Shown here piece after piece: positions 1 through 52,734 of a stretch of 52,734 nucleotides of DNA. The stretch spans positions 1 through 52,734 of the forward strand of contig JAPKZQ010000039.1 in NCBI GenBank assembly GCA_026393675.1, in the 5' to 3' direction. The notes beneath the pieces are model-generated. The model ran no database searches. It saw only the letters and a list, made by a program, of their open reading frames with translations, and was not told the origin of the DNA. The stretch is from Acidobacteriota bacterium (GTDB lineage: Bacteria; Acidobacteriota; Vicinamibacteria; Vicinamibacterales; JAKQTR01). Positions within the stretch are counted from its first letter, which is position 1; each line of letters begins with the position of its first letter. A program made the translations under genes and the position numbers.

Positions 1-3
1 CTA

Positions 4-1097
4 ATGACATCTGCATAAATAATGGCACAGTCAGCGCAAAAAAGAGGGAAGGGCCGAGTGGGTAATGCAGCCTCGGAGGTTGCGCCGGTTGGCGCGAATG
101 GTCTCCAGAGATTCGATCACGGCGACCATCAGCTCCGGGAGATCATGCGCCTGGCCATTCGCGAGTCGTTGCTTGGCCAACTTCCAGACGCCCTCGTCGG
201 GGTTGAACTCCGGCGCATAGGCAGGGAAGCGTTGCAGGTGCATCCTCGTGGTGCGCGCGCACAGCTCCCGTACGAGCTTGCCCCGATGGGGATTTCCGCC
301 GTCCCACAGGACGACGATGTGCCCGCGGATCTGCCGGAGCAGTTGGCGTAGGAAGTCGCGGGCCTGGAGTTGTCGGATGTTCTCCGTGTAGAGCTGAAAG
401 TGCAGGTTGAGGCGTTGGCGGCGGGGAGACACCGAGATCCCCGAGATGACGGAGAGCCTGTCGCGTCGATCGACGTGGTGCACGGTGGGCGTCTGGCCCA
501 CGGGAGCCCAGGTGGCGGCGATCGAGGGGGTCAGCTGGAAGCCCGATTCGTCGGCGAAGACGAGGTGGGCCCCCAACCGCTTGGCGTTTTTTTTACCCGC
601 GGCCAGTCCTCCCGGATGAAGCGGCGAATGTCCGCCTTGTTGCGCTCAAGCGCCTGCTTCTGCGGCTTCTGGTGGCTCCAGCCCAGCGCGTGCAGGAGCC
701 GGCCCACGTGATCGCGGTGATAGCGCACGCTGAACGTCTTCGAGATGACCTCGGCCACCCGAGCCGTCGTCCACAACTGGTTGGCGTAGCCGGCGGCCAG
801 CGCCCCCTTGAGCAACACCCACACCAGCCGTCGCCCCTCGACACGCGACAGCCTGGGTGGGCGACCCGGCGAGAAGCGCACCTTCAACGCCTTCTGCCCA
901 CCCTTCCGTCGGGCATCGCGCCAACGCTTGACCGAGCTCGCAGAACACCGGATGCGCCGACCCACCGCATGGAGCGACAACCCCTCATCCAGGAGCGCCA
1001 GCGCCCGATGCCGCCGATCTTCCAGCAAGTCCGCCGATCCTCGAAGTCGCATCGCGCACCTCGAGGAACATTGTACCATTATTTATGCAGCAGTCTT
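4..1097 (-). mobile_element. IS630-family insertion sequence
   Basis: Imperfect terminal inverted repeats bound the element. The left end (4-29) and the right end (1072-1097, read as reverse complement) share CTGCATAAATAATGG plus most of the outer bases. TA dinucleotides at 2-3 and 1098-1099 flank the ends, the target duplication expected of IS630/Tc1-type elements. The interior encodes a single DDE transposase split over two frames. The element has landed inside the SEL1-protease gene to its right, whose stop codon now comes from the inverted repeat. The rest of that gene should lie left of the window. Confidence 0.85.
31..1079 (-). CDS. IS630 family transposase, two frames joined by probable -1 frameshift
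   Basis: Cut-and-paste DDE transposase. The upstream frame (531-1079) carries the helix-turn-helix region (GLSLHAVGRRIRCSASSVKRW). The downstream frame (31-576) carries the catalytic triad: D in VFADESGF, D in VVLWDGGNPHRG and E in FNPDEGVWKLAK. The frames overlap and are joined at a run of eight A residues (587-594, minus strand). A -1 slip there turns VKKTPSG into VKKNAKRLGAHLVFADES, giving a continuous protein of about 345 residues, the normal size for the family. Programmed frameshifting on an A-run is known in IS elements, so this is probably functional rather than a mutation. A second Met (1052) could be the true start. Confidence 0.82.
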
Positions 1098-3578
1098 TAG
1101 TTTCCAGGAAACTATGGCGACGACCTCACGAGTCTTCGCGTCAATGATCGGGCCACCGCTGTTGCCGGGATTGAGAGCCGCGTCTGTCTGGATCAGAGTG
1201 ACGCCACCGGCAAGACGAAGCCCGCTGACCACCCCACGCGTCAGCGTGTAGTCGAGCGCCAGAGGGTTGCCGATGACGTGGACCTCTGTGCCGACGTTCG
1301 GGTTACTTCGCGCTGGGGCGAGGGTGAAGCAGTCGCCCGAACAGTTGATCTGAATTAACGCCACATCCGCTTCGGGGTTGCTGCGTAGAACCCGAACGGC
1401 AAGCTGCCGGCCGTCTCGAAGTGTGGCCTTTAGCGAGCCCTGCTTGTCCACGACGTGGTGATTCGTGAGCGCAAGGCCATCTCGGGTGATGAGAACTGCG
1501 GTGCCTGTGCCGAGGGAACCACTCAGACCGACCACAGCGGCCGCACTCCGCTCAAACATGTCCAGGTTCCGACTCGGGTTCCTGTCTTCAGGCTTCAGTT
1601 GCAGAATCGACGTCGGAGTCGGCGCAACACGCCGCCAGTTGGTCACTGTCTCAAATGGAGCAGTTGATGACGATGCCGCCGTCTCAGATGAAATAGATGG
1701 CGTTGGTGCGGCGACCCATGCTCGGGCTCGCCTCTGAGCCTCGGCCAATTGTTCGGGGGGCAATTCCTCGGCGATCAACTCTCTGAAGTTGGCGTAATTG
1801 ACTTGGTCGTTGCCCGACGAACGTGAAGCAGCCAGGTTCGTCCACTTGTGAGCCTCGATGTAATCCTGCGGCACGCCCTGCCCCTTGAAGTACGCCCAGG
1901 CAAGTCTGAACTGCCCCGACGCCTCCCCTTGGTCGGCGGCCTTGCGATACCACACCACGGCCTGCCCGTAGTCCTGTGAGACACCTTGGCCGGCGGCGTA
2001 CTTCAGGCCCAAGTTATCCTGCGCTCTTGCGTTCCCCTGCTCAGCCGCTTTTCGATACCACGCCACCGCTTGCCCGTCGTCCTGGGGAACACCTTTGCCA
2101 GTGTCGTACATGTTGCCAAGGTTGAACTGCGCCGCCACGACGCCTTGCTCGGCAACCTTGCGCATCCACGCCGCAGCTTCTCCGTAGTCCTTCGGGACAC
2201 CGCGGCCTTCTGCGTAAATATAGCTAAGGGTCCACTGCGCTCTCGCGACTCCCTGCTCGGCGGCCTTGCGCCACCACGCCGCCGCCTCCACCGGGTCTTG
2301 CGGGACACCTCGGCCATCTCTGTACATCACGTCCAGGTCGAGCTTCGCGCCCCCGTGTCCTTGCTCGGCGGCCTTACGCCACCACGCCACCGCCTGCCGG
2401 TCGTCCTGCGGGACACCGCGACCGGTGGCGTACATCTGGCCCAGGACGTACTGCGCTCTTGCGTTCCCCTGCTCGGCGGCTTTGCGGTACCACGCCACGG
2501 CCTGCCCGTCGTCTTTCGGCACGCCTCGGCCGGAGGCGTAGGCCGTGCCCAGGTTGTACTGCGCTACCGCACCACCCTGCTCGGCGGCTTTGCGAAACCA
2601 CGCCACCGCCTGCCCGTCGTCTTTCGGCACGCCTCGGCCGAAGGCGTACGCCGCGCCCAGGTTGTCCTGCGCGGCCGCGTGCCCCTGCTCGGCGGCCTTG
2701 CGAAACCACGCCACCGCTTGCACGTAGTCCTGCTTGACACCGCGGGCGTCTCTGCACATCTCTCCAAGGTTGAATTGCGCCTGCGCGTCCCCTTGCTCGG
2801 CGGCCTTACGCCACCACGTCACTGCCTGCACATCGTCCTTCGGCACGCCTTGGCCGAAGGCGTACCTTACGCCAAGGTTGTACTGCGCGGTTGGGTATCC
2901 TTGTTCGGCGGCCTTGCGAAACCACACGACCGCCAGCCCCTCGTCCTTCGGCACGCCGCGGCCTTCCCCGTACCTCCAGCCCAGGGCGAATTGCGCTTCC
3001 ACGCTGCCCAGCTCCGCTGCCTTGCATGTCCACGCTACGGCTTGCACGTCATCCTTCGGCACGCCTGAGCCTTCGGCATAGCTCAGGCCCAAGAGGTACT
3101 GCGCGGCCGCGTCCCCTTGCTCAGCGGCCTTGCGAAACCACACCACAGCCTGGACTGCGTCCTTTGTAACACCCATGCCCAGGGAGTACATCAGGCCAAG
3201 GTGGCGCTGCGCCTCCGCGAGTCCTTGTTCAGCCGCTTTGCGAAACCACGCCACGGCCTGCACGAAGTCCTGTGGAACTCCCTCGCCGGTGGCGTACATC
3301 ACGCCAAGGAAGCACTGCGCCCGCGCGTGTCCTTGCGCAGCGGCCTTGCGCCACCAGGCAACGGCCTGTGAGTTGTCCGGCGGCAACCCCTGGCCGTCGT
3401 GGTACATCAAGCCCAGGCTATACTGCGCCTCGGCGTCGTCCCGTTCGGCACGCGTCCGCAGGTCCGTCAACGCCTTCTGTTTGTCCTGGGCATTCGCCGG
3501 CGTGACCTGGGCCCGCAACCCGTCGGCGGACACGCCCACCATCAGCACAAGGGCGAGGGTCGCTGTCACTTTTCGCAT
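1083..3578 (-). CDS. SEL1-repeat protein with C-terminal trypsin-like protease, 3' truncated by IS630
   Basis: Residues 1-24 form a signal peptide, so the protein is exported. Residues 49-588 are fifteen SEL1 (TPR-like) repeats of exactly 36 residues, e.g. AxAQYNLGxxYAxGRGVPKD followed by QAVAWFRKAAEQG. After a Ser/Thr-rich linker comes an HtrA-like S1C protease domain: His in LTNHHVV (about 708), Asp in EADVALIQI and Ser in GNSGGP (about 806). The reading frame ends SWKLKTAA, where the last codons and the stop come from the IS630 end, so the final beta-strands of the protease fold are lost. Start ATG has GGAG six bases upstream. The catalytic triad is present, but the domain is probably not foldable as it stands. 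The SEL1 array suggests a protein-binding scaffold that directs the protease. Confidence 0.85.
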   Translation of the reverse strand: MRKVTATLALVLMVGVSADGLRAQVTPANAQDKQKALTDLRTRAERDDAEAQYSLGLMYHDGQGLPPDNSQAVAWWRKAAAQGHARAQCFLGVMYATGEGVPQDFVQAVAWFRKAAEQGLAEAQRHLGLMYSLGMGVTKDAVQAVVWFRKAAEQGDAAAQYLLGLSYAEGSGVPKDDVQAVAWTCKAAELGSVEAQFALGWRYGEGRGVPKDEGLAVVWFRKAAEQGYPTAQYNLGVRYAFGQGVPKDDVQAVTWWRKAAEQGDAQAQFNLGEMCRDARGVKQDYVQAVAWFRKAAEQGHAAAQDNLGAAYAFGRGVPKDDGQAVAWFRKAAEQGGAVAQYNLGTAYASGRGVPKDDGQAVAWYRKAAEQGNARAQYVLGQMYATGRGVPQDDRQAVAWWRKAAEQGHGGAKLDLDVMYRDGRGVPQDPVEAAAWWRKAAEQGVARAQWTLSYIYAEGRGVPKDYGEAAAWMRKVAEQGVVAAQFNLGNMYDTGKGVPQDDGQAVAWYRKAAEQGNARAQDNLGLKYAAGQGVSQDYGQAVVWYRKAADQGEASGQFRLAWAYFKGQGVPQDYIEAHKWTNLAASRSSGNDQVNYANFRELIAEELPPEQLAEAQRRARAWVAAPTPSISSETAASSSTAPFETVTNWRRVAPTPTSILQLKPEDRNPSRNLDMFERSAAAVVGLSGSLGTGTAVLITRDGLALTNHHVVDKQGSLKATLRDGRQLAVRVLRSNPEADVALIQINCSGDCFTLAPARSNPNVGTEVHVIGNPLALDYTLTRGVVSGLRLAGGVTLIQTDAALNPGNSGGPIIDAKTREVVAIVSWKLKTAA
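1815..3434 (-). repeat. 15 x 108-bp tandem SEL1 coding repeats
   Basis: Fifteen direct repeats of 108 bp encode the 36-residue SEL1 units. Repeats 8-10 and 13 are the most alike at the DNA level (shared GGCGTGCCGAAAGACGAC-type segments), suggesting recent duplication by unequal exchange. Confidence 0.85.
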
Positions 3579-3742
3579 TGCGGTCTCCGTGTAGCGGGGG
3601 CGGACGGATGAGAGTCTAGCCGATCGAGACGACTAAGACGCCGGCGAGTGCTGGCGTGTGCGGCATCGGTTGTCCCTTGCGTGTGGGGCGCTGCGGCGCA
3701 GATCCGACTGGCGCCCTTCGGTGTGTACGGAGGCTGGCTTCC

Positions 3743-3804
3743 GAGAGCACCACCAGAGCACCACTGGATGATCTTCTCACCGAGCACCACCCAGAGCACC
3801 ACCG
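3743..3804. repeat. Short direct repeat cluster (GAGCACCAC x4)
   Basis: GAGCACCAC occurs four times (3745, 3756, 3782, 3794), arranged as two pairs about 37 bases apart in the otherwise empty 3579-3870 interval. No coding or regulatory role is apparent. Confidence 0.4.
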
Positions 3805-3836
3805 GAAACACCAACGCCCGACCACTTGGCCGGGCG
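3803..3836 (-). terminator. Likely rho-independent terminator of tRNA-Val
   Basis: On the minus strand, downstream of the tRNA, a nine-pair hairpin (CGCCCGGCC, loop AAGT, GGTCGGGCG; 3815-3836) is followed by TTGGTGTTT. Stem strength and position fit a terminator; the T-tract is interrupted. Confidence 0.5.
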
Positions 3837-3870
3837 TGTGCTGTTCAAGGCCGTATTTATTGGTTTAAAT

Positions 3871-3945
3871 TGGTGGGCGCTACTGGATTCGAACCAGTGA
3901 CCCCCGCCGTGTGAAGGCGGTGCTCTACCGCTGAGCCAAGCGCCC
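3871..3945 (-). tRNA. tRNA-Val (CAC)
   Basis: A full cloverleaf reads on the minus strand: acceptor GGGCGCT/AGCGCCC, D-arm with GGTAGAGC, anticodon stem CCGCC/GGCGG around loop TTCACAC (anticodon CAC), T-arm with GGTTCGAATCC, and encoded CCA. It decodes GTG. Confidence 0.95.
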
Positions 3946-4099
3946 GACCCTGAGAATTGCCTAACGCTGTCAGTCTAATGGATTCGCAGCCGCGCGGGCA
4001 ACATCTCCGGCAGTTCCTACTTTGGGCTCGATTGGCACCCGCGATGCGCGGCGAAGTGCCGCGACGCGCTAATCAAGAACGAGCCAGGGCCTCGCAGGC

Positions 4100-4960
4100 C
4101 TACTTCCTGGTTTCCGGCAGACGGCGCCGCGCCGGGCCGTCGTAGCGATGATCCTTGACGTCGACCTGCCGCATCGGCGCCTCGCGCGTGCGCTCCTCGG
4201 CGGCGTGCGCCAGCAGGCCCGGTACCCGCGCGATGATGAACACGCCGTTCGCAATCTCGGGATCGAACCCCAGATCGCCACAGATGGCGGCAATGGCGCC
4301 ATCAACATTGATGGGCAGGGGATGGCTCGCACGATCCGGATCGGCATTGAGCACCCGCTCGACCACGCGGAGCATCCTGCAGTGCTCGTCGTCGAGTTCC
4401 AGTTCGTGCGCCATCTGCAGCAGTCGCGCCGCGCGCGGATCGCGCGTGTGAATGCGATGGCCGAATCCAGGTGGCGCAGGCGCGCGTTCAAACCACTCCG
4501 CCAGCACGCGGCTGGCCGCCACGTCATAGCTCGTGCCCGTTCGGTGGATGTCGAGACCCTGCTGAAGGAACCGCAGGCACGATTCGATGTCGCCCCCGTG
4601 GTAGGAGCCAAATCCCAGGATGCCCGCCGCGACCGAATTGCGGAGAGACGCCCTTGTCGTGGCCACGTGTCGCGCGGCGAGCGTTGACGGCGGCGTCACC
4701 CCGTGGTCGATCGACGCCACCAGCACGGCGCCGAACAACTTTCCAATGTCGCGTGTCGGGAGCTCACCGCGGAGCAGCAGGTAGACGGCCTCGGCAAACG
4801 ACACGCGCCCCATCATCTCGTCGACCGGATAGCCGCGGATCTCGATTTCGTTGGGCGCGATGCGTGTCAGCGCGGTGGCCCATCCAGCGGAGTGTTTCGG
4901 GGAAGGGCCGTCCCTTTTCGGTACGCGCCGCCGGCCGGGTCGAGTGGCCTGGTCGTCCAT
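4100..4960 (-). CDS. Citryl-CoA lyase / citrate synthase-family protein
   Basis: A 286-residue member of the citrate synthase superfamily, shorter than true citrate synthase (about 430) and close to the citryl-CoA lyase domain of ATP-citrate lyase. The family's key residues are visible: His in GFGSYHGGDIE, His in GFGHRIHTRDPRA, Asp in INVDGAIAAICGDLGFD and Arg in FIIARVPGLLAH. It would cleave or form citryl-CoA or a related 2-methylcitrate-type thioester; the substrate cannot be told from sequence. It sits 10 bases after upp on the same strand and is probably co-transcribed with it. No citryl-CoA synthetase subunits are nearby. Confidence 0.75.
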   Translation of the reverse strand: MDDQATRPGRRRVPKRDGPSPKHSAGWATALTRIAPNEIEIRGYPVDEMMGRVSFAEAVYLLLRGELPTRDIGKLFGAVLVASIDHGVTPPSTLAARHVATTRASLRNSVAAGILGFGSYHGGDIESCLRFLQQGLDIHRTGTSYDVAASRVLAEWFERAPAPPGFGHRIHTRDPRAARLLQMAHELELDDEHCRMLRVVERVLNADPDRASHPLPINVDGAIAAICGDLGFDPEIANGVFIIARVPGLLAHAAEERTREAPMRQVDVKDHRYDGPARRRLPETRK

Positions 4961-4970
4961 AGAAACGCCT

Positions 4971-5609
4971 CTACAAGGTGCCGTACAGGCGGTCGCCGAA
5001 GTCGCCGAGCCCGGGCACGATGTACTTCCGTTCGTTCAGACGCTCATCAATGACCGGTGTGTAGATGTCCACGTCCGGATGGTGGCGCTCGACGAGCGCA
5101 ATGCCTTCAGGCGCCGCCACGATGCACAGGATCTGGATTGTGCGCGCGCCAGCCTGCTTCAACAGGTCAACGGCTTCGACCGCGCTGCCTCCGGTCGCCA
5201 GCATCGGATCGATCATCAACACGTAGCAGTCCGCCAATCCCGGCGGCAGCTTCGAGTAGTAGCGCGACGCGATGGCGGTGAGTTCGTCCCGCTGCAACCC
5301 GATGTGTCCCACCCGCGCTCCTGGCACCAGTTCCAGCACCGCATCGAGCATGCCGAGCCCGGCACGGAGCACGGGGACGACGACGACATCGGAAGCGACG
5401 CGTTGGCCTTTGGCCACGCCGAGAGGGGTCTTAATGGTCGCGGGTTTGGTCGGCAGCGCCCGCAGCGCCTCGGTGGCGAGCAGCACGCTGATGCGAACCG
5501 CCATACGACGGAACTCGTCGGGTGCGGTCCGTTCGTCCCGCAACGACAGCAGGATGTCCTGGACCAGTGGGTGCTGAACAATGTGGACTGGCACGGGCAA
5601 ACTATACAC
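4971..5609 (-). CDS. upp: Uracil phosphoribosyltransferase
   Basis: Salvages uracil to UMP using PRPP in the cytosol. The 212-residue length matches the family. The PRPP-binding loop is VLMIDPMLATGGSA, preceded by VPVLRAGLGMLD and followed by the uracil-binding C-terminal region IVPGLGDFGDRLYGT. The start is uncertain: GTG at 5609 gives the longest frame, but GTG at 5594 (before HIVQHPL) aligns better with typical N-termini. It is divergent from the amidohydrolase gene, with 56 bases between them, and lies upstream of the citryl-CoA lyase-like gene. Confidence 0.92.
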   Translation of the reverse strand: MYSLPVPVHIVQHPLVQDILLSLRDERTAPDEFRRMAVRISVLLATEALRALPTKPATIKTPLGVAKGQRVASDVVVVPVLRAGLGMLDAVLELVPGARVGHIGLQRDELTAIASRYYSKLPPGLADCYVLMIDPMLATGGSAVEAVDLLKQAGARTIQILCIVAAPEGIALVERHHPDVDIYTPVIDERLNERKYIVPGLGDFGDRLYGTL

Positions 5610-5665
5610 GAAGGTCCCGGGTGACTGCCACCCTAGTGTGACGGCTCTGGGATAAGATCTGCGCT

Positions 5666-7117
5666 ATGCGATTCACCATCCATTCCGTCCGCCGGTCATC
5701 GCTCACCCTGGTTCTCGCTATCGTCGTTTCGCTGGTCTGTACCGCGAGTCTTGTGGCCCAGACCCCGCTCCAATCGGTCTCGATCGTCATCACCGGAGGG
5801 ATCGTGGTGACGGTGGATGCCCAGTGCAAGGTGTTGTGGCCCGGAGCGGTCGCTATTGACGGCCAGAAGATCGTGGCGGTGGATACGCCGGAGAACATCG
5901 CCAAACGGTATCGAGGCGCCCAGGTGATTCAGGCGGGCGGACACGTCGTGATGCCCGGTCTCATCAATACGCATACACACGCGGCGATGGTGATGTACAG
6001 GGGCCTGGCCGATGATCTGGCCTTGATGGAATGGCTCCAGAAGTACATCTTTCCGGCCGAAGCCAAGACGGTGTCGCCCGAACTGGTTCGCGTCGGGACG
6101 AGACTGGCTGCGCTCGAGATGATTGAGTCCGGGACCACGCTTTTCACGGACATGTATTACTTCGAAGAGGAAGTTGGCCGGGTCGCAAGGGCCGCCGGAC
6201 TGCGGGGCGTGCTCGGGGAGACGATTATCGGCTTCCCCGTCGCGGACGCGAAGACGCCAGCCGAAGCGCTGGCCCGGGCGGAGCGGTTCATTCAGGAGTT
6301 CAAGGGCGACTCACTCGTCATCCCCGCGGTCGCGCCGCATGCGATGTACACCAACGACACGGCAACGCTGATAGCGGCCCGCGACTTGGCGCGCAAGTAC
6401 GGCGTGCCGCTCCTCACCCACGTTGCCGAGACGCAGGACGAAGTCAAGACGTCGAACGACAAGTACAAGATGTCACCGGTCGCCTACCTGGAGTCGATCG
6501 GATTCTGGGGACCGACGACGCTCGCGGCGCATTTCGTGCACGTGAGCGATGAGGACCTCGCGATCCTGAGGAAGCGCGGTGCCGGGCTGTCACACAACCC
6601 CGAGAGCAACATGAAGCTGGCCAGCGGCGCGGCACCAGTGTCGAAGGCGCTCAAGGCCGGCATCAACGTCGGCCTGGGCACTGATGGCGCGGCCAGCAAC
6701 AACGACCTCGACATGTTTGAGGCGATGCGACAGGCCGCGTTCCTGGGCAAGTTGGCGGAGAATGACCCCACGGCCGTGTCTGCGCGAACGGCGCTCGAGA
6801 TGGCGACCATCGGCGGTGCCCGGGCGCTGGGGATGGCGGATCGAATCGGCTCGCTCGAGCCCGGCAAACTGGCGGACGTGATTGTCGTGTCGATGCAGTC
6901 AGCGCGTCAGACGCCGCTCTACAACCCCATTTCACATCTGGTGTATGTGACGCGTGGAGACGACGTCCGGACGACCATCGTCAACGGCCGGATCCTGATG
7001 CGGAATCGCCGCGTGCTGACGCTCAACGCGCCAACCGTCATCGCCGATGCCGTGGCGCTGGCAAAGAAGGTGAAGGCCGCCGTCGAGACGGCGGCTCAGT
7101 CCAGCGCGCCCAGGTAG
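5666..7117 (+). CDS. Exported amidohydrolase, SAH/MTA deaminase-like
   Basis: A 483-residue metal-dependent hydrolase of the amidohydrolase superfamily. Metal ligands are visible in NTHTHAAM (HxH), PHAMYT, THVAET and LGTDGAASNNDLDMFEAMR. The family closest by motif is S-adenosylhomocysteine / 5'-methylthioadenosine deaminase (and chlorohydrolases such as TrzN/AtzA). An N-terminal hydrophobic stretch ending TASLVAQ looks like a Sec signal peptide, which is unusual for a cytosolic salvage enzyme and suggests a periplasmic role. Its last 22 bases overlap hpt tail to tail. Both neighbours (upp, hpt) are nucleobase salvage genes, which supports a purine-type substrate; this is inference. Confidence 0.82.
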   Translation: MRFTIHSVRRSSLTLVLAIVVSLVCTASLVAQTPLQSVSIVITGGIVVTVDAQCKVLWPGAVAIDGQKIVAVDTPENIAKRYRGAQVIQAGGHVVMPGLINTHTHAAMVMYRGLADDLALMEWLQKYIFPAEAKTVSPELVRVGTRLAALEMIESGTTLFTDMYYFEEEVGRVARAAGLRGVLGETIIGFPVADAKTPAEALARAERFIQEFKGDSLVIPAVAPHAMYTNDTATLIAARDLARKYGVPLLTHVAETQDEVKTSNDKYKMSPVAYLESIGFWGPTTLAAHFVHVSDEDLAILRKRGAGLSHNPESNMKLASGAAPVSKALKAGINVGLGTDGAASNNDLDMFEAMRQAAFLGKLAENDPTAVSARTALEMATIGGARALGMADRIGSLEPGKLADVIVVSMQSARQTPLYNPISHLVYVTRGDDVRTTIVNGRILMRNRRVLTLNAPTVIADAVALAKKVKAAVETAAQSSAPR

Positions 7118-7623
7118 GGGAGATTGCGGTACTGCTCGGCGTAGTCGAGGCCGTAGCCCACCACGAAGCGGTCCTCGATGGTGAAGCCGATATAGTCCAC
7201 CTTCACCTCGATGACACGCCGCGACGGCTTGCTCAGCAGGCATGCGGTCTTCAGCGACTTTGGCCCGCGGGCGTGCAGGATTTCCTGCAGATAGGCCAGC
7301 GTCAGCCCCGTGTCGACGATATCCTCGACGATGATGACGTTGCGTCCCTCGAGTCCCGTGTCGAGGTCTTTCAGGACACGGACTTCGCCCGACGATGTGG
7401 TGTTCTTGCCGTAGCTCGACACCGCCATGAAGTCGATGGTGACCGGCCGATCCATGGCCCGGATGAGATCGCCCAGAAACATGAATGCGCCCTTGAGGAC
7501 GCTGACGAAGTGCAACTGGGGCTCGTTGGCGAAATCGCGGCGGATTTCCGCAGCCAGTTCCTTTACACGCTGCTGGATCTCCTGCGCGGAGATGATGACG
7601 GTTTTGGGTTCTTCGTACGCCAT
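7096..7623 (-). CDS. hpt: Hypoxanthine phosphoribosyltransferase
   Basis: Converts hypoxanthine (and usually guanine) plus PRPP to IMP/GMP. At 175 residues it has normal family length. The PRPP loop is NVIIVEDIVDTGLTL; LKGAFMFLGDL and VDYIGFTIEDRFVVGYGLDYAE are the other family signatures. Start ATG at 7623. Convergent with and overlapping the amidohydrolase gene. In many bacteria hpt lies beside tilS/ftsH; here it does not. Confidence 0.93.
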   Translation of the reverse strand: MAYEEPKTVIISAQEIQQRVKELAAEIRRDFANEPQLHFVSVLKGAFMFLGDLIRAMDRPVTIDFMAVSSYGKNTTSSGEVRVLKDLDTGLEGRNVIIVEDIVDTGLTLAYLQEILHARGPKSLKTACLLSKPSRRVIEVKVDYIGFTIEDRFVVGYGLDYAEQYRNLPYLGALD

Positions 7624-7817
7624 AGGCGAAAGAGACTAGCATAGGTCCCGAGCGGCGTGGAAATCGGCCGGCGGCATCAGGGGGCTTGGTTTGCAACGCG
7701 GGCGGCCCCGGACTAGGATGTATCGATATTGAAACACCCGCGCGGATCGTCAAGCGGGAGACTTGTCGTCTGCAGCGGCCCAGCGGTCGTTGCTGCGCAT
7801 CACCATCAGGAGGGCGT

Positions 7818-8108
7818 GTGGCAAAGGGATTGAACCCAGCGGACATTAATAAGTATGCGCGGATTGGCGCGGCCGTAAAGCTGGCCGAACTCGAGCAGGA
7901 GATTGCGGCCCTGCGGCGCGCATTTCCAGGCCTGACCTCGTCAGCCGGCGCGGCAAAGGCACCTGCGGCCCCGGCGACGAAGGGTGCGTCGGCGGCGAAA
8001 CCGGCACGGCGGCGCGGCAGAAAGCGCCCGATGAGCCCGGCCGAGCGCAAGGCCGTGTCCGAGCGGATGAAGAAGTACTGGGCCGACCGGAAAAAGACGA
8101 AGAGCTGA
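7818..8108 (+). CDS. Small coiled-coil / Lys-Arg-rich protein, histone-like tail
   Basis: A 96-residue protein. I chose GTG 7818 because AGGAGGG lies just upstream (7808-7814) and the conserved-looking part begins there; longer upstream frames are low complexity. Residues 5-40 form a short helical/coiled-coil segment (KLAELEQEIAALRRAF), residues 41-70 are Ala/Pro/Lys-rich, and the end RKRPMSPAERKAVSERMKKYW resembles basic nucleic-acid-binding tails in bacterial histone-H1-like or NUMOD3-type proteins. No enzymatic motif is visible. DNA binding is a guess from composition. Confidence 0.6.
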   Translation: MAKGLNPADINKYARIGAAVKLAELEQEIAALRRAFPGLTSSAGAAKAPAAPATKGASAAKPARRRGRKRPMSPAERKAVSERMKKYWADRKKTKS

Positions 8109-8126
8109 ATCGGCTGAGAGGAAGAG

Positions 8127-8200
8127 TGGAGCGGGCTACGGGAATCGAACCCGTCTAGCTGGCTTGGGAAGCCAGAACATTACCACTATGCTAAGCCCGC
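8127..8200 (-). tRNA. tRNA-Gly (CCC)
   Basis: Minus-strand cloverleaf: acceptor GCGGGCT/AGCCCGC, D-loop AGTGGTAA, anticodon stem CTGGC/GCCAG with loop TTCCCAA (anticodon CCC), T-arm GGGTTCGATTCCC, U discriminator typical of tRNA-Gly, encoded CCA. Confidence 0.95.
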
Positions 8201-8299
8201 TCGAAAGACCGGCCACGCCGACTAACCACGTGCCGGGCGACTCCGAATTATAGCAGAGTCTCCCGGCGCAACTCGGGCCGCGGCTGCGTACGGACTGAA

Positions 8300-9661
8300 T
8301 CAGGTCCCCCGGATAAACGCCAGCAGTTCGTCCCGTTTCGCTTCCATCATCGCCTGCGTCGTCGCTTCCAGGTTCAACCGGATCAATGGCTCCGTGTTCG
8401 ACGCGCGCACGTTGAAGTGCCAGTCCGGCGCCTCCATCGAGATGCCGTCCATGCGGTAGATGTGGCCGCCTGCGTAGCGTGCGGCGAGACCGTCGAGCTT
8501 CTGCTGCACGGCCTGCATCGAACTCGCCTTGGTGTTGATTTCGCCGGAGATGAAGTACTTGGCGCGCAGCGGCGCCAACAGCTCGTGGAGCGCCTTGCCC
8601 TTCTTCGACATTAGTTCGAGGATGAGCAGCGCTGGAATGAAGCCGTTGTCGGCATAGAAATTGTCGCGGAAGTAGTAGTGGCCCGTCACCTCACCGGCGA
8701 AGATGCCATTCTCCTCGCGCATCCGCTTCTTGAAAAACGCGTGGCCCACGCGGTTCATCAACGCCTTGCCGTTGTAGCGGGCAACGGTGTCTTTGACCGC
8801 GTAACTGGCGCGCAGGTCATAGATGATCGTGGCTCCAGGCTCCTTGAGCAGAAACGCTTCGGCCAGCAGAGCCGTCACGAAATCGCCCGGGACAAACTCG
8901 CCGTCGCGGTCGATAAAGAAGCACCGGTCGGCGTCGCCGTCCCACGCGATGCCGATGTCCGCCCGCTCGGCGACCACGCGTTCGACGATGTCCTTGCGAT
9001 TCTCCTCGATGAGCGGGTTGGCCTCGTGGTTCGGGAAGGTGCCGTCAATCTCGAAGCACAGCCTGATCGTCTTGCACGCGAGGTGCTCGAACAACTTCGG
9101 CGCCACCAGGCCGCCCATGCCGCTGCCCGCGTCGAGCACAACGTTGAACGGCTTGATCGAGGCCGGGTCGATGAACCCGAGCACGTGCGCGGCGTAGACG
9201 TCGAGCAGCGCGTTATTGGTGGTCAGGGTGCCGCGCCGGCCAGACGGCGCAGGAATCGTCCCGACGGCGACCATGTCCCGGATCTGGCCGATGCCGGCGT
9301 CGCCGCTCAAAGGGAACGCCTCGGCGCGCACGAGCTTCATCCCGGTGTATTGCTTGGGATTGTGCGACGCCGTGATGGCGACACCGCCGTCGTGCCGGTC
9401 GCGGGCGACCGCGAAGTACAGCATGTCGGTCGCAATCATCCCGTAGTCGACGACGTCGGCGCCCTGCGCCAGCGCACCGTCAATGAACGCGGCCGCCATC
9501 GCCGGCGACGAGAGGCGCATGTCACGCCCGACGGCAATACGTTTGGCGCCAAGATATGCCACAAACGCCCGCCCGACATCCCGCGCCACCGCCTCGTTCA
9601 GTTCTGTGGGATAGATGCCGCGGATGTCGTACGCCTTAAAGACTTCGAGATTGATGGCCAT
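8300..9661 (-). CDS. manB: Phosphomannomutase / phosphoglucomutase
   Basis: A 453-residue alpha-D-phosphohexomutase that moves phosphate between C6 and C1 of mannose (and often glucose). Visible signatures are the phosphoserine loop GGVAITASHNPKQY, the metal loop IAWDGDADRC, the sugar-binding loop GEVTGHYYFRDNFYADNGF and the C-terminal phosphate-binding RASNTEPLIRLNLEA. It lies 21 bases downstream of a sugar-1-phosphate nucleotidyltransferase gene; together they give GDP-mannose (or another NDP-sugar) for surface polysaccharide. The symbol is by function; AlgC-like dual specificity is equally possible. Confidence 0.9.
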   Translation of the reverse strand: MAINLEVFKAYDIRGIYPTELNEAVARDVGRAFVAYLGAKRIAVGRDMRLSSPAMAAAFIDGALAQGADVVDYGMIATDMLYFAVARDRHDGGVAITASHNPKQYTGMKLVRAEAFPLSGDAGIGQIRDMVAVGTIPAPSGRRGTLTTNNALLDVYAAHVLGFIDPASIKPFNVVLDAGSGMGGLVAPKLFEHLACKTIRLCFEIDGTFPNHEANPLIEENRKDIVERVVAERADIGIAWDGDADRCFFIDRDGEFVPGDFVTALLAEAFLLKEPGATIIYDLRASYAVKDTVARYNGKALMNRVGHAFFKKRMREENGIFAGEVTGHYYFRDNFYADNGFIPALLILELMSKKGKALHELLAPLRAKYFISGEINTKASSMQAVQQKLDGLAARYAGGHIYRMDGISMEAPDWHFNVRASNTEPLIRLNLEATTQAMMEAKRDELLAFIRGT

Positions 9662-9682
9662 TGGCAGCCTCTCCAGCAGTCG

Positions 9683-10753
9683 CTACAGGGCAGGGGTGAG
9701 TCGCGAGAAATCGGTGACGGCGGATTTGTCGCCGAGGATCACACCGCCTTCAATCGTCACGTTGCGTCCGATGTGGCAGTGCCGGCCGAGGATCGCGCCC
9801 TGCACCACCGCGTCGCGCGAGATCCGGCAATCCGGCCAGATGATGGCGTTGCTGACGACCGCGCCCTCCTCGACCACCGAATGGTGCCCAATGACGCTGT
9901 ACGGGTGCACGCGCGCGCCGGCCTTGATGACGCAGCCTTCGTCGATGAAGCACGGGCCCTCGAGCGCGGCGCCATCTTCGATGCGGGCGTCGGGTGCCAC
10001 GTGCTTCGCGCCCTGGCGCTGGCTGCCAAACGGCTCGACCTTGAATCGCCGGTCCATGACGTCGTGGTGCACCTGCATGTATTTCTCGGGCGTGCCGATA
10101 TCGATCCAGTACCCGCGATAGACGTAGGCGACGAAGGTCTCCTTGCGCTCGACAAGTGACGGGAAGTAGCTGCGCTCGATCGACCAGGTCACGTCCTTCG
10201 GAATTCGGTCGAACGCATCCGGTTCGAGGATATAGACGCCGGCGTTGATGGTGTCGCAGGTGATTTCGTCCTGCTTCGGCTTCTCGAGAAACCGGCGCAC
10301 GTTGCCGTCCGCGTCGGTATCGACCAGGCCGTAGGCCGTCGGGTTGTCGACCGGCGTGAGCACGATCGTGGCCCGCGCCTTCCGCTCGCGGTGCAGGCGG
10401 ATCACCTCGCGCAGGTCGATCTGGGTCATCACGTCGCCGTTGAAGACGACGATGGTGTCCGAGTACGAGCCGGTGGCGTACTTGATCGCGCCAGCCGTGC
10501 CGAGCGGGTTCGGCTCGACCACGTAGCTGATCTTGATGCCCAGATCCTTGCCGTCGCCAAACACCTCGGAGATGCGGCGCGGCTGGTAGTTCAGGCTCAG
10601 GATGACCTCGTCTATGTCCGGCACGGTGCGCACGAGGTCGATCTGGTAGTTGAGAAACGCCCGTCCAAAGATGGGCACGATGGGCTTGGGCGTGTGGAGG
10701 GTGAGTGGGCGCAACCGGGTGCCCTTGCCCCCTGCGAGGAGGATGGCTTTCAT
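9683..10753 (-). CDS. Mannose-1-phosphate guanylyltransferase-like NDP-sugar pyrophosphorylase
   Basis: Begins MKAILLAGGKGTRLRPLT, the nucleotide-binding signature, so ATG 10753 is the start; the frame is open further upstream but without a plausible N-terminus. 356 residues: a Rossmann-like nucleotidyltransferase domain (1-235; metal Asp in IVVFNGDVMTQ, sugar-binding FLEKPKQDE) and a C-terminal left-handed beta-helix (about 245-350; hexapeptide repeats such as CVIKAGARVHPYSVIG). This architecture is that of eukaryote/archaeal-type GDP-mannose pyrophosphorylase and of glucose-1-phosphate thymidylyl/uridylyltransferases. The adjacent phosphomannomutase gene favours GDP-mannose. Confidence 0.85.
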   Translation of the reverse strand: MKAILLAGGKGTRLRPLTLHTPKPIVPIFGRAFLNYQIDLVRTVPDIDEVILSLNYQPRRISEVFGDGKDLGIKISYVVEPNPLGTAGAIKYATGSYSDTIVVFNGDVMTQIDLREVIRLHRERKARATIVLTPVDNPTAYGLVDTDADGNVRRFLEKPKQDEITCDTINAGVYILEPDAFDRIPKDVTWSIERSYFPSLVERKETFVAYVYRGYWIDIGTPEKYMQVHHDVMDRRFKVEPFGSQRQGAKHVAPDARIEDGAALEGPCFIDEGCVIKAGARVHPYSVIGHHSVVEEGAVVSNAIIWPDCRISRDAVVQGAILGRHCHIGRNVTIEGGVILGDKSAVTDFSRLTPAL

Positions 10754-10847
10754 AACAACCGGATATTTTACCCCACTCGGGGTTCCTGGCCCGACCGGTG
10801 ACGCGCTACAATGACAAAATCCCCCCGGGGGACCTCTGAGGATTTCG

Positions 10848-11402
10848 ATGAACCTGCCCAACAGCATCACGCTCATCAGGATCTTCCTGGTTCCGCTGCT
10901 GGTCGTTGTCCTGTTGACCAAGCCGCAGGGCGGGTTGGTGCTGGGCCTGTCGAGTCAGATGGCCGGCGCGGCCATCTTCGGCCTCGCCTCGCTGACCGAC
11001 TGGCTGGATGGGTATGTGGCCCGCCGTCGCAAACAGGTGACGCAGCTTGGACAGTTGATGGATCCCGTCGCGGACAAGCTGCTCACCGCGGCCGCGTTCA
11101 TTTCGCTCGTGCAGATGGGCGCCACGCCAGCCTGGATGGTGGCCGTCATCATCGGGCGCGAGCTCGCGGTGACGGCGTTGCGCGGGATCGCGTACTCCCG
11201 CGGCACCGTGATCGCCTCATCGCCGTTGGGCAAGTTGAAGATGGCGTTCCAGGTGACGGCGATTCTGCTGCTGATTCTGGGACACGAGGCCTACGAGCCG
11301 TTCTTCCGGCTCGGCCAGGTCGCCATGTGGCTGGTGCTGCTGACGTCGATCGTGTCGGCGGTTGACTACTACCGGAACTTCAACCGGGCGCTCAACTCGT
11401 AA
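10848..11402 (+). CDS. pgsA: CDP-diacylglycerol--glycerol-3-phosphate 3-phosphatidyltransferase
   Basis: Makes phosphatidylglycerophosphate, the committed step to phosphatidylglycerol, at the inner membrane. 184 residues with about five hydrophobic segments. The CDP-alcohol phosphotransferase motif is complete: DWLDGYVARRRKQVTQLGQ then LMDPVADK (D-G-A-R-G-D-D pattern). Starts MNLPNSITLIRIFLVP, typical for PgsA. It is divergent from the nucleotidyltransferase gene and convergent with bamD. Confidence 0.94.
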   Translation: MNLPNSITLIRIFLVPLLVVVLLTKPQGGLVLGLSSQMAGAAIFGLASLTDWLDGYVARRRKQVTQLGQLMDPVADKLLTAAAFISLVQMGATPAWMVAVIIGRELAVTALRGIAYSRGTVIASSPLGKLKMAFQVTAILLLILGHEAYEPFFRLGQVAMWLVLLTSIVSAVDYYRNFNRALNS

Positions 11403-11414
11403 GCCGCCCGCCCA

Positions 11415-12224
11415 CTACTTCTTCATCAGGCTCGCCATCTGTGCCTTGATGCTGGCGGACGCATTCTGCGCGGCGACCAGGTACTCGCTCTTTTCGAATT
11501 CCGCGATCAGCTTGTCGTAATAGGGGAGCGCCTGCGCGGGATTGCCCACCTTGACAAAGCAGTCGGCGAGGTGGAAGTACACCGCATCGCGATTCGTGTA
11601 CTCCGGGTCGTTGGTCAGCACGGACCGGAACCGGTCGATCGCGCCCGGATACCACCGCCCGCGCCAGTAGAAGAAGCCGACCTTGTAATCCGACTCGCTC
11701 AGGCGGTTCCGGCTCTCTCGCAGCTTCGCCTTGACCTCGCCGAGCAGGGGGCTGTTGGGATAGCGCTGCAGGAACAGGGCGAATTCGATGACAGCCTGCT
11801 TGGTCTCCGTCTGATCGCGGTCAGCCGCTGGCATCTGATGGTTGTGGGTGAGGCCCATCTTGTACTGCGCGTAGTCGGCACGCGCGTTGGTCGGAAAAAA
11901 CGTCAAGAACTCCTTGAACTCGTTCTGCGCGAAGACGAGCGCCTCGGCCGTGCCTTCGCCGAGATAGGAGTCGCCCAGTCCCAGCTTGGCGTCGGGCCTG
12001 TAGGCGCTCTGTGGATAGTTGTCCACGATCTGACGGAAGTACTCGCGTGACTGAAGCCACTTCTTCCTGCCGAGCAGTTCCGTGCCCCGCTCGAACAGAT
12101 ACTTATCGGCTTCGAGGATGCCAGTCGGGACAACACTCTTGTTGGCGGCACACGACGTCAGCAGGGACCCCGTCATCGCGATCAGCAACGCCGCCGGAAC
12201 ACATCGAAACATGCGAACAGTCAT
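11415..12224 (-). CDS. bamD: Outer-membrane assembly lipoprotein BamD
   Basis: Component of the BAM complex that inserts beta-barrel proteins in the outer membrane. 269 residues from ATG 12224, chosen over an in-frame GTG 18 bases upstream because it has AGGTG before it and gives a compact lipoprotein signal peptide. The lipobox is LLTSC (acylated Cys, about residue 25). Downstream are TPR-like repeats (FERGTELLGRKKWLQSREYF, KLGLGDSYLGEG, VYFHLADCFVKVGNPAQAL). Last gene of the aroC-to-bamD transcription unit; 31 bases separate it from the epimerase gene. Confidence 0.88.
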   Translation of the reverse strand: MTVRMFRCVPAALLIAMTGSLLTSCAANKSVVPTGILEADKYLFERGTELLGRKKWLQSREYFRQIVDNYPQSAYRPDAKLGLGDSYLGEGTAEALVFAQNEFKEFLTFFPTNARADYAQYKMGLTHNHQMPAADRDQTETKQAVIEFALFLQRYPNSPLLGEVKAKLRESRNRLSESDYKVGFFYWRGRWYPGAIDRFRSVLTNDPEYTNRDAVYFHLADCFVKVGNPAQALPYYDKLIAEFEKSEYLVAAQNASASIKAQMASLMKK

Positions 12225-12255
12225 GGACACCTGCAACTTCACTGCGCGGTCTGCG

Positions 12256-13203
12256 CTAGTGCGATTCCGGAACCGACGTCAGCCAACGGTGCTCGGCCGC
12301 CAGGCCCTGCGCGAGGGTGACCGACGGGGCGAAGCCAAGATCGGCACGGGCCCGCGAGGTGTCGGCATACGTATCACGCATGTCGCCCTTCTGCGTGGGC
12401 TCACGGCGAATCGTGAGGGGCCCGGCAACCAGCCGTTCGACAATGTCGAGCACCTGGTTGATCGAGACGCGTGACCCGCCACCGATATTGTACACGGCGC
12501 CGGGAACGCCACGCGTACCGGCCGCCGCCGTGGCTGTCACAGCATCAGCCACAAACGTGAAATCGCGGGTCTGCTCGCCATCGCCGTAGAGCGTAATCGG
12601 CTGGCCCCGCAACGCGGCGCGCAGGAACCGGTGGAAGCCCATATCGGGCCGCTGGCGGGGACCGTATACCGTGAAATACCGCAGGGCGACGGTCGGCACG
12701 CCGTAGTTCACGTGGTAGAGATAGCAGAGCTGTTCGGCGGCCAGTTTGGTGACGCCGTACGGCGACACGGGCTGGGGCAGCGCGTCCTCCCGCATGGGAA
12801 TGGGCGCGAGATCGCCGTAGACCGATGAACTCGAGGCGTAGACGAACCGATCGATGGCATGCGCGCAGCACGCTTCGAGCAGCACCTGCGTCGCTTCGAT
12901 GTTGTTGACCGTGTACACCTGGAAGTCTTGTCCCCAGCTCTTGCGCACACCGGCCTGGGCCGCGAGATGGAACACGTGGGTCGTGCTGCTCAGGAGGGCG
13001 CCCAGATCGGCGGCCTGGATCGTGGATTCGACGAAGCGGAAACCCGGCTGCTGCCGGAGGCCGGCCAGGTTGCGCTCCTTGATCCAGCGCGGGTAGTAGT
13101 CGGTAAAGCAGTCGAGCCCCACCACCGACGCGCCGTCCGCCAGAAGTTTCTCAGAGAGCGTGGAGCCGATGAACCCCGCCGCTCCCGTGACCAGTGCTTT
13201 CAT
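12256..13203 (-). CDS. NAD-dependent sugar-nucleotide epimerase (UDP-glucuronate 4-epimerase-like)
   Basis: A 315-residue extended SDR enzyme. NAD-binding GAAGFIGS is at the N-terminus, YGVTKLAAEQ carries the catalytic Tyr-Lys pair, and YASSSSVYGD is the SDR serine segment. DCFTDYYPRWIKERNL and ALRYFTVYGPRQRPDM resemble UDP-glucuronate 4-epimerases (CapI/WbpP group). The start ATG 13203 forms an ATGA overlap with the thioesterase stop. Likely role: nucleotide-sugar supply for envelope glycans; the exact substrate is not decidable here. Confidence 0.85.
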   Translation of the reverse strand: MKALVTGAAGFIGSTLSEKLLADGASVVGLDCFTDYYPRWIKERNLAGLRQQPGFRFVESTIQAADLGALLSSTTHVFHLAAQAGVRKSWGQDFQVYTVNNIEATQVLLEACCAHAIDRFVYASSSSVYGDLAPIPMREDALPQPVSPYGVTKLAAEQLCYLYHVNYGVPTVALRYFTVYGPRQRPDMGFHRFLRAALRGQPITLYGDGEQTRDFTFVADAVTATAAAGTRGVPGAVYNIGGGSRVSINQVLDIVERLVAGPLTIRREPTQKGDMRDTYADTSRARADLGFAPSVTLAQGLAAEHRWLTSVPESH

Positions 13204-13607
13204 GCAAACAGACTCCTCACCCGTTCCGGCAACTTGGTTGGCCGGCCGCTCGCGTTGGTTGCCGCGTGCATCGTGTGTCCCTGGGCCACCAGCGCGCCGT
13301 CGGCGCGCCGCACGACGTCGTACGTGAACCTGACGCGGACCGGCGACAGCAGTTCGCCCCGCGTCCGAATCTCGATCTCGTCGTCGTAGCGCGCACTCTG
13401 CCGGTACTCGCAGTGCGCCTCGACGACCGGCAGTCGGCTGCCGTGCGCTTCCATCTCCCGGTACGTCCAGCCGAGGCTCCGCAACCACTCGGTGCGGCCC
13501 ACCTCGAACCACGCCAGGTAGTTGGCATAGTAGACGACGCCCATCTGGTCGGTTTCGGCGTAGCGCACGCGCACCAGCGCGGCCGACATGTGGCCGCTGG
13601 CCGTCAC
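13200..13607 (-). CDS. YbgC/FadM-type acyl-CoA thioesterase
   Basis: Hot-dog fold thioesterase, 135 residues. The 4-hydroxybenzoyl-CoA-thioesterase signature is YAETDQMGVVYYANYLAWFEVGRTEWLR, whose Asp is catalytic. GTG 13607 overlaps the rpe stop by four bases (GTGA), supporting coupled translation; ATG 13589 is an alternative. In Proteobacteria YbgC sits beside the tol-pal genes; here it is embedded in an rpe operon. Confidence 0.85.
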   Translation of the reverse strand: MTASGHMSAALVRVRYAETDQMGVVYYANYLAWFEVGRTEWLRSLGWTYREMEAHGSRLPVVEAHCEYRQSARYDDEIEIRTRGELLSPVRVRFTYDVVRRADGALVAQGHTMHAATNASGRPTKLPERVRSLFA

Positions 13608-14308
13608 GCCTCGCGCCCTCCCCGTGTGGCGTGTGGACGTCTGGTGGCTGCGGCCTCACCCGCGGCCCTGAGCGCGCGCACGGCGGCCTCGGGGTCCTTG
13701 CTGTGGAAGATCGACGAGCCGGCGACAATCCAGTCGGCGCCCGCCACCACCACGTCGGCAATGGTCTGCTCGTCGATGCCGCCGTCGACCTCGATTGGCG
13801 CCGGATTCCCGGCCCGGTCCAGCAGTTCACGCATCGCACGTACTTTGGACGCGCTGCGCCTGATATAGGTCTGGCCGCCGAAACCCGGATTGACCGTCAT
13901 GATGAGCACGTAGTCGACATCGGCCGCGACTTGCTCCAGGGTGCCAACCGGGGTTGCCGGGTTGAGCGCGACTCCCGCCTTGAGGCCCAGTTCCTTGATG
14001 AGCGAAATGGTGCGGTTCAGATGCGGAAGCACTTCCACGTGCACCGAGATCAACGCCGCGCCCGATTCGGCGAATGCTGGGATGAACCGGTCCGGATCTT
14101 CAATCATCAGGTGGACGTCGAGCGGAACCCTGGTCACGCGCTTGAGCGACCGCACGACAGGCGGCCCCACCGTGAGATTCGGGACGAAGTGGCCGTCCAT
14201 CACGTCGACGTGAATCAGATCGGCTCCACCCCGTTCCGCCGCTGCAATGCACGAGCCAAGGGCTGCGAAATCGGCGGCCAGGATCGAGGGCGCGATACGA
14301 ACACTCAT
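13604..14308 (-). CDS. rpe: Ribulose-phosphate 3-epimerase
   Basis: Interconverts ribulose-5-phosphate and xylulose-5-phosphate in the pentose phosphate pathway. 234-residue TIM barrel with metal/catalytic motifs HVDVMDGHFVPN, VHLMIEDP, MTVNPGFGGQ and IEVDGGID, and phosphate-binding VAGSSIF. ATG 14308 overlaps the PASTA-gene stop (ATGA). The C-terminal 15 residues are an Arg/Ala-rich extension. Confidence 0.94.
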   Translation of the reverse strand: MSVRIAPSILAADFAALGSCIAAAERGGADLIHVDVMDGHFVPNLTVGPPVVRSLKRVTRVPLDVHLMIEDPDRFIPAFAESGAALISVHVEVLPHLNRTISLIKELGLKAGVALNPATPVGTLEQVAADVDYVLIMTVNPGFGGQTYIRRSASKVRAMRELLDRAGNPAPIEVDGGIDEQTIADVVVAGADWIVAGSSIFHSKDPEAAVRALRAAGEAAATRRPHATRGGREA

Positions 14309-15027
14309 CGACTGACCTCCAGCGAGATCGGCTGGTCGGGCGTGATCTCAAAGCCGGCCGACGGACTCTGCCGCAGGATGATGCCGGGCGGCGCGCCGGG
14401 ATACGGCTGGTGACCGACGATGGTGACGCGCAGGCCGCGACCTCTCAGCACCGCCACGGCTTCGTCGCCCGCGACGCCAATCAGGTCGGGCATGACGAAG
14501 CTGGCCGCTCGTTCTCCGCGATTGACGAGCAGGCCGACCCGCGTGCTGCGCGCTCCAGGCGCGGGGTCCTGCGCGACCACCGAGTCGGCCGGATACTCGG
14601 ACGACTTGATGTCGGCGATGCCCGTGGTCTCGAGGCCGTCCTGCTGCACCCGGGCTCGCGCGGTGCGTTCCGTTTCGCCAATCAGCTGCGGGACCAGGGA
14701 TTCCCGGGACCCGGCGCTGATCCAGATGCGCACGCTTCGCCCGCGACGGACGGCCGATCCCGCCACCGGATCCTGCGAGGCGATCTTCCCGACCGGGATC
14801 TTCGGGTCAAACGGCCGGTTGTCTTCCAGCTTGAGCGTGAGGCCGGACGAATCGGCCGAGCTCGTCGCGGCGGCCGGCTCCAATCCCACCAAGGTCGGGA
14901 CGCTCACCTCGCGCGCGCGCAGCGCCACGCGCATCGAGGCCATGGCAAACAGGCCGTACGTGGCCGCCAGCGCCGCCACCAGCACGGCCAGCCGGCCCAC
15001 GCTCCGCATGCGAGTTTTCAGCGCCAT
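14305..15027 (-). CDS. Membrane-anchored PASTA-domain protein
   Basis: A 240-residue protein: one N-terminal transmembrane helix (about 12-32, VGRLAVLVAALAATYGLFAM) followed by three PASTA domains (about 42-105, 106-170, 171-240). Typical cores are VPTLVGLEPAAA, SQDPVAGSAVRRG, VPQLIGETERTA, AQDPAPGARS and MPDLIGVAGDEAV. PASTA domains bind muropeptides or peptidoglycan and usually cap Ser/Thr kinases or PBPs; here there is no kinase. ATG 15027 is preferred to an upstream GTG because it starts the membrane segment. A 150-base gap separates it from rsmB. Confidence 0.82.
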   Translation of the reverse strand: MALKTRMRSVGRLAVLVAALAATYGLFAMASMRVALRAREVSVPTLVGLEPAAATSSADSSGLTLKLEDNRPFDPKIPVGKIASQDPVAGSAVRRGRSVRIWISAGSRESLVPQLIGETERTARARVQQDGLETTGIADIKSSEYPADSVVAQDPAPGARSTRVGLLVNRGERAASFVMPDLIGVAGDEAVAVLRGRGLRVTIVGHQPYPGAPPGIILRQSPSAGFEITPDQPISLEVSR

Positions 15028-15177
15028 CTGCTCTAAAACTGTACTACACGACTGCGACCCCGTCACTGTCGGCGCAGGTTGACGTCCCCCCGTCCTCGAA
15101 TCCCGCTTGCCACCCCGAAGCCTTCAGCCAGGTTCCCTGGGATCGACACGCTCCGGCGTGGCCACGACGCGGGCCGA

Positions 15178-16521
15178 TCACTTTTTCTTCAAGCGGGCGG
15201 CGAAGAAGGGTTCGAGGCCGTGCTGGTGCGGGGTTGGTCGCAGACAGCCTGCCTGGTCAAGACAGGCCATCACTCCCGGCGGCAGGTCGGTTTCTGACTC
15301 CAATGGATGTTCGTGCACGAAATCGGTGTGGGAGGCCAGGAAGGCCGCGACGACCTGTTCGTTCTCCTCCGGCTCGGTCGAGCAGGTGCTATAGATCAGA
15401 CGCCCTCCGGGCCGCACCGCTGCGGCGGCCGACGCGAGCATCCGGCACTGCCGGTCGGCAAACGAGGCGAGGTCGGACTCGGCTCGTCTCCATTTCACAT
15501 CGGGGTCGCGCCGCAACGTCGCCAGGCCGGAACACGGGGCATCAACCAGCACGCAGTCGAAGATGGGGCCAAACGGCCCGCCGGTCAGCAGGTCGGCGGC
15601 GACGACATGAACGGCGTGCGCGCCGGTGGCGCGGAGGGTTTGCACGAGCAGCCTGATCCGTCTGGGGCGGATATCAGCGGCGACGAGTCTGCCCCCGGGC
15701 TCGACGTCCGCGGCCATCTGAGATGTCTTGCCGCCGGGCGCGGCGCAGGTATCGAGCACCGTCTCGCCCGCACGGACACCCGCAAACGCCGCCACGAGCT
15801 GAGACGACTCGTCCTGTACGACAAAACGTCCAGACGAGGCAAGCGGCATGGTGAGCGGGTTGCCGCCGGTGACGACCAACCCGTCAGCGGCGTATTGCGC
15901 CAGCGTGGTCGTGACACCCACTGCCGCGAGTTCCCTGGCGAGATCGTCGCGCGACGTCTTGAGCCGGTTGGCGCGCAACATCAGCGGGGCCTGCTGGTTG
16001 TTGAAGCGTACCCACTGAAGCGCGATCTCGAAGCCCAGATGATCGAGCCACCTCGACGCAAGCCACCGCGGGTGCGACATCGCAATGGCCAGATAGTCGA
16101 GTTGGTCGCTCTCTTCTGGCATCGGCAGGTGTTGGCGATCGCGACTAATGTGTCGCAGGATGGCGTTGACGGCGCCAGACGCGCTTGCTTTGCCTTCGCG
16201 CTTGCAAAGGTCCACCGCGTCGTGCACGACCGCCGATGCGGGAACGCGGTCGAGATGGAGCAGTTGGTAGGTGCTCAACCGGAGCAGATCAAGAACGTCC
16301 GGATCGAATGCGCCAATTCGGCGGTGACCGGCCCATGCGATGACGTGATCGAGCGCGGCGCGCCAGCGCAGCGTGCCCAGTGTAATCTCCGCGGCAAGCC
16401 CGCGGTCGCGGTCGTCGGTGAGGCGACGGCGATGCTGTTCGATGGTTGTGGCGAGATCGACGTGGGGATCGCCCACCGCACGCAGCGAGCGATAGGCGGC
16501 CAGTCGAGCAGGTGAAATCAT
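15178..16521 (-). CDS. rsmB: 16S rRNA (cytosine(967)-C(5))-methyltransferase
   Basis: 447 residues. The N-terminal NusB-like RNA-binding domain (about 1-135) is followed by an Rossmann methyltransferase of the RNA m5C family. SAM-binding VLDTCAAPGGKTSQMA, motif IV DAPCSGLATLRRDPD with one catalytic Cys, and YSTCSTEPEENEQVV with the second Cys are all present. It lies 19 bases after fmt, the common def-fmt-rsmB order. Confidence 0.93.
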   Translation of the reverse strand: MISPARLAAYRSLRAVGDPHVDLATTIEQHRRRLTDDRDRGLAAEITLGTLRWRAALDHVIAWAGHRRIGAFDPDVLDLLRLSTYQLLHLDRVPASAVVHDAVDLCKREGKASASGAVNAILRHISRDRQHLPMPEESDQLDYLAIAMSHPRWLASRWLDHLGFEIALQWVRFNNQQAPLMLRANRLKTSRDDLARELAAVGVTTTLAQYAADGLVVTGGNPLTMPLASSGRFVVQDESSQLVAAFAGVRAGETVLDTCAAPGGKTSQMAADVEPGGRLVAADIRPRRIRLLVQTLRATGAHAVHVVAADLLTGGPFGPIFDCVLVDAPCSGLATLRRDPDVKWRRAESDLASFADRQCRMLASAAAAVRPGGRLIYSTCSTEPEENEQVVAAFLASHTDFVHEHPLESETDLPPGVMACLDQAGCLRPTPHQHGLEPFFAARLKKK

Positions 16522-16540
16522 GGATAGTGAGGTGCCGAGG

Positions 16541-17533
16541 TTACGTGACGGCTGGTTGGTCGTCGAATCGGGTGCCGGCTGTCAGGTGGTGGCCTGCGGC
16601 GAAATCGCGCACGCTCATCGCTCGCCGGCCCTCGGGTTGCACCAAGAGCACATCGAGAACCCCGTCGCCAGTTCGCACCGTCAACGCGTCACGCGAGACG
16701 CCTACAATCATGCCTGGCGCTGCCGTATCGACACCAGGAGACGACGATGGTTCCGCCCCACCGGCGCCAGCCCCAATCCGGGTCTTGAGGACGATCAGGC
16801 GGCGGCCGCCAATCCACGTCCACGCGAGCGGCCACGGCTGCAGGCCGCGGACCCTGTTGTGGATCACCTGCGATGTGGCGCTCCAGTCGATCGCGCCTTC
16901 CTCTTTCTGCAGACGCGGCGCGTACGTACTGGCCTGATCATCCTGCGGTTCAGGTCTGGCCCGACCCGAGACGATGTCCGCGATGACCTCCAATAGAAGC
17001 CCTGCCCCCATCCGGGCGAGGTCCTCTTCGACCTCCGCGCTGGTTTCGTCAGGGCCTATCGGCCGCGTGGCCGTCTTGTAGACCGCTCCCGCGTCGAGTG
17101 CCTGAACGACATGCATGATGCTGATGCCGGTTTCCGCATCCCCAGCCATCACGGCGCGATGCACCGGTGCCGCGCCACGGTATCGCGGCAGCAACGACGC
17201 GTGCACATTGATGAGACCGACGGGCGGTGTGGCGAGAACAGCGGCCGGCAGGATCTTGCCGTACGCGGCGACGACGCCGAGATCAGGCGCAAGTTCCCGC
17301 AGGGCGGCCAGCGCGTGCTCGTCCTTGAGGCGCTCGGGCTGCAGCACAGGAATCCCGTGCTCGCGAGCCACCTGCTTGACCGGGCTTTCCGTGACGTGTT
17401 GACCGCGCCCGCGCGGCTTGTCGGGTTGGGTGACGACGCCCACCACGGCATGTCCGGAGGTGAGCAAGGCGCGCAGCGACGGGACCGCGAACTGCGGCGT
17501 GCCGAAAAAGACGACGCGCAATGGCCGGTGCAT
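16541..17533 (-). CDS. fmt: Methionyl-tRNA formyltransferase
   Basis: Formylates initiator Met-tRNA from 10-formyl-THF. From ATG 17533 it is 330 residues. N-terminal formyltransferase domain: VVFFGTPQFAVPSLRAL, INVHASLLPRYRGAAPVHRA with catalytic Asn/His, and a conserved GDAETGISIMH segment. The C-terminal OB-like tRNA-binding domain starts near LRGLQPWPLAWTW. A GTG at 17545 that overlaps the def stop is an alternative start. Confidence 0.93.
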   Translation of the reverse strand: MHRPLRVVFFGTPQFAVPSLRALLTSGHAVVGVVTQPDKPRGRGQHVTESPVKQVAREHGIPVLQPERLKDEHALAALRELAPDLGVVAAYGKILPAAVLATPPVGLINVHASLLPRYRGAAPVHRAVMAGDAETGISIMHVVQALDAGAVYKTATRPIGPDETSAEVEEDLARMGAGLLLEVIADIVSGRARPEPQDDQASTYAPRLQKEEGAIDWSATSQVIHNRVRGLQPWPLAWTWIGGRRLIVLKTRIGAGAGGAEPSSSPGVDTAAPGMIVGVSRDALTVRTGDGVLDVLLVQPEGRRAMSVRDFAAGHHLTAGTRFDDQPAVT

Positions 17534-17538
17534 GACCG

Positions 17539-18048
17539 CTACCACTTGCCGGTTCGGGCGAGTTTCTTGATGCGCCGCACGATGACGTCGCGCTGGATGC
17601 CGCGGAGCCGGTCCACGAAGACCCGCCCGTCGAGGTGATCCATTTCGTGCTGGAAGGCCCGCGCCAGCAGTTCCGTGCCTTCGACCACCTGCTCCTTGCC
17701 GTTCAGATCAAGGCCTTTGACCGTGGCTGTGCCTGGCCGCGCGACCGTCGCGTTGAATCCGGGCAGGCTGAGGCAACCTTCTTCTTCGAGCTGCATGCCG
17801 TCGCGGTCGACGAATTCCGGATTCACGAACGTGAGCAGGCCGCTCGTATTCCGGCCAACGGACAGATCCACGACGAAAATGCGGAGCGGGATTCCGATCT
17901 GCGGCGCCGCCAGGCCAACCCCGGGTGCCGCATACATGGTCTCGATCATGTCCCGCACGAGCGTGGCAATCTCGCCGGTGATGTCCGAGACGAGGTCGGC
18001 CGGGCGGTGAAGCACGTGCTCGCCGTACTTCATGATGGGTCGAATCAT
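17539..18048 (-). CDS. def: Peptide deformylase
   Basis: Removes N-formyl from nascent proteins. 169 residues from ATG 18048, which overlaps the aroC stop as ATGA; this fixes the start and rejects a longer frame extending into aroC. The three deformylase motifs are GVGLAAPQIG, EEGCLSLPG (metal Cys) and QHEMDHLDG (HExxH). Paired with fmt immediately downstream. Confidence 0.95.
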   Translation of the reverse strand: MIRPIMKYGEHVLHRPADLVSDITGEIATLVRDMIETMYAAPGVGLAAPQIGIPLRIFVVDLSVGRNTSGLLTFVNPEFVDRDGMQLEEEGCLSLPGFNATVARPGTATVKGLDLNGKEQVVEGTELLARAFQHEMDHLDGRVFVDRLRGIQRDVIVRRIKKLARTGKW

Positions 18049-19274
18049 GAGGATGGCGTTCCTGGAACTCGGGCGAAGCGAGCGGCGTACTGGTCGAGCC
18101 AGTCCGTGTGACGGCGGCGCAGATCGCCGATCGAGTCGCCGCCAAAGCGATCGATGACGGCGTTGCACAACGAGAGCGCCACCATGGCCTCGCCGACGAC
18201 TGCAGCGGCTGGCACGGCGCACACATCACTGCGTTCAATCGCGGCGGTCGCCTCGCGCATCGTCTCGAGATCGACTGAGCGGAGCGGAGACATGAGTGTG
18301 GCGATGGGTTTCATATACGCCGTGACACGTACGTCCTCGCCGTTGGTGACGCCGCCCTCGAGCCCGCCCGCGTGATTGGTGGGCCGCGAAAACGGCTTCG
18401 GTGCCTCATCGCGGCCGGCCTGACGCCCGGGGAGGATCTCATCGTGTACACGGGAGCCTGGCAGACGCGCGACATCCGCGCCGATGCCGATGCCAACCGC
18501 CTTGATGGCCGGAATCGACATCATGGCTTGCGCGAGTCGGCCGTCCAGCTTGAGATCCCACTGCGAGTAGCTGCCGAGACCGGGTGGGACGCCAGTGGCC
18601 ACGACCTCGAACGCGCCGCCGAGCGTGTCGCCAGCCGCGCGGGCCGCATCGATGGCGGCGATCATGTGCGCCTCGATGGTCGGGTCGGCGCAGCGAGTAG
18701 GCGAGTCGTCCGGGAGCGCGGCGATCTGGTCGAAGGGGATGGGCGTGGCCGGGTCGACGGCGACATCGCCAATCGAAACGACGTGACTCGCGATGCGCAC
18801 GCCGATCTGCGCCAGAATCTGGCGGGCCACGGCGCCGGCAGCCACGCGGGCGGCGGTCTCTCGGGCGCTGGCCCGCTCGAGGACGTCCCGCAGATCGTCG
18901 TGGCCGTACTTGAGGGCGCCAGCCAGATCTGCATGGCCGGGTCTGGGCCGAGTGACCGGCGCTCGCCTGGCGCCGCCTGCTTGCGGCGGGACGTCGGCGT
19001 CGGGGTACATCGTGAATTCCCAGTTCACCCAGTCGCGATTCTCAATCGTGATGGTCACTGGAGCGCCAGTGGTCTTGCCGTGCCGCACGCCAGAAACAAC
19101 CACTGCCGTATCGGACTCGATGGCCATCCGCTTGCCGCGGCCATATCCGCCCTGGCGGCGCCGCAGATCGCGGGTGATCGCCGGCACGTCGAGCGCGAGG
19201 CCGGCGGGCACGCCGTCCAGAATCATGGTCAACATTCGGCCGTGAGATTCGCCAGCCGTTAGAAATCGGAGCAT
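18045..19274 (-). CDS. aroC: Chorismate synthase
   Basis: Last shikimate-pathway step (EPSP to chorismate, FMN-dependent). 409 residues, beginning MLRFLTAGESHGRML with FMN-site GESHG and RRQGGYGRGKRM. GHADLAGALKYGHDDLRDVLERASARETA and the C-terminal FSRPTNHAGGLEGGVTNG / RSDVCAVPAAAVVGEAM are family hallmarks. First gene of a nine-gene minus-strand unit. Chorismate feeds the trp operon at the other end of this window. Confidence 0.95.
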   Translation of the reverse strand: MLRFLTAGESHGRMLTMILDGVPAGLALDVPAITRDLRRRQGGYGRGKRMAIESDTAVVVSGVRHGKTTGAPVTITIENRDWVNWEFTMYPDADVPPQAGGARRAPVTRPRPGHADLAGALKYGHDDLRDVLERASARETAARVAAGAVARQILAQIGVRIASHVVSIGDVAVDPATPIPFDQIAALPDDSPTRCADPTIEAHMIAAIDAARAAGDTLGGAFEVVATGVPPGLGSYSQWDLKLDGRLAQAMMSIPAIKAVGIGIGADVARLPGSRVHDEILPGRQAGRDEAPKPFSRPTNHAGGLEGGVTNGEDVRVTAYMKPIATLMSPLRSVDLETMREATAAIERSDVCAVPAAAVVGEAMVALSLCNAVIDRFGGDSIGDLRRRHTDWLDQYAARFARVPGTPSS

Positions 19275-19606
19275 CCGACGGATATTTTATACGAACTGAC
19301 CGGATGGGGGCTTGGTGTAGCATCTGCCGCCGGCACGCGCTGATTTCGCGCTCTGGCAATTCTTGCCGCGTTGATGGCCGACCGAGATCGAACTTTCTGC
19401 ACTGGGCCGCTACGCGACCGGGCTGTTTGGCCCATTCGCCCGGGTGTCATGCACATATGCGATGGGCGCCGTTCTTGCACTAGACGTCTGCTATGGGCCT
19501 CATCTTGCCGAATGAAGCAAGTATTCGTCACCCCGGCGAAAGCCGGGGTCCAGTCCTGGATTCCCGCGTTCGGGGGAATGACGGGTTGGAGGCGCCCCTT
19601 CCGGCG
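19275..19606. other. Intergenic region upstream of aroC and of the sigma-54-type regulator
   Basis: Holds the divergent upstream regions of aroC and the regulator plus a dispersed palindromic repeat (19527-19583). No small gene is convincing; reading through the repeat gives a spurious protein extension. Confidence 0.5.
19527..19583 (+). repeat. Dispersed double-hairpin repeat (GAAA-loop type)
   Basis: The first stem is CCCCGGC-GAAA-GCCGGGG (19531-19548); the second is ATTCCC...GGGAAT around CGCGTTCGG. This two-hairpin element is a widespread intergenic repeat in many bacterial genomes and is often mis-translated as HPGESRGPVLDSR. It lies just before the regulator gene and is not part of it. 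Confidence 0.8.
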
Positions 19607-22105
19607 ATGATTGCCCATGGTGCCGCCGTAGCCGAAGGCGAAGGCGTCGGCGAGAGCACGGCGGCCAGTCGTGGCCCTGGCCAGACGACGGGTGACGCAT
19701 CGGGCCGGGTTCCTGGCGTCGACGAACTGTTCGGTCGAGGGCGCTACGCAGCGGCCGAGCGACTGCTGCGCCGCGAGATCGGCAGGTTGAGACGGCGTAG
19801 AAACTTCCGAGGTGCGGGCGGCGTCGCCCTCGACCTCGGACATCAACATCTCCTTCGCGGGCGGGTGACAGCCGCGTTGACCGACGCCTCCGAAGCAGAG
19901 GAACTGTGCTCCGCGGCGCGCTGGCCCTGTGGGGTGGTCGCGGGCCAACTGCTCGCTGGATGGTCGCTCCTCGAAGACGACCGGCTGGCGGAAGCGGAGG
20001 CGACGCTCCGGTCGGCGCTTGCTGGCGCAGTGGAACATGCCCACGCCAACTGCGTTCGAGCGGCCACCCTGAGTGTCGCCACCTACCTTGTGGCGGATCG
20101 ACGGATGGGCGACGCGCAAGCCGCGATGGCGACTCTGCCCGCCGATGGCCGCGAGCCGTGGCGACACGCAGACGCGGTCGCAGAGCGGCCAGAATCCGAC
20201 GGATTGGCCGCTCGGTGCACGGAGCCGTGGGAGAAGCCGCCCCGACTACTTCCGCGGCATCATGAACTTCTGTCGGCAGAAATCCAGATTCGTCTTGCGC
20301 TAGCCGCGGGGGACCCCAATCTGGCAGCCGACCGACTGGCCCGTGCGTGTGGCGTCGGCGCCATGGCCTGTGGCACGGACCGCGTGTCCTTGTCGGTCTG
20401 TGAGGTGCTCGTGTTGGGAGCCCAGGGCCGGACCTCCGAAGCGTCACACGCGTGCGCCGCGGGACTGCGTGCGGCTCGGACGGCGCATGCGCCGGCGATG
20501 GCCCTGGAGTTGCGACTAATCTATGCCCAGGTGCTCGCGGAGATGGGACAGCTTCGGGATGCGGCGCGTCTGGTGGAACGCCTGCAGGAGTCGAAATGGC
20601 CTGCTCCTTCACGCCTGCGGCGGCGCCTTCGCGAGGTGGCCGACCGGATCGGTCAAGCCCGAAACGGATCGCCGTCGGTCGCCGGTGGCCCAACCGTTCA
20701 GGTGGATGCTGCCGATGTGTTGGCGATTCTGCAGTCATGCGGTGAGCGGGAAGACGACCACCAGATTGTCTCGGGAGTCTGCCAGGCGCTACGCACGTCG
20801 CTACACGCCACCGCCGTGGCCGTGTTTGGTGGGAGCGCGCGCACGACGCCCCTCGCCTGCGTGGGCAGTCGCAGCTTCACGGCCGACATCATCCGCCGGA
20901 CGCTGACCTCGAGACGTCCATCCGATCTTGCCGATGTGGCGTACAGCGGGGAAGCAGCGGCTCCGATCTGTTCCGGCAACGAAACGCTTGGCGTGATCGT
21001 CGCGAAATGGCCGGCGCCGCCAGGCTCCCTCGCGCTCAGGCATCTGGCGCTGTTGCGTTCTGCCGCGTCGGCTGTCGTGCCCGCCGTTCGCGGGTTGGCC
21101 GGAGATGCGCCAGATCTGTCTCGGCATGCTGGCGTGCTCGCGGAGATCGCGGGCTCCAGCTCTGCCGTGATCGAGCTCCGGCAGAGTGTGGTCGGCGCCG
21201 CGGCGGCACCGTTCCCCGTGCTCATCCAGGGTGAGAGCGGGAGCGGCAAGGAACTGGTGGCGAAGTCCATTCATGGCGCCAGCGATCGCCGGGCACGCCG
21301 TTTCTGTCCGGTCAATTGCGCGGCCCTGCCAGACGAACTGTGCGAAGCCGAGTTGTTCGGGCACGCCAGGGGAGCGTTTACCGGCGCAGCCACCGATCGC
21401 GCCGGCCTCTTCGAGGACGCCGACGGCGGGACGTTGTTTCTCGACGAGATCAGCGAGTTGTCGCCGCGCGCGCAGGCCAAGTTGCTCCGCGTGATCCAGG
21501 AAGGGGAGGTGCGCCGTCTCGGCGAGAATTCGCATCGCCGCGTGGATCCGCGCATCGTCGCGGCCTCCAATCGGTCACTTCAAGACGAGGTCGACGCGGG
21601 ACGGTTCCGCCACGACCTGCTGTTCCGGCTCGACGTCATTCGGGTTCGTGTGCCCTCACTTCGGGAACGCCCGGAGGATATTCCGTGTCTGGTCGCGCAG
21701 ATCTGGAGAACGGCGCGGGAGCGTCTTGCCAGCCGTGCCGAACTCTCACCGGCAACCGTCGATGCGTTGACCCGCTACGCCTGGCCGGGCAACGTCCGGG
21801 AATTGCAGAACGTCCTGTGTGCGCTCGCGGCGTATGCGCCGCGCTGCGGCCGCGTGGGGCCGGATCGGCTTCCCTGTCACATCAAGGCGAGTCGCACGAG
21901 CGTCGCCGTCGCGCAGACACTCGAGGATGGAAGACGAGAGTTCGAGCGCCGATTCGTCCGTGACGCGCTCGTGCGGGCTGGGGGACGACGGACGCGCGCG
22001 GCGGAGCAACTGGGGGTGACGCGGCAGGGCCTGGCAAAATTGCTGGCGCGACTCGAGATTTCGGCTGGACCAGGTGTGCCGGACGATGGCACCAGTGGTC
22101 CATGA
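19607..22105 (+). CDS. Sigma-54-type transcriptional activator (TPR/GAF-AAA+-Fis)
   Basis: 832 residues from ATG 19607; the frame is open upstream but only through a dispersed repeat. The N-terminal third (about 20-330) is helical and TPR-like. About 360-490 resembles a GAF sensor domain. The AAA+ domain (about 512-735) has Walker A GESGSGKE (about 543), the sigma-54 contact loop GAFTGA (about 588), Walker B GGTLFLDE and an arginine finger in FRHDLLFRLDVIRVRVPSLRERPEDI. The C-terminal Fis-type HTH is RTRAAEQLGVTRQGLAKLLAR. No receiver domain, so it is not a standard response regulator. It ends 131 bases from the convergent radical SAM gene and could control the neighbouring cluster, but I found no clear GG-N10-GC promoter there. 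Confidence 0.85.
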   Translation: MIAHGAAVAEGEGVGESTAASRGPGQTTGDASGRVPGVDELFGRGRYAAAERLLRREIGRLRRRRNFRGAGGVALDLGHQHLLRGRVTAALTDASEAEELCSAARWPCGVVAGQLLAGWSLLEDDRLAEAEATLRSALAGAVEHAHANCVRAATLSVATYLVADRRMGDAQAAMATLPADGREPWRHADAVAERPESDGLAARCTEPWEKPPRLLPRHHELLSAEIQIRLALAAGDPNLAADRLARACGVGAMACGTDRVSLSVCEVLVLGAQGRTSEASHACAAGLRAARTAHAPAMALELRLIYAQVLAEMGQLRDAARLVERLQESKWPAPSRLRRRLREVADRIGQARNGSPSVAGGPTVQVDAADVLAILQSCGEREDDHQIVSGVCQALRTSLHATAVAVFGGSARTTPLACVGSRSFTADIIRRTLTSRRPSDLADVAYSGEAAAPICSGNETLGVIVAKWPAPPGSLALRHLALLRSAASAVVPAVRGLAGDAPDLSRHAGVLAEIAGSSSAVIELRQSVVGAAAAPFPVLIQGESGSGKELVAKSIHGASDRRARRFCPVNCAALPDELCEAELFGHARGAFTGAATDRAGLFEDADGGTLFLDEISELSPRAQAKLLRVIQEGEVRRLGENSHRRVDPRIVAASNRSLQDEVDAGRFRHDLLFRLDVIRVRVPSLRERPEDIPCLVAQIWRTARERLASRAELSPATVDALTRYAWPGNVRELQNVLCALAAYAPRCGRVGPDRLPCHIKASRTSVAVAQTLEDGRREFERRFVRDALVRAGGRRTRAAEQLGVTRQGLAKLLARLEISAGPGVPDDGTSGP

Positions 22106-22208
22106 CAGACGCTTCGCGGCGGGTCCTATCGGCATGGCGCCCAGCCGCGAGCGGCACGAAGGCGCTCGCCGCAGTCGGTGGTCAGCCTTGTTTGAGATCT
22201 GCTCTTCC

Positions 22209-22227
22209 GGAGTCTGAGCGAGACTCC
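22209..22227. terminator. Hairpin between convergent genes
   Basis: Perfect seven-pair stem GGAGTCT-GAGCG-AGACTCC in the gap between the regulator and the radical SAM gene. It lacks a U-tract on either strand, so intrinsic termination is only possible. Confidence 0.4.
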
Positions 22228-22235
22228 CAGGAAAT

Positions 22236-24182
22236 CTAAGGGGAATCCGGGACGCTCTTCGTGGTCGTCCTCTTTCGAGCTGTGGCCTTCCTGCTCCGCG
22301 CCCCGCTCTCGCGCGCGACTCGAGGCTGAGCATTCGCAGGGACAGGGTCATCGCGGAGCAAGGCGAGGCTCAGGTACCATCCGTGCTCCTCCACCATCAG
22401 CCGCTTCGCGCCGAACTCATCCAGCAGCAGGCGTAGCTTCTTCGTGCCGACGCTCTGGCCTCGGCTCTCCGCGAGCCACGCGTCGACCTGGGCAAGCGTT
22501 CTCCTCGTGTCACAGTACTCGTAGATGTCCTTTCGGATACCCGTCAGTACCGTCTGCCGAGCAAGGCCCACCGGACGGCTGTCGTCGATGACGAGCGACC
22601 CGTTGACGCGCTGGGCCAGCAGACGGTCGTTCCTACGCTTCCAGCCGGAGACGTGCTCCACGAGCCGGCTCAAGTAATCATGATCGTCGAAGACCTCACG
22701 CCTGTCGCAGTCGAAGTAATAGACGAGATCCATCAGGGTCTCGCGGTCAAAGGGATAGACGTACTTGAAGAGGCTCCAGGGCCTTGTGTTTGTGAAGCCG
22801 AACTCTTCGGCGTGCTCGAAGTTCGGGCTGAAGCGGTCGAGGCGTATCTCGCCGACACTCGAGGGCGCATCGAGGTGCGTGATCAGCGACGCCAGATCGA
22901 GCGTGCTCTCGTAGTCCTCCACCTGCTCACCGGGGAAGCCGAAGAGCAGGTTCCAGTCGACGTAGATCCCCGCCTGCCGACACTGCTTGAGGAACTCCAA
23001 GTTGCGGAGCGAGGTCGTGCCCTTGCGCATGAGCTTGAGCATGTGCGTGCTCAGACTCTCGATCCCCGCCTGTACGCTCGTCACGCGCGCCCTCGCGAGG
23101 GCGTCGATCTGCACTTTCGAAAGAGTTGGCCTCACCTCGTAGAAGAGGTCCACCCCGAGGTTCGCGGCGGCCAGGCGGGGCAGGAAGGCGTCGTAGTAGC
23201 TCGGGGCCATCATGTTGTCTACGGTGCGCACGTAGCGCGGACGATACGCACGGACCAGATGGACGATCTCCTCGACCGCCCGATCCGGGCTCTTGGCCCT
23301 GAAGGCGATGCTCTCGCCGTTCAAACCGCAGAAGGTGCACTTCGCCTTTTCGCCCCACCAGCAGCCACGGGCTGTCTCGAGGACCACGTGCCGTTCGCCC
23401 CCCGAGGGGGCTCCCGTGCGATCGAGGATCTCGAAGTAATCACCGAAGTCCGGAAACGGGAGCCCGTCGAGATCCACGATCTTGTCCGGGGGACCGGTGT
23501 CGACGGAGGCGCCACCCCGGCGGTAGACGACTCCGCGCAGGTCGTCGACCGGGTCACCGTCGCCGAGACGTCGGACGAGCTGCGGAAACGCGATGTCGGC
23601 TTCGCCGGTGATGACGTAATCGACAAACGGGAAGCAGCGGTGCAGCGCGAGCCCCATGATGCCTTCGCAGTTGGCGCCCCCGAAGACGATGACCGACCGC
23701 GGGAACCCTTCCTTCACCCGACGGGCCAGACTCAGGCTCGGGACGTTCTGCTCGAAGACGGAGCTGAAGCCGATGATGTCGTAGGCATCCCAGGAGATGC
23801 GCTCCAGGCAGTTGGCGAGGAAGGATGGGATGTGGGCCTTCAGGTGTCGCAGCTCGTGCTGGATCTTTGGTTCGACCCGGCTGAGCACCTCGGCCCGATA
23901 CTGGTGATCGGGGGGAATCCGGCCCCCGAACAGATCGTGGGCGAACATCTGCTCCCCCGCGAGCAGAGCCGAGGAGCGCTCGACCACCCCGTAGGAACTC
24001 CAACCGACCATCTGCGCGAAGAGCACGTTCAGGTAGAGGACGTCACAGGCCACGCCGGCGCGCGCGAGTTCCGCCTTGAGCAGACCCAGCGCGAGCGAGG
24101 GTGTGCTGATCGCGGCGAAGGGCATGTTGACGAGCAACACCCGGGGTCGGCTCCCGGCGGGACGCGTCTCGAGGCCGAGCAT
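22236..24182 (-). CDS. B12-binding radical SAM RiPP maturase (C-methyltransferase-type)
   Basis: 648 residues. N-terminal cobalamin-binding-like domain (about 14-190; PRVLLVNMPFAAISTPSLALG). The radical SAM core begins with ETARGCWWGEKAKCTFCGLNG, whose Cys-x7-Cys-x2-Cys spacing and WWGEK context are those of the RiPP-maturation radical SAM C-methyltransferase family (bacteriocin maturation radical SAM protein 1 type). Further family features are VRTVDNMM, GIESLSTHMLKLMRKGTT and WNLLFGFPGE. The C-terminal 150 residues form a helical domain ending in a basic Lys/Arg/Thr tail. It follows the ATP-grasp gene by five bases and is the last gene of a five-gene operon. Known members act on ribosomal peptides; its substrate here is inferred to be the repeat tail of the protease-like protein at 25892-27319. 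Confidence 0.82.
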   Translation of the reverse strand: MLGLETRPAGSRPRVLLVNMPFAAISTPSLALGLLKAELARAGVACDVLYLNVLFAQMVGWSSYGVVERSSALLAGEQMFAHDLFGGRIPPDHQYRAEVLSRVEPKIQHELRHLKAHIPSFLANCLERISWDAYDIIGFSSVFEQNVPSLSLARRVKEGFPRSVIVFGGANCEGIMGLALHRCFPFVDYVITGEADIAFPQLVRRLGDGDPVDDLRGVVYRRGGASVDTGPPDKIVDLDGLPFPDFGDYFEILDRTGAPSGGERHVVLETARGCWWGEKAKCTFCGLNGESIAFRAKSPDRAVEEIVHLVRAYRPRYVRTVDNMMAPSYYDAFLPRLAAANLGVDLFYEVRPTLSKVQIDALARARVTSVQAGIESLSTHMLKLMRKGTTSLRNLEFLKQCRQAGIYVDWNLLFGFPGEQVEDYESTLDLASLITHLDAPSSVGEIRLDRFSPNFEHAEEFGFTNTRPWSLFKYVYPFDRETLMDLVYYFDCDRREVFDDHDYLSRLVEHVSGWKRRNDRLLAQRVNGSLVIDDSRPVGLARQTVLTGIRKDIYEYCDTRRTLAQVDAWLAESRGQSVGTKKLRLLLDEFGAKRLMVEEHGWYLSLALLRDDPVPANAQPRVARESGARSRKATARKRTTTKSVPDSP

Positions 24183-24187
24183 CGTGC

Positions 24188-25111
24188 TCAGCTCCCCGAC
24201 ATGAGGTACTCGGCGACCGCTCGTGCGATCGGCTGGCCGGTATGCAACTCGTAGTAGCTGAAGGCCGGTGAGGGATTGACCTCGAGGCAGTAGGCCTCGC
24301 CGCCATCGGTGATCTTGAAGTCGATCCCAGCGAAGTCCAAACCGAAGGCCGTGGCCAGCCCGATACAGCGATTGGCGAAGCCTTCGGAGATCGCCGCCTC
24401 CTCCAGCTTCTCCTGCTCTCCGGCCAGATACGCGTAGCGGTAGTCGACGGCCGAAGCCTCGATCGACGTGGCGAACGCCCGCCTTCCGACGGTGTGGACC
24501 CTCAGGTTCATTCCTTCGACGAACTGCTGGAATTGGACCGGGCAGGCCCGTACGGCCTCCAGCCGCTCGGGATCACAATCGTCGAGCAGGTTGACCACCG
24601 ACCGCACGTAGCTCGCCGACTTGTAGATGACCCGTCCGTGGCGTCGGCGGAAGCTGCGCACCTCGTCCGGGTCGTTCGTCACCAGCGTTTCGGGGATCGA
24701 GAAGCCGTGGCGCCGAATCAGCTGCGCTTGCATTGGCTTGGAGTAGCTCACGCCGATCTCGGCGCTTCGACTGAGGACGCGACCCGGGGCGAGCTCGTGC
24801 CACTGCATCAGCATCGCGTGCAGGTTCTGGCAATGGAGGCGCGAGGGCGAGTCTGGCGGCTCGTGCTCGACCTCGGGCAGCAGCTGCCACTCCATCAACC
24901 TCGTGTAGATGGCGACGAAATCCTCGAGCCGGTGCCGAGCGCCGTCCAGATGCAGCTCGCCCCGCACCTCGCCATCTCCGACCTCCAGCTCCAGCCGCGT
25001 GTCCGCGAAGCGGCGCTGGTTGAATACGACATGGGGCGCCCCCAGCTCCCGCAAGCGCTCGATCACCAGCCCCAGCGACGGCTCCGTCGGGATGCCGCAG
25101 AGAAAAATCAT
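24188..25111 (-). CDS. ATP-grasp ligase, RimK/graspetide-synthetase-like
   Basis: 307 residues. The pre-ATP-grasp N-domain (1-100) is followed by the ATP-grasp fold: nucleotide Lys in GRVIYKSASYVRSV, hinge PVQFQQFVEGMNLRVHTVG, and metal residues in GIDFKITDGGEAYCLEVNPSP (Asp, Glu and Asn). The ending PAFSYYELHTGQPIARAV is typical of RimK-like peptide ligases that form amide or ester bonds with Asp/Glu side chains or C-termini. ATGA overlap with the upstream paralogous gene indicates coupled expression. Likely acts on a peptide in the same cluster; a role in cytosolic amino-acid ligation independent of RiPPs cannot be excluded. Confidence 0.8.
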   Translation of the reverse strand: MIFLCGIPTEPSLGLVIERLRELGAPHVVFNQRRFADTRLELEVGDGEVRGELHLDGARHRLEDFVAIYTRLMEWQLLPEVEHEPPDSPSRLHCQNLHAMLMQWHELAPGRVLSRSAEIGVSYSKPMQAQLIRRHGFSIPETLVTNDPDEVRSFRRRHGRVIYKSASYVRSVVNLLDDCDPERLEAVRACPVQFQQFVEGMNLRVHTVGRRAFATSIEASAVDYRYAYLAGEQEKLEEAAISEGFANRCIGLATAFGLDFAGIDFKITDGGEAYCLEVNPSPAFSYYELHTGQPIARAVAEYLMSGS

Positions 25112-25860
25112 GCCCGCGCTCCCTGCCCGTCACGCAGGCTCGAAGCGAGGGCGTCCAGGAGCGCGTCGCCACCCAGCCTGAGGTCGGGCAGTCCCGTCGC
25201 TCCGGCGAGCTTCCAAATGCCCTGAGGCCCGACGGAGAACTCCAGACCCAGCAGAGGCGCGTGCGCGAGAGCGGCGAGCCGACGGCACCCTTCCCCGATC
25301 GCCGCCGGAGCCGCCGACCCCACGATGTGATCACCGACGACCAGCAGTGTCCTGAGGTCCGGACCGGGATCGGGCATCTGGACGTGGAGCGAGGGCTGAG
25401 CCGGCGGATCGTCACTCGACAACCTGTACCGAGGGGTCGGCAGGCCGGCCCTGCCTGCCAGCCAGAGCCACTCGGCCAGGGAGCGGACACGGCCGCAAAG
25501 GCACTCCGGCGACGGGGGATTGAGCACCGGTCCCGGGAGCGCGTGGAGCCAGCTCATGAAGAACGCCATCAACTCCTGGACGACGTAGCTACGGTCTGAC
25601 GGCTGAATCAGGAGCAGATCGCCCTGTGGCGGATAGACGAGACGGTTGAGCGCCCCGCGGACGGAGTCGCTGTGGAGCACGCGCCCGTCGCGCAAGCCCA
25701 CCTCGACGCGAGCGCCCCCTCCACCGACGTGGTGCACCCAGCGCGCGTGGGACAGGTCGTCTGATGTCACGAACTCGACGGGCTCCAGCCCGCGGCTCCG
25801 CAGGCCCTGGTGGGCCCAGCGGGCCGGAGCATCCGTCGAGTCGCACAGTACGAGCCACAC
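25108..25860 (-). CDS. Degenerate ATP-grasp paralogue (pseudo-enzyme partner)
   Basis: 250 residues with no clear family name. Aligned by eye with the next gene, its N-domain matches the pre-ATP-grasp region (DRSYVVQELMAFFMSWLHALPG against HCQNLHAMLMQWHELAPGRVL). Its C-end GLEFSVGPQGIWKLAGAT replaces GIDFKITDGGEAYCLEVNPS, so the Glu-x-Asn metal motif is lost, and the central segment with the ATP-binding Lys is missing. It is therefore probably not a ligase on its own; a role as substrate-binding or regulatory subunit of the active ATP-grasp enzyme is inferred. Starts at GTG 25860, 31 bases after the protease-repeat gene. Confidence 0.62.
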   Translation of the reverse strand: MWLVLCDSTDAPARWAHQGLRSRGLEPVEFVTSDDLSHARWVHHVGGGGARVEVGLRDGRVLHSDSVRGALNRLVYPPQGDLLLIQPSDRSYVVQELMAFFMSWLHALPGPVLNPPSPECLCGRVRSLAEWLWLAGRAGLPTPRYRLSSDDPPAQPSLHVQMPDPGPDLRTLLVVGDHIVGSAAPAAIGEGCRRLAALAHAPLLGLEFSVGPQGIWKLAGATGLPDLRLGGDALLDALASSLRDGQGARA

Positions 25861-25891
25861 TATTGGCTGAAGCCTCCCGGGACGGCCGGTC

Positions 25892-27319
25892 CTACTTACG
25901 TTTCTCCTTCCGCTGTTTCTCCTTCCGCAGCGGAGCCCTCGAGACGTCAGGCCGCTGCGACTGCTGGATGAAGTGCGTCAGCTGGGCCAGGGCGGCCTCG
26001 ATTCGCTGCAGCCTCTCCTCGTACCTCGCTTCGGGCGCGTACCCCTCCTCGTACCCAGAAGTCTCGTACTCGTACTGCCCGCCCGGGCCCGTCGGCGGGA
26101 TCTCCGGCTCGTTCTTGCCCAAAGGGGGAACGTCGGGCTCGCGCTTCTTGACATCGGGCTCGCGCTTCTTGACGTCGGGCTCGAGCTTCTTGATCGTGTC
26201 GGGCTCGCGCTTTTTGATGTCGGGCTCGCGCTTCTTGATGTCGGGCTCAAGCTTCTTGATCGTGTCGGGCTCGCGCTTTTTGACATCGGGCTCGTGCTTC
26301 TTGATTGTGTCGGGCTCGAACTTCTTGATGGTGTCGGGCTCGAGCTTCTTGATGCCGCCGTCGCACGGGATCGCGGTCCCGATGCTGCTGCGGAGTCCGT
26401 CGAGCGCTGCCTGCATCCGTGTCACCTGGCCGGCGGTGAACATGGTCATTGCGGCATCGTCGACATAGTCCATGAAGTCCATGAACATGTCGCCGTTGGG
26501 GCCGTTGCTGCAACTTACCTTCGGGAAAGCCGGGGCGCCGTAGTTCGGTCCCCCCTGGTTCGGCGTGTCCGCCACGAAGTCGCTTCCGGAGCAGCCCGTG
26601 CCGTCGTCACCCCAGATGTGACGCAGATTGAGCCAGTGCCCGATCTCATGGGTCGCCGTGCGACCGAGATGGAAGGGCGCCGCCGCCGTGCCCGTGGTTC
26701 CGAGGGCGGAGTGGCGGATGACGACGCCGTCGGTAGCCGCGGGCCCGCCCGGAAACTGCGCGTAACCGAGCAGGCCGCCGGCGAGCGGGCATGCCCAGAG
26801 GTTGAGATACTTGTCGCTCGGCCAGGCATTGGCGCCTCCGGTGGCGGAGGACTTGACGCTATCGTCGTCGGAGAAGGCCGTTGTCGCCGTCGCTGTCCGG
26901 GTGATGCCGGTCGTCGGGTTGCCGGCGGGATCGGTGGCGGCCAGCTTGAACTCGATCCGCGCGTCGGCGGTCACGGGGGCAAAAGGAGCCGGCACCGTGC
27001 CGAGATCGCCATTCTTGTGCCTGAAATCCTCGTTGAGCACGTCGATCTGGCTCTGGATCTGCGCGGCCGAGATGTTCTGCACGCTGGTGTTGTAGACGAC
27101 GTGCACAACGACCGGGATCCTGGTGCAACCCGTGCGGCCGATCACTGGGCTCATTGCGGCGCGCAGTGCCTGGTTCTCGCTGGCAGCTCTCGCTTCCGCG
27201 TACTCGGGAATCGTACGGAGCAGGCGGTAGTGAACGTCCATCGTACCGCAGGTCCGACGGGTCGGCGGGGTGGCCTCGGCCGCCCCACGACGGGATGAGC
27301 GCTTCTTCTTCTGTGCCAT
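25892..27319 (-). CDS. M43-type zinc metalloprotease with C-terminal KKxEPD repeat array; possible RiPP substrate
   Basis: 475 residues in four parts. (1) A Lys/Arg-rich start with no signal peptide, then [10 protein letters not shown], whose lone Cys might act as a cysteine switch. (2) A pappalysin/cytophagalysin-like domain (about 65-320) with zinc site [15 protein letters not shown] (about 224-238) and Met-turn-like [15 protein letters not shown]. (3) Ten tandem [I/V]KK[L/F/H/R]EPD(T) units (323-396). (4) A Tyr/Glu-rich and coiled-coil tail ending in Lys/Arg. Strong ribosome site (GAGGAG). It lies between a small protein gene and the ATP-grasp pair. The repeats offer Lys, Thr, Glu and Asp in every unit, the residues that ATP-grasp peptide cyclases join, so this may be a protease-leader/multi-core precursor. 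Alternatively the array may be only a charged spacer. Confidence 0.78.
26132..26353 (-). repeat. Ten 21/24-bp coding repeats (KKxEPD array)
   Basis: 222 bases encode ten near-identical units of seven or eight codons. Units 1, 2, 4 and 7 have the extra Thr codon. The codons for KK and EPD are nearly invariant while the fifth position varies (L, F, H, R), pointing to recent expansion with diversification at one position. Confidence 0.85.
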
Positions 27320-27320
27320 G

Positions 27321-27644
27321 TCACTGCTCCTCTCTGGATCGACAGACGACCAGGCGCTGGTCGTCCACTGTCTCCACCTCGAAGGTCCCGGAGAAGCCGG
27401 GCGCCCTTATTTCGAGGTGCTTGCCTGCCAGGGTCCAGCGCCCCGAGGCCGTTCGCCGCCGATCATCCGGGCCGGGGCCAACCACCTCGACGACACCATC
27501 AGGTTTCAGCGTGAACGCTGTGCGACCACGCGAAGGCGGGAAATCAGTATCCGGGCCCCTGAAGACGAGGCGGGCGCCTTCGTCTTCCTCGTGGGAATGG
27601 ATCCAAGCGGCCTGAAGGGCTCTCCGGAGGTCGGGGGACAACAC
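27321..27644 (-). CDS. Small conserved protein, paralogue of the one at 28836-29171
   Basis: 107 residues from GTG 27644, supported by AGAAGGAG six bases upstream. Contains [38 protein letters not shown] and [13 protein letters not shown], a pattern of short beta-strands resembling a lipocalin-like or beta-barrel fold. The protein at 28836-29171 shows the same order (WVHVFEED, LELGRDGSA, PDDR, ATWRDD). It is the first gene of the minus-strand operon, with one base separating it from the protease-repeat gene. No known family name; a chaperone, inhibitor or immunity role for the adjacent metalloprotease is plausible but unproven. Confidence 0.65.
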
Positions 27645-27772
27645 GATGTCTCCTTCTGACTCCAGCGACGGCTACCGCGCGAGCTACACTCGAGTGCGCC
27701 TCGACAACGACTTCAGATAGCGGGACCCTGCCTGGTGCAACTACCTGAACTCCGTCTGTTTGTTATGCCAAG

Positions 27773-27800
27773 AGTCTAGTTGCTGCGGAACTCTTGTCAA
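27773..27800 (-). promoter_or_regulatory. Sigma-70-like promoter of the minus-strand operon
   Basis: On the minus strand TTGACA (27795-27800) and TAGACT (27773-27778) are 16 bases apart, upstream of the small-protein gene. The -35 box lies in the left arm of the nested dyad. Confidence 0.55.
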
Positions 27801-27840
27801 GGAGTTTCTCGCCCTTTGAAGGGCTGGATGTCCTTGACAA
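27794..27840. promoter_or_regulatory. Nested dyad in divergent promoter region (putative operator)
   Basis: The outer arms are a perfect inverted repeat, TTGTCAAGGA (27794-27803) and TCCTTGACAA (27831-27840). Centred on the same point is a second dyad, GCCCTT (27811-27816) and AAGGGC (27819-27824). Both divergent -35 hexamers are inside the outer arms, so one regulator bound here could switch both operons together. Confidence 0.6.
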
Positions 27841-27861
27841 CCTCTCCGTTGCGGCCATAAT
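27834..27861 (+). promoter_or_regulatory. Sigma-70-like promoter of the plus-strand operon
   Basis: TTGACA (27834-27839), 16-base spacer, CATAAT (27856-27861); about 75 bases upstream of the second M43 protease gene. The -35 box is the right arm of the dyad. Confidence 0.6.
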
Positions 27862-27939
27862 CAGCGCAGAGCGTCAACAGCACACACTCGCAATAGCAGG
27901 GCTCCGACACCACTCGCGACACTCGCAGGGAGGGTGAGC

Positions 27940-28824
27940 ATGCCAAAGAAAGAGTCCGCCGCGCGCACGCGCAGAACGTGTGGGGCCATGGCCGCCCACA
28001 TGATGCTGCTCGAACAGTATCCGTCGTTCCGCGCCGCCCAGATGCGGCTCGAAGGGGTCACCGCCCGGCGACGGGACACGGGCGCCGATCCGCAGAAGGC
28101 GACGGTCGCCACGATCAAGACGATCGTGCACGTGGTGTACAACACCGCTGAGCAGAACATCTCGGACGCGCAGATCAACAGCCAGTTCGTAGCCCTGAAC
28201 AAAGACTTTCGCGCGACGAATCCCGACAAGAGCCAGACCCCGGTCCCGTTCAAAGGCTTCGTCACGGATGCGCGCGTGCAGTTCAAACTGGTCCAGGTGA
28301 CGCGAACCAAGACGGGCAAAATCTCATTCACCAGCGACGATCAGGTCAAGAAGGCGTCGACCGGCGGGATCGCGCCCACCACCCCGAAAACACACCTCAA
28401 CCTCTGGGTGTGCCCGATGGGCGGCGGCTTGCTCGGATACGCGCAGTTTCCCGGTGGTCCCCCCGCAACCGACGGCGTCGTGATCAATTACAAGGCGTTT
28501 GGCACGAACGGAACCGCTGCGGCACCGTTCAAGAAGGGACGCTCGGCGACGCATGAGATCGGTCACTACTTCAATCTGCGACACATCTGGGGCGACACGC
28601 CCGACTGCAGCGGCTCCGACATGGTGGCCGACACACCCAACTGCGCTGGCCCGAATTTCGGGACGCCGCCGTTTCCGACGGTGACCTGCAACAACGGTCC
28701 GAACGGCGACATGTTCATGAACTACATGGACTATACCGACGACGCGGCGATGTTCATGTTCACTTCGCAGCAGGTGCTTCGCATGCGCGCCGCCCTCGAG
28801 AGCGTGCGCAGCGGACTGCTGTAG
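27940..28824 (+). CDS. M43-type zinc metalloprotease without repeat array
   Basis: 294 residues from ATG 27940 (AGGGAGGG upstream). Closely parallel to the 25892-27319 protein: RRTCGAMAAH near the N-terminus, [36 protein letters not shown], zinc site [15 protein letters not shown] (about 205-219), [24 protein letters not shown]. It ends at RAALESVRSGLL, exactly where its paralogue begins the KKxEPD array. No signal peptide. First gene of the plus-strand operon. It could be the free protease that processes the repeat-bearing paralogue; this is inference. In both copies the metzincin Gly of HExxHxxGxxH is Asn. Confidence 0.82.
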   Translation: MPKKESAARTRRTCGAMAAHMMLLEQYPSFRAAQMRLEGVTARRRDTGADPQKATVATIKTIVHVVYNTAEQNISDAQINSQFVALNKDFRATNPDKSQTPVPFKGFVTDARVQFKLVQVTRTKTGKISFTSDDQVKKASTGGIAPTTPKTHLNLWVCPMGGGLLGYAQFPGGPPATDGVVINYKAFGTNGTAAAPFKKGRSATHEIGHYFNLRHIWGDTPDCSGSDMVADTPNCAGPNFGTPPFPTVTCNNGPNGDMFMNYMDYTDDAAMFMFTSQQVLRMRAALESVRSGLL

Positions 28825-28835
28825 ACCTGAAACCA

Positions 28836-29171
28836 ATGACAGGGACAGGCGGGCCTGGCGATCGACTGTTCTCGACGAAATGGGTGCACGTCTTCGAGGA
28901 GGATACGGCGGACGGCGCCGTGTACCGGTCCGAAGAGGGCGACATCCCGTTGTCGCGGCGGCCGCGCGAACGACTCGAGCTCGGTCGGGATGGCTCGGCC
29001 CGTCTGTTCGTCGGGGGACCTGACGACCGGCTGGTCGAGCACCCCGCCACCTGGCGCGACGACGACAGTCCGCCTGCGACGCGTAAGCCCGAGGGTGCGG
29101 AAGTCCGCATCGTCCATCGGTTGCCGGACCGCCTGGTCGTGAAGATTCGCGGCGCTGGCCCGAAGAGCTGA
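28836..29171 (+). CDS. Small conserved protein, paralogue of the one at 27321-27644
   Basis: 111 residues; shares order and spacing of motifs with the small protein of the opposite operon (KWVHVFEEDTADGAVYRSEE, LELGRDGSARLFVGGPDDR, ATWRDDDS, RLPDRLVVKI). Again located next to an M43 protease gene, here 11 bases downstream. The gene order is reversed (protease first), so the pair was duplicated with rearrangement. No known family recognised. Confidence 0.62.
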   Translation: MTGTGGPGDRLFSTKWVHVFEEDTADGAVYRSEEGDIPLSRRPRERLELGRDGSARLFVGGPDDRLVEHPATWRDDDSPPATRKPEGAEVRIVHRLPDRLVVKIRGAGPKS

Positions 29172-29188
29172 AATCTCTGTGCGCCATC

Positions 29189-31069
29189 ATGCCCAAGAAG
29201 AAGCCCGTCGCCCCTCCCGCGCTTTACGAAGTCAGTGAGCGTGTCCCTCGGCAGGCCTCGGTTCGTCCCTACCAGCGCCCCCGCGGGGCCCCGCTCGTAC
29301 GACCCCTTCGCCTGTACACACTCGACCCGTCGGTTTCGGATCGTTTGGGCGGTGTGGCCACCGCGAATGTGCCGTACGAGAAGCTGGAGCTTGGTCCCAC
29401 CGGATCGCTCTTTCAGGTGAACTGCGAGGGTGCGCCCAAGCCGCTCGAATCGGCGCCGCTGAACCTGGACGATCCCAACCTTCTCCTGTCGGCCGGCCTG
29501 ATGCCGACGCCGGCTGACGGACGCTTTCACCTGCAGATGGTCTACGCGGTGTGCAGCCTGACCTATTCCGCCTTCCGGCGGGCGCTTGGGCGGGACATCG
29601 CCTGGGCCACCGCGGCGCCACCCGAGGGCCCGCATCGTCTCGTGGTGCGTCCCTTCGCGTTCCGGGGCCGCAACGCGGGTTACAGCCGCGAGGCCGGCGA
29701 CCTGTCGTTTGGGTATTTCAGCGCGGGACGTGATCCGGCCGGCTTCGTCATGCGCAAGGGCCTGATCTGTACGGCCCTCAGCCATGACATCGTCGCTCAC
29801 GAAACCACGCACGCCCTCCTCGACGGTCTTCGGTCGCTGTTTCAGGTGCCCACCAACGTCGACGTGCCGGCGTTCCACGAAGGGTTCGCCGATCTCGTGG
29901 CGCTGTTCCTTCACTTCAGTTACGCGGATGTCGTGGAGCGGGCCATTCGTGAATCGCGGGGCAGCCTGGTGCGCGGTTCTCTGTTGACCGATCTGGCCCG
30001 CGAATTCGGCTACGCACGATCGAAGGCGGGAAAGGGCTCCGCGCTCCGATCAGGCGTGGACGTCGACGGGGTCGCAGCCTTCGATTCCGATGTGCCGCTC
30101 TCGAACGATTCGCGACCGATGTCGTACGACGAGGCGGGAACCGAGCCGCACGCGCTCGGTTCGGTATTGGTCTCGGCGGTGTTCGAGGCGTTCACGACGG
30201 TCGTGCGGCGCAAGACCGAGCGCCTGTTCGGCATCGCCGGCCTGGATGCCCGTACAGCCGGGCAGACACCGATCAGCGACGCGCTCGTGAAGGCGATCGC
30301 CCAGGAGGCGAGCGATGTGGCCGGCCAGTTCCTCAACGTCTGCATCCGCGCGATTGACTACTGCCCGCCGGCTGACATGGAGCTCGGCGAGTACCTGCGG
30401 GCGCTGCTCACCGCCGACAGCGAGATGGAACGGAGCGACAAGTGGGGATTTCGTGAATCGCTGATGCGATCGTTCCGGCGTCGTTCTATCTTTCCCGATC
30501 ACGTCCAGTTCCTCACCGAGGACGCGATGGTGTGGCACTCACCCGAGGCAACCCTCCGAATTCCCGCTCTCGCCTTCCGCGAGCTTCGGTTCGATGGCGA
30601 ACCGGGGCAGCCGGCCGACGTGAAGGAGTTGAGGCGCCAGGCGCACGCCCTCGGGACGTTCGTCACCGCTCCAGAGCACGCGCGAGTCTTTCACCTCGTG
30701 GCGCCGGGTGCGCCGCTTCCCAATGGCATCGTTCAGGCGTCGCCACCGACGGTGGAGTCGATTCGTGTGAGTCGGCGCGTCTCCCCGGATGGGCGCGTAC
30801 TGTTCGATCTGGTGGCCGAGGTCACGCAATCGTGCACGGTCCGGCGGGCGGGCGATCTGTTCGACGTAAACGGCGGCAGCACCATCGTCATCGACCCGCA
30901 GGGAGAGATACGGTTCGCCATCTACAAGAAGTTCGACAGTGAGACGCGGCAGGCTCGCCAGCACGCCGCGATGCGCGGGCCGCTCTCCAGGTTCTGGAAG
31001 AAGACCGGGCGGCGTTTCGATCTGCAGCCGGACGTGCTGCGCCTGCTCCACACTATTGGCTCAACTTGA
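29189..31069 (+). CDS. Putative gluzincin metalloprotease
   Basis: 626 residues. Zinc motif AHETTHALLDGL (HExxH, about 206-210) with the third ligand and active-site region in FHEGFADLVALF (about 20 residues downstream), the thermolysin-like gluzincin pattern. Helical domain to about 420, then a region of mixed strands; no signal peptide. It begins MPKKK, as the two M43 proteins begin MAQKKK and MPKKE. The C-terminal 150 residues (from SIRVSRRVSPDGRVLFDLVAEV) look like a beta-domain. Third gene of the plus-strand operon, 17 bases after the small-protein gene. Specific function unknown. Confidence 0.7.
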   Translation: MPKKKPVAPPALYEVSERVPRQASVRPYQRPRGAPLVRPLRLYTLDPSVSDRLGGVATANVPYEKLELGPTGSLFQVNCEGAPKPLESAPLNLDDPNLLLSAGLMPTPADGRFHLQMVYAVCSLTYSAFRRALGRDIAWATAAPPEGPHRLVVRPFAFRGRNAGYSREAGDLSFGYFSAGRDPAGFVMRKGLICTALSHDIVAHETTHALLDGLRSLFQVPTNVDVPAFHEGFADLVALFLHFSYADVVERAIRESRGSLVRGSLLTDLAREFGYARSKAGKGSALRSGVDVDGVAAFDSDVPLSNDSRPMSYDEAGTEPHALGSVLVSAVFEAFTTVVRRKTERLFGIAGLDARTAGQTPISDALVKAIAQEASDVAGQFLNVCIRAIDYCPPADMELGEYLRALLTADSEMERSDKWGFRESLMRSFRRRSIFPDHVQFLTEDAMVWHSPEATLRIPALAFRELRFDGEPGQPADVKELRRQAHALGTFVTAPEHARVFHLVAPGAPLPNGIVQASPPTVESIRVSRRVSPDGRVLFDLVAEVTQSCTVRRAGDLFDVNGGSTIVIDPQGEIRFAIYKKFDSETRQARQHAAMRGPLSRFWKKTGRRFDLQPDVLRLLHTIGST

Positions 31070-31108
31070 GATCAAGGACGGGCCGGACGTGCTGGACGAT
31101 GGCGCAGT

Positions 31109-31438
31109 ATGAGCAAGAGCCTTTTCCCGAGAGACTTCATGTTTCAACTGACGCCTTCGGAGAACTCGAAACTGGTCGCAAGTTGCGACCACCTGTTTCG
31201 CCTCAGGTTTGCCAAGGCACTGCCCCGCGCTTTTACGGAGTACGGAGCCATCACGGCCGCGAGTGTGCTCAACTCGAGACGCGCGGTTGAGGTCGCGGTG
31301 TTCGTCGTGCGTGCGTTCGTCAAGATCCGGCGGGTCCTCTCCGAAGATCGAGAACTGGTCCAGCGTCTTACAAAGTCGCTATCCGCTGCTGTTGTCCTTC
31401 TGTCCGGAGCGGGCCAAACAGGTAGCGTTACTGAGTGA
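31109..31438 (+). pseudogene. Remnant of an ORF6N-domain protein
   Basis: FPRDFMFQLTPSE and RAFTEYGAITAASVLNSRRAVEVAVFVVRAFVKIR match the ORF6N domain of phage/mobile-element DNA-binding proteins. The N-terminal part (about 30 residues with the helix-turn-helix-like start) is missing and the middle (CDHLFRLRFAKALP) no longer fits. Probably decayed. Confidence 0.6.
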
Positions 31439-31712
31439 GGGATCTCAACAAGGCGTCAAAGGTGGCAAACGGGACGGCGCCCACAACGGTCTGCGACCCA
31501 ATGATGAAGGTCGGCGTGCCGCTGACGCCGTACTGCTGCTGTCCGGCTATCTTCATGTTCGTGATGCCGCTCCGCAGATCGGCGAGAGCGAGACACGCGT
31601 CAACCTCCGCGCCGGTCATCCCCGACTGGGCGACCACGGTCTTGATCGCGCTGGTCGGATTCGCGCTGCCTACCCAAGTCGCCTGCGCCTGTGGTCTATG
31701 ATAGACGCGCAT
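31428..31712 (-). pseudogene. C-terminal fragment of a DsbA-like thioredoxin-fold protein
   Basis: SGMTGAEVDACLALADL and QQQYGVSGTPTFIIGSQTVVGAVPFATFDALLRSL match the last third of DsbA-family oxidoreductases, including the cis-Pro segment GTPTF. The catalytic CxxC half is absent because the frame runs into the start of the permease gene on the other strand. A truncated relic. Confidence 0.65.
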
Positions 31713-32631
31713 GTGGCGCTACCTTGCACGTCGTCTCCTGCTGACAATCCCGGTGTTGCTTGGTGTCGCCACCCTGGTCTTCCTGCTGATCCACCTGGTT
31801 CCCGGCGATCCCGCGCAGTCCATGCTCGGGGAGGGCGCGGCACCTCAGGAGGTGGCGGCCCTGCGTTCGCGGCTCGGGCTCGACCAGCCGATGCCAGTGC
31901 AGTTCGGCCGTTTCATCACTGGCTTGGTTCGTGGCGATCTCGGCACGTCGTTGCGTACCGGTGAGCCGGTGGCCGCGTCGATCACGAGCCGCATGCCGGC
32001 GACCGCGGAACTGGCCATCGCGGCGATGGTGGTCGCGCTCCTGATCGCGGTGCCCCTCGGCGTGGCGGCGGCGGTCTGGAAAGGCACCTTCGTCGATCAT
32101 TGCGCGATGACGCTCGCGCTTGTCGGGATCTCAATCCCGAACTTCTGGCTGGGCCCGATGATGGCCATCCTCTTTGCGGTTGAACTGGGATGGCTGCCTG
32201 TATCCGGAAGAGGCACGCTCGCGCATCTTGTCCTGCCATCCCTCACACTTGGTGCCGCGTTGGCCGCCATTCTCGCCCGGATGACCAGAGCCAGTCTGCT
32301 CGAGGAACTCCGCGAACTCTACGTCACAGCGTCGCGGGCACGCGGCGCCTCGCGAGCTCGCGCGGTCTGGCGTCACGCCTTTCGCAACAGTCTCGTGCCG
32401 GTTGTCACCATCGTCGGTCTTCAATTCGGATCGCTGCTGACCGGCGCCATCATCACCGAGACGATCTTCTCGTGGCCTGGCGTGGGACGCTTATTGATCC
32501 AATCGATCAACTTCCGCGACTATCCCATGGTGCAGGGATGCATCCTCCTGATTGCGGTCACCTACGTGATGGTCAATCTCGTGACTGACCTCGTCTACGG
32601 GTGGCTCGATCCGCGGATACGGCTGGCGTAG
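31711..32631 (+). CDS. Oligopeptide/dipeptide ABC transporter permease (DppB-type)
   Basis: 306 residues; N-terminal MWRYLARRLLLTIPVLLGV and HLVPGDPAQSMLGE are DppB/OppB hallmarks. Six hydrophobic segments; the ABC-ATPase contact (EAA) loop is SRARGASRARAVWRHAFRNSLVP. Family members import peptides, nickel or sugars. It pairs with the DppC-type gene 133 bases downstream, but no ATPase or binding-protein gene is nearby, so this is an orphan permease pair here. Confidence 0.88.
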   Translation: MWRYLARRLLLTIPVLLGVATLVFLLIHLVPGDPAQSMLGEGAAPQEVAALRSRLGLDQPMPVQFGRFITGLVRGDLGTSLRTGEPVAASITSRMPATAELAIAAMVVALLIAVPLGVAAAVWKGTFVDHCAMTLALVGISIPNFWLGPMMAILFAVELGWLPVSGRGTLAHLVLPSLTLGAALAAILARMTRASLLEELRELYVTASRARGASRARAVWRHAFRNSLVPVVTIVGLQFGSLLTGAIITETIFSWPGVGRLLIQSINFRDYPMVQGCILLIAVTYVMVNLVTDLVYGWLDPRIRLA

Positions 32632-32698
32632 CGCTTCGACTCGCAGAAGCCGCTGTAGGTTCTTTCGAGGCGATCGGGCGGAAGATGCTTGCTCAGCG

Positions 32699-32751
32699 CT
32701 ACGTCCTGAGCGAATACGCTCTTTCGCGAGTTCATGAGTCGAAGGACGTAG
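32699..32751. repeat. Interrupted palindromic repeat between permease genes
   Basis: CTACGTCCT (32699-32707) and AGGACGTAG (32743-32751) form perfect arms; TGAGCGAA and GTCGAAGGACG flank an insert of about 24 bases. The arms match the dispersed intergenic repeat CCTGAGCGAAGTCGAAGG found in many genomes, here split by extra sequence. Confidence 0.6.
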
Positions 32752-32764
32752 GAGATCAGGCGCG

Positions 32765-33562
32765 ATGCCGCGTGTCGGAGCCATCATCGTTCTGGTGACC
32801 ATCCTGGCAGCCCTCGTGGGGCCATGGGTCGTGCCCTACGATCCGGCCGACCAGGTACTGGCCGACCGGCTGGCGCGCCCGTCGATGCGGCATCCGTTCG
32901 GGCTGGACGAACTCGGTCGGGACGTGTTGTCGCGCGTGCTGGCCGGCGCGCGAATCTCGCTGCTGGTGGGGCTGTCGGTCGTGGCGGCCTCGGCGGGCAT
33001 CGGGACGATCCTCGGATCGGCGGCGGGCTACTACGGCGGATGGATCGACGAACTGATCAGCCGCATCATCGACATTCTGATGGCGTTTCCAGGCATCCTG
33101 CTCGCCATCGCCCTTGTCGCCGTCCTCGGCCCCAGTCTGACCAACGTCGTCTTTGCGCTCGCGTCAATCGGCTGGGTGGGGTATGCGCGGCTTGTGCGTG
33201 GCCAGGTGCTGCGCGCCCGCGAGTTCGAGTTCGTGCAGGCCGCGCGGGCGCTTGGCGCTGCGGTGCCGCGGGTCATTGGGCGGCACGTGCTGCCGACGGT
33301 GCTGACGACTGTCGTTGTTCAGGCCAGCCTGGGCATGGCAGGCGCCATCATTGCCGAGGCGTCACTGAGCTTCCTGGGGCTCGGCGTGCAGCCACCGACC
33401 GCGAGCTGGGGCACGATGCTGGCGGGGGGACGCGCACACCTGCTGGACGCGCCGCATTTGACCATTTTTCCGGGTGTCGCGATTGCGTTGCTCGTGCTGG
33501 GATTCAACTTCCTGGGCGACGGGCTGCGCGACGCGCTCGACCCGCAGCGCCCCCATCACTGA
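32765..33562 (+). CDS. Oligopeptide/dipeptide ABC transporter permease (DppC-type)
   Basis: 265 residues, five to six membrane segments. HPFGLDELGRDVLSRVLAGARISLLVG is the DppC/OppC signature. The EAA loop is QAARALGAAVPRVIGRHVLPTV and the C-terminal FLGDGLRDALDPQ is typical. ATG 32765 (GGAG upstream). Its stop overlaps the end of the convergent TPR gene by seven bases. Confidence 0.9.
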   Translation: MPRVGAIIVLVTILAALVGPWVVPYDPADQVLADRLARPSMRHPFGLDELGRDVLSRVLAGARISLLVGLSVVAASAGIGTILGSAAGYYGGWIDELISRIIDILMAFPGILLAIALVAVLGPSLTNVVFALASIGWVGYARLVRGQVLRAREFEFVQAARALGAAVPRVIGRHVLPTVLTTVVVQASLGMAGAIIAEASLSFLGLGVQPPTASWGTMLAGGRAHLLDAPHLTIFPGVAIALLVLGFNFLGDGLRDALDPQRPHH

Positions 33563-34938
33563 ATCTGGCGTTGGAGGTCGAGCAGCGCTGGATAACGCGG
33601 GTTGTGTTCGAGGCCGCGTGCGACGGTCGCTCGGGCCGCCCGCGCGTCCCCGAGCCTGAATTCGGCCGTCGCCAGCCGCACCAGCAGGGCAGGAGCGGGC
33701 GTGATATCGGCGGCCCGGTGCCAGGCCCGAATCGCCTCCCGCTGATCACCCAATCGCTGACACGTATCGCCGAGACGTTCCAGTACCGCCGCGCGCGTCT
33801 GGCCTGTTTCCGGCGTGAGTGCCGCCCAACGCTCGAGCGACGTTCGGACCGCAGGCAGTCGGCCGAGGCGCTCAGACGTGTCTGCGAGCATCAGCAGCGT
33901 TGCCGGACTCAGGGGTAGCATGTCCGCCGAATGTTGAAGGGCGGCGGCCGCCCCGGTCAGATCGCCAGAGAGCATCAGCGCCTTTCCGTAGAGCGCCAGC
34001 GCGTCTCCCGACACGCGCGGGCCGCGTGTCAGCGGCTCGAGTGCCTCAAGGGCCTTGCGCAGGGCCACGCGATCGAGCCTCGGCTCGGCCGCATCGAGCC
34101 ACACCCTCCCGAGTGTCAGGTAGATGACGGCATTGTCCGGGTAACGTTCGGCGGCGCGCCCCAGCACGCCAATGGCGACGTCGGTGCGTCCCGCACGCGC
34201 ATAGGCACGGGCCACCGCGGCCTGCCGCTCTGGCCGGTCCGGCTCCAGCGTCGCGATGGCCTCGAGCTGGGCAATGGCGTCGCGCGGGCGGCCGACTGTC
34301 TCGTAGACATCCGCCAGCGCCTCCCTGGGCGCGATCAGCCCGGGCGACAGGCGATTGGCCTGTTCGAGGGCGCGCAGCGCCTCGGTGGGTTGATTCTGCG
34401 ACTTGAGGCAGAGGCCAAGCAGATAGTGGGCTTCCGCGAGGCGCTCGTCGAGCGCCACGGCCTTGCGCAGGGATGGGATGGCCCCGGTGGTGTCGCCAGC
34501 CCTGAACTGGGCGAGTCCGAGCTTGTAGAGCACCCGTGGATTGCGATCGTCGAGATCGACAAACTGGCTGTAGCTTTCGACCGCCTTGCCGTAGCGCTCG
34601 AGGCTGTAATTGACGTCCCCGAGCAATTCGGCCGGCCGTTCGGCAGCCGGGTCCAGCCGCGAGGCGATCCTGAGATCCTTCAGCGCGTTGCCGAGATCGC
34701 CCCGCCGCCGGTAGGTCTCCCCGCGCTTGAGGTACGCGATCATCGAGTCGCTCTTGAGGGCGAGCGCGCCGCTATACGCCTCGATGGCGGTATCGGTCTG
34801 GTCGGCGGCGAGCGCCGCATCTCCGCGTCCAAGCAACTGCTGGTACTCCCGCTCCCGGACCACGGCTGCCCAGACGGCAATCGACAGTCCAGCCAACAGC
34901 GCGACCACCAGCAGCACGCCAATCCAGCTGCGTCCCAT
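33556..34938 (-). CDS. Membrane-anchored TPR protein
   Basis: 460 residues. N-terminal signal-anchor helix (about 5-27), then roughly ten tetratricopeptide repeats filling the protein (e.g. GDAALAADQTDTAIEAYSGAL, AHYLLGLCLKSQNQPTEALRALEQA, RAYARAGRTDVAIGVLGRAA). Probably periplasmic-facing scaffold. It is divergent from the ECF sigma factor gene; no specific function can be assigned. Confidence 0.78.
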   Translation of the reverse strand: MGRSWIGVLLVVALLAGLSIAVWAAVVREREYQQLLGRGDAALAADQTDTAIEAYSGALALKSDSMIAYLKRGETYRRRGDLGNALKDLRIASRLDPAAERPAELLGDVNYSLERYGKAVESYSQFVDLDDRNPRVLYKLGLAQFRAGDTTGAIPSLRKAVALDERLAEAHYLLGLCLKSQNQPTEALRALEQANRLSPGLIAPREALADVYETVGRPRDAIAQLEAIATLEPDRPERQAAVARAYARAGRTDVAIGVLGRAAERYPDNAVIYLTLGRVWLDAAEPRLDRVALRKALEALEPLTRGPRVSGDALALYGKALMLSGDLTGAAAALQHSADMLPLSPATLLMLADTSERLGRLPAVRTSLERWAALTPETGQTRAAVLERLGDTCQRLGDQREAIRAWHRAADITPAPALLVRLATAEFRLGDARAARATVARGLEHNPRYPALLDLQRQIQ

Positions 34939-35043
34939 GACGAGTCTATGGTAGCAGGAGAGGGAACTTTTGCTCGTTCTTCGTGTCTAAGCTTTACAGG
35001 AAGCAGGGTTTGGGCCTGCCCGGGGGTCGCAGCACCGGGACGC

Positions 35044-35072
35044 CTGACAGGGAACTGGGAACTTGCTATAGT
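35044..35072 (+). promoter_or_regulatory. Possible promoter of the ECF sigma/anti-sigma pair
   Basis: CTGACA (35044-35049), 17-base spacer and TATAGT (35067-35072). The predicted start of transcription is only about 10 bases before the GTG start, so the leader would be very short; alternatively the gene has an ECF-type promoter (GGAACTT lies in the same stretch). Confidence 0.35.
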
Positions 35073-35088
35073 TCACGGAGACACGAAC

Positions 35089-35715
35089 GTGGCCGAGGAA
35101 CTATCTTTGAAACAAGCGCCTGCCCTGGGTTGGCCTGACGTTGCGGATCGCGAAGCGGTCCTGGTGCGCCGGTGCACCACTGGCGATGACGATGCGTGTG
35201 CGACGTTGGTGGCGGACCACCAGCGCATGGTCTTCCAGTTGGCCCTGCACCTGCTGGGCGACTACGAAGAAGCACGCGATCTCTCCCAGGACGTCTTCTT
35301 CCAGGTGTTCCGCACGATTGGCCGGTTCAGATGCCAATCTGCGTTGCGGACCTGGATCTATCGCATCGTCATCAATCAGGCCCGCAATCGCCAGCGTTGG
35401 TGGCGGCGGCGCCACCGTTCTGAGCAGGTGTCGCTTGATGCGCACCTGGAACAGCATGGCGACCGCGCCCTGGCGGACTCGGCTATTGGCCCTGACGGGC
35501 AGCTCAAGCGGAAGGAAACCGCATCGAAAGTCTGGCTCGCGCTGGACGCATTGCCGTTCGATCAGCGGACGGCCGTCGTGCTTCGGGAGATTGACGGATT
35601 GAGTTACGAGGAGATCGCGTTCTCGCTCGGTGTCGCGGTTGGAACGGTGAAGTCGCGGCTGACCCGTGGGCGCGAGGCGTTGCGGGCCCGCTTGCGTGAG
35701 ACGAGGGCGGTATGA
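35089..35715 (+). CDS. ECF RNA polymerase sigma factor
   Basis: 208 residues from GTG 35089, chosen because CACGGAG lies eight bases upstream; the frame stays open far upstream but only antisense to the TPR gene. Sigma region 2: VFQLALHLLGDYEEARDLSQDVFFQVFRTI, FRCQSALRTWIYRIVINQARNRQR. Region 4: LPFDQRTAVVLREIDGLSYEEIAFSLGVAVGTVKSRLTRGREALR. Group RpoE-like. Overlaps the anti-sigma gene by four bases (ATGA). Confidence 0.9.
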   Translation: MAEELSLKQAPALGWPDVADREAVLVRRCTTGDDDACATLVADHQRMVFQLALHLLGDYEEARDLSQDVFFQVFRTIGRFRCQSALRTWIYRIVINQARNRQRWWRRRHRSEQVSLDAHLEQHGDRALADSAIGPDGQLKRKETASKVWLALDALPFDQRTAVVLREIDGLSYEEIAFSLGVAVGTVKSRLTRGREALRARLRETRAV

Positions 35716-36500
35716 ACAGGCTGTCGTGCGGTGCGGTTCGACGCCGATTGTCGGCGTTCCACGACGGCGAGCTGCCACTTGAGGAGCAGATTGCCGTCGA
35801 AGCGCATCTGCGTGGATGCCAGGCGTGCGTTGGCGAGGCGAGCGATCTGCAGGAGCTGGGTGAGCTGGTACGGTTGGGTTCTGCCGAGGTGTCCGAGCGG
35901 TTGAGCGGCGATCTCGACGGGCTGCAGTCCGAGATCCTGAATCGCCTCAGAGTCGAGCGCGAAGAGTCCGTGCCCGCGCAGGTGTCGCGGGCCTTTGTAG
36001 ACATGCGCCTCGGCTTCGCGGCCGTGGGGTCGACGCTGGCGACGGTCGTATCGATTCTGCTGATGTTCGGGATGCTGTATTTCGGTCCCCGAAGCGAGCG
36101 GTCCGACTCCCTGGCTGGTCTGATGGAGACGCTTGGCGCCCAGTCTGTGGGAAGCGAAGCAGGCATGCTGATGCCGCGCTCGGCCGGCATCGGGATGGTG
36201 GCCGATGGCGTCTTCAGCGAAGAGGATGCGGTGCTGGCGCTCTCGGCGGTGGTGACGCGGGGAGGCCGGCTCCAGAATCTGGAAGCGGTGCTCTCGGAGC
36301 AGCCGACTGCTGCGGATCGCGATCGCGTGCTGCGGCTGCTCGATCAGCTGTCGCGCGCGCGGTTCGAGCCGGCGCGTGTCGGCGGGTCTGCGATTGCCGT
36401 CAAGACGGTGTGGTTGTTCGCGCACACGACGGTACGCGGCAAGATGCCGCTCACGCCGAAGCAGAGCGGCCTGGCACGGGTGCAGACGCAGCTCGGCTAG
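35712..36500 (+). CDS. Zinc-finger anti-sigma factor
   Basis: 262 residues. The N-terminal zf-HC2/ZAS domain (about 1-45) has CGAVRRRLSAFHDGELPLEEQ and the zinc motif HLRGCQAC (HxxxCxxC). A single membrane helix at about 110-127 (VGSTLATVVSILLMFGMLYF). The periplasmic C-terminal region contains repeats of Met/Gly and a basic end. Translationally coupled to the sigma factor. Standard partner that holds the sigma factor at the membrane until an envelope signal releases it. Confidence 0.85.
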   Translation: MNRLSCGAVRRRLSAFHDGELPLEEQIAVEAHLRGCQACVGEASDLQELGELVRLGSAEVSERLSGDLDGLQSEILNRLRVEREESVPAQVSRAFVDMRLGFAAVGSTLATVVSILLMFGMLYFGPRSERSDSLAGLMETLGAQSVGSEAGMLMPRSAGIGMVADGVFSEEDAVLALSAVVTRGGRLQNLEAVLSEQPTAADRDRVLRLLDQLSRARFEPARVGGSAIAVKTVWLFAHTTVRGKMPLTPKQSGLARVQTQLG

Positions 36501-36510
36501 CGGCGCCAGG

Positions 36511-38769
36511 CTATTTCGCCGGCGGTTCCACCTTCAGCGTCGCCATGTTGTTCAGGGCGTCTGACGCCCTGACAACGGTTCGGTCTACCGCCTCAGGATC
36601 GACCTTCAGCGTATAGCGAGCGTGTCGACTGTCGCCGATTCCGTCGGCGGGGACGAGCGTCTGCCAAGGGCCCGCGTCCACCGAGTACTCGACCCTGTCG
36701 ATCGCCGACAGCGAGTCGCGTACGTCGATGACGACCGTCGCCATCGCCCCATCGCGCGTGACGCTCGCGACCGAGATCGACGGTGGCGTGTTGTCGATGT
36801 CGAATCCGTCACTCTCGAGCGCTCCAGTCAGGGCCTGGCCCTGGGGATTGCCGGGCTGATCGCTGGCGACGACCCTGATCATGTAGGTGCCATCGGGGAC
36901 AGAGGTGGTATCCCATGTCAGCAGTTGATCGCTCGTCGCACGTCTGAGCGGCTTCCATCCGGACGAATCCACCCTGCGATAGAAGACGTCGAAGTTCAGC
37001 CGATCGTCGTTGTCATCGTCCGCCTTCCAGGTGAAGGCTTGCAGCCCCTTCTGATACATCTTCCGCCCAAGCGCGGGTCCAGCCTCGGGAGTTGGCGGAG
37101 GTGCCGTGCCGAGTGGCAGAGAGTAGACCGGAGCCCTGGCGTCGGCCGGGACATCGCCCAGGCCCGCGATTTCAGCCTCTCCGGTCGGGAACGGACGTTG
37201 ATACACCATGCCAGGTGGGAGCACCGACAGGGAGGTGACGCGCGGTCGCGCATTGCGCTGCCGGTAACCGACCTTTACCGATACAAGCGATGGCCCTTCC
37301 TTGTCGGCCGGTGTCGCCGACAGCACCGCCTTCCACTGGAAGTAGCGTGCCGCGGGATTCTGCAGCGCGTCACCATCGGGCCGGGCGTACGGACCCGACC
37401 AGGCACTCCACGTGTCGTCGGGGGCTGACGTGTTTCCAGATCGCGTGAACATCTGCACGCGGGCCGCGCCGCTCGTCTGTGCGCGCCAGCTCAACGTGCC
37501 CCATGTCGCCACCATGCCGGCGTCCTTCACATCCGAGAGGTAGGTGCCTTCGGCTGCACGGTCGCCCGCGAGCGCGTAGATCTTCGCCGGGTTCGACGTG
37601 GCGTAGTAGCGTGCCTGACCCACGACCAGCACCGACGTGATCTGCTGCCCACCCAGCCTGGTGACGAGCGTCGTGCGTGCGGGATTCCCCGCGACGCGGA
37701 AGAGCTTGCCACCATTGCCTGTCGCGACCGTGACCGCGCCGCCGTCCTCTACCCAGATGTCGAACGGCGAGTCGTCTTTTGACTCCCAGATGATCTCGGA
37801 GCCTCCATCCTTGTCGATCCGATACACCGCGCCCTTCGCGGTTGTCTTGTCCTGCGTCCGGCCTGCCGATGATCCGGGCTGACCTGTCACGGTGGGCGAA
37901 TCGGCGACGGTGATCGACATGATCTCGGTCGACACCGAGCCGCCGGGCGGGGTCTTGGGTACGTCCACAATCGGGGCACCGGGCGAACGATCGTCGCCAG
38001 CCGAACTCTTGCCGTTGACCGCGGCCGCATAGACCGTTCCGTCAGCGCCCACACGCAGGGCGCGCAACTCGCGGAATGGCGAGTCGAGGAGCGCGAAGGC
38101 TTTTCCGGCCGGGTCAATGCGCAGCACGCGACCCGGTGAATCGGTTGAGGCGAACAGTTGACCGCTTCGATCGAAGGTGAGCGAGGTGACGTGCTTGGTC
38201 TGAGTCCGGTAGAACACTTCGCCAATGCCTGCTGCCGTGACGCGATAGATCAGCCCTTTGTCGCCGGTGCCGACATAGAGCCGTCCCTGCCCGTCAATGG
38301 CCAGCGACCAGATGTACTTGTCGTCCGGATCGAAGTAGATCGTCGCGCGGCCCGCCGCGTCGACGCGGTAGACCTTGCCGTCGGGCGACGTCCCGACCAG
38401 CAGCGCACCATCGGGTGCGGCGAGGATGGCGTGCACTTCGAGTTCCTTCGCCTTGAAGAACTCCGTCACTTTGCCCCTGGCGTCGATCCTCCAGACCTGG
38501 CCATCATTGCCACTTCCGGCAAACACCGCGCCGTCGGGGCCCGCCTGCAGGGTCCAGATGAAGGGCACCGTGGCTTCGTACAGCGTCTTGACGACCGGCC
38601 CGAGGACAAGCCGGCCCGAATCGTCGACCGACAGGCTGTCGACTTCGCCCTTCATCATGTCGGCGTGTGTCGACACCTGCCAGAAGCGGGGCGAGGTGGC
38701 CTGGCTCGTGGCCACGCAACACGCCATCAGAGCGGCCAGAACAAACAACCGGTGTCGAAACGCCATCAT
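36511..38769 (-). CDS. Secreted beta-propeller protein with C-terminal Ig-like domains
   Basis: 752 residues from ATG 38769; an open frame continues upstream but the signal peptide (RHRLFVLAALMACCVATSQA) fixes the start. Residues about 45-340 form six or so NHL/SMP-30-like blades (GQVWRIDARGKVTEFF, GKVYRVDAAGRATIYF, GLIYRVTAAGIGEVFY, GRVLRIDPAGKAFALL). Then a linker with PPGGSVSTEIMS and, near 470-740, fibronectin/Ig-like segments (FQWKAVLSA, DGTYMIRVVASDQPGNPQG). Function unknown. 29 bases after the S55 peptidase gene, likely co-transcribed. Confidence 0.75.
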   Translation of the reverse strand: MMAFRHRLFVLAALMACCVATSQATSPRFWQVSTHADMMKGEVDSLSVDDSGRLVLGPVVKTLYEATVPFIWTLQAGPDGAVFAGSGNDGQVWRIDARGKVTEFFKAKELEVHAILAAPDGALLVGTSPDGKVYRVDAAGRATIYFDPDDKYIWSLAIDGQGRLYVGTGDKGLIYRVTAAGIGEVFYRTQTKHVTSLTFDRSGQLFASTDSPGRVLRIDPAGKAFALLDSPFRELRALRVGADGTVYAAAVNGKSSAGDDRSPGAPIVDVPKTPPGGSVSTEIMSITVADSPTVTGQPGSSAGRTQDKTTAKGAVYRIDKDGGSEIIWESKDDSPFDIWVEDGGAVTVATGNGGKLFRVAGNPARTTLVTRLGGQQITSVLVVGQARYYATSNPAKIYALAGDRAAEGTYLSDVKDAGMVATWGTLSWRAQTSGAARVQMFTRSGNTSAPDDTWSAWSGPYARPDGDALQNPAARYFQWKAVLSATPADKEGPSLVSVKVGYRQRNARPRVTSLSVLPPGMVYQRPFPTGEAEIAGLGDVPADARAPVYSLPLGTAPPPTPEAGPALGRKMYQKGLQAFTWKADDDNDDRLNFDVFYRRVDSSGWKPLRRATSDQLLTWDTTSVPDGTYMIRVVASDQPGNPQGQALTGALESDGFDIDNTPPSISVASVTRDGAMATVVIDVRDSLSAIDRVEYSVDAGPWQTLVPADGIGDSRHARYTLKVDPEAVDRTVVRASDALNNMATLKVEPPAK

Positions 38770-38798
38770 TGCGGGTAGACCTTTCGCGTGTATCGGGC

Positions 38799-40661
38799 TC
38801 ACGGCCGTTGACCGCGGCCATCGAGCAAGAGCGTGAGCGTGCGCTGTCCCGACACGGCCAGCGACGTCCGGATTTCCCAGGCGCCAAGCGTGGCTTGTTG
38901 GAGTGATGTGCCGCCGCCACCGGCCCGGTCGCCTTCCATCACGCTGAGCACAGACGAGGGCAGGCCGGGTAGCGTCTCGCTGGCGACGATCGCGCCGGCG
39001 TTGCGCCCCAGCAGCCTGACGTACACCCTGTTGTTGTGCCGCGTGTCGTTGAGGCGACGGATCAGGCCGGCTGCCGAATCCGGTCCGAGCACGGCGCGGC
39101 CGTCGCGAGCCTCCCATTGGGCGAGCCGGGGGCCATCGGTGACGAGCAGCGTGAGCGAGTCGTCTGTGTTGAGCGGAATCGGGATCGGAACCGTGTGCAG
39201 GACATCTTCGCCACGCCAGGTGCGCAGCAGGATCTTGAGGGGCACCGTTCGCCCGGGGCGGATGGCGGTGGCATCGATCCACACGCGCTCGATGGTGGCC
39301 GTGCGGGGGTGCTCGGTGGCCTCGATGGTGAGATCAACCGACTCGATGTCGACCGGTTCGCGGTCGTTGTTGAGCAGGGCGCCAAGCGGCCCCACGACAG
39401 AGGCCGACGCGGTCACCCCCGGCTGATCGCCCACATAGATCTCGTCCAGTTCGACGTCGGCCTGTCCGCGAATCGCCACGCGGCCCCGCAACGCGTATGT
39501 CGCGGCGCCGTAATCGCGTTCGTGCGACGCGAAGGTGTTGAAGAGCGCCGTGAAGACGAGCAGTGGCGTCAACAGCGGATCGTCGGCCACGTGAAAGGTG
39601 AATGTTCTGCGTGAACGGCCTGCGCGGTCGAGGGACACATTCACGGTGATGGCGCGAGGACCTGCGCCGAGTGTGCCCGAGACCGCCGTCGCGCGGTCCT
39701 GCTGGATGGTGCCAATCACCTCCCCGATCGACGAGAGTTTGATCGAATTGAGCAGGCTCGGCAGCACCGCGTGTACATACGCCCGCGTCATCGGAAACCG
39801 CGTGGGGCCGACGTTGTAGAAGGGATGGCCGAACGCGTAGACGCGATCGCCGTCGACCTCGGTGACCGTGCCGGTCGCGCCGAAGCTGAGGTCGCCGGTA
39901 ATCAGGGCCACGCCTATCGGATCGCCCGGCCGCAGCGGTCCTGTCGACGCCTGCTGGGTCGTCGCTGCCGTCGTGGTCGCGCCCGCGCCGCCGGGTGCGA
40001 GGATGAAACCCGCCCGCTCGAACAGATTCAGGATCGGCTGAATGGCGACCGCATCGAACCCGCCGGCGACGAGCGGTGTCGCAATCGGTCTGAGCACGGT
40101 GGCCGTGCGGCCGTCGTACGCGCCGGCGAGACCGTTGTACGAGACGTACGCCGCGGACGCGGCAAACGGTACGACAGGGCTGAGCGCGTGCTCGAACGAC
40201 GTCGCCATCCCGGCCGAACCCATCAGCGCGGGCATGGGCCGTCGTTTGACGGCCGTCGCCGCGTCTGGACCGGTCGTCGCTGCAATCATCTCCTCGATCG
40301 GCGTGATGCCCGCGATGGGTTCCGTCGCGAACTGCCCGAGCGAGTAGGAGATCGCGCCGAGCAGGCGGCCATCGATGTACACGGGGCTGCCGCTCATGCC
40401 GGCGATGACGCCGGTCCTGGCGAGCGGTCCCCCTTCGATGCGGGCGAGAATCAAATCGCGTTTCGGCCCATTCGTGTTGCGCAGCACGCCGATGATGTGG
40501 ACCTTGAAGTCCTCGATGGTCGTGCCCTGGAACACCGTCCGGCCGACACCAATCATGCCCGGTTCGACTTCGTCGACGGACATGTAGCGGCTGGCTGCCG
40601 GGGTGTCCAACGCGAAAAGCGACAGCGAGAGAAGCAGGGCGGCAGTGCGGCGAAACGTCAT
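38799..40661 (-). CDS. SpoIVB-peptidase-S55-domain protein, exported
   Basis: 620 residues from ATG 40661 (17 codons inside the longest frame, where a normal signal peptide TFRRTAALLLSLSLFALDTPA begins). Residues about 25-330 match the S55 (SpoIVB-like) serine peptidase fold: SVDEVEPGMIGVGRTVFQGTT, TGVIAGMSGSPVYIDGRLLGAISY with the Ser of GMSGSP, and GHPFYNVGPTRFPMTRA. The C-terminal half is beta-rich and lacks sporulation features. In non-sporulating bacteria such proteins are secreted with unknown roles. Confidence 0.8.
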   Translation of the reverse strand: MTFRRTAALLLSLSLFALDTPAASRYMSVDEVEPGMIGVGRTVFQGTTIEDFKVHIIGVLRNTNGPKRDLILARIEGGPLARTGVIAGMSGSPVYIDGRLLGAISYSLGQFATEPIAGITPIEEMIAATTGPDAATAVKRRPMPALMGSAGMATSFEHALSPVVPFAASAAYVSYNGLAGAYDGRTATVLRPIATPLVAGGFDAVAIQPILNLFERAGFILAPGGAGATTTAATTQQASTGPLRPGDPIGVALITGDLSFGATGTVTEVDGDRVYAFGHPFYNVGPTRFPMTRAYVHAVLPSLLNSIKLSSIGEVIGTIQQDRATAVSGTLGAGPRAITVNVSLDRAGRSRRTFTFHVADDPLLTPLLVFTALFNTFASHERDYGAATYALRGRVAIRGQADVELDEIYVGDQPGVTASASVVGPLGALLNNDREPVDIESVDLTIEATEHPRTATIERVWIDATAIRPGRTVPLKILLRTWRGEDVLHTVPIPIPLNTDDSLTLLVTDGPRLAQWEARDGRAVLGPDSAAGLIRRLNDTRHNNRVYVRLLGRNAGAIVASETLPGLPSSVLSVMEGDRAGGGGTSLQQATLGAWEIRTSLAVSGQRTLTLLLDGRGQRP

Positions 40662-40724
40662 GAAGGGCAGTCGTGCTCCCGTCAGGGTTGACTCGATGTC
40701 GCTGAGTTTCACTAGCTACATGAT

Positions 40725-40754
40725 AACCACTCCCGGAGTGGTTGTCCGGGAGTG
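40725..40754. promoter_or_regulatory. Two alternative hairpins upstream of the S55 peptidase gene
   Basis: Hairpin A: AACCACTCC-C-GGAGTGGTT (40725-40743). Hairpin B: CACTCCCGG (40728-40736) with CCGGGAGTG (40746-40754). They share a strand and cannot coexist. CACTCC-type half-sites could also be operator repeats. Confidence 0.4.
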
Positions 40755-40803
40755 ATTGTCACTTCGGCTGGGGCCGCGCACTGACTGGGGCCGCCCACTG
40801 GAG

Positions 40804-40823
40804 GCCGGGGCTTCAGCCCCGGC
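40804..40823. repeat. REP palindrome
   Basis: GCCGGGGCT-TC-AGCCCCGGC, preceded by TGGAG and followed by ACTCAG, the same family as the cluster beside the RAYT gene (46802-46941). Confidence 0.75.
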
Positions 40824-40982
40824 ACTCAGCGAAGCAGACCCAGCCAGCCGACAAGGCGAGTGGTCGGCTTCAAGAGGTGGGGTTTGCACATCCGGCGACC
40901 GATCCCAGAGCCGAGGCCGCGCGTTCGTCGTCCGATCCTCACGTTCGTCGTTTGGTCGCACGGCAGAGGCCGCGCACTGGAG

Positions 40983-41002
40983 GCCGGGTCTTGAAACCCG
41001 GC
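40983..41002. repeat. REP palindrome
   Basis: GCCGGGT-CTTGAA-ACCCGGC preceded by CACTGGAG; second copy of the RAYT-linked REP family in this interval. Confidence 0.7.
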
Positions 41003-41122
41003 GCCGGGATCCAGTCTTCATGGGGTCACGCTGCCTGGCCGTCGACGAAGGACGGTGGCTGCTACATTTTGACGGCCGGCGAGGAACAGCGTCGGGCGCA
41101 TGAGTGCCGGTGTTGTGTTTCG

Positions 41123-41815
41123 CTACTCTCGTCTTGGCTGTTCGGGAGGAACCGTGGGATTCGATGCCGAGCGAAGCGCCTCGAGCATCCCCTTGTAGTC
41201 CTTCAGCGAGTACGCATCATGGTAGCGTTTCTCGAATGCAGCGATCTCGCTTCCGTCTCGGACCATCCAGAAGAAGTACGCATGTCTTACGCGCGAGACT
41301 CGCAGCCGGGGACAACTGAGAGTGGCGAGGGCGGCTTCGTGTTGTTCCGCCGCTGGCCGCCGTACGATCCGACACTTGCCTGGCTGGATCCTCGGGTTGC
41401 CACGTTCGTTGTCTAGAAAGGCCGATACGTAGGCGTTGCCGTAGGCGGGGTTCTTCTCGATTCCCGGAAATTCCAAGCGATTGTGGTAGCTGAACGATCC
41501 GTGCGCTATCGAGGTCGTCAGCATGACTTTGCTGGCAAGGACCTCGCGGTTGATCCTCTCGACGACATCCAACAACGTCTGCAGGCCAGCATGGCTGCCT
41601 TGGCCAGCCCCGCGAACGAACAGAACTCCACAGTCGGAAATGAACAGCCCATCGACCCTTGGTTGGCCGTTCTGTCGGTGGAGTGCGTCGTAGCCGGCTT
41701 GGTAAAAGCAATCCAGTGCGCGAACCGCCCGTGACTCTTCGGTCATCATCTTCCTGAAGCCGGAGATGTCCATGTACGCGACAAAAGTCGTTCCGCTAAA
41801 AGGGTCCAGCGGCAT
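41123..41815 (-). CDS. Hypothetical protein, possible class III cyclase-like fold
   Basis: 230 residues. FVAYMDISGFRKMM resembles the first strand and metal-binding start of class III nucleotide cyclase domains, and DGLFISDCGVLFVRG the second; the rest (SIAHGSFSYHNR, NPAYGNAYVSAFLDNE) also fits such a fold, but catalytic residues beyond the first Asp are not clear. No close family recognised. Last of three small minus-strand genes in the accessory block. Confidence 0.55.
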   Translation of the reverse strand: MPLDPFSGTTFVAYMDISGFRKMMTEESRAVRALDCFYQAGYDALHRQNGQPRVDGLFISDCGVLFVRGAGQGSHAGLQTLLDVVERINREVLASKVMLTTSIAHGSFSYHNRLEFPGIEKNPAYGNAYVSAFLDNERGNPRIQPGKCRIVRRPAAEQHEAALATLSCPRLRVSRVRHAYFFWMVRDGSEIAAFEKRYHDAYSLKDYKGMLEALRSASNPTVPPEQPRRE

Positions 41816-41947
41816 CGATCACCCCGAACGTTCAACGAGCGTCTACCGTCACATTGCAGCCGCGGCCGACGCACGACATTGAGCTCACTTGCCGCACCCG
41901 TACTGCCCAGACCGTCGCGTGAAGTGTCAGACCCTTCACCGAAGCTA

Positions 41948-42130
41948 TCATTCCGTTTCCTGGCGGTCGAGCCTTTGAAGCAGCTCCTGCCTGGCCTCAT
42001 CTTCCGTGTCGAACCACCGGTCTGTGGTTCTCGGCGGGGGAAACGGTTGGCCGTCGCTGTAGTCGTCGGGCAGATCGAGAACGCACCACTTCTCGTTCAC
42101 GCTGCTTTGGTACATCGTGTGCCTAGCCAT
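41948..42130 (-). CDS. Small hypothetical protein
   Basis: 60 residues, acidic and Trp-containing (EKWCVLDLPDDYSDG, RWFDTEDEARQELLQRLDRQ). 18 bases after the next upstream gene, same strand, similar codon use. The ribosome site is weak; Met at 42115 is an alternative start. Confidence 0.4.
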   Translation of the reverse strand: MARHTMYQSSVNEKWCVLDLPDDYSDGQPFPPPRTTDRWFDTEDEARQELLQRLDRQETE

Positions 42131-42148
42131 CCTCTTGAATCCGCGTCT

Positions 42149-42622
42149 TTAGTAGACGATGCTGCCGCCACGAGGGGCGGACTGAGCTTTTTTCAGAGCA
42201 GCAGAACTATCAGGTACTTTGTGAGCCAACACCTTGACCCAGTACGGCGTCTTGCTTTCTGTGAGGTACGCGGTGACGACGTAGAGAACGCCGCCGACAA
42301 CAATTCTGGCCGCGCCCTCCCGCGTCGGGTGTCCCTTCTGCGAGGGTCGAATTCTCCCCATGGGAACCACGACTCCTTCGATTCGGAGCCACGTCGACAA
42401 ACCGTCGGGCAGTGGCAGATTGTTCTGGGAATACTCGTAGAATGCGTTGCCGGCCTTGCTCTGCCTGCGACCGATCGAGATCCGGAAAGGGCCGGACAGC
42501 CTATCGGTGGGAACGCCCTGTTGCGTCGAGAATTCGGCACCCAGATCGAGCAGTCGCACCTGCTCACCCGTGGAACGAAGGAACTCAAGCATGACCGATT
42601 CTGGAGCTTGTGCCGTAGGCAT
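42149..42622 (-). CDS. Hypothetical protein
   Basis: 157 residues with a clear ribosome site (GGGAGGTATC before ATG 42622). Begins with LEFLRSTGEQVRLLDLGAEF and includes FRISIGRRQSKAGNAFYEY and beta-rich GGVLYVVTAYLTESKTPYWVKVL. No signal peptide or membrane segment. No family recognised. Confidence 0.55.
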   Translation of the reverse strand: MPTAQAPESVMLEFLRSTGEQVRLLDLGAEFSTQQGVPTDRLSGPFRISIGRRQSKAGNAFYEYSQNNLPLPDGLSTWLRIEGVVVPMGRIRPSQKGHPTREGAARIVVGGVLYVVTAYLTESKTPYWVKVLAHKVPDSSAALKKAQSAPRGGSIVY

Positions 42623-43045
42623 GATACCTCCCTCGAGGAATTAGCGGTCCATCTTCACGAGGGTGGATGGCGTCAATTGTTGGTCAAGCGCCCGTCGCTC
42701 ATCCACTCGCATTTGGAAACCGCCCGCCGCCCGCTGGCATTATTGCCGCCATTCATTGAGGAGGCAAGTTGTAGTGCCGTGGATGGCGAATGCCAATGCC
42801 GCTCAAAATCGGCAGTGGTGGCGTAGATGGCTTCGTCGAAGTCTCGCCACCGGTCGACTCGATTCTTGGTACAGCCCATGTCAGTACTCGTCAGCCTACC
42901 CTCACAGACGGGGATCGAGTCAATTGGTGCCGAGAGGTTCTGTGCGCATCCGCCTGCACTTGGGGACTACCGACCGCGGGCGCATTGTTGTCGCATTCCA
43001 GCCCGGAGGCAAGTCCCTCCGCTGGTGTCGTGTGGATTCGACCGT
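42623..43045. other. Region without a convincing gene
   Basis: A 68-residue frame on the minus strand (42673-42879) lacks a ribosome site and recognisable features. Probably decayed sequence between the hypothetical genes and the DnaK-like remnant. Confidence 0.45.
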
Positions 43046-44644
43046 TCAGCGCGTGTTAGCCGTCACTTGGCTCTCGTCGGGGGGGCACTCCAGCGATACG
43101 ATCGAGTGTTCACAGTCGCACCGCCATAACGTCTCCAGATCTGAATTGGTCTTGATGAGGGTCTTCTGTTCCTTGCCCGTGCCCATTTCCTTGACGGTCA
43201 CGTTGACCGTGCCGTTGGCATCGATATCAAATGTGATTTCAATCTACGGAACGCCACGCGGCGCGAGCCGAATGCCGTCGAAGTGGATCCGTCCGAGCGT
43301 GCGATTGTCGCGCGCAATCGGCCGCTCACCCTGCAACACATGCACCTCCACGCTCGATTGACTGTCGGCCGCCGTCGAGAACACCTCGCTTTTGCGCGTC
43401 GGAATCATCGTGTTGCGCGGAATCAGCGTCGTCAGCACGCCGCCGAGCGTTTCAATGCCAAGCGAGAACGGCGTCACGTCTAACAGGCACAAGTCCTTCA
43501 CTTCACCGGCCAGCACGCCAGCCCGGATGGCCGCGCCGAGCGCGACTACCTCGTCGGGATTGACGCCTTTGTACGGCTCTTTGCCGAACACGTCGCGCAC
43601 TATCTGCTGCACTCTCGGAATGCGGGTCGATCCACCGACCAGCACAACCGTGTCAATCTGCGACGGCTGAAGCCCCGCGTCGGCCATTGCCTGCTTGACC
43701 GGTCCCACGGTCTTCTGGAGCAGGTCTTCGACCAGTTCCTCGAACTTGGCCAGAGTCAGTTTCAACTGGAGACTCTTCGGACCGGTCGCATCCGCGCTGA
43801 TGAACGGCAGAAATATCTCCGTCCCCAACACCGTCGAGAGTTCTATCTTGGCGTTCTCGGCGGCCTCGCGGAGCCGCTGGAGTGCCCTCCGGTCCTTCGT
43901 CAGGTCGATCCCGTCGCTCTTCTTGAACTCGGCCGCTACCCACTCGATGATTCGTTGGTCGAGATTGTCGCCGCCGAGATGCGTGTCGCCGTTGGTCGAC
44001 TTGACTTCGACCACGCCCTCACCGACTTCCAGGATCGATATCTCGAAGGTGCCGCCGCCAAAGTCGTACACCGCGACCGTCTCGTCCTCTTTCTTGTCGT
44101 GCCCGTACGCCAGCGCCGCGGCAACAGTACTGCTAACGACCCTCATAACGTCCAGCCCGGCAATCGCTCCGGCCTCCTTGGTGGACTGCCGCTGCGCGTC
44201 GTTGAAGTACGCCGGGACGGTGATGACTGCCTTGGTGACCGGCTGCCCCAAATACGCCTCTGCCGCCCGCTTCAGCTTCTGCAGCACCATGGCAGAGACC
44301 TGCGCCGGCGCGAAGCGCTCCTCCTTGCCCGACACCTGCACTTGCACGGCCACGTGGTGTCCGTCACGCACGACGCAGTACGGCACCATCTTCATTTCTT
44401 CACTGAGTTCCTCGAAGCGTTGTCCCATGAACCGCTTGATGGAGAACACCGTGTTCTCCGGGTTGGTGATTGTCTGTCGCTTGGCAGCCTGCCCCACGAA
44501 GCGCTCGCCAGTCTCGCTGAACCCGACGACACTTGGCGTCAGCCTGCCTCCTTCGGCATTGGTGATGACGACTGACGCTCCGCCCTCCATGACCGCGACG
44601 ACCGAATTCGTGGTTCCGAGGTCGATTCCGATAATCTTGCTCAT
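43046..44644 (-). pseudogene. DnaK-like chaperone with in-frame amber codon and lost C-terminus
   Basis: Starts [21 protein letters not shown] (ATG 44644). The Hsp70 ATPase domain and the beginning of the substrate domain are recognisable ([38 protein letters not shown]). The frame stops at TAG (43244-43246) at LAPRGVP, where DnaK normally has Gln, then continues in frame as [21 protein letters not shown] and ends at TGA 43046. The C-terminal helical lid is missing. The NEPTAAA motif reads SSTVAAA (losing the Glu needed for ATPase coupling) and DLGGGTFD reads DFGGGTFE. Degenerate paralogue, not the main DnaK. Preceded by the M48 protease gene. Confidence 0.75.
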
Positions 44645-44706
44645 CGATATGTCCCCGCTGGTGTGCAATCCGGCCCGCGACGTTCATCGATGTATGTCGG
44701 TGTCGC

Positions 44707-46011
44707 CTAGCCAGAGCTGCTCTGTGCCGGTGAGGCGCTTAGCACTTCCCCAAGAAACTTGGTCAGTCGCCGTTCGACTGCTTCAAGACATGGAACGAGG
44801 TCGGCAGCTACGTGTGCCGGCTGCGAATCAACCTCTACTGCGGCGACTCCGATGGCACGAAGGCGATCCTCCAGGCAAGGATGGCTGTCCGTCGGGTGTG
44901 TGACTCCGTTGTCCATCTTTGGATCCAGCTTCAACCCGACAGAGCGGGCGACGCCGTCCGCAAAGACCGCCGACAGATTTATCGGGAGGTGACCGCTTCT
45001 GGCTTGCTCTGAGAACCATGCCGTTGCCGACCGGAAGAGCGGCACGGCCGCGATTGCCTTCGTTAGCGAGGAGGCGACTGCCTGAGGAGAAGTAACCAGG
45101 GGCGCAATTGAGTCCGCTCGCAACTCCCGAGCACGGCCAATCCGGGATTCGAGCCTGCGAAAGACCGCGAGATACCGCTCCAAGACCAAGAGTGGGACCC
45201 AAAGACCGACCGACATGGCAGCCGCGGCCTCGCCATCCGCATCGGCGACTCGGCGAAGCCCGGCGATTGCTTCCGATGCGCCGCGGTAGACAGGGTAGAA
45301 GCGTCTACTGTAGAAAGTGTCAGCTCCCGTGAAATGGGACAACTCATGAACAAGGACAGCCGTCAATTCGGACACCGTCAATAGTCGCAGTAGCGGTCCA
45401 GACAAGCACAGCGTCTGCCCTCGGACATGCCCCGCGACAGTATGGACTTCTGCTTCCGTAACGAAGAACGACGTGCCAAGCTCAATCACGACGGATTCGG
45501 GTTGGCGGCATTCCAACCGTGCTCCAATCTGTCCTAGCAGACGAAAGAGGTCCGGCGCATCTTGTTGGCATATGGGTAGAGCCAGTGTGTGCACTCGGAT
45601 CCGCCGCACGGACAAGAACCCGGCTCTTACTATCTGCCACAATCCAATGGCGCACCCAACCATGATCAACACGTATCCCAGCACTCCTTTCATCGGGATC
45701 CTTACCCTCGCGCCCGGTGTCGCCAGGTACTCAAACAACGAACCAAGCAGCCAACTCAACCCTCCAGCAACGGCGAGTATTAGACCTGCACAGAGCGCCA
45801 GGGCCAAGTACATTCCCGGTACGAAGAAGAGGGCGAGGGCCAATCTCCCACGATGATCCGCCATGACCCGCCCAGCAAGCGCAGCATTCTGGGCTGTCCC
45901 AGTACCCACCGCCATTTTGGCGATCTGCTGAATCGTCGATGCCGCTGTTGGATCCGGCCGCCGCTTCCAAGCCGATTTGATGCTCTTAAAGATGTCGAGA
46001 GAGCTTGGCAT
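44707..46011 (-). CDS. M48-type membrane metalloprotease
   Basis: 434 residues from ATG 46011 (AAGGAG just upstream). Two membrane segments (about 65-110 and 130-155), then the HExxH protease signature LTAVLVHELSHFTGADTFYS (His at about 222), fitting M48 (HtpX/Ste24-like) enzymes. The third ligand is probably Glu in RIGRARELRADSIAP. Upstream of the DnaK-like pseudogene on the same strand (62-base gap), so the two may once have formed a stress-response unit. Substrate unknown. Confidence 0.7.
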   Translation of the reverse strand: MPSSLDIFKSIKSAWKRRPDPTAASTIQQIAKMAVGTGTAQNAALAGRVMADHRGRLALALFFVPGMYLALALCAGLILAVAGGLSWLLGSLFEYLATPGARVRIPMKGVLGYVLIMVGCAIGLWQIVRAGFLSVRRIRVHTLALPICQQDAPDLFRLLGQIGARLECRQPESVVIELGTSFFVTEAEVHTVAGHVRGQTLCLSGPLLRLLTVSELTAVLVHELSHFTGADTFYSRRFYPVYRGASEAIAGLRRVADADGEAAAAMSVGLWVPLLVLERYLAVFRRLESRIGRARELRADSIAPLVTSPQAVASSLTKAIAAVPLFRSATAWFSEQARSGHLPINLSAVFADGVARSVGLKLDPKMDNGVTHPTDSHPCLEDRLRAIGVAAVEVDSQPAHVAADLVPCLEAVERRLTKFLGEVLSASPAQSSSG

Positions 46012-46320
46012 GCACTCCTTGCCGCTCGGGCATCTGGCGTTGGCCAACCGCCCGAGCACCGGACTTCGAATGCTAGCCACGCTCCGTTGGAACTTGCAAG
46101 GGAATCCGGTAAGCGCCTCCCCAAGGTCGCTGCGTGACGTGCTTCCCCCGCCTTGTTGCCGGCCCCGCCCAGACTCGAGGAGGTGCTGGCGGCGCTAGGC
46201 ACCGCAGGCGGCCGAAGCCGCCGGTTGAGAGTCCTTGGCAGGAACACCGTGCCAACGGCTGCCACGCATCTAGCAAGACCGCTTCAACACGGCTCGGACC
46301 TTGCACTCGTGTTGGCTCTG
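46012..46320. other. Intergenic region between M48 gene and RAYT
   Basis: Divergent upstream regions of the protease gene and the transposase gene; no small gene or known RNA recognised. Confidence 0.45.
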
Positions 46321-46812
46321 ATGAGCCGTCCCCATCGCCTCGATCCAAGTGAGTATGTCGGCATCCGTCAGTACTTCCTGACCATTTGCACGCACCAGCG
46401 CAATTGCGAGTTCGGCGATGCGGACACGATCGCGCTGGTCTGGGCGCAATTTCTGCGCGTCTCGGTGGCCGCACAGTTCGCAATTCTTGCTTACTGCTTC
46501 ATGCCCGACCACCTGCACGCCATTGTCACGGGTCAGTCGGAGAACGCCGACTTCCGAGGCTTCGTGCGTCGCGCCAAACAGCGGTCGGGTTTTGCGTTCG
46601 CGCAGGTTGCGGGGCGCCGATTGTGGCAGGAGAGTTACTTCGAGCGGTTGGTGCGTAGCGACGAGCGCGTCGCAGAACTCATCAAGTACATCATCGAAAA
46701 CCCTGTTCGGGCAGGGTTGGTGGAAAGGTTGACCGAGTATCCGCACTGGGGATCTCAGATCTATTCGCGCGAAGAGCTCCTGGAATTCGTTGCGCGTGAA
46801 TGCCGGGTCTGA
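46321..46812 (+). CDS. REP-associated tyrosine transposase (RAYT)
   Basis: 163 residues from ATG 46321 (an upstream in-frame extension is not family-like). Y1/IS200-like fold: YFLTICTHQRN, the HUH motif FMPDHLHAIV, and the catalytic Tyr in LWQESYFERLVRSDE; ENPVRAGLVERLTEYPHWGS is a RAYT hallmark. RAYTs mobilise REP palindromes and are usually single-copy genes flanked by them. Here the first REP palindrome overlaps the stop codon region. Confidence 0.9.
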   Translation: MSRPHRLDPSEYVGIRQYFLTICTHQRNCEFGDADTIALVWAQFLRVSVAAQFAILAYCFMPDHLHAIVTGQSENADFRGFVRRAKQRSGFAFAQVAGRRLWQESYFERLVRSDERVAELIKYIIENPVRAGLVERLTEYPHWGSQIYSREELLEFVARECRV

Positions 46813-46941
46813 AGACCCGGCCTCCAGCTTGAATACCCACTCCTCCAGTGTGAAGACCCGGTCTCCAGCTTGAGTACCCCCTCAGACAGTGTGAAGACCC
46901 GCCCTCCAGCTTGGACAGAATGCCGGGTCTTCAGCCCCGGC
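46802..46941. repeat. REP cluster beside RAYT: two palindromes and three 41-bp direct repeats
   Basis: Palindrome 1: GCCGGGTCT-GA-AGACCCGGC (46802-46821). Three tandem copies starting TGAAGACCCG at 46810, 46851 and 46892 (41-base spacing) each contain CTCCAGCTTG. The last palindrome is GCCGGGTCTTCAGCCCCGGC (46922-46941). The cluster begins inside the RAYT coding end and stops 18 bases before the trp promoter. Confidence 0.85.
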
Positions 46942-46958
46942 ACTCAGGTGCACGGCGT

Positions 46959-46987
46959 TTGACAGAGTGGAGGCCCTCTGGTAGCCT
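46959..46987 (+). promoter_or_regulatory. Promoter of the tryptophan operon
   Basis: TTGACA (46959-46964), 17-base spacer, TAGCCT (46982-46987). The start would fall about 46994, within a few bases of the leader-peptide ATG. Confidence 0.55.
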
Positions 46988-46998
46988 CTTCGCAGGAA

Positions 46999-47067
46999 AT
47001 GACGAAATCTCTCAGCGGCATCACCGTGTATCCGACTTGGTGGTGGTGGTGTGTCCAGACCAGCTGA
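46999..47067 (+). CDS. trpL: trp operon leader peptide
   Basis: 22 codons, starting MTKSLSG and containing four consecutive Trp codons (47038-47049) followed by CVQTS and TGA. With the hairpins downstream this is a classic attenuation leader. AGGA is too close to the ATG for a normal ribosome site; with the predicted transcript start so near, initiation may be almost leaderless. Confidence 0.85.
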   Translation: MTKSLSGITVYPTWWWWCVQTS

Positions 47068-47144
47068 GAGGCTTGATTCCTAAGATCGACGACGCGAGAT
47101 AGACCACAAAGCCTTTTCAGCCAACCGGCTGGAGAGGCTTTTTT
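47009..47144 (+). promoter_or_regulatory. Tryptophan attenuator
   Basis: Segment 1 CTCTCAGC (47009-47016) pairs with segment 2 GCTGAGAG (47063-47070). Segment 2, as GCTGAGAGGCTT (47063-47074), also pairs with segment 3 AAGCCTTTTCAGC (47109-47121) as antiterminator with one bulge. Segment 3 pairs with segment 4 in the terminator. A ribosome stalled at the Trp codons sits between segments 1 and 2 and so favours 2:3; one that reaches the stop covers segment 2 and allows the terminator. Confidence 0.82.
47108..47144 (+). terminator. Attenuator terminator
   Basis: Stem AAAGCCT/AGGCTTT continued by CAGCC/GGCTG with loop AACC, then TTTTTT (47139-47144). Ends nine bases before the aroDE start. Confidence 0.85.
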
Positions 47145-47152
47145 CGTTTGTG

Positions 47153-48616
47153 ATGTCCATGGCAGAAGGCCCAGGAATCTGCGCCACGGTGACGGCCCGC
47201 ACGATGGCCGACCTGATTCGCGTCCGCGACGGGGTTGCGGGTGCCGACCTGGTCGAGATGCGTCTCGACACCGTGCCGGATCCGGATGTTGATGCCGCGC
47301 TCAAGGGCCGCCGTCTCCCGGTCGTCGTCACGTGCCGGTGGACCGCCGAAGGTGGCCACTTCACAGGGACTGAACAGGAGCGGCGCGCGCTGCTCCTGCG
47401 GGCGCTCGGTGCGGGTGCCGAGTTCGTCGACATCGAGTGGCGGGCAGGACTTGATGATGTGATCCGGTCGCGCCACGGACGCAACGTCGTGCTGTCGTAC
47501 CACGACTTCGGGGGCGTGCCCGCCGATCTGTCCTCGCGGGTGGACGCGATGCTGGCCACCGGCGCCGAGGTCGTGAAAGTGGCCGTCATGGCATCGCGGC
47601 TGAGCGACTGCCTGCCATTGCTGCAACTGGGTCGGAAGCATCGAGGCCGGCGCATCGTACTTCTGGCGATGGGCGAGGCCGGTCTTGTGACGCGCGTGTT
47701 CGCGGCGCGGTTTGGATCGTGCTGGACCTACGCCGGCGAAGGCGTGGCGCCTGGCCAGATGAGCACAGCGCAGCTCATCGGCGAGCTGGCGTTCCGACGG
47801 ATCGGTGCAGACACTCGCGTGTATGGACTGTTCGGTCGCGGGATCTCGCATTCGCCATCGCCCGCGATGCACAACGCCGGATTCGCCGAAGTAGGCGTCG
47901 ATGCCGCCTACGTGCCGTTGCCGGCCGCAGATGCTGATGATGCGATGACGTTTGCTCGCGGATTCGATCTGGCTGGCGCCAGCGTGACGATACCATTCAA
48001 GGTCGACCTCTTCGGTTGTCTCGATGATGTCGATCCCGGAGCGAAAGCCCTCGGCGCCATCAACACCCTTGCGCACGCCAACGGCCGGTGGTCGGGCACC
48101 AACACCGATGGACAGGGATTTGTTGCAGGCCTGCGCATTGATGTGCCACGCGGAACCCGGGTTGCGATCCTGGGGACAGGCGGCGCCGCGCGCGCGGTGG
48201 CAACGGCCCTCCGGGACGCCGGCGCGAATGTGACGGTGTTCGGGCGCTCGGCCGATACAGCCAGGGATGTGGCGACCGCTCTCGGCGTGTCGGGCGCGGC
48301 GCGTCCGGTGCCGCTGTCGAGCTGGGACCTGCTCGTCAACGCGACGCCGGTCGGGACGTATCCCGACGTGGAGCGGACCTCGTTTCCCGAAGGTGTGTTC
48401 GATGGCGGAACCGTCTACGACCTGGTCTATCACCCAGAGAAGACGCGACTCCTTCGCGACGCCGAACTGGCAGGATGCCGGACGATCGGCGGCCTCACCA
48501 TGTTGATTGAACAAGCCCGGCTCCAGCAGGCGTGGTGGACGGGCCGTACGCCGAGTGTCGCCGCGCTCCATGCCGCCGCGGTCCGGACGCTCGCAACCCG
48601 AACGGAACAGTCATGA
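47153..48616 (+). CDS. aroDE: Bifunctional 3-dehydroquinate dehydratase (type I) / shikimate dehydrogenase
   Basis: About 487 residues. N-domain (about 1-215) is type I dehydroquinase: VEMRLDTVPDPDV, VVVTCRWTAEGG, VVLSYHDFGGVP, VVKVAVMAS with Schiff-base Lys, and ARFGSCWTYAG. C-domain (about 220-485) is shikimate dehydrogenase: GLFGRGISHSPSPAMHNAGF, GASVTIPFKVDLF, NTDGQGFVAGL, NADP-binding GTGGAARAVATAL, and NATPVGTYPDV. The domain order is AroD-AroE, like plant-type fusions. Start codon could be ATG 47153 or 47159. First structural gene after the trp attenuator, so supply of shikimate is tied to tryptophan level. Confidence 0.92.
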   Translation: MSMAEGPGICATVTARTMADLIRVRDGVAGADLVEMRLDTVPDPDVDAALKGRRLPVVVTCRWTAEGGHFTGTEQERRALLLRALGAGAEFVDIEWRAGLDDVIRSRHGRNVVLSYHDFGGVPADLSSRVDAMLATGAEVVKVAVMASRLSDCLPLLQLGRKHRGRRIVLLAMGEAGLVTRVFAARFGSCWTYAGEGVAPGQMSTAQLIGELAFRRIGADTRVYGLFGRGISHSPSPAMHNAGFAEVGVDAAYVPLPAADADDAMTFARGFDLAGASVTIPFKVDLFGCLDDVDPGAKALGAINTLAHANGRWSGTNTDGQGFVAGLRIDVPRGTRVAILGTGGAARAVATALRDAGANVTVFGRSADTARDVATALGVSGAARPVPLSSWDLLVNATPVGTYPDVERTSFPEGVFDGGTVYDLVYHPEKTRLLRDAELAGCRTIGGLTMLIEQARLQQAWWTGRTPSVAALHAAAVRTLATRTEQS

Positions 48617-50088
48617 ACCTCACGACCTTTGAGCAGTTTGTCGAATGGGCCAAGCAGGGAACGTTTGTGCCGGTGTGCAAGGAGATCATGGCCGATCTGC
48701 TGACGCCGGTGTCGGCGTTCCTGAAGATCGCGGAGCACTCCGACTACGCGTACCTGCTGGAAAGCGTGGAAGGCGGCGAGCAGGTTGCCCGCTACTCGTT
48801 TCTCGGCAAGGATCCGTTCCTGATCCTCCGCGCCGTCGACGGCGTCGTCACCCTCGAGCGCAGTGGCACCACGACGATCAGCGAGGAGGGCTTTGTCCCC
48901 ACGTTGCGACGGGTGATGGCCGAGTTCCGCTCGCCCTCCGTGCCCGGCCTGCCGCGGTTCACGGGTGGAGCCGTCGGGTTCATGGGGTACGACGCGGTCT
49001 CCTGGTTCGAGCCGGTCATGCTGCAGCCGGTGTCGGAGGCCGATCCGGTCATCGATCAGGCCGGCTTCATGTTGTTTGACACGGTGCTCGCCTTCGACCA
49101 TGTGCAGCACCGCATCCTGATCATCGCGAATGCCCGGATCTCCGCCGATGATGACCTGCACGCGCTCTACCAGTTCGCGTGCGCGAAGATCGAGTTTCTC
49201 GAGCGCGAGTTGGAGCGCAACCTGTCGCAGGGAGAACGTCAGACGGCCGCGCCAATCGATATGCCGCCAAACATGACGCGTGAGCAATTCGAACAGCACG
49301 TGCGCTCGGCCAAGGAGTTGATCGCGGCGGGGGACATCTACCAGGTGGTCCTGTCGCAGCGCTTCGAGGCGGACCTCGATGCCGATCCCTTCGCCGTCTA
49401 CCGGGCCCTGCGTCACGTAAATCCGTCGCCATACATGTTCTTCGTGAAGATGGCTGACGTGTCGATGGTCGGGGCATCGCCCGAGATGCTCGTGCGCGTG
49501 GAAGGCCGGCGGGTGGAGACCCATCCGATTGCCGGGACGCGCCCGCGAGGGCCGACCGCCGAGGAGGATCAGCTCCTGGCAGAGGAACTGAAGGCCAGCG
49601 AGAAGGAGCGGGCCGAGCACGTCATGCTGGTCGATCTCGGCCGCAACGATATCGGGCGGGTGTGCGAGTACGGGTCGGTGCGCGTGTCCCAGTTCATGGC
49701 GCTCGAACGCTATTCGCACGTCATGCACCTGGTCTCGATTGTCGAGGGCAAGCTCGCCGAGGATCGCGATCGGTTGGACGCGCTGGTCTCCTGCTTCCCG
49801 GCGGGGACGGTATCTGGCGCGCCAAAGGTCCGTGCGATGGAGATTATTGCGAGCCTCGAGCCATCCCGTCGCGGTGCCTATGGCGGCGCGGTGGGATACC
49901 TCGACTTTGCGGGCAACCTGGATTTCTGCATCACGATTCGCACCGTCGTCATCGTGGGCCGCCGGGCCCTGGTGCAGGCTGGGGCGGGCATTGTCGCCGA
50001 CTCGGACCCGACGGCGGAATTTGAAGAGACGCGCGACAAGGCGCGAGCGATGTTTCGCGCGCTGGATCTGGCTCAGCAGGGGTTGTAG
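48613..50088 (+). CDS. trpE: Anthranilate synthase component I
   Basis: 491 residues from ATG 48613 (ATGA overlap with aroDE). The N-terminal feedback region has AYLLESVEGGEQVARYSFLG (LLES motif for tryptophan inhibition). The chorismate-binding domain has AGDIYQVVLSQRFE, VGASPEMLVRVEGRRVETHPIAGTRPRG, HVMLVDLGRNDIGR and FPAGTVSGAPKVRAMEII. Works with TrpG. Confidence 0.95.
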   Translation: MNLTTFEQFVEWAKQGTFVPVCKEIMADLLTPVSAFLKIAEHSDYAYLLESVEGGEQVARYSFLGKDPFLILRAVDGVVTLERSGTTTISEEGFVPTLRRVMAEFRSPSVPGLPRFTGGAVGFMGYDAVSWFEPVMLQPVSEADPVIDQAGFMLFDTVLAFDHVQHRILIIANARISADDDLHALYQFACAKIEFLERELERNLSQGERQTAAPIDMPPNMTREQFEQHVRSAKELIAAGDIYQVVLSQRFEADLDADPFAVYRALRHVNPSPYMFFVKMADVSMVGASPEMLVRVEGRRVETHPIAGTRPRGPTAEEDQLLAEELKASEKERAEHVMLVDLGRNDIGRVCEYGSVRVSQFMALERYSHVMHLVSIVEGKLAEDRDRLDALVSCFPAGTVSGAPKVRAMEIIASLEPSRRGAYGGAVGYLDFAGNLDFCITIRTVVIVGRRALVQAGAGIVADSDPTAEFEETRDKARAMFRALDLAQQGL

Positions 50089-50102
50089 GACGGTGCGCGC
50101 GA

Positions 50103-50120
50103 CTCGGGCTTCGGCCCGAG
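50103..50120 (+). promoter_or_regulatory. UUCG-tetraloop hairpin between trpE and trpG
   Basis: Perfect stem CTCGGGC-TTCG-GCCCGAG in the 63-base gap. No U-tract follows; likely an mRNA stability or processing structure rather than a terminator. Confidence 0.6.
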
Positions 50121-50151
50121 AGGCGTCGGGTGAAGCGAGAGGGGCAACGAC

Positions 50152-50721
50152 GTGTTGTTGATCATCGACAACTTTGATTCGTTCACCTACAACCTCGTCC
50201 AGTATTTTGGCGAGCTTGGGGCGACGCCCGTCGTGTTTCGCAGCAACGCGATCACGATCCCGGAGATCGACGCGTTGCGGCCGGAGCGCATCGTGATCTC
50301 GCCCGGACCCGGCCGGCCCGAGGATGCCGGTGTGTCGGAGGACGTGATCCGGGCCTTCGCTGGCAAGTTGCCGATTCTCGGCGTCTGTCTCGGCCATCAG
50401 GCGATCGGGCACGTGTTTGGGGGGCGCGTCGTGCGCGCGCCGCGGCCGAGGCACGGCAAGGTGTCGTCGATCGAGCACGATGGCAAGGGCCTCTTCCAGG
50501 GATTGCGGGGCGCGTTTGACGCCGGTCGTTATCACTCGCTGGCGGTAGCCGAGGACGGTTGGCCGGCAGACCTCGAAGTGACCGCGCGCGCCGCCGGCGA
50601 TGGCGTCGTGATGGCGTTGCGGCACAGGACATGGCAGGTACACGGCGTCCAGTTTCATCCGGAGTCGGTGCTGACCCCCGAAGGCAGGCACCTGCTTCGC
50701 AATTTCCTCAATCTCAAGTAG
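50152..50721 (+). CDS. trpG: Anthranilate synthase component II (glutamine amidotransferase)
   Basis: 189 residues from GTG 50152 (GAGAGGGG upstream). DNFDSFTYNLVQYF, oxyanion loop SPGPGRPEDAG, catalytic Cys in LGVCLGHQAIG and His-Glu in GVQFHPESVLTPEG. Could also serve para-aminobenzoate synthase (PabA), as in many single-copy species. Confidence 0.95.
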   Translation: MLLIIDNFDSFTYNLVQYFGELGATPVVFRSNAITIPEIDALRPERIVISPGPGRPEDAGVSEDVIRAFAGKLPILGVCLGHQAIGHVFGGRVVRAPRPRHGKVSSIEHDGKGLFQGLRGAFDAGRYHSLAVAEDGWPADLEVTARAAGDGVVMALRHRTWQVHGVQFHPESVLTPEGRHLLRNFLNLK

Positions 50722-50735
50722 CGGAGGCGCATGCC

Positions 50736-51776
50736 ATGCTGGGCGATCTGCTCCAGACCGTGATGCGGCGGCAGGATCTGACCGCTGATGAAGCCAGGGC
50801 CGCGATGGATGCCATCATCGACGGCCACGCGCGCGGCGCCCAGGTGGCAGGTCTGCTCGTGGGCCTGGCCATGAAGGGCGAACGCCCGGACGAGATCGTC
50901 GGGTTCGCGCGCAGTATGCGGGCACGGGCGGTCAGCATCCGCTCCCCGGAGGGTGGCACGGTCGACCTGTGCGGCACCGGCGGAGACGGGGCCGGCACGT
51001 TCAACATCTCCTCTGTCGCCGCCATTGTCGTGGCCGCCTGCGGCGTCACCGTGGCGAAGCACGGCAATCGGTCGGTCTCGAGCCGGTGCGGCAGCGCGGA
51101 CGTGTTCGAGGCCCTGGGCGTGAACGTCGCGGCGCCGCCTCCGGTCGTCGAAACGTGCCTTGCCGAGACCGGCATGGCGTTTCTCTTCGCCCCGGTGTTC
51201 CATCCCTCCATGCGAAACGTCGCCGAGGTGAGAAGGGAACTGGGCGTGAGAACCGCGTTCAACCTGCTTGGCCCGCTGACCAACCCGACCCAGCCCAGAC
51301 GGCAGCTCATCGGCGTGCCGAGGCCCGAACTCACCGAGTTGATTGCGCGGTCGCTCTCGCTGCTCGGTTCCGAGCGTGCGTGGGTGGTGCATGGTGCCGA
51401 CGGGCTCGATGAGATCTCGACCACCGGCTACACGAAGGTGTCCGAGTCGCGTGGCCGCACGGTCAACACTTTCTATCTGCATCCGGGCGACGTCGGCTTG
51501 CCGAAAGCCACGCCCGCATCACTCGCCGGAGGCGACGCGGCCACTAACGCGGAGATTGCGCGAGACATCCTTCGGGGCACCAGAGGGCCTGCGCGCGACA
51601 TCGTGCTCCTGAACGCCGGGGCCGTGCTGCTGCTGGCAGGCAAGGCGGACACGCTTCGCGACGGCATCGCACGGGCAGGAGAAGCGATCGACTCCGGCGC
51701 CGGACGGGCCGTGCTCGATCGTCTCGTATCTGCGTCTCACAACGTGGGCGGCACGTCTGTGAAAGGCGAGGCATAA
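50736..51776 (+). CDS. trpD: Anthranilate phosphoribosyltransferase
   Basis: 346 residues from ATG 50736 (GGAGG eight bases upstream); 14 bases after trpG. PRPP/anthranilate motifs: LCGTGGDGAGTFNISS, KHGNRSVSSRCGSADVFEALG, FAPVFHPSMRNVAEVRRELGVRT, FNLLGPLTNP, VVHGADGLDEIS. Confidence 0.95.
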   Translation: MLGDLLQTVMRRQDLTADEARAAMDAIIDGHARGAQVAGLLVGLAMKGERPDEIVGFARSMRARAVSIRSPEGGTVDLCGTGGDGAGTFNISSVAAIVVAACGVTVAKHGNRSVSSRCGSADVFEALGVNVAAPPPVVETCLAETGMAFLFAPVFHPSMRNVAEVRRELGVRTAFNLLGPLTNPTQPRRQLIGVPRPELTELIARSLSLLGSERAWVVHGADGLDEISTTGYTKVSESRGRTVNTFYLHPGDVGLPKATPASLAGGDAATNAEIARDILRGTRGPARDIVLLNAGAVLLLAGKADTLRDGIARAGEAIDSGAGRAVLDRLVSASHNVGGTSVKGEA

Positions 51777-51779
51777 CCA

Positions 51780-52734
51780 GTGGGGCAACCGGCCGGCGCG
51801 TCCTCCGCGAATCTGTTGGATGCGATCGTGGCGGCGTCGCGACGCATTGTCGCGACGCGGCGCGCCAGCGAGTCGGCGACTGCACTGGCGAGTCGCGCGG
51901 CCCAACGTGAGCCACGGGGCGTAGCGTTTCGGGAAGCCGTGGCGCGCACGGGACGGATCAACGTGATTGCGGAGTGCAAGCGCCGGTCACCGGCACGTGG
52001 CGTGTTGCGGAGGGACTACAAACCTGGCGACATTGCACGGGCGTACGAGGAGGGCGGCGCGTCGGCGGTATCCGTCTTGACCGAGCCCACCTTTTTCGAT
52101 GGGTCTCTGACGCATCTGGAGGAGGTGCGCGCCGCGGTCGCACTCCCAATCCTCCGCAAGGATTTCATCATCGACGAGTACCAGTTGCTGGAGGCGAGAG
52201 CCGCCGGCGCCGACGCGGTCTTGCTGATTGTCGCGGCGTGCGTGCCCTCCGAGCTGACCGCATTGGTCGAAGCCGCCCGGACGATGGGGCTGGCTGCACT
52301 GGTCGAGGCCCACACAGCCGACGAGATCCGCCAGGGCATCGATGCGGGCGCGACCATCATCGGCGTCAATAGCCGAAACCTGAATACGCTGGCCGTGGAT
52401 CTCGGAGCCTGCGACGCGTTGGTCGGCGAGATTCCGCCCGGGTGTGTCGCCGTCGCCGAGAGCGGCATCCGATCACTCGAGGATGTGCGTCATCTCCACG
52501 CGATTGGCTACCAGGCCGTGCTGATTGGCGAGTGGCTGATGTCGGCGGGCGATCCCTGTTCGACGCTCCAAACGGTTGTTGGGATGGCTGGCGCGGCCAC
52601 GCTGGAGCGTGGCGATCCGTGCGCCTGTAAGTGTGCCATGACCCGAGAGGTGCAAGTCCTCTCCAGGCAAACGCTCTCCGGCCTGAAGCCGACGATTACT
52701 GCGCCGCCGCGAGGCGGGGTGGGGAGCTATCGGA
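51780..52734 (+). CDS. trpC: Indole-3-glycerol phosphate synthase, 3' end interrupted
   Basis: Starts GTG 51780, four bases after trpD. IGPS motifs: IAEFKxxSP-type VIAECKRRSPARG, LTEPTFFDGSLTHL, PILRKDFIIDEYQ, VEAHTADEI, IIGVNSRNLNTL, VAVAESGIRSLEDV, VLIGEWLMSAGDP. The catalytic domain is complete by about residue 265. No stop follows: the frame continues to the window end, but after about 52618 the codons no longer look like TrpC or TrpF and the sequence resembles the 5' end of a group II intron. The gene product end is therefore uncertain. Confidence 0.85.
   Translation, partial: MGQPAGASSANLLDAIVAASRRIVATRRASESATALASRAAQREPRGVAFREAVARTGRINVIAECKRRSPARGVLRRDYKPGDIARAYEEGGASAVSVLTEPTFFDGSLTHLEEVRAAVALPILRKDFIIDEYQLLEARAAGADAVLLIVAACVPSELTALVEAARTMGLAALVEAHTADEIRQGIDAGATIIGVNSRNLNTLAVDLGACDALVGEIPPGCVAVAESGIRSLEDVRHLHAIGYQAVLIGEWLMSAGDPCSTLQTVVGMAGAATLERGDPCACKCAMTREVQVLSRQTLSGLKPTITAPPRGGVGSYR
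52619..52734 (+). mobile_element. Candidate 5' end of a group II (IIC-like) intron, runs off window
   Basis: Begins GTGCGCC, the group II 5' signature, followed by GAGAGG-TGCAAGT-CCTCTC (a conserved-looking domain I hairpin) and CCGCC-GCGA-GGCGG with a GNRA loop. Five bases upstream of the boundary is the stem GCCACGCT/AGCGTGGC (52596-52613), the stem-loop target that class C introns prefer. The intron body and any reverse transcriptase lie beyond the window, so this is provisional. Confidence 0.5.

Follow-up and report, generated by a model that had tools for sequence, protein, structure and literature searches.

The locus examined here raises the question of why aroDE, a gene of the common shikimate pathway, should stand first in an operon under tryptophan attenuation, a placement that the original prediction considered unusual. 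We have analyzed the window, i.e., the whole 52,734-nucleotide stretch of contig JAPKZQ010000039.1 from an Acidobacteriota bacterium of the order Vicinamibacterales, together with the corresponding loci of its relatives. In our judgment it is very likely that aroDE is preceded by a classical trp-type ribosome-mediated transcription attenuator, Trp-only in the window and probably responsive to both Trp and Tyr across the order, which controls a supraoperon for shikimate entry, Trp and Tyr. Ribosome stalling, in vivo termination with its relief, and the response to Tyr are what we infer from the nucleotide sequence.

The leader region of aroDE

The entire element, from promoter through terminator, resides at 46959-47147 of the window, directly 5' of aroDE and on the + strand, as are the genes that follow. 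Its promoter (46959-46987) comprises TTGACA at 46959-46964, a 17-nt spacer and TAGCCT at 46982-46987; 11 nt past the -10 box lies the ATG (46999) of a 22-codon leader peptide ORF (46999-47067; MTKSLSGITVYPTWWWWCVQTS*) that ends with TGA at 47065-47067. Because the ORF begins so close to the -10 box, the leader transcript of the window is probably near-leaderless. The predicted run of four successive Trp codons is found within this ORF (TGG x4 at 47038-47049), with the last one beginning 16 nt upstream of segment 2.

All three competing pairings (1:2, 2:3 and 3:4) put forward in the original prediction are present in the window. Segment 2 (GCTGAGAGGCTT; 47063-47074), which contains the leader stop codon, can pair with segment 1 (47008-47016), a segment confined to the window's genus, or with segment 3 (47109-47121), which serves both as the 3' arm of the antiterminator and as the 5' arm of the terminator, while segment 4 (47127-47141) provides the terminator 3' arm. 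As judged by duplex energies, helix 1:2 (47008-47016 with 47062-47072) amounts to -14.2 kcal/mol, helix 2:3 (47063-47074 with 47109-47121) to -15.3 kcal/mol and helix 3:4 (47108-47122 with 47127-47141) to -23.7 kcal/mol. The 3:4 hairpin (15 pairs, 47108-47141), which together with its U-run makes up an intrinsic terminator at 47108-47144, agrees with the strong terminator that had been claimed. The RNA folded only up to segment 3 adopts the antiterminator (-19.2) and, when extended through segment 4, the terminator, and the leader fold was more stable than 200 of 200 dinucleotide shuffles (z = -3.44).

A second promoter between terminator and aroDE, which had been named as an observation that would speak against the attenuator, was discarded, as a consensus scan of 46000-48000 yielded no promoter-like site, the leader promoter itself falling below the scan cut-off and being missed as well. 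The segment upstream of the attenuator (46153-46945) harbors a Y1 (RAYT-like) transposase gene and then 3-4 REP-like repeats (GAAGACCCGGCCTCCAG) that extend up to the attenuator promoter, with more copies of this repeat at 40798-40993.

The terminator is separated by 8-17 nt from the start codon of aroDE (47150, 47153 or 47159), and GGAGAGG (47131-47137), embedded in segment 4, is the sole SD-like sequence 5' of aroDE and the presumptive SD of this gene. If so, the 3:4 hairpin would also occlude the SD as a second layer of control, albeit an uncertain one in view of the long spacing. One could go further and argue that control is mainly translational, with the hairpin affecting initiation as much as termination; in keeping with this, the window shows no further SD-like sequence after the hairpin and before aroDE begins, and in many relatives no more than 15 nt separate the end of the hairpin from the start. 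However, 12-15 nt is a long spacing for an SD, the hairpin is situated 50-190 nt from the gene in several relatives, and the presence of a strong hairpin with a U-run at essentially all loci suits an intrinsic terminator, so that we regard mainly translational control as improbable.

The aromatic supraoperon

The aroDE gene (47150-48616, with start codon at 47150, 47153 or 47159) encodes a type I 3-dehydroquinase fused to shikimate dehydrogenase and is followed by trpE (48613-50088; anthranilate synthase component I), trpG (50152-50721; glutamine amidotransferase), trpD (50736-51776; anthranilate phosphoribosyltransferase) and trpC (51780-52734; indole-3-glycerol phosphate synthase). While the aroDE-trpEGDC genes of the original prediction are all there, this is only part of the operon, which is cut within trpC by the contig end. 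The end of another contig of the same genome (C42) carries trpF, trpB, trpA, DAHP synthase and prephenate dehydrogenase (tyrA, with domains PDH_N and PDH_C) in that order and on one strand, and a sister species (G004) displays the contiguous order aroDE-trpE-G-D-C-F-B-A-aroF-tyrA, which strongly suggests that the window's contig (C39) and C42 join.

Nearly every locus inspected across Vicinamibacterales displays the same gene order, with an AroQ-type chorismate mutase (CM_2 domain in 4 of 4 tested) between trpA and aroF at many loci outside the window's family, making the order-wide unit aroDE-trpEGDCFBA-(chorismate mutase)-aroF (DAHP synthase)-tyrA. A hand count from a whole-genome search gave about 90 genomes in which TyrA is encoded downstream of aroDE, on its contig and at a distance of less than 12 kb. 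The surprise over aroDE was therefore half right: no lone common-pathway gene has been placed under Trp attenuation, since the unit includes DAHP synthase and tyrA as well, and the arrangement is the standard one in the order, where most relatives mix Tyr codons into their leaders. As the operon produces Tyr too, Trp control of the common-pathway gene aroDE is sensible.

Whether the genome carries other aroD or aroE genes had also been posed as a check. A second housekeeping copy was rejected: aroDE is the only DHquinase_I in the window's genome, no DHquinase_II was detected there, and the one other shikimate-dehydrogenase domain belongs to a 729-residue fusion with a Gfo/Idh-like oxidoreductase. 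Given that this fusion is located beside a CMP-sugar-synthase-like gene, aroDE is very probably the sole housekeeping aroD and aroE of this genome. The fusion, the CMP-sugar-synthase-like gene and a NeuB/DAHP-synthase-like gene follow one another at G000:C3 181935-188500 (L007, L299), an unusual sugar or cyclitol cluster. Prephenate dehydratase (PF00800) was not found in the window's genome (G000; 98.6% complete) and is present in the sister G004; either a break between contigs or the loss of this step toward Phe may account for its absence.

Conservation across the order

A covariance search in related genomes, suggested as a check on the original prediction, bore out the core of the element. 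The covariance model found the attenuator in 146 of 162 genomes of Vicinamibacterales, an order with members among soil and water bacteria, and the element in the window scored E = 6.5e-17; aroDE itself was matched in 149 of the 162 genomes, and the best model match adjoins aroDE wherever the lists of attenuators and of aroDE genes were compared. At 110 loci we find again, in similar relative places, the leader, the promoter and the two helices 2:3 and 3:4, the latter with compensatory changes; nearly all of these loci have Trp clusters in the leader, and each of the 15 families of the order has either a Trp-rich leader with a terminator 5' of aroDE or a covariance-model match. In an alignment of 65 leaders, helix 3:4 reaches 96.3% pairing; two-sided change affects nine of its pairs and totals 61 cells, where shuffles gave 15.8, and pairing dropped to 63% or less when the partner was slid by 1-3 columns. 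Helix 2:3 reaches 91.7% pairing and 27 such changes, compared with 8.9 for shuffles. Segment 2 of the relatives shares the core G[AG][AG]G[AG]GG, and variant families obey the same three-way segment rule (GAAGAGGC/GCCTCTTC/GAAGAGGC, GAGGGGGC/GCCCCCTC/GAGGGGGC and CACTGGAGAGG/CCTCTTCAGTG/CACTGAAGAGG).

The same does not hold for helix 1:2, which is present in the window and the sister species and is not kept outside the window's genus. In the shuffle test, 14 of 108 loci reached p <= 0.05 (median 0.40), and we have dropped 1:2 as an order-wide feature. Accordingly, of the pairings in the original prediction, 2:3 and 3:4 are conserved in the order and 1:2 is not, and the outcome in the absence of leader translation is probably species-dependent.

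A promoter of the type TTGAC-N17-19-TAnnnT precedes the leader at 96 of 110 loci. Half of the loci for which a promoter was called have their leader start at most 12 nt past the -10 box; assuming transcription to start ~7 nt past this box, the 5' UTR of these messages would be very short or absent. The leader stop codon is positioned inside segment 2 or up to ~21 nt after it at nearly all loci. The leader frame assigned automatically was wrong at L011/G060, L054, L055 and L072, leaving the result unaffected.

These data bear on the trivial possibility of an ordinary intergenic terminator next to a fortuitous Trp-rich ORF. The count of terminator-like structures in the window, taken alone, does not exceed the shuffle expectation, but chance does not account for recurrence across an order with covariation and a conserved promoter; with the element conserved to this extent, we discount it as having a negligible probability. 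Taken together, the leader, the promoter and the conserved helices 2:3 and 3:4 support well the earlier reading of the region as a Trp attenuator.

Limits of the distribution

Outside Vicinamibacterales, the covariance model gave weak matches only, and these, together with aroDE loci lacking a leader, led us to abandon the notion of a phylum-wide trait. At four loci of sister orders within the same class, aroDE has neither neighboring trp genes nor a Trp leader; elsewhere in the phylum, aroDE and trpE are adjacent at a few loci, without a Trp-rich leader; and no locus inspected beyond the order combines a Trp-rich leader and a fitting terminator 5' of aroDE. Two model matches outside the class turned out to be genuine-looking Trp leaders (WWWY and WWWC) 5' of trpB, in one case with DAHP synthase next. 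Such Trp leaders (FAASWWWYRRVSGGRVAC and ILGWWWCAGATGGREAAL) with terminators were seen before trpB at L288 (G398) and L290 (G191), of other Acidobacteriota families, with a DAHP synthase gene after this trpB in G398. At L152 (G223) of a sister order, a GCCTCTTC/GGAGAGGC terminator is found just 5' of aroDE, and the ORF nearby is His/Tyr-rich (FRHHRYHP*) and not Trp-rich.

Trp and Tyr in the control codons

The control zone of the window reads TWWWWCV, with Trp only and no Tyr, and on this ground its attenuator reads as Trp-sensing only. The clusters of the relatives, in contrast, are seldom pure Trp (WWYW, WRWYW, WWWY, WYWYW, WSYWWW and, in family f13, NWWWFFYF). Tyr occurs within the Trp cluster or up to 3 codons before it at 98 of 108 loci, and accounts for 12.3% of the residues of the clusters vs. 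1.1% in the upstream part of the leader and 1.9% in the operon proteins. Selecting leaders on Trp content alone still left Tyr in 69 of 82. At the family level, Tyr is found in most members of 10 of 14 families against an expectation of at most ~14% (binomial tail 1.3e-6, with families taken as independent).

To define the codon-position geometry, we counted distances upstream of segment 2 in 95 leaders. Trp accounts for 51-67% of the codons at 18-26 nt, 37% at 12-14 nt and 1% at 9-11 nt, and Tyr for 54% at 15-17 nt, 11% at 12-14 nt and 2% at 9-11 nt, such that aromatic codons occupy a zone 12-29 nt upstream of segment 2. A ribosome with its A site at least 12 nt upstream leaves segment 2 free, whereas one positioned closer covers it with its footprint. 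The edge for Trp at ~12 nt is thus expected if the A-site codon of a stalled ribosome must leave segment 2 free, and Tyr, sharing this edge, behaves as a control codon should.

The clustering of aromatic residues close to the C-terminus, along with recurrent tails such as EEAxALA, may also bring to mind nascent-peptide arrest in the style of TnaC or ErmCL, in which bound free Trp or another ligand, rather than uncharged tRNA, stalls the ribosome. We deem this very improbable because the sequence and length of the peptide are highly variable while the spacing from codon to segment 2 is tight; the Glu-Ala of the tail is itself accounted for by the GAGGC of segment 2 being read in frame.

Tyr is present in the zone at 67 of the 74 scored loci that have tyrA within 12 kb on the same contig; reading G060 in the conserved frame brings the number to 68. 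The genome G113 is instructive in this regard: its operon passes from trpA straight to a CoA-transferase gene, with tyrA absent, no PDH_N/TyrA-family gene was found in the genome (98% complete), and WWWWC stands in its zone in place of the WWYW of three congeners, although this concerted change in codon and tyrA is a single event and not statistics. When we tested whether Tyr codons always accompany tyrA, the rule proved not to be absolute, in that the window's family retains tyrA in the operon and yet has a Tyr-free zone; Tyr codons are hence not simply tracking tyrA. The genomes of this family contain a second PDH_N gene unlinked to the operon, a possible but uncertain cause of the missing Tyr.

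How, then, should the Tyr codons be read? We lean toward a bivalent Trp/Tyr attenuator across nearly the whole order, in which shortage of either amino acid would open the shikimate entry enzyme, aroDE, the full Trp branch and tyrA, and in which control codons would shift with the output of the operon, as with WWYW to WWWW in G113 where TyrA is missing. Such bivalent control fits an operon that also includes DAHP synthase and prephenate dehydrogenase. A more doubtful reading is that the attenuator senses Trp alone throughout the order, with Tyr (and Phe) codons serving RNA shape, spacing or the nascent peptide. Trp is, after all, the most frequent residue of the zone, the window's family does without Tyr there despite its tyrA, and the conserved peak of Tyr at a single position might conceivably reflect a role of the RNA or of the nascent peptide. 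However, two base changes are needed to get from TGG to a Tyr codon, and Tyr still exceeds the one-step neighbors Arg, Ser, Cys, Gly and Leu in the cluster; both of its codons are in use (TAT 63, TAC 40); its placement varies from leader to leader; and the edge in common with Trp as well as the loss of zone Tyr in G113 likewise argue against a role confined to structure.

Proposed mechanism

We propose that transcription would begin just 5' of the leader ORF. When charged tRNA-Trp is scarce, the translating ribosome would halt on the Trp run, its leading edge just shy of segment 2, leaving segment 2 to pair with segment 3 and allowing polymerase to continue into aroDE. With ample Trp, the ribosome would proceed to the stop codon and mask segment 2, whereupon the 3:4 terminator would form and the transcript would end before the aroDE start. 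In relatives with Tyr codons in the zone, the switch would most likely respond to either Trp or Tyr.

Leaders of pheA and significance

Attenuator-like leaders were also noted before pheA, the fused chorismate mutase-prephenate dehydratase gene. At L283:1796-1905 (G115) and L284:1538-1659 (G085), Phe-rich leaders (SFTGFFFTGRVTV and FPFACSFAGFIAGREAV) have a terminator directly 5' of pheA. At L330, L332, L336 and L349 (~30-200 nt 5' of the pheA start), and at L325 and L337, the leader peptides are Val-rich with some Phe (e.g., VVFGFVGVVVLVVRPTG*), again with mixed control codons, and have a CCATCATCC/GGATGATGG terminator. Because the next gene at these loci is ilvD-like or acetolactate-synthase-like, pheA seems to be the first gene of a branched-chain operon there. 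A second set of leaders (Phe, or Val with Phe) before pheA is thus likely in the order.

Most of the puzzle posed by aroDE disappears once the wider operon is considered, and in its place stands the testable idea of a two-amino-acid attenuator in nearly the whole order. More than 100 natural variants now provide test beds for whether leader codons encode the amino acids answered and for the position of the ribosome edge (12 nt). Our literature search found no report on mixed Trp/Tyr control codons or on trp attenuation in Acidobacteria, a weak negative given that subscription papers were largely outside the search; trp attenuation is now placed in this phylum.

Comparison with known systems

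Searches with Rfam at gathering score (including Trp_leader) gave no match in the window or in the loci of 15 relatives, nor was there any match to a T-box family among these; for the window leader, Rfam at E <= 1 gave no match of note, and no TRAP-type array of GAG/UAG repeats was visible by eye. The Vicinamibacterales element shows the sequence-level features of a trpL-type attenuator, a conserved 1:2 excepted.

Multivalent attenuators are known from enteric bacteria, where those of thr and ilvGMEDA sense Thr/Ile or Ile/Val/Leu. In common with the leaders described here, theirs combine control codons for two or more of the amino acids that the operon makes, but these amino acids are not Trp and Tyr. 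The Bacillus aro-trp supraoperon is controlled by the TRAP protein and is not known to have a Trp-codon leader. Its trp genes are embedded among aro and tyrA genes, as described by Song et al. 2005 (PMC1173090), the same embedding as in the Vicinamibacterales unit. The same paper tabulates tyrA supraoperons with predicted attenuators, e.g., aroA'-aroB'-aroQ-pheA-aroF-tyrA-trp in Desulfovibrio vulgaris, and does not mention Acidobacteria (PMC1173090). As a concept, then, attenuation of an aromatic supraoperon has a precedent, since the Desulfovibrio unit likewise combines common-pathway, Tyr-branch and Trp genes behind one predicted attenuator; the latter, however, is a database prediction with a different gene order, and the passages on it that we consulted contain no codon analysis (PMC1173090).

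Trp attenuation is also shared with trpL-trpE(G) of Sinorhizobium meliloti, whose trpL transcript starts at the trpL start codon (PMC7298713), and the leaders of Vicinamibacterales are likely near-leaderless; in S. meliloti, a 14-residue leader peptide is made and the attenuator governs trpE(G) alone, unlike the supraoperon described here (PMC7298713). In design, the element resembles E. coli trpL, the Rfam Trp_leader and the trp leaders of Corynebacterium and Streptomyces (PMC1262725): each has a brief leader ORF in which Trp codons stand in tandem, a 2:3 antiterminator as the alternative to a 3:4 terminator, a U-run and trp genes downstream. Compared with the E. coli trpL type, the Vicinamibacterales attenuator differs in that aroDE is the first gene, the unit reaches as far as DAHP synthase and tyrA, the leaders mix codons for Tyr with those for Trp, and helix 1:2 is not conserved.
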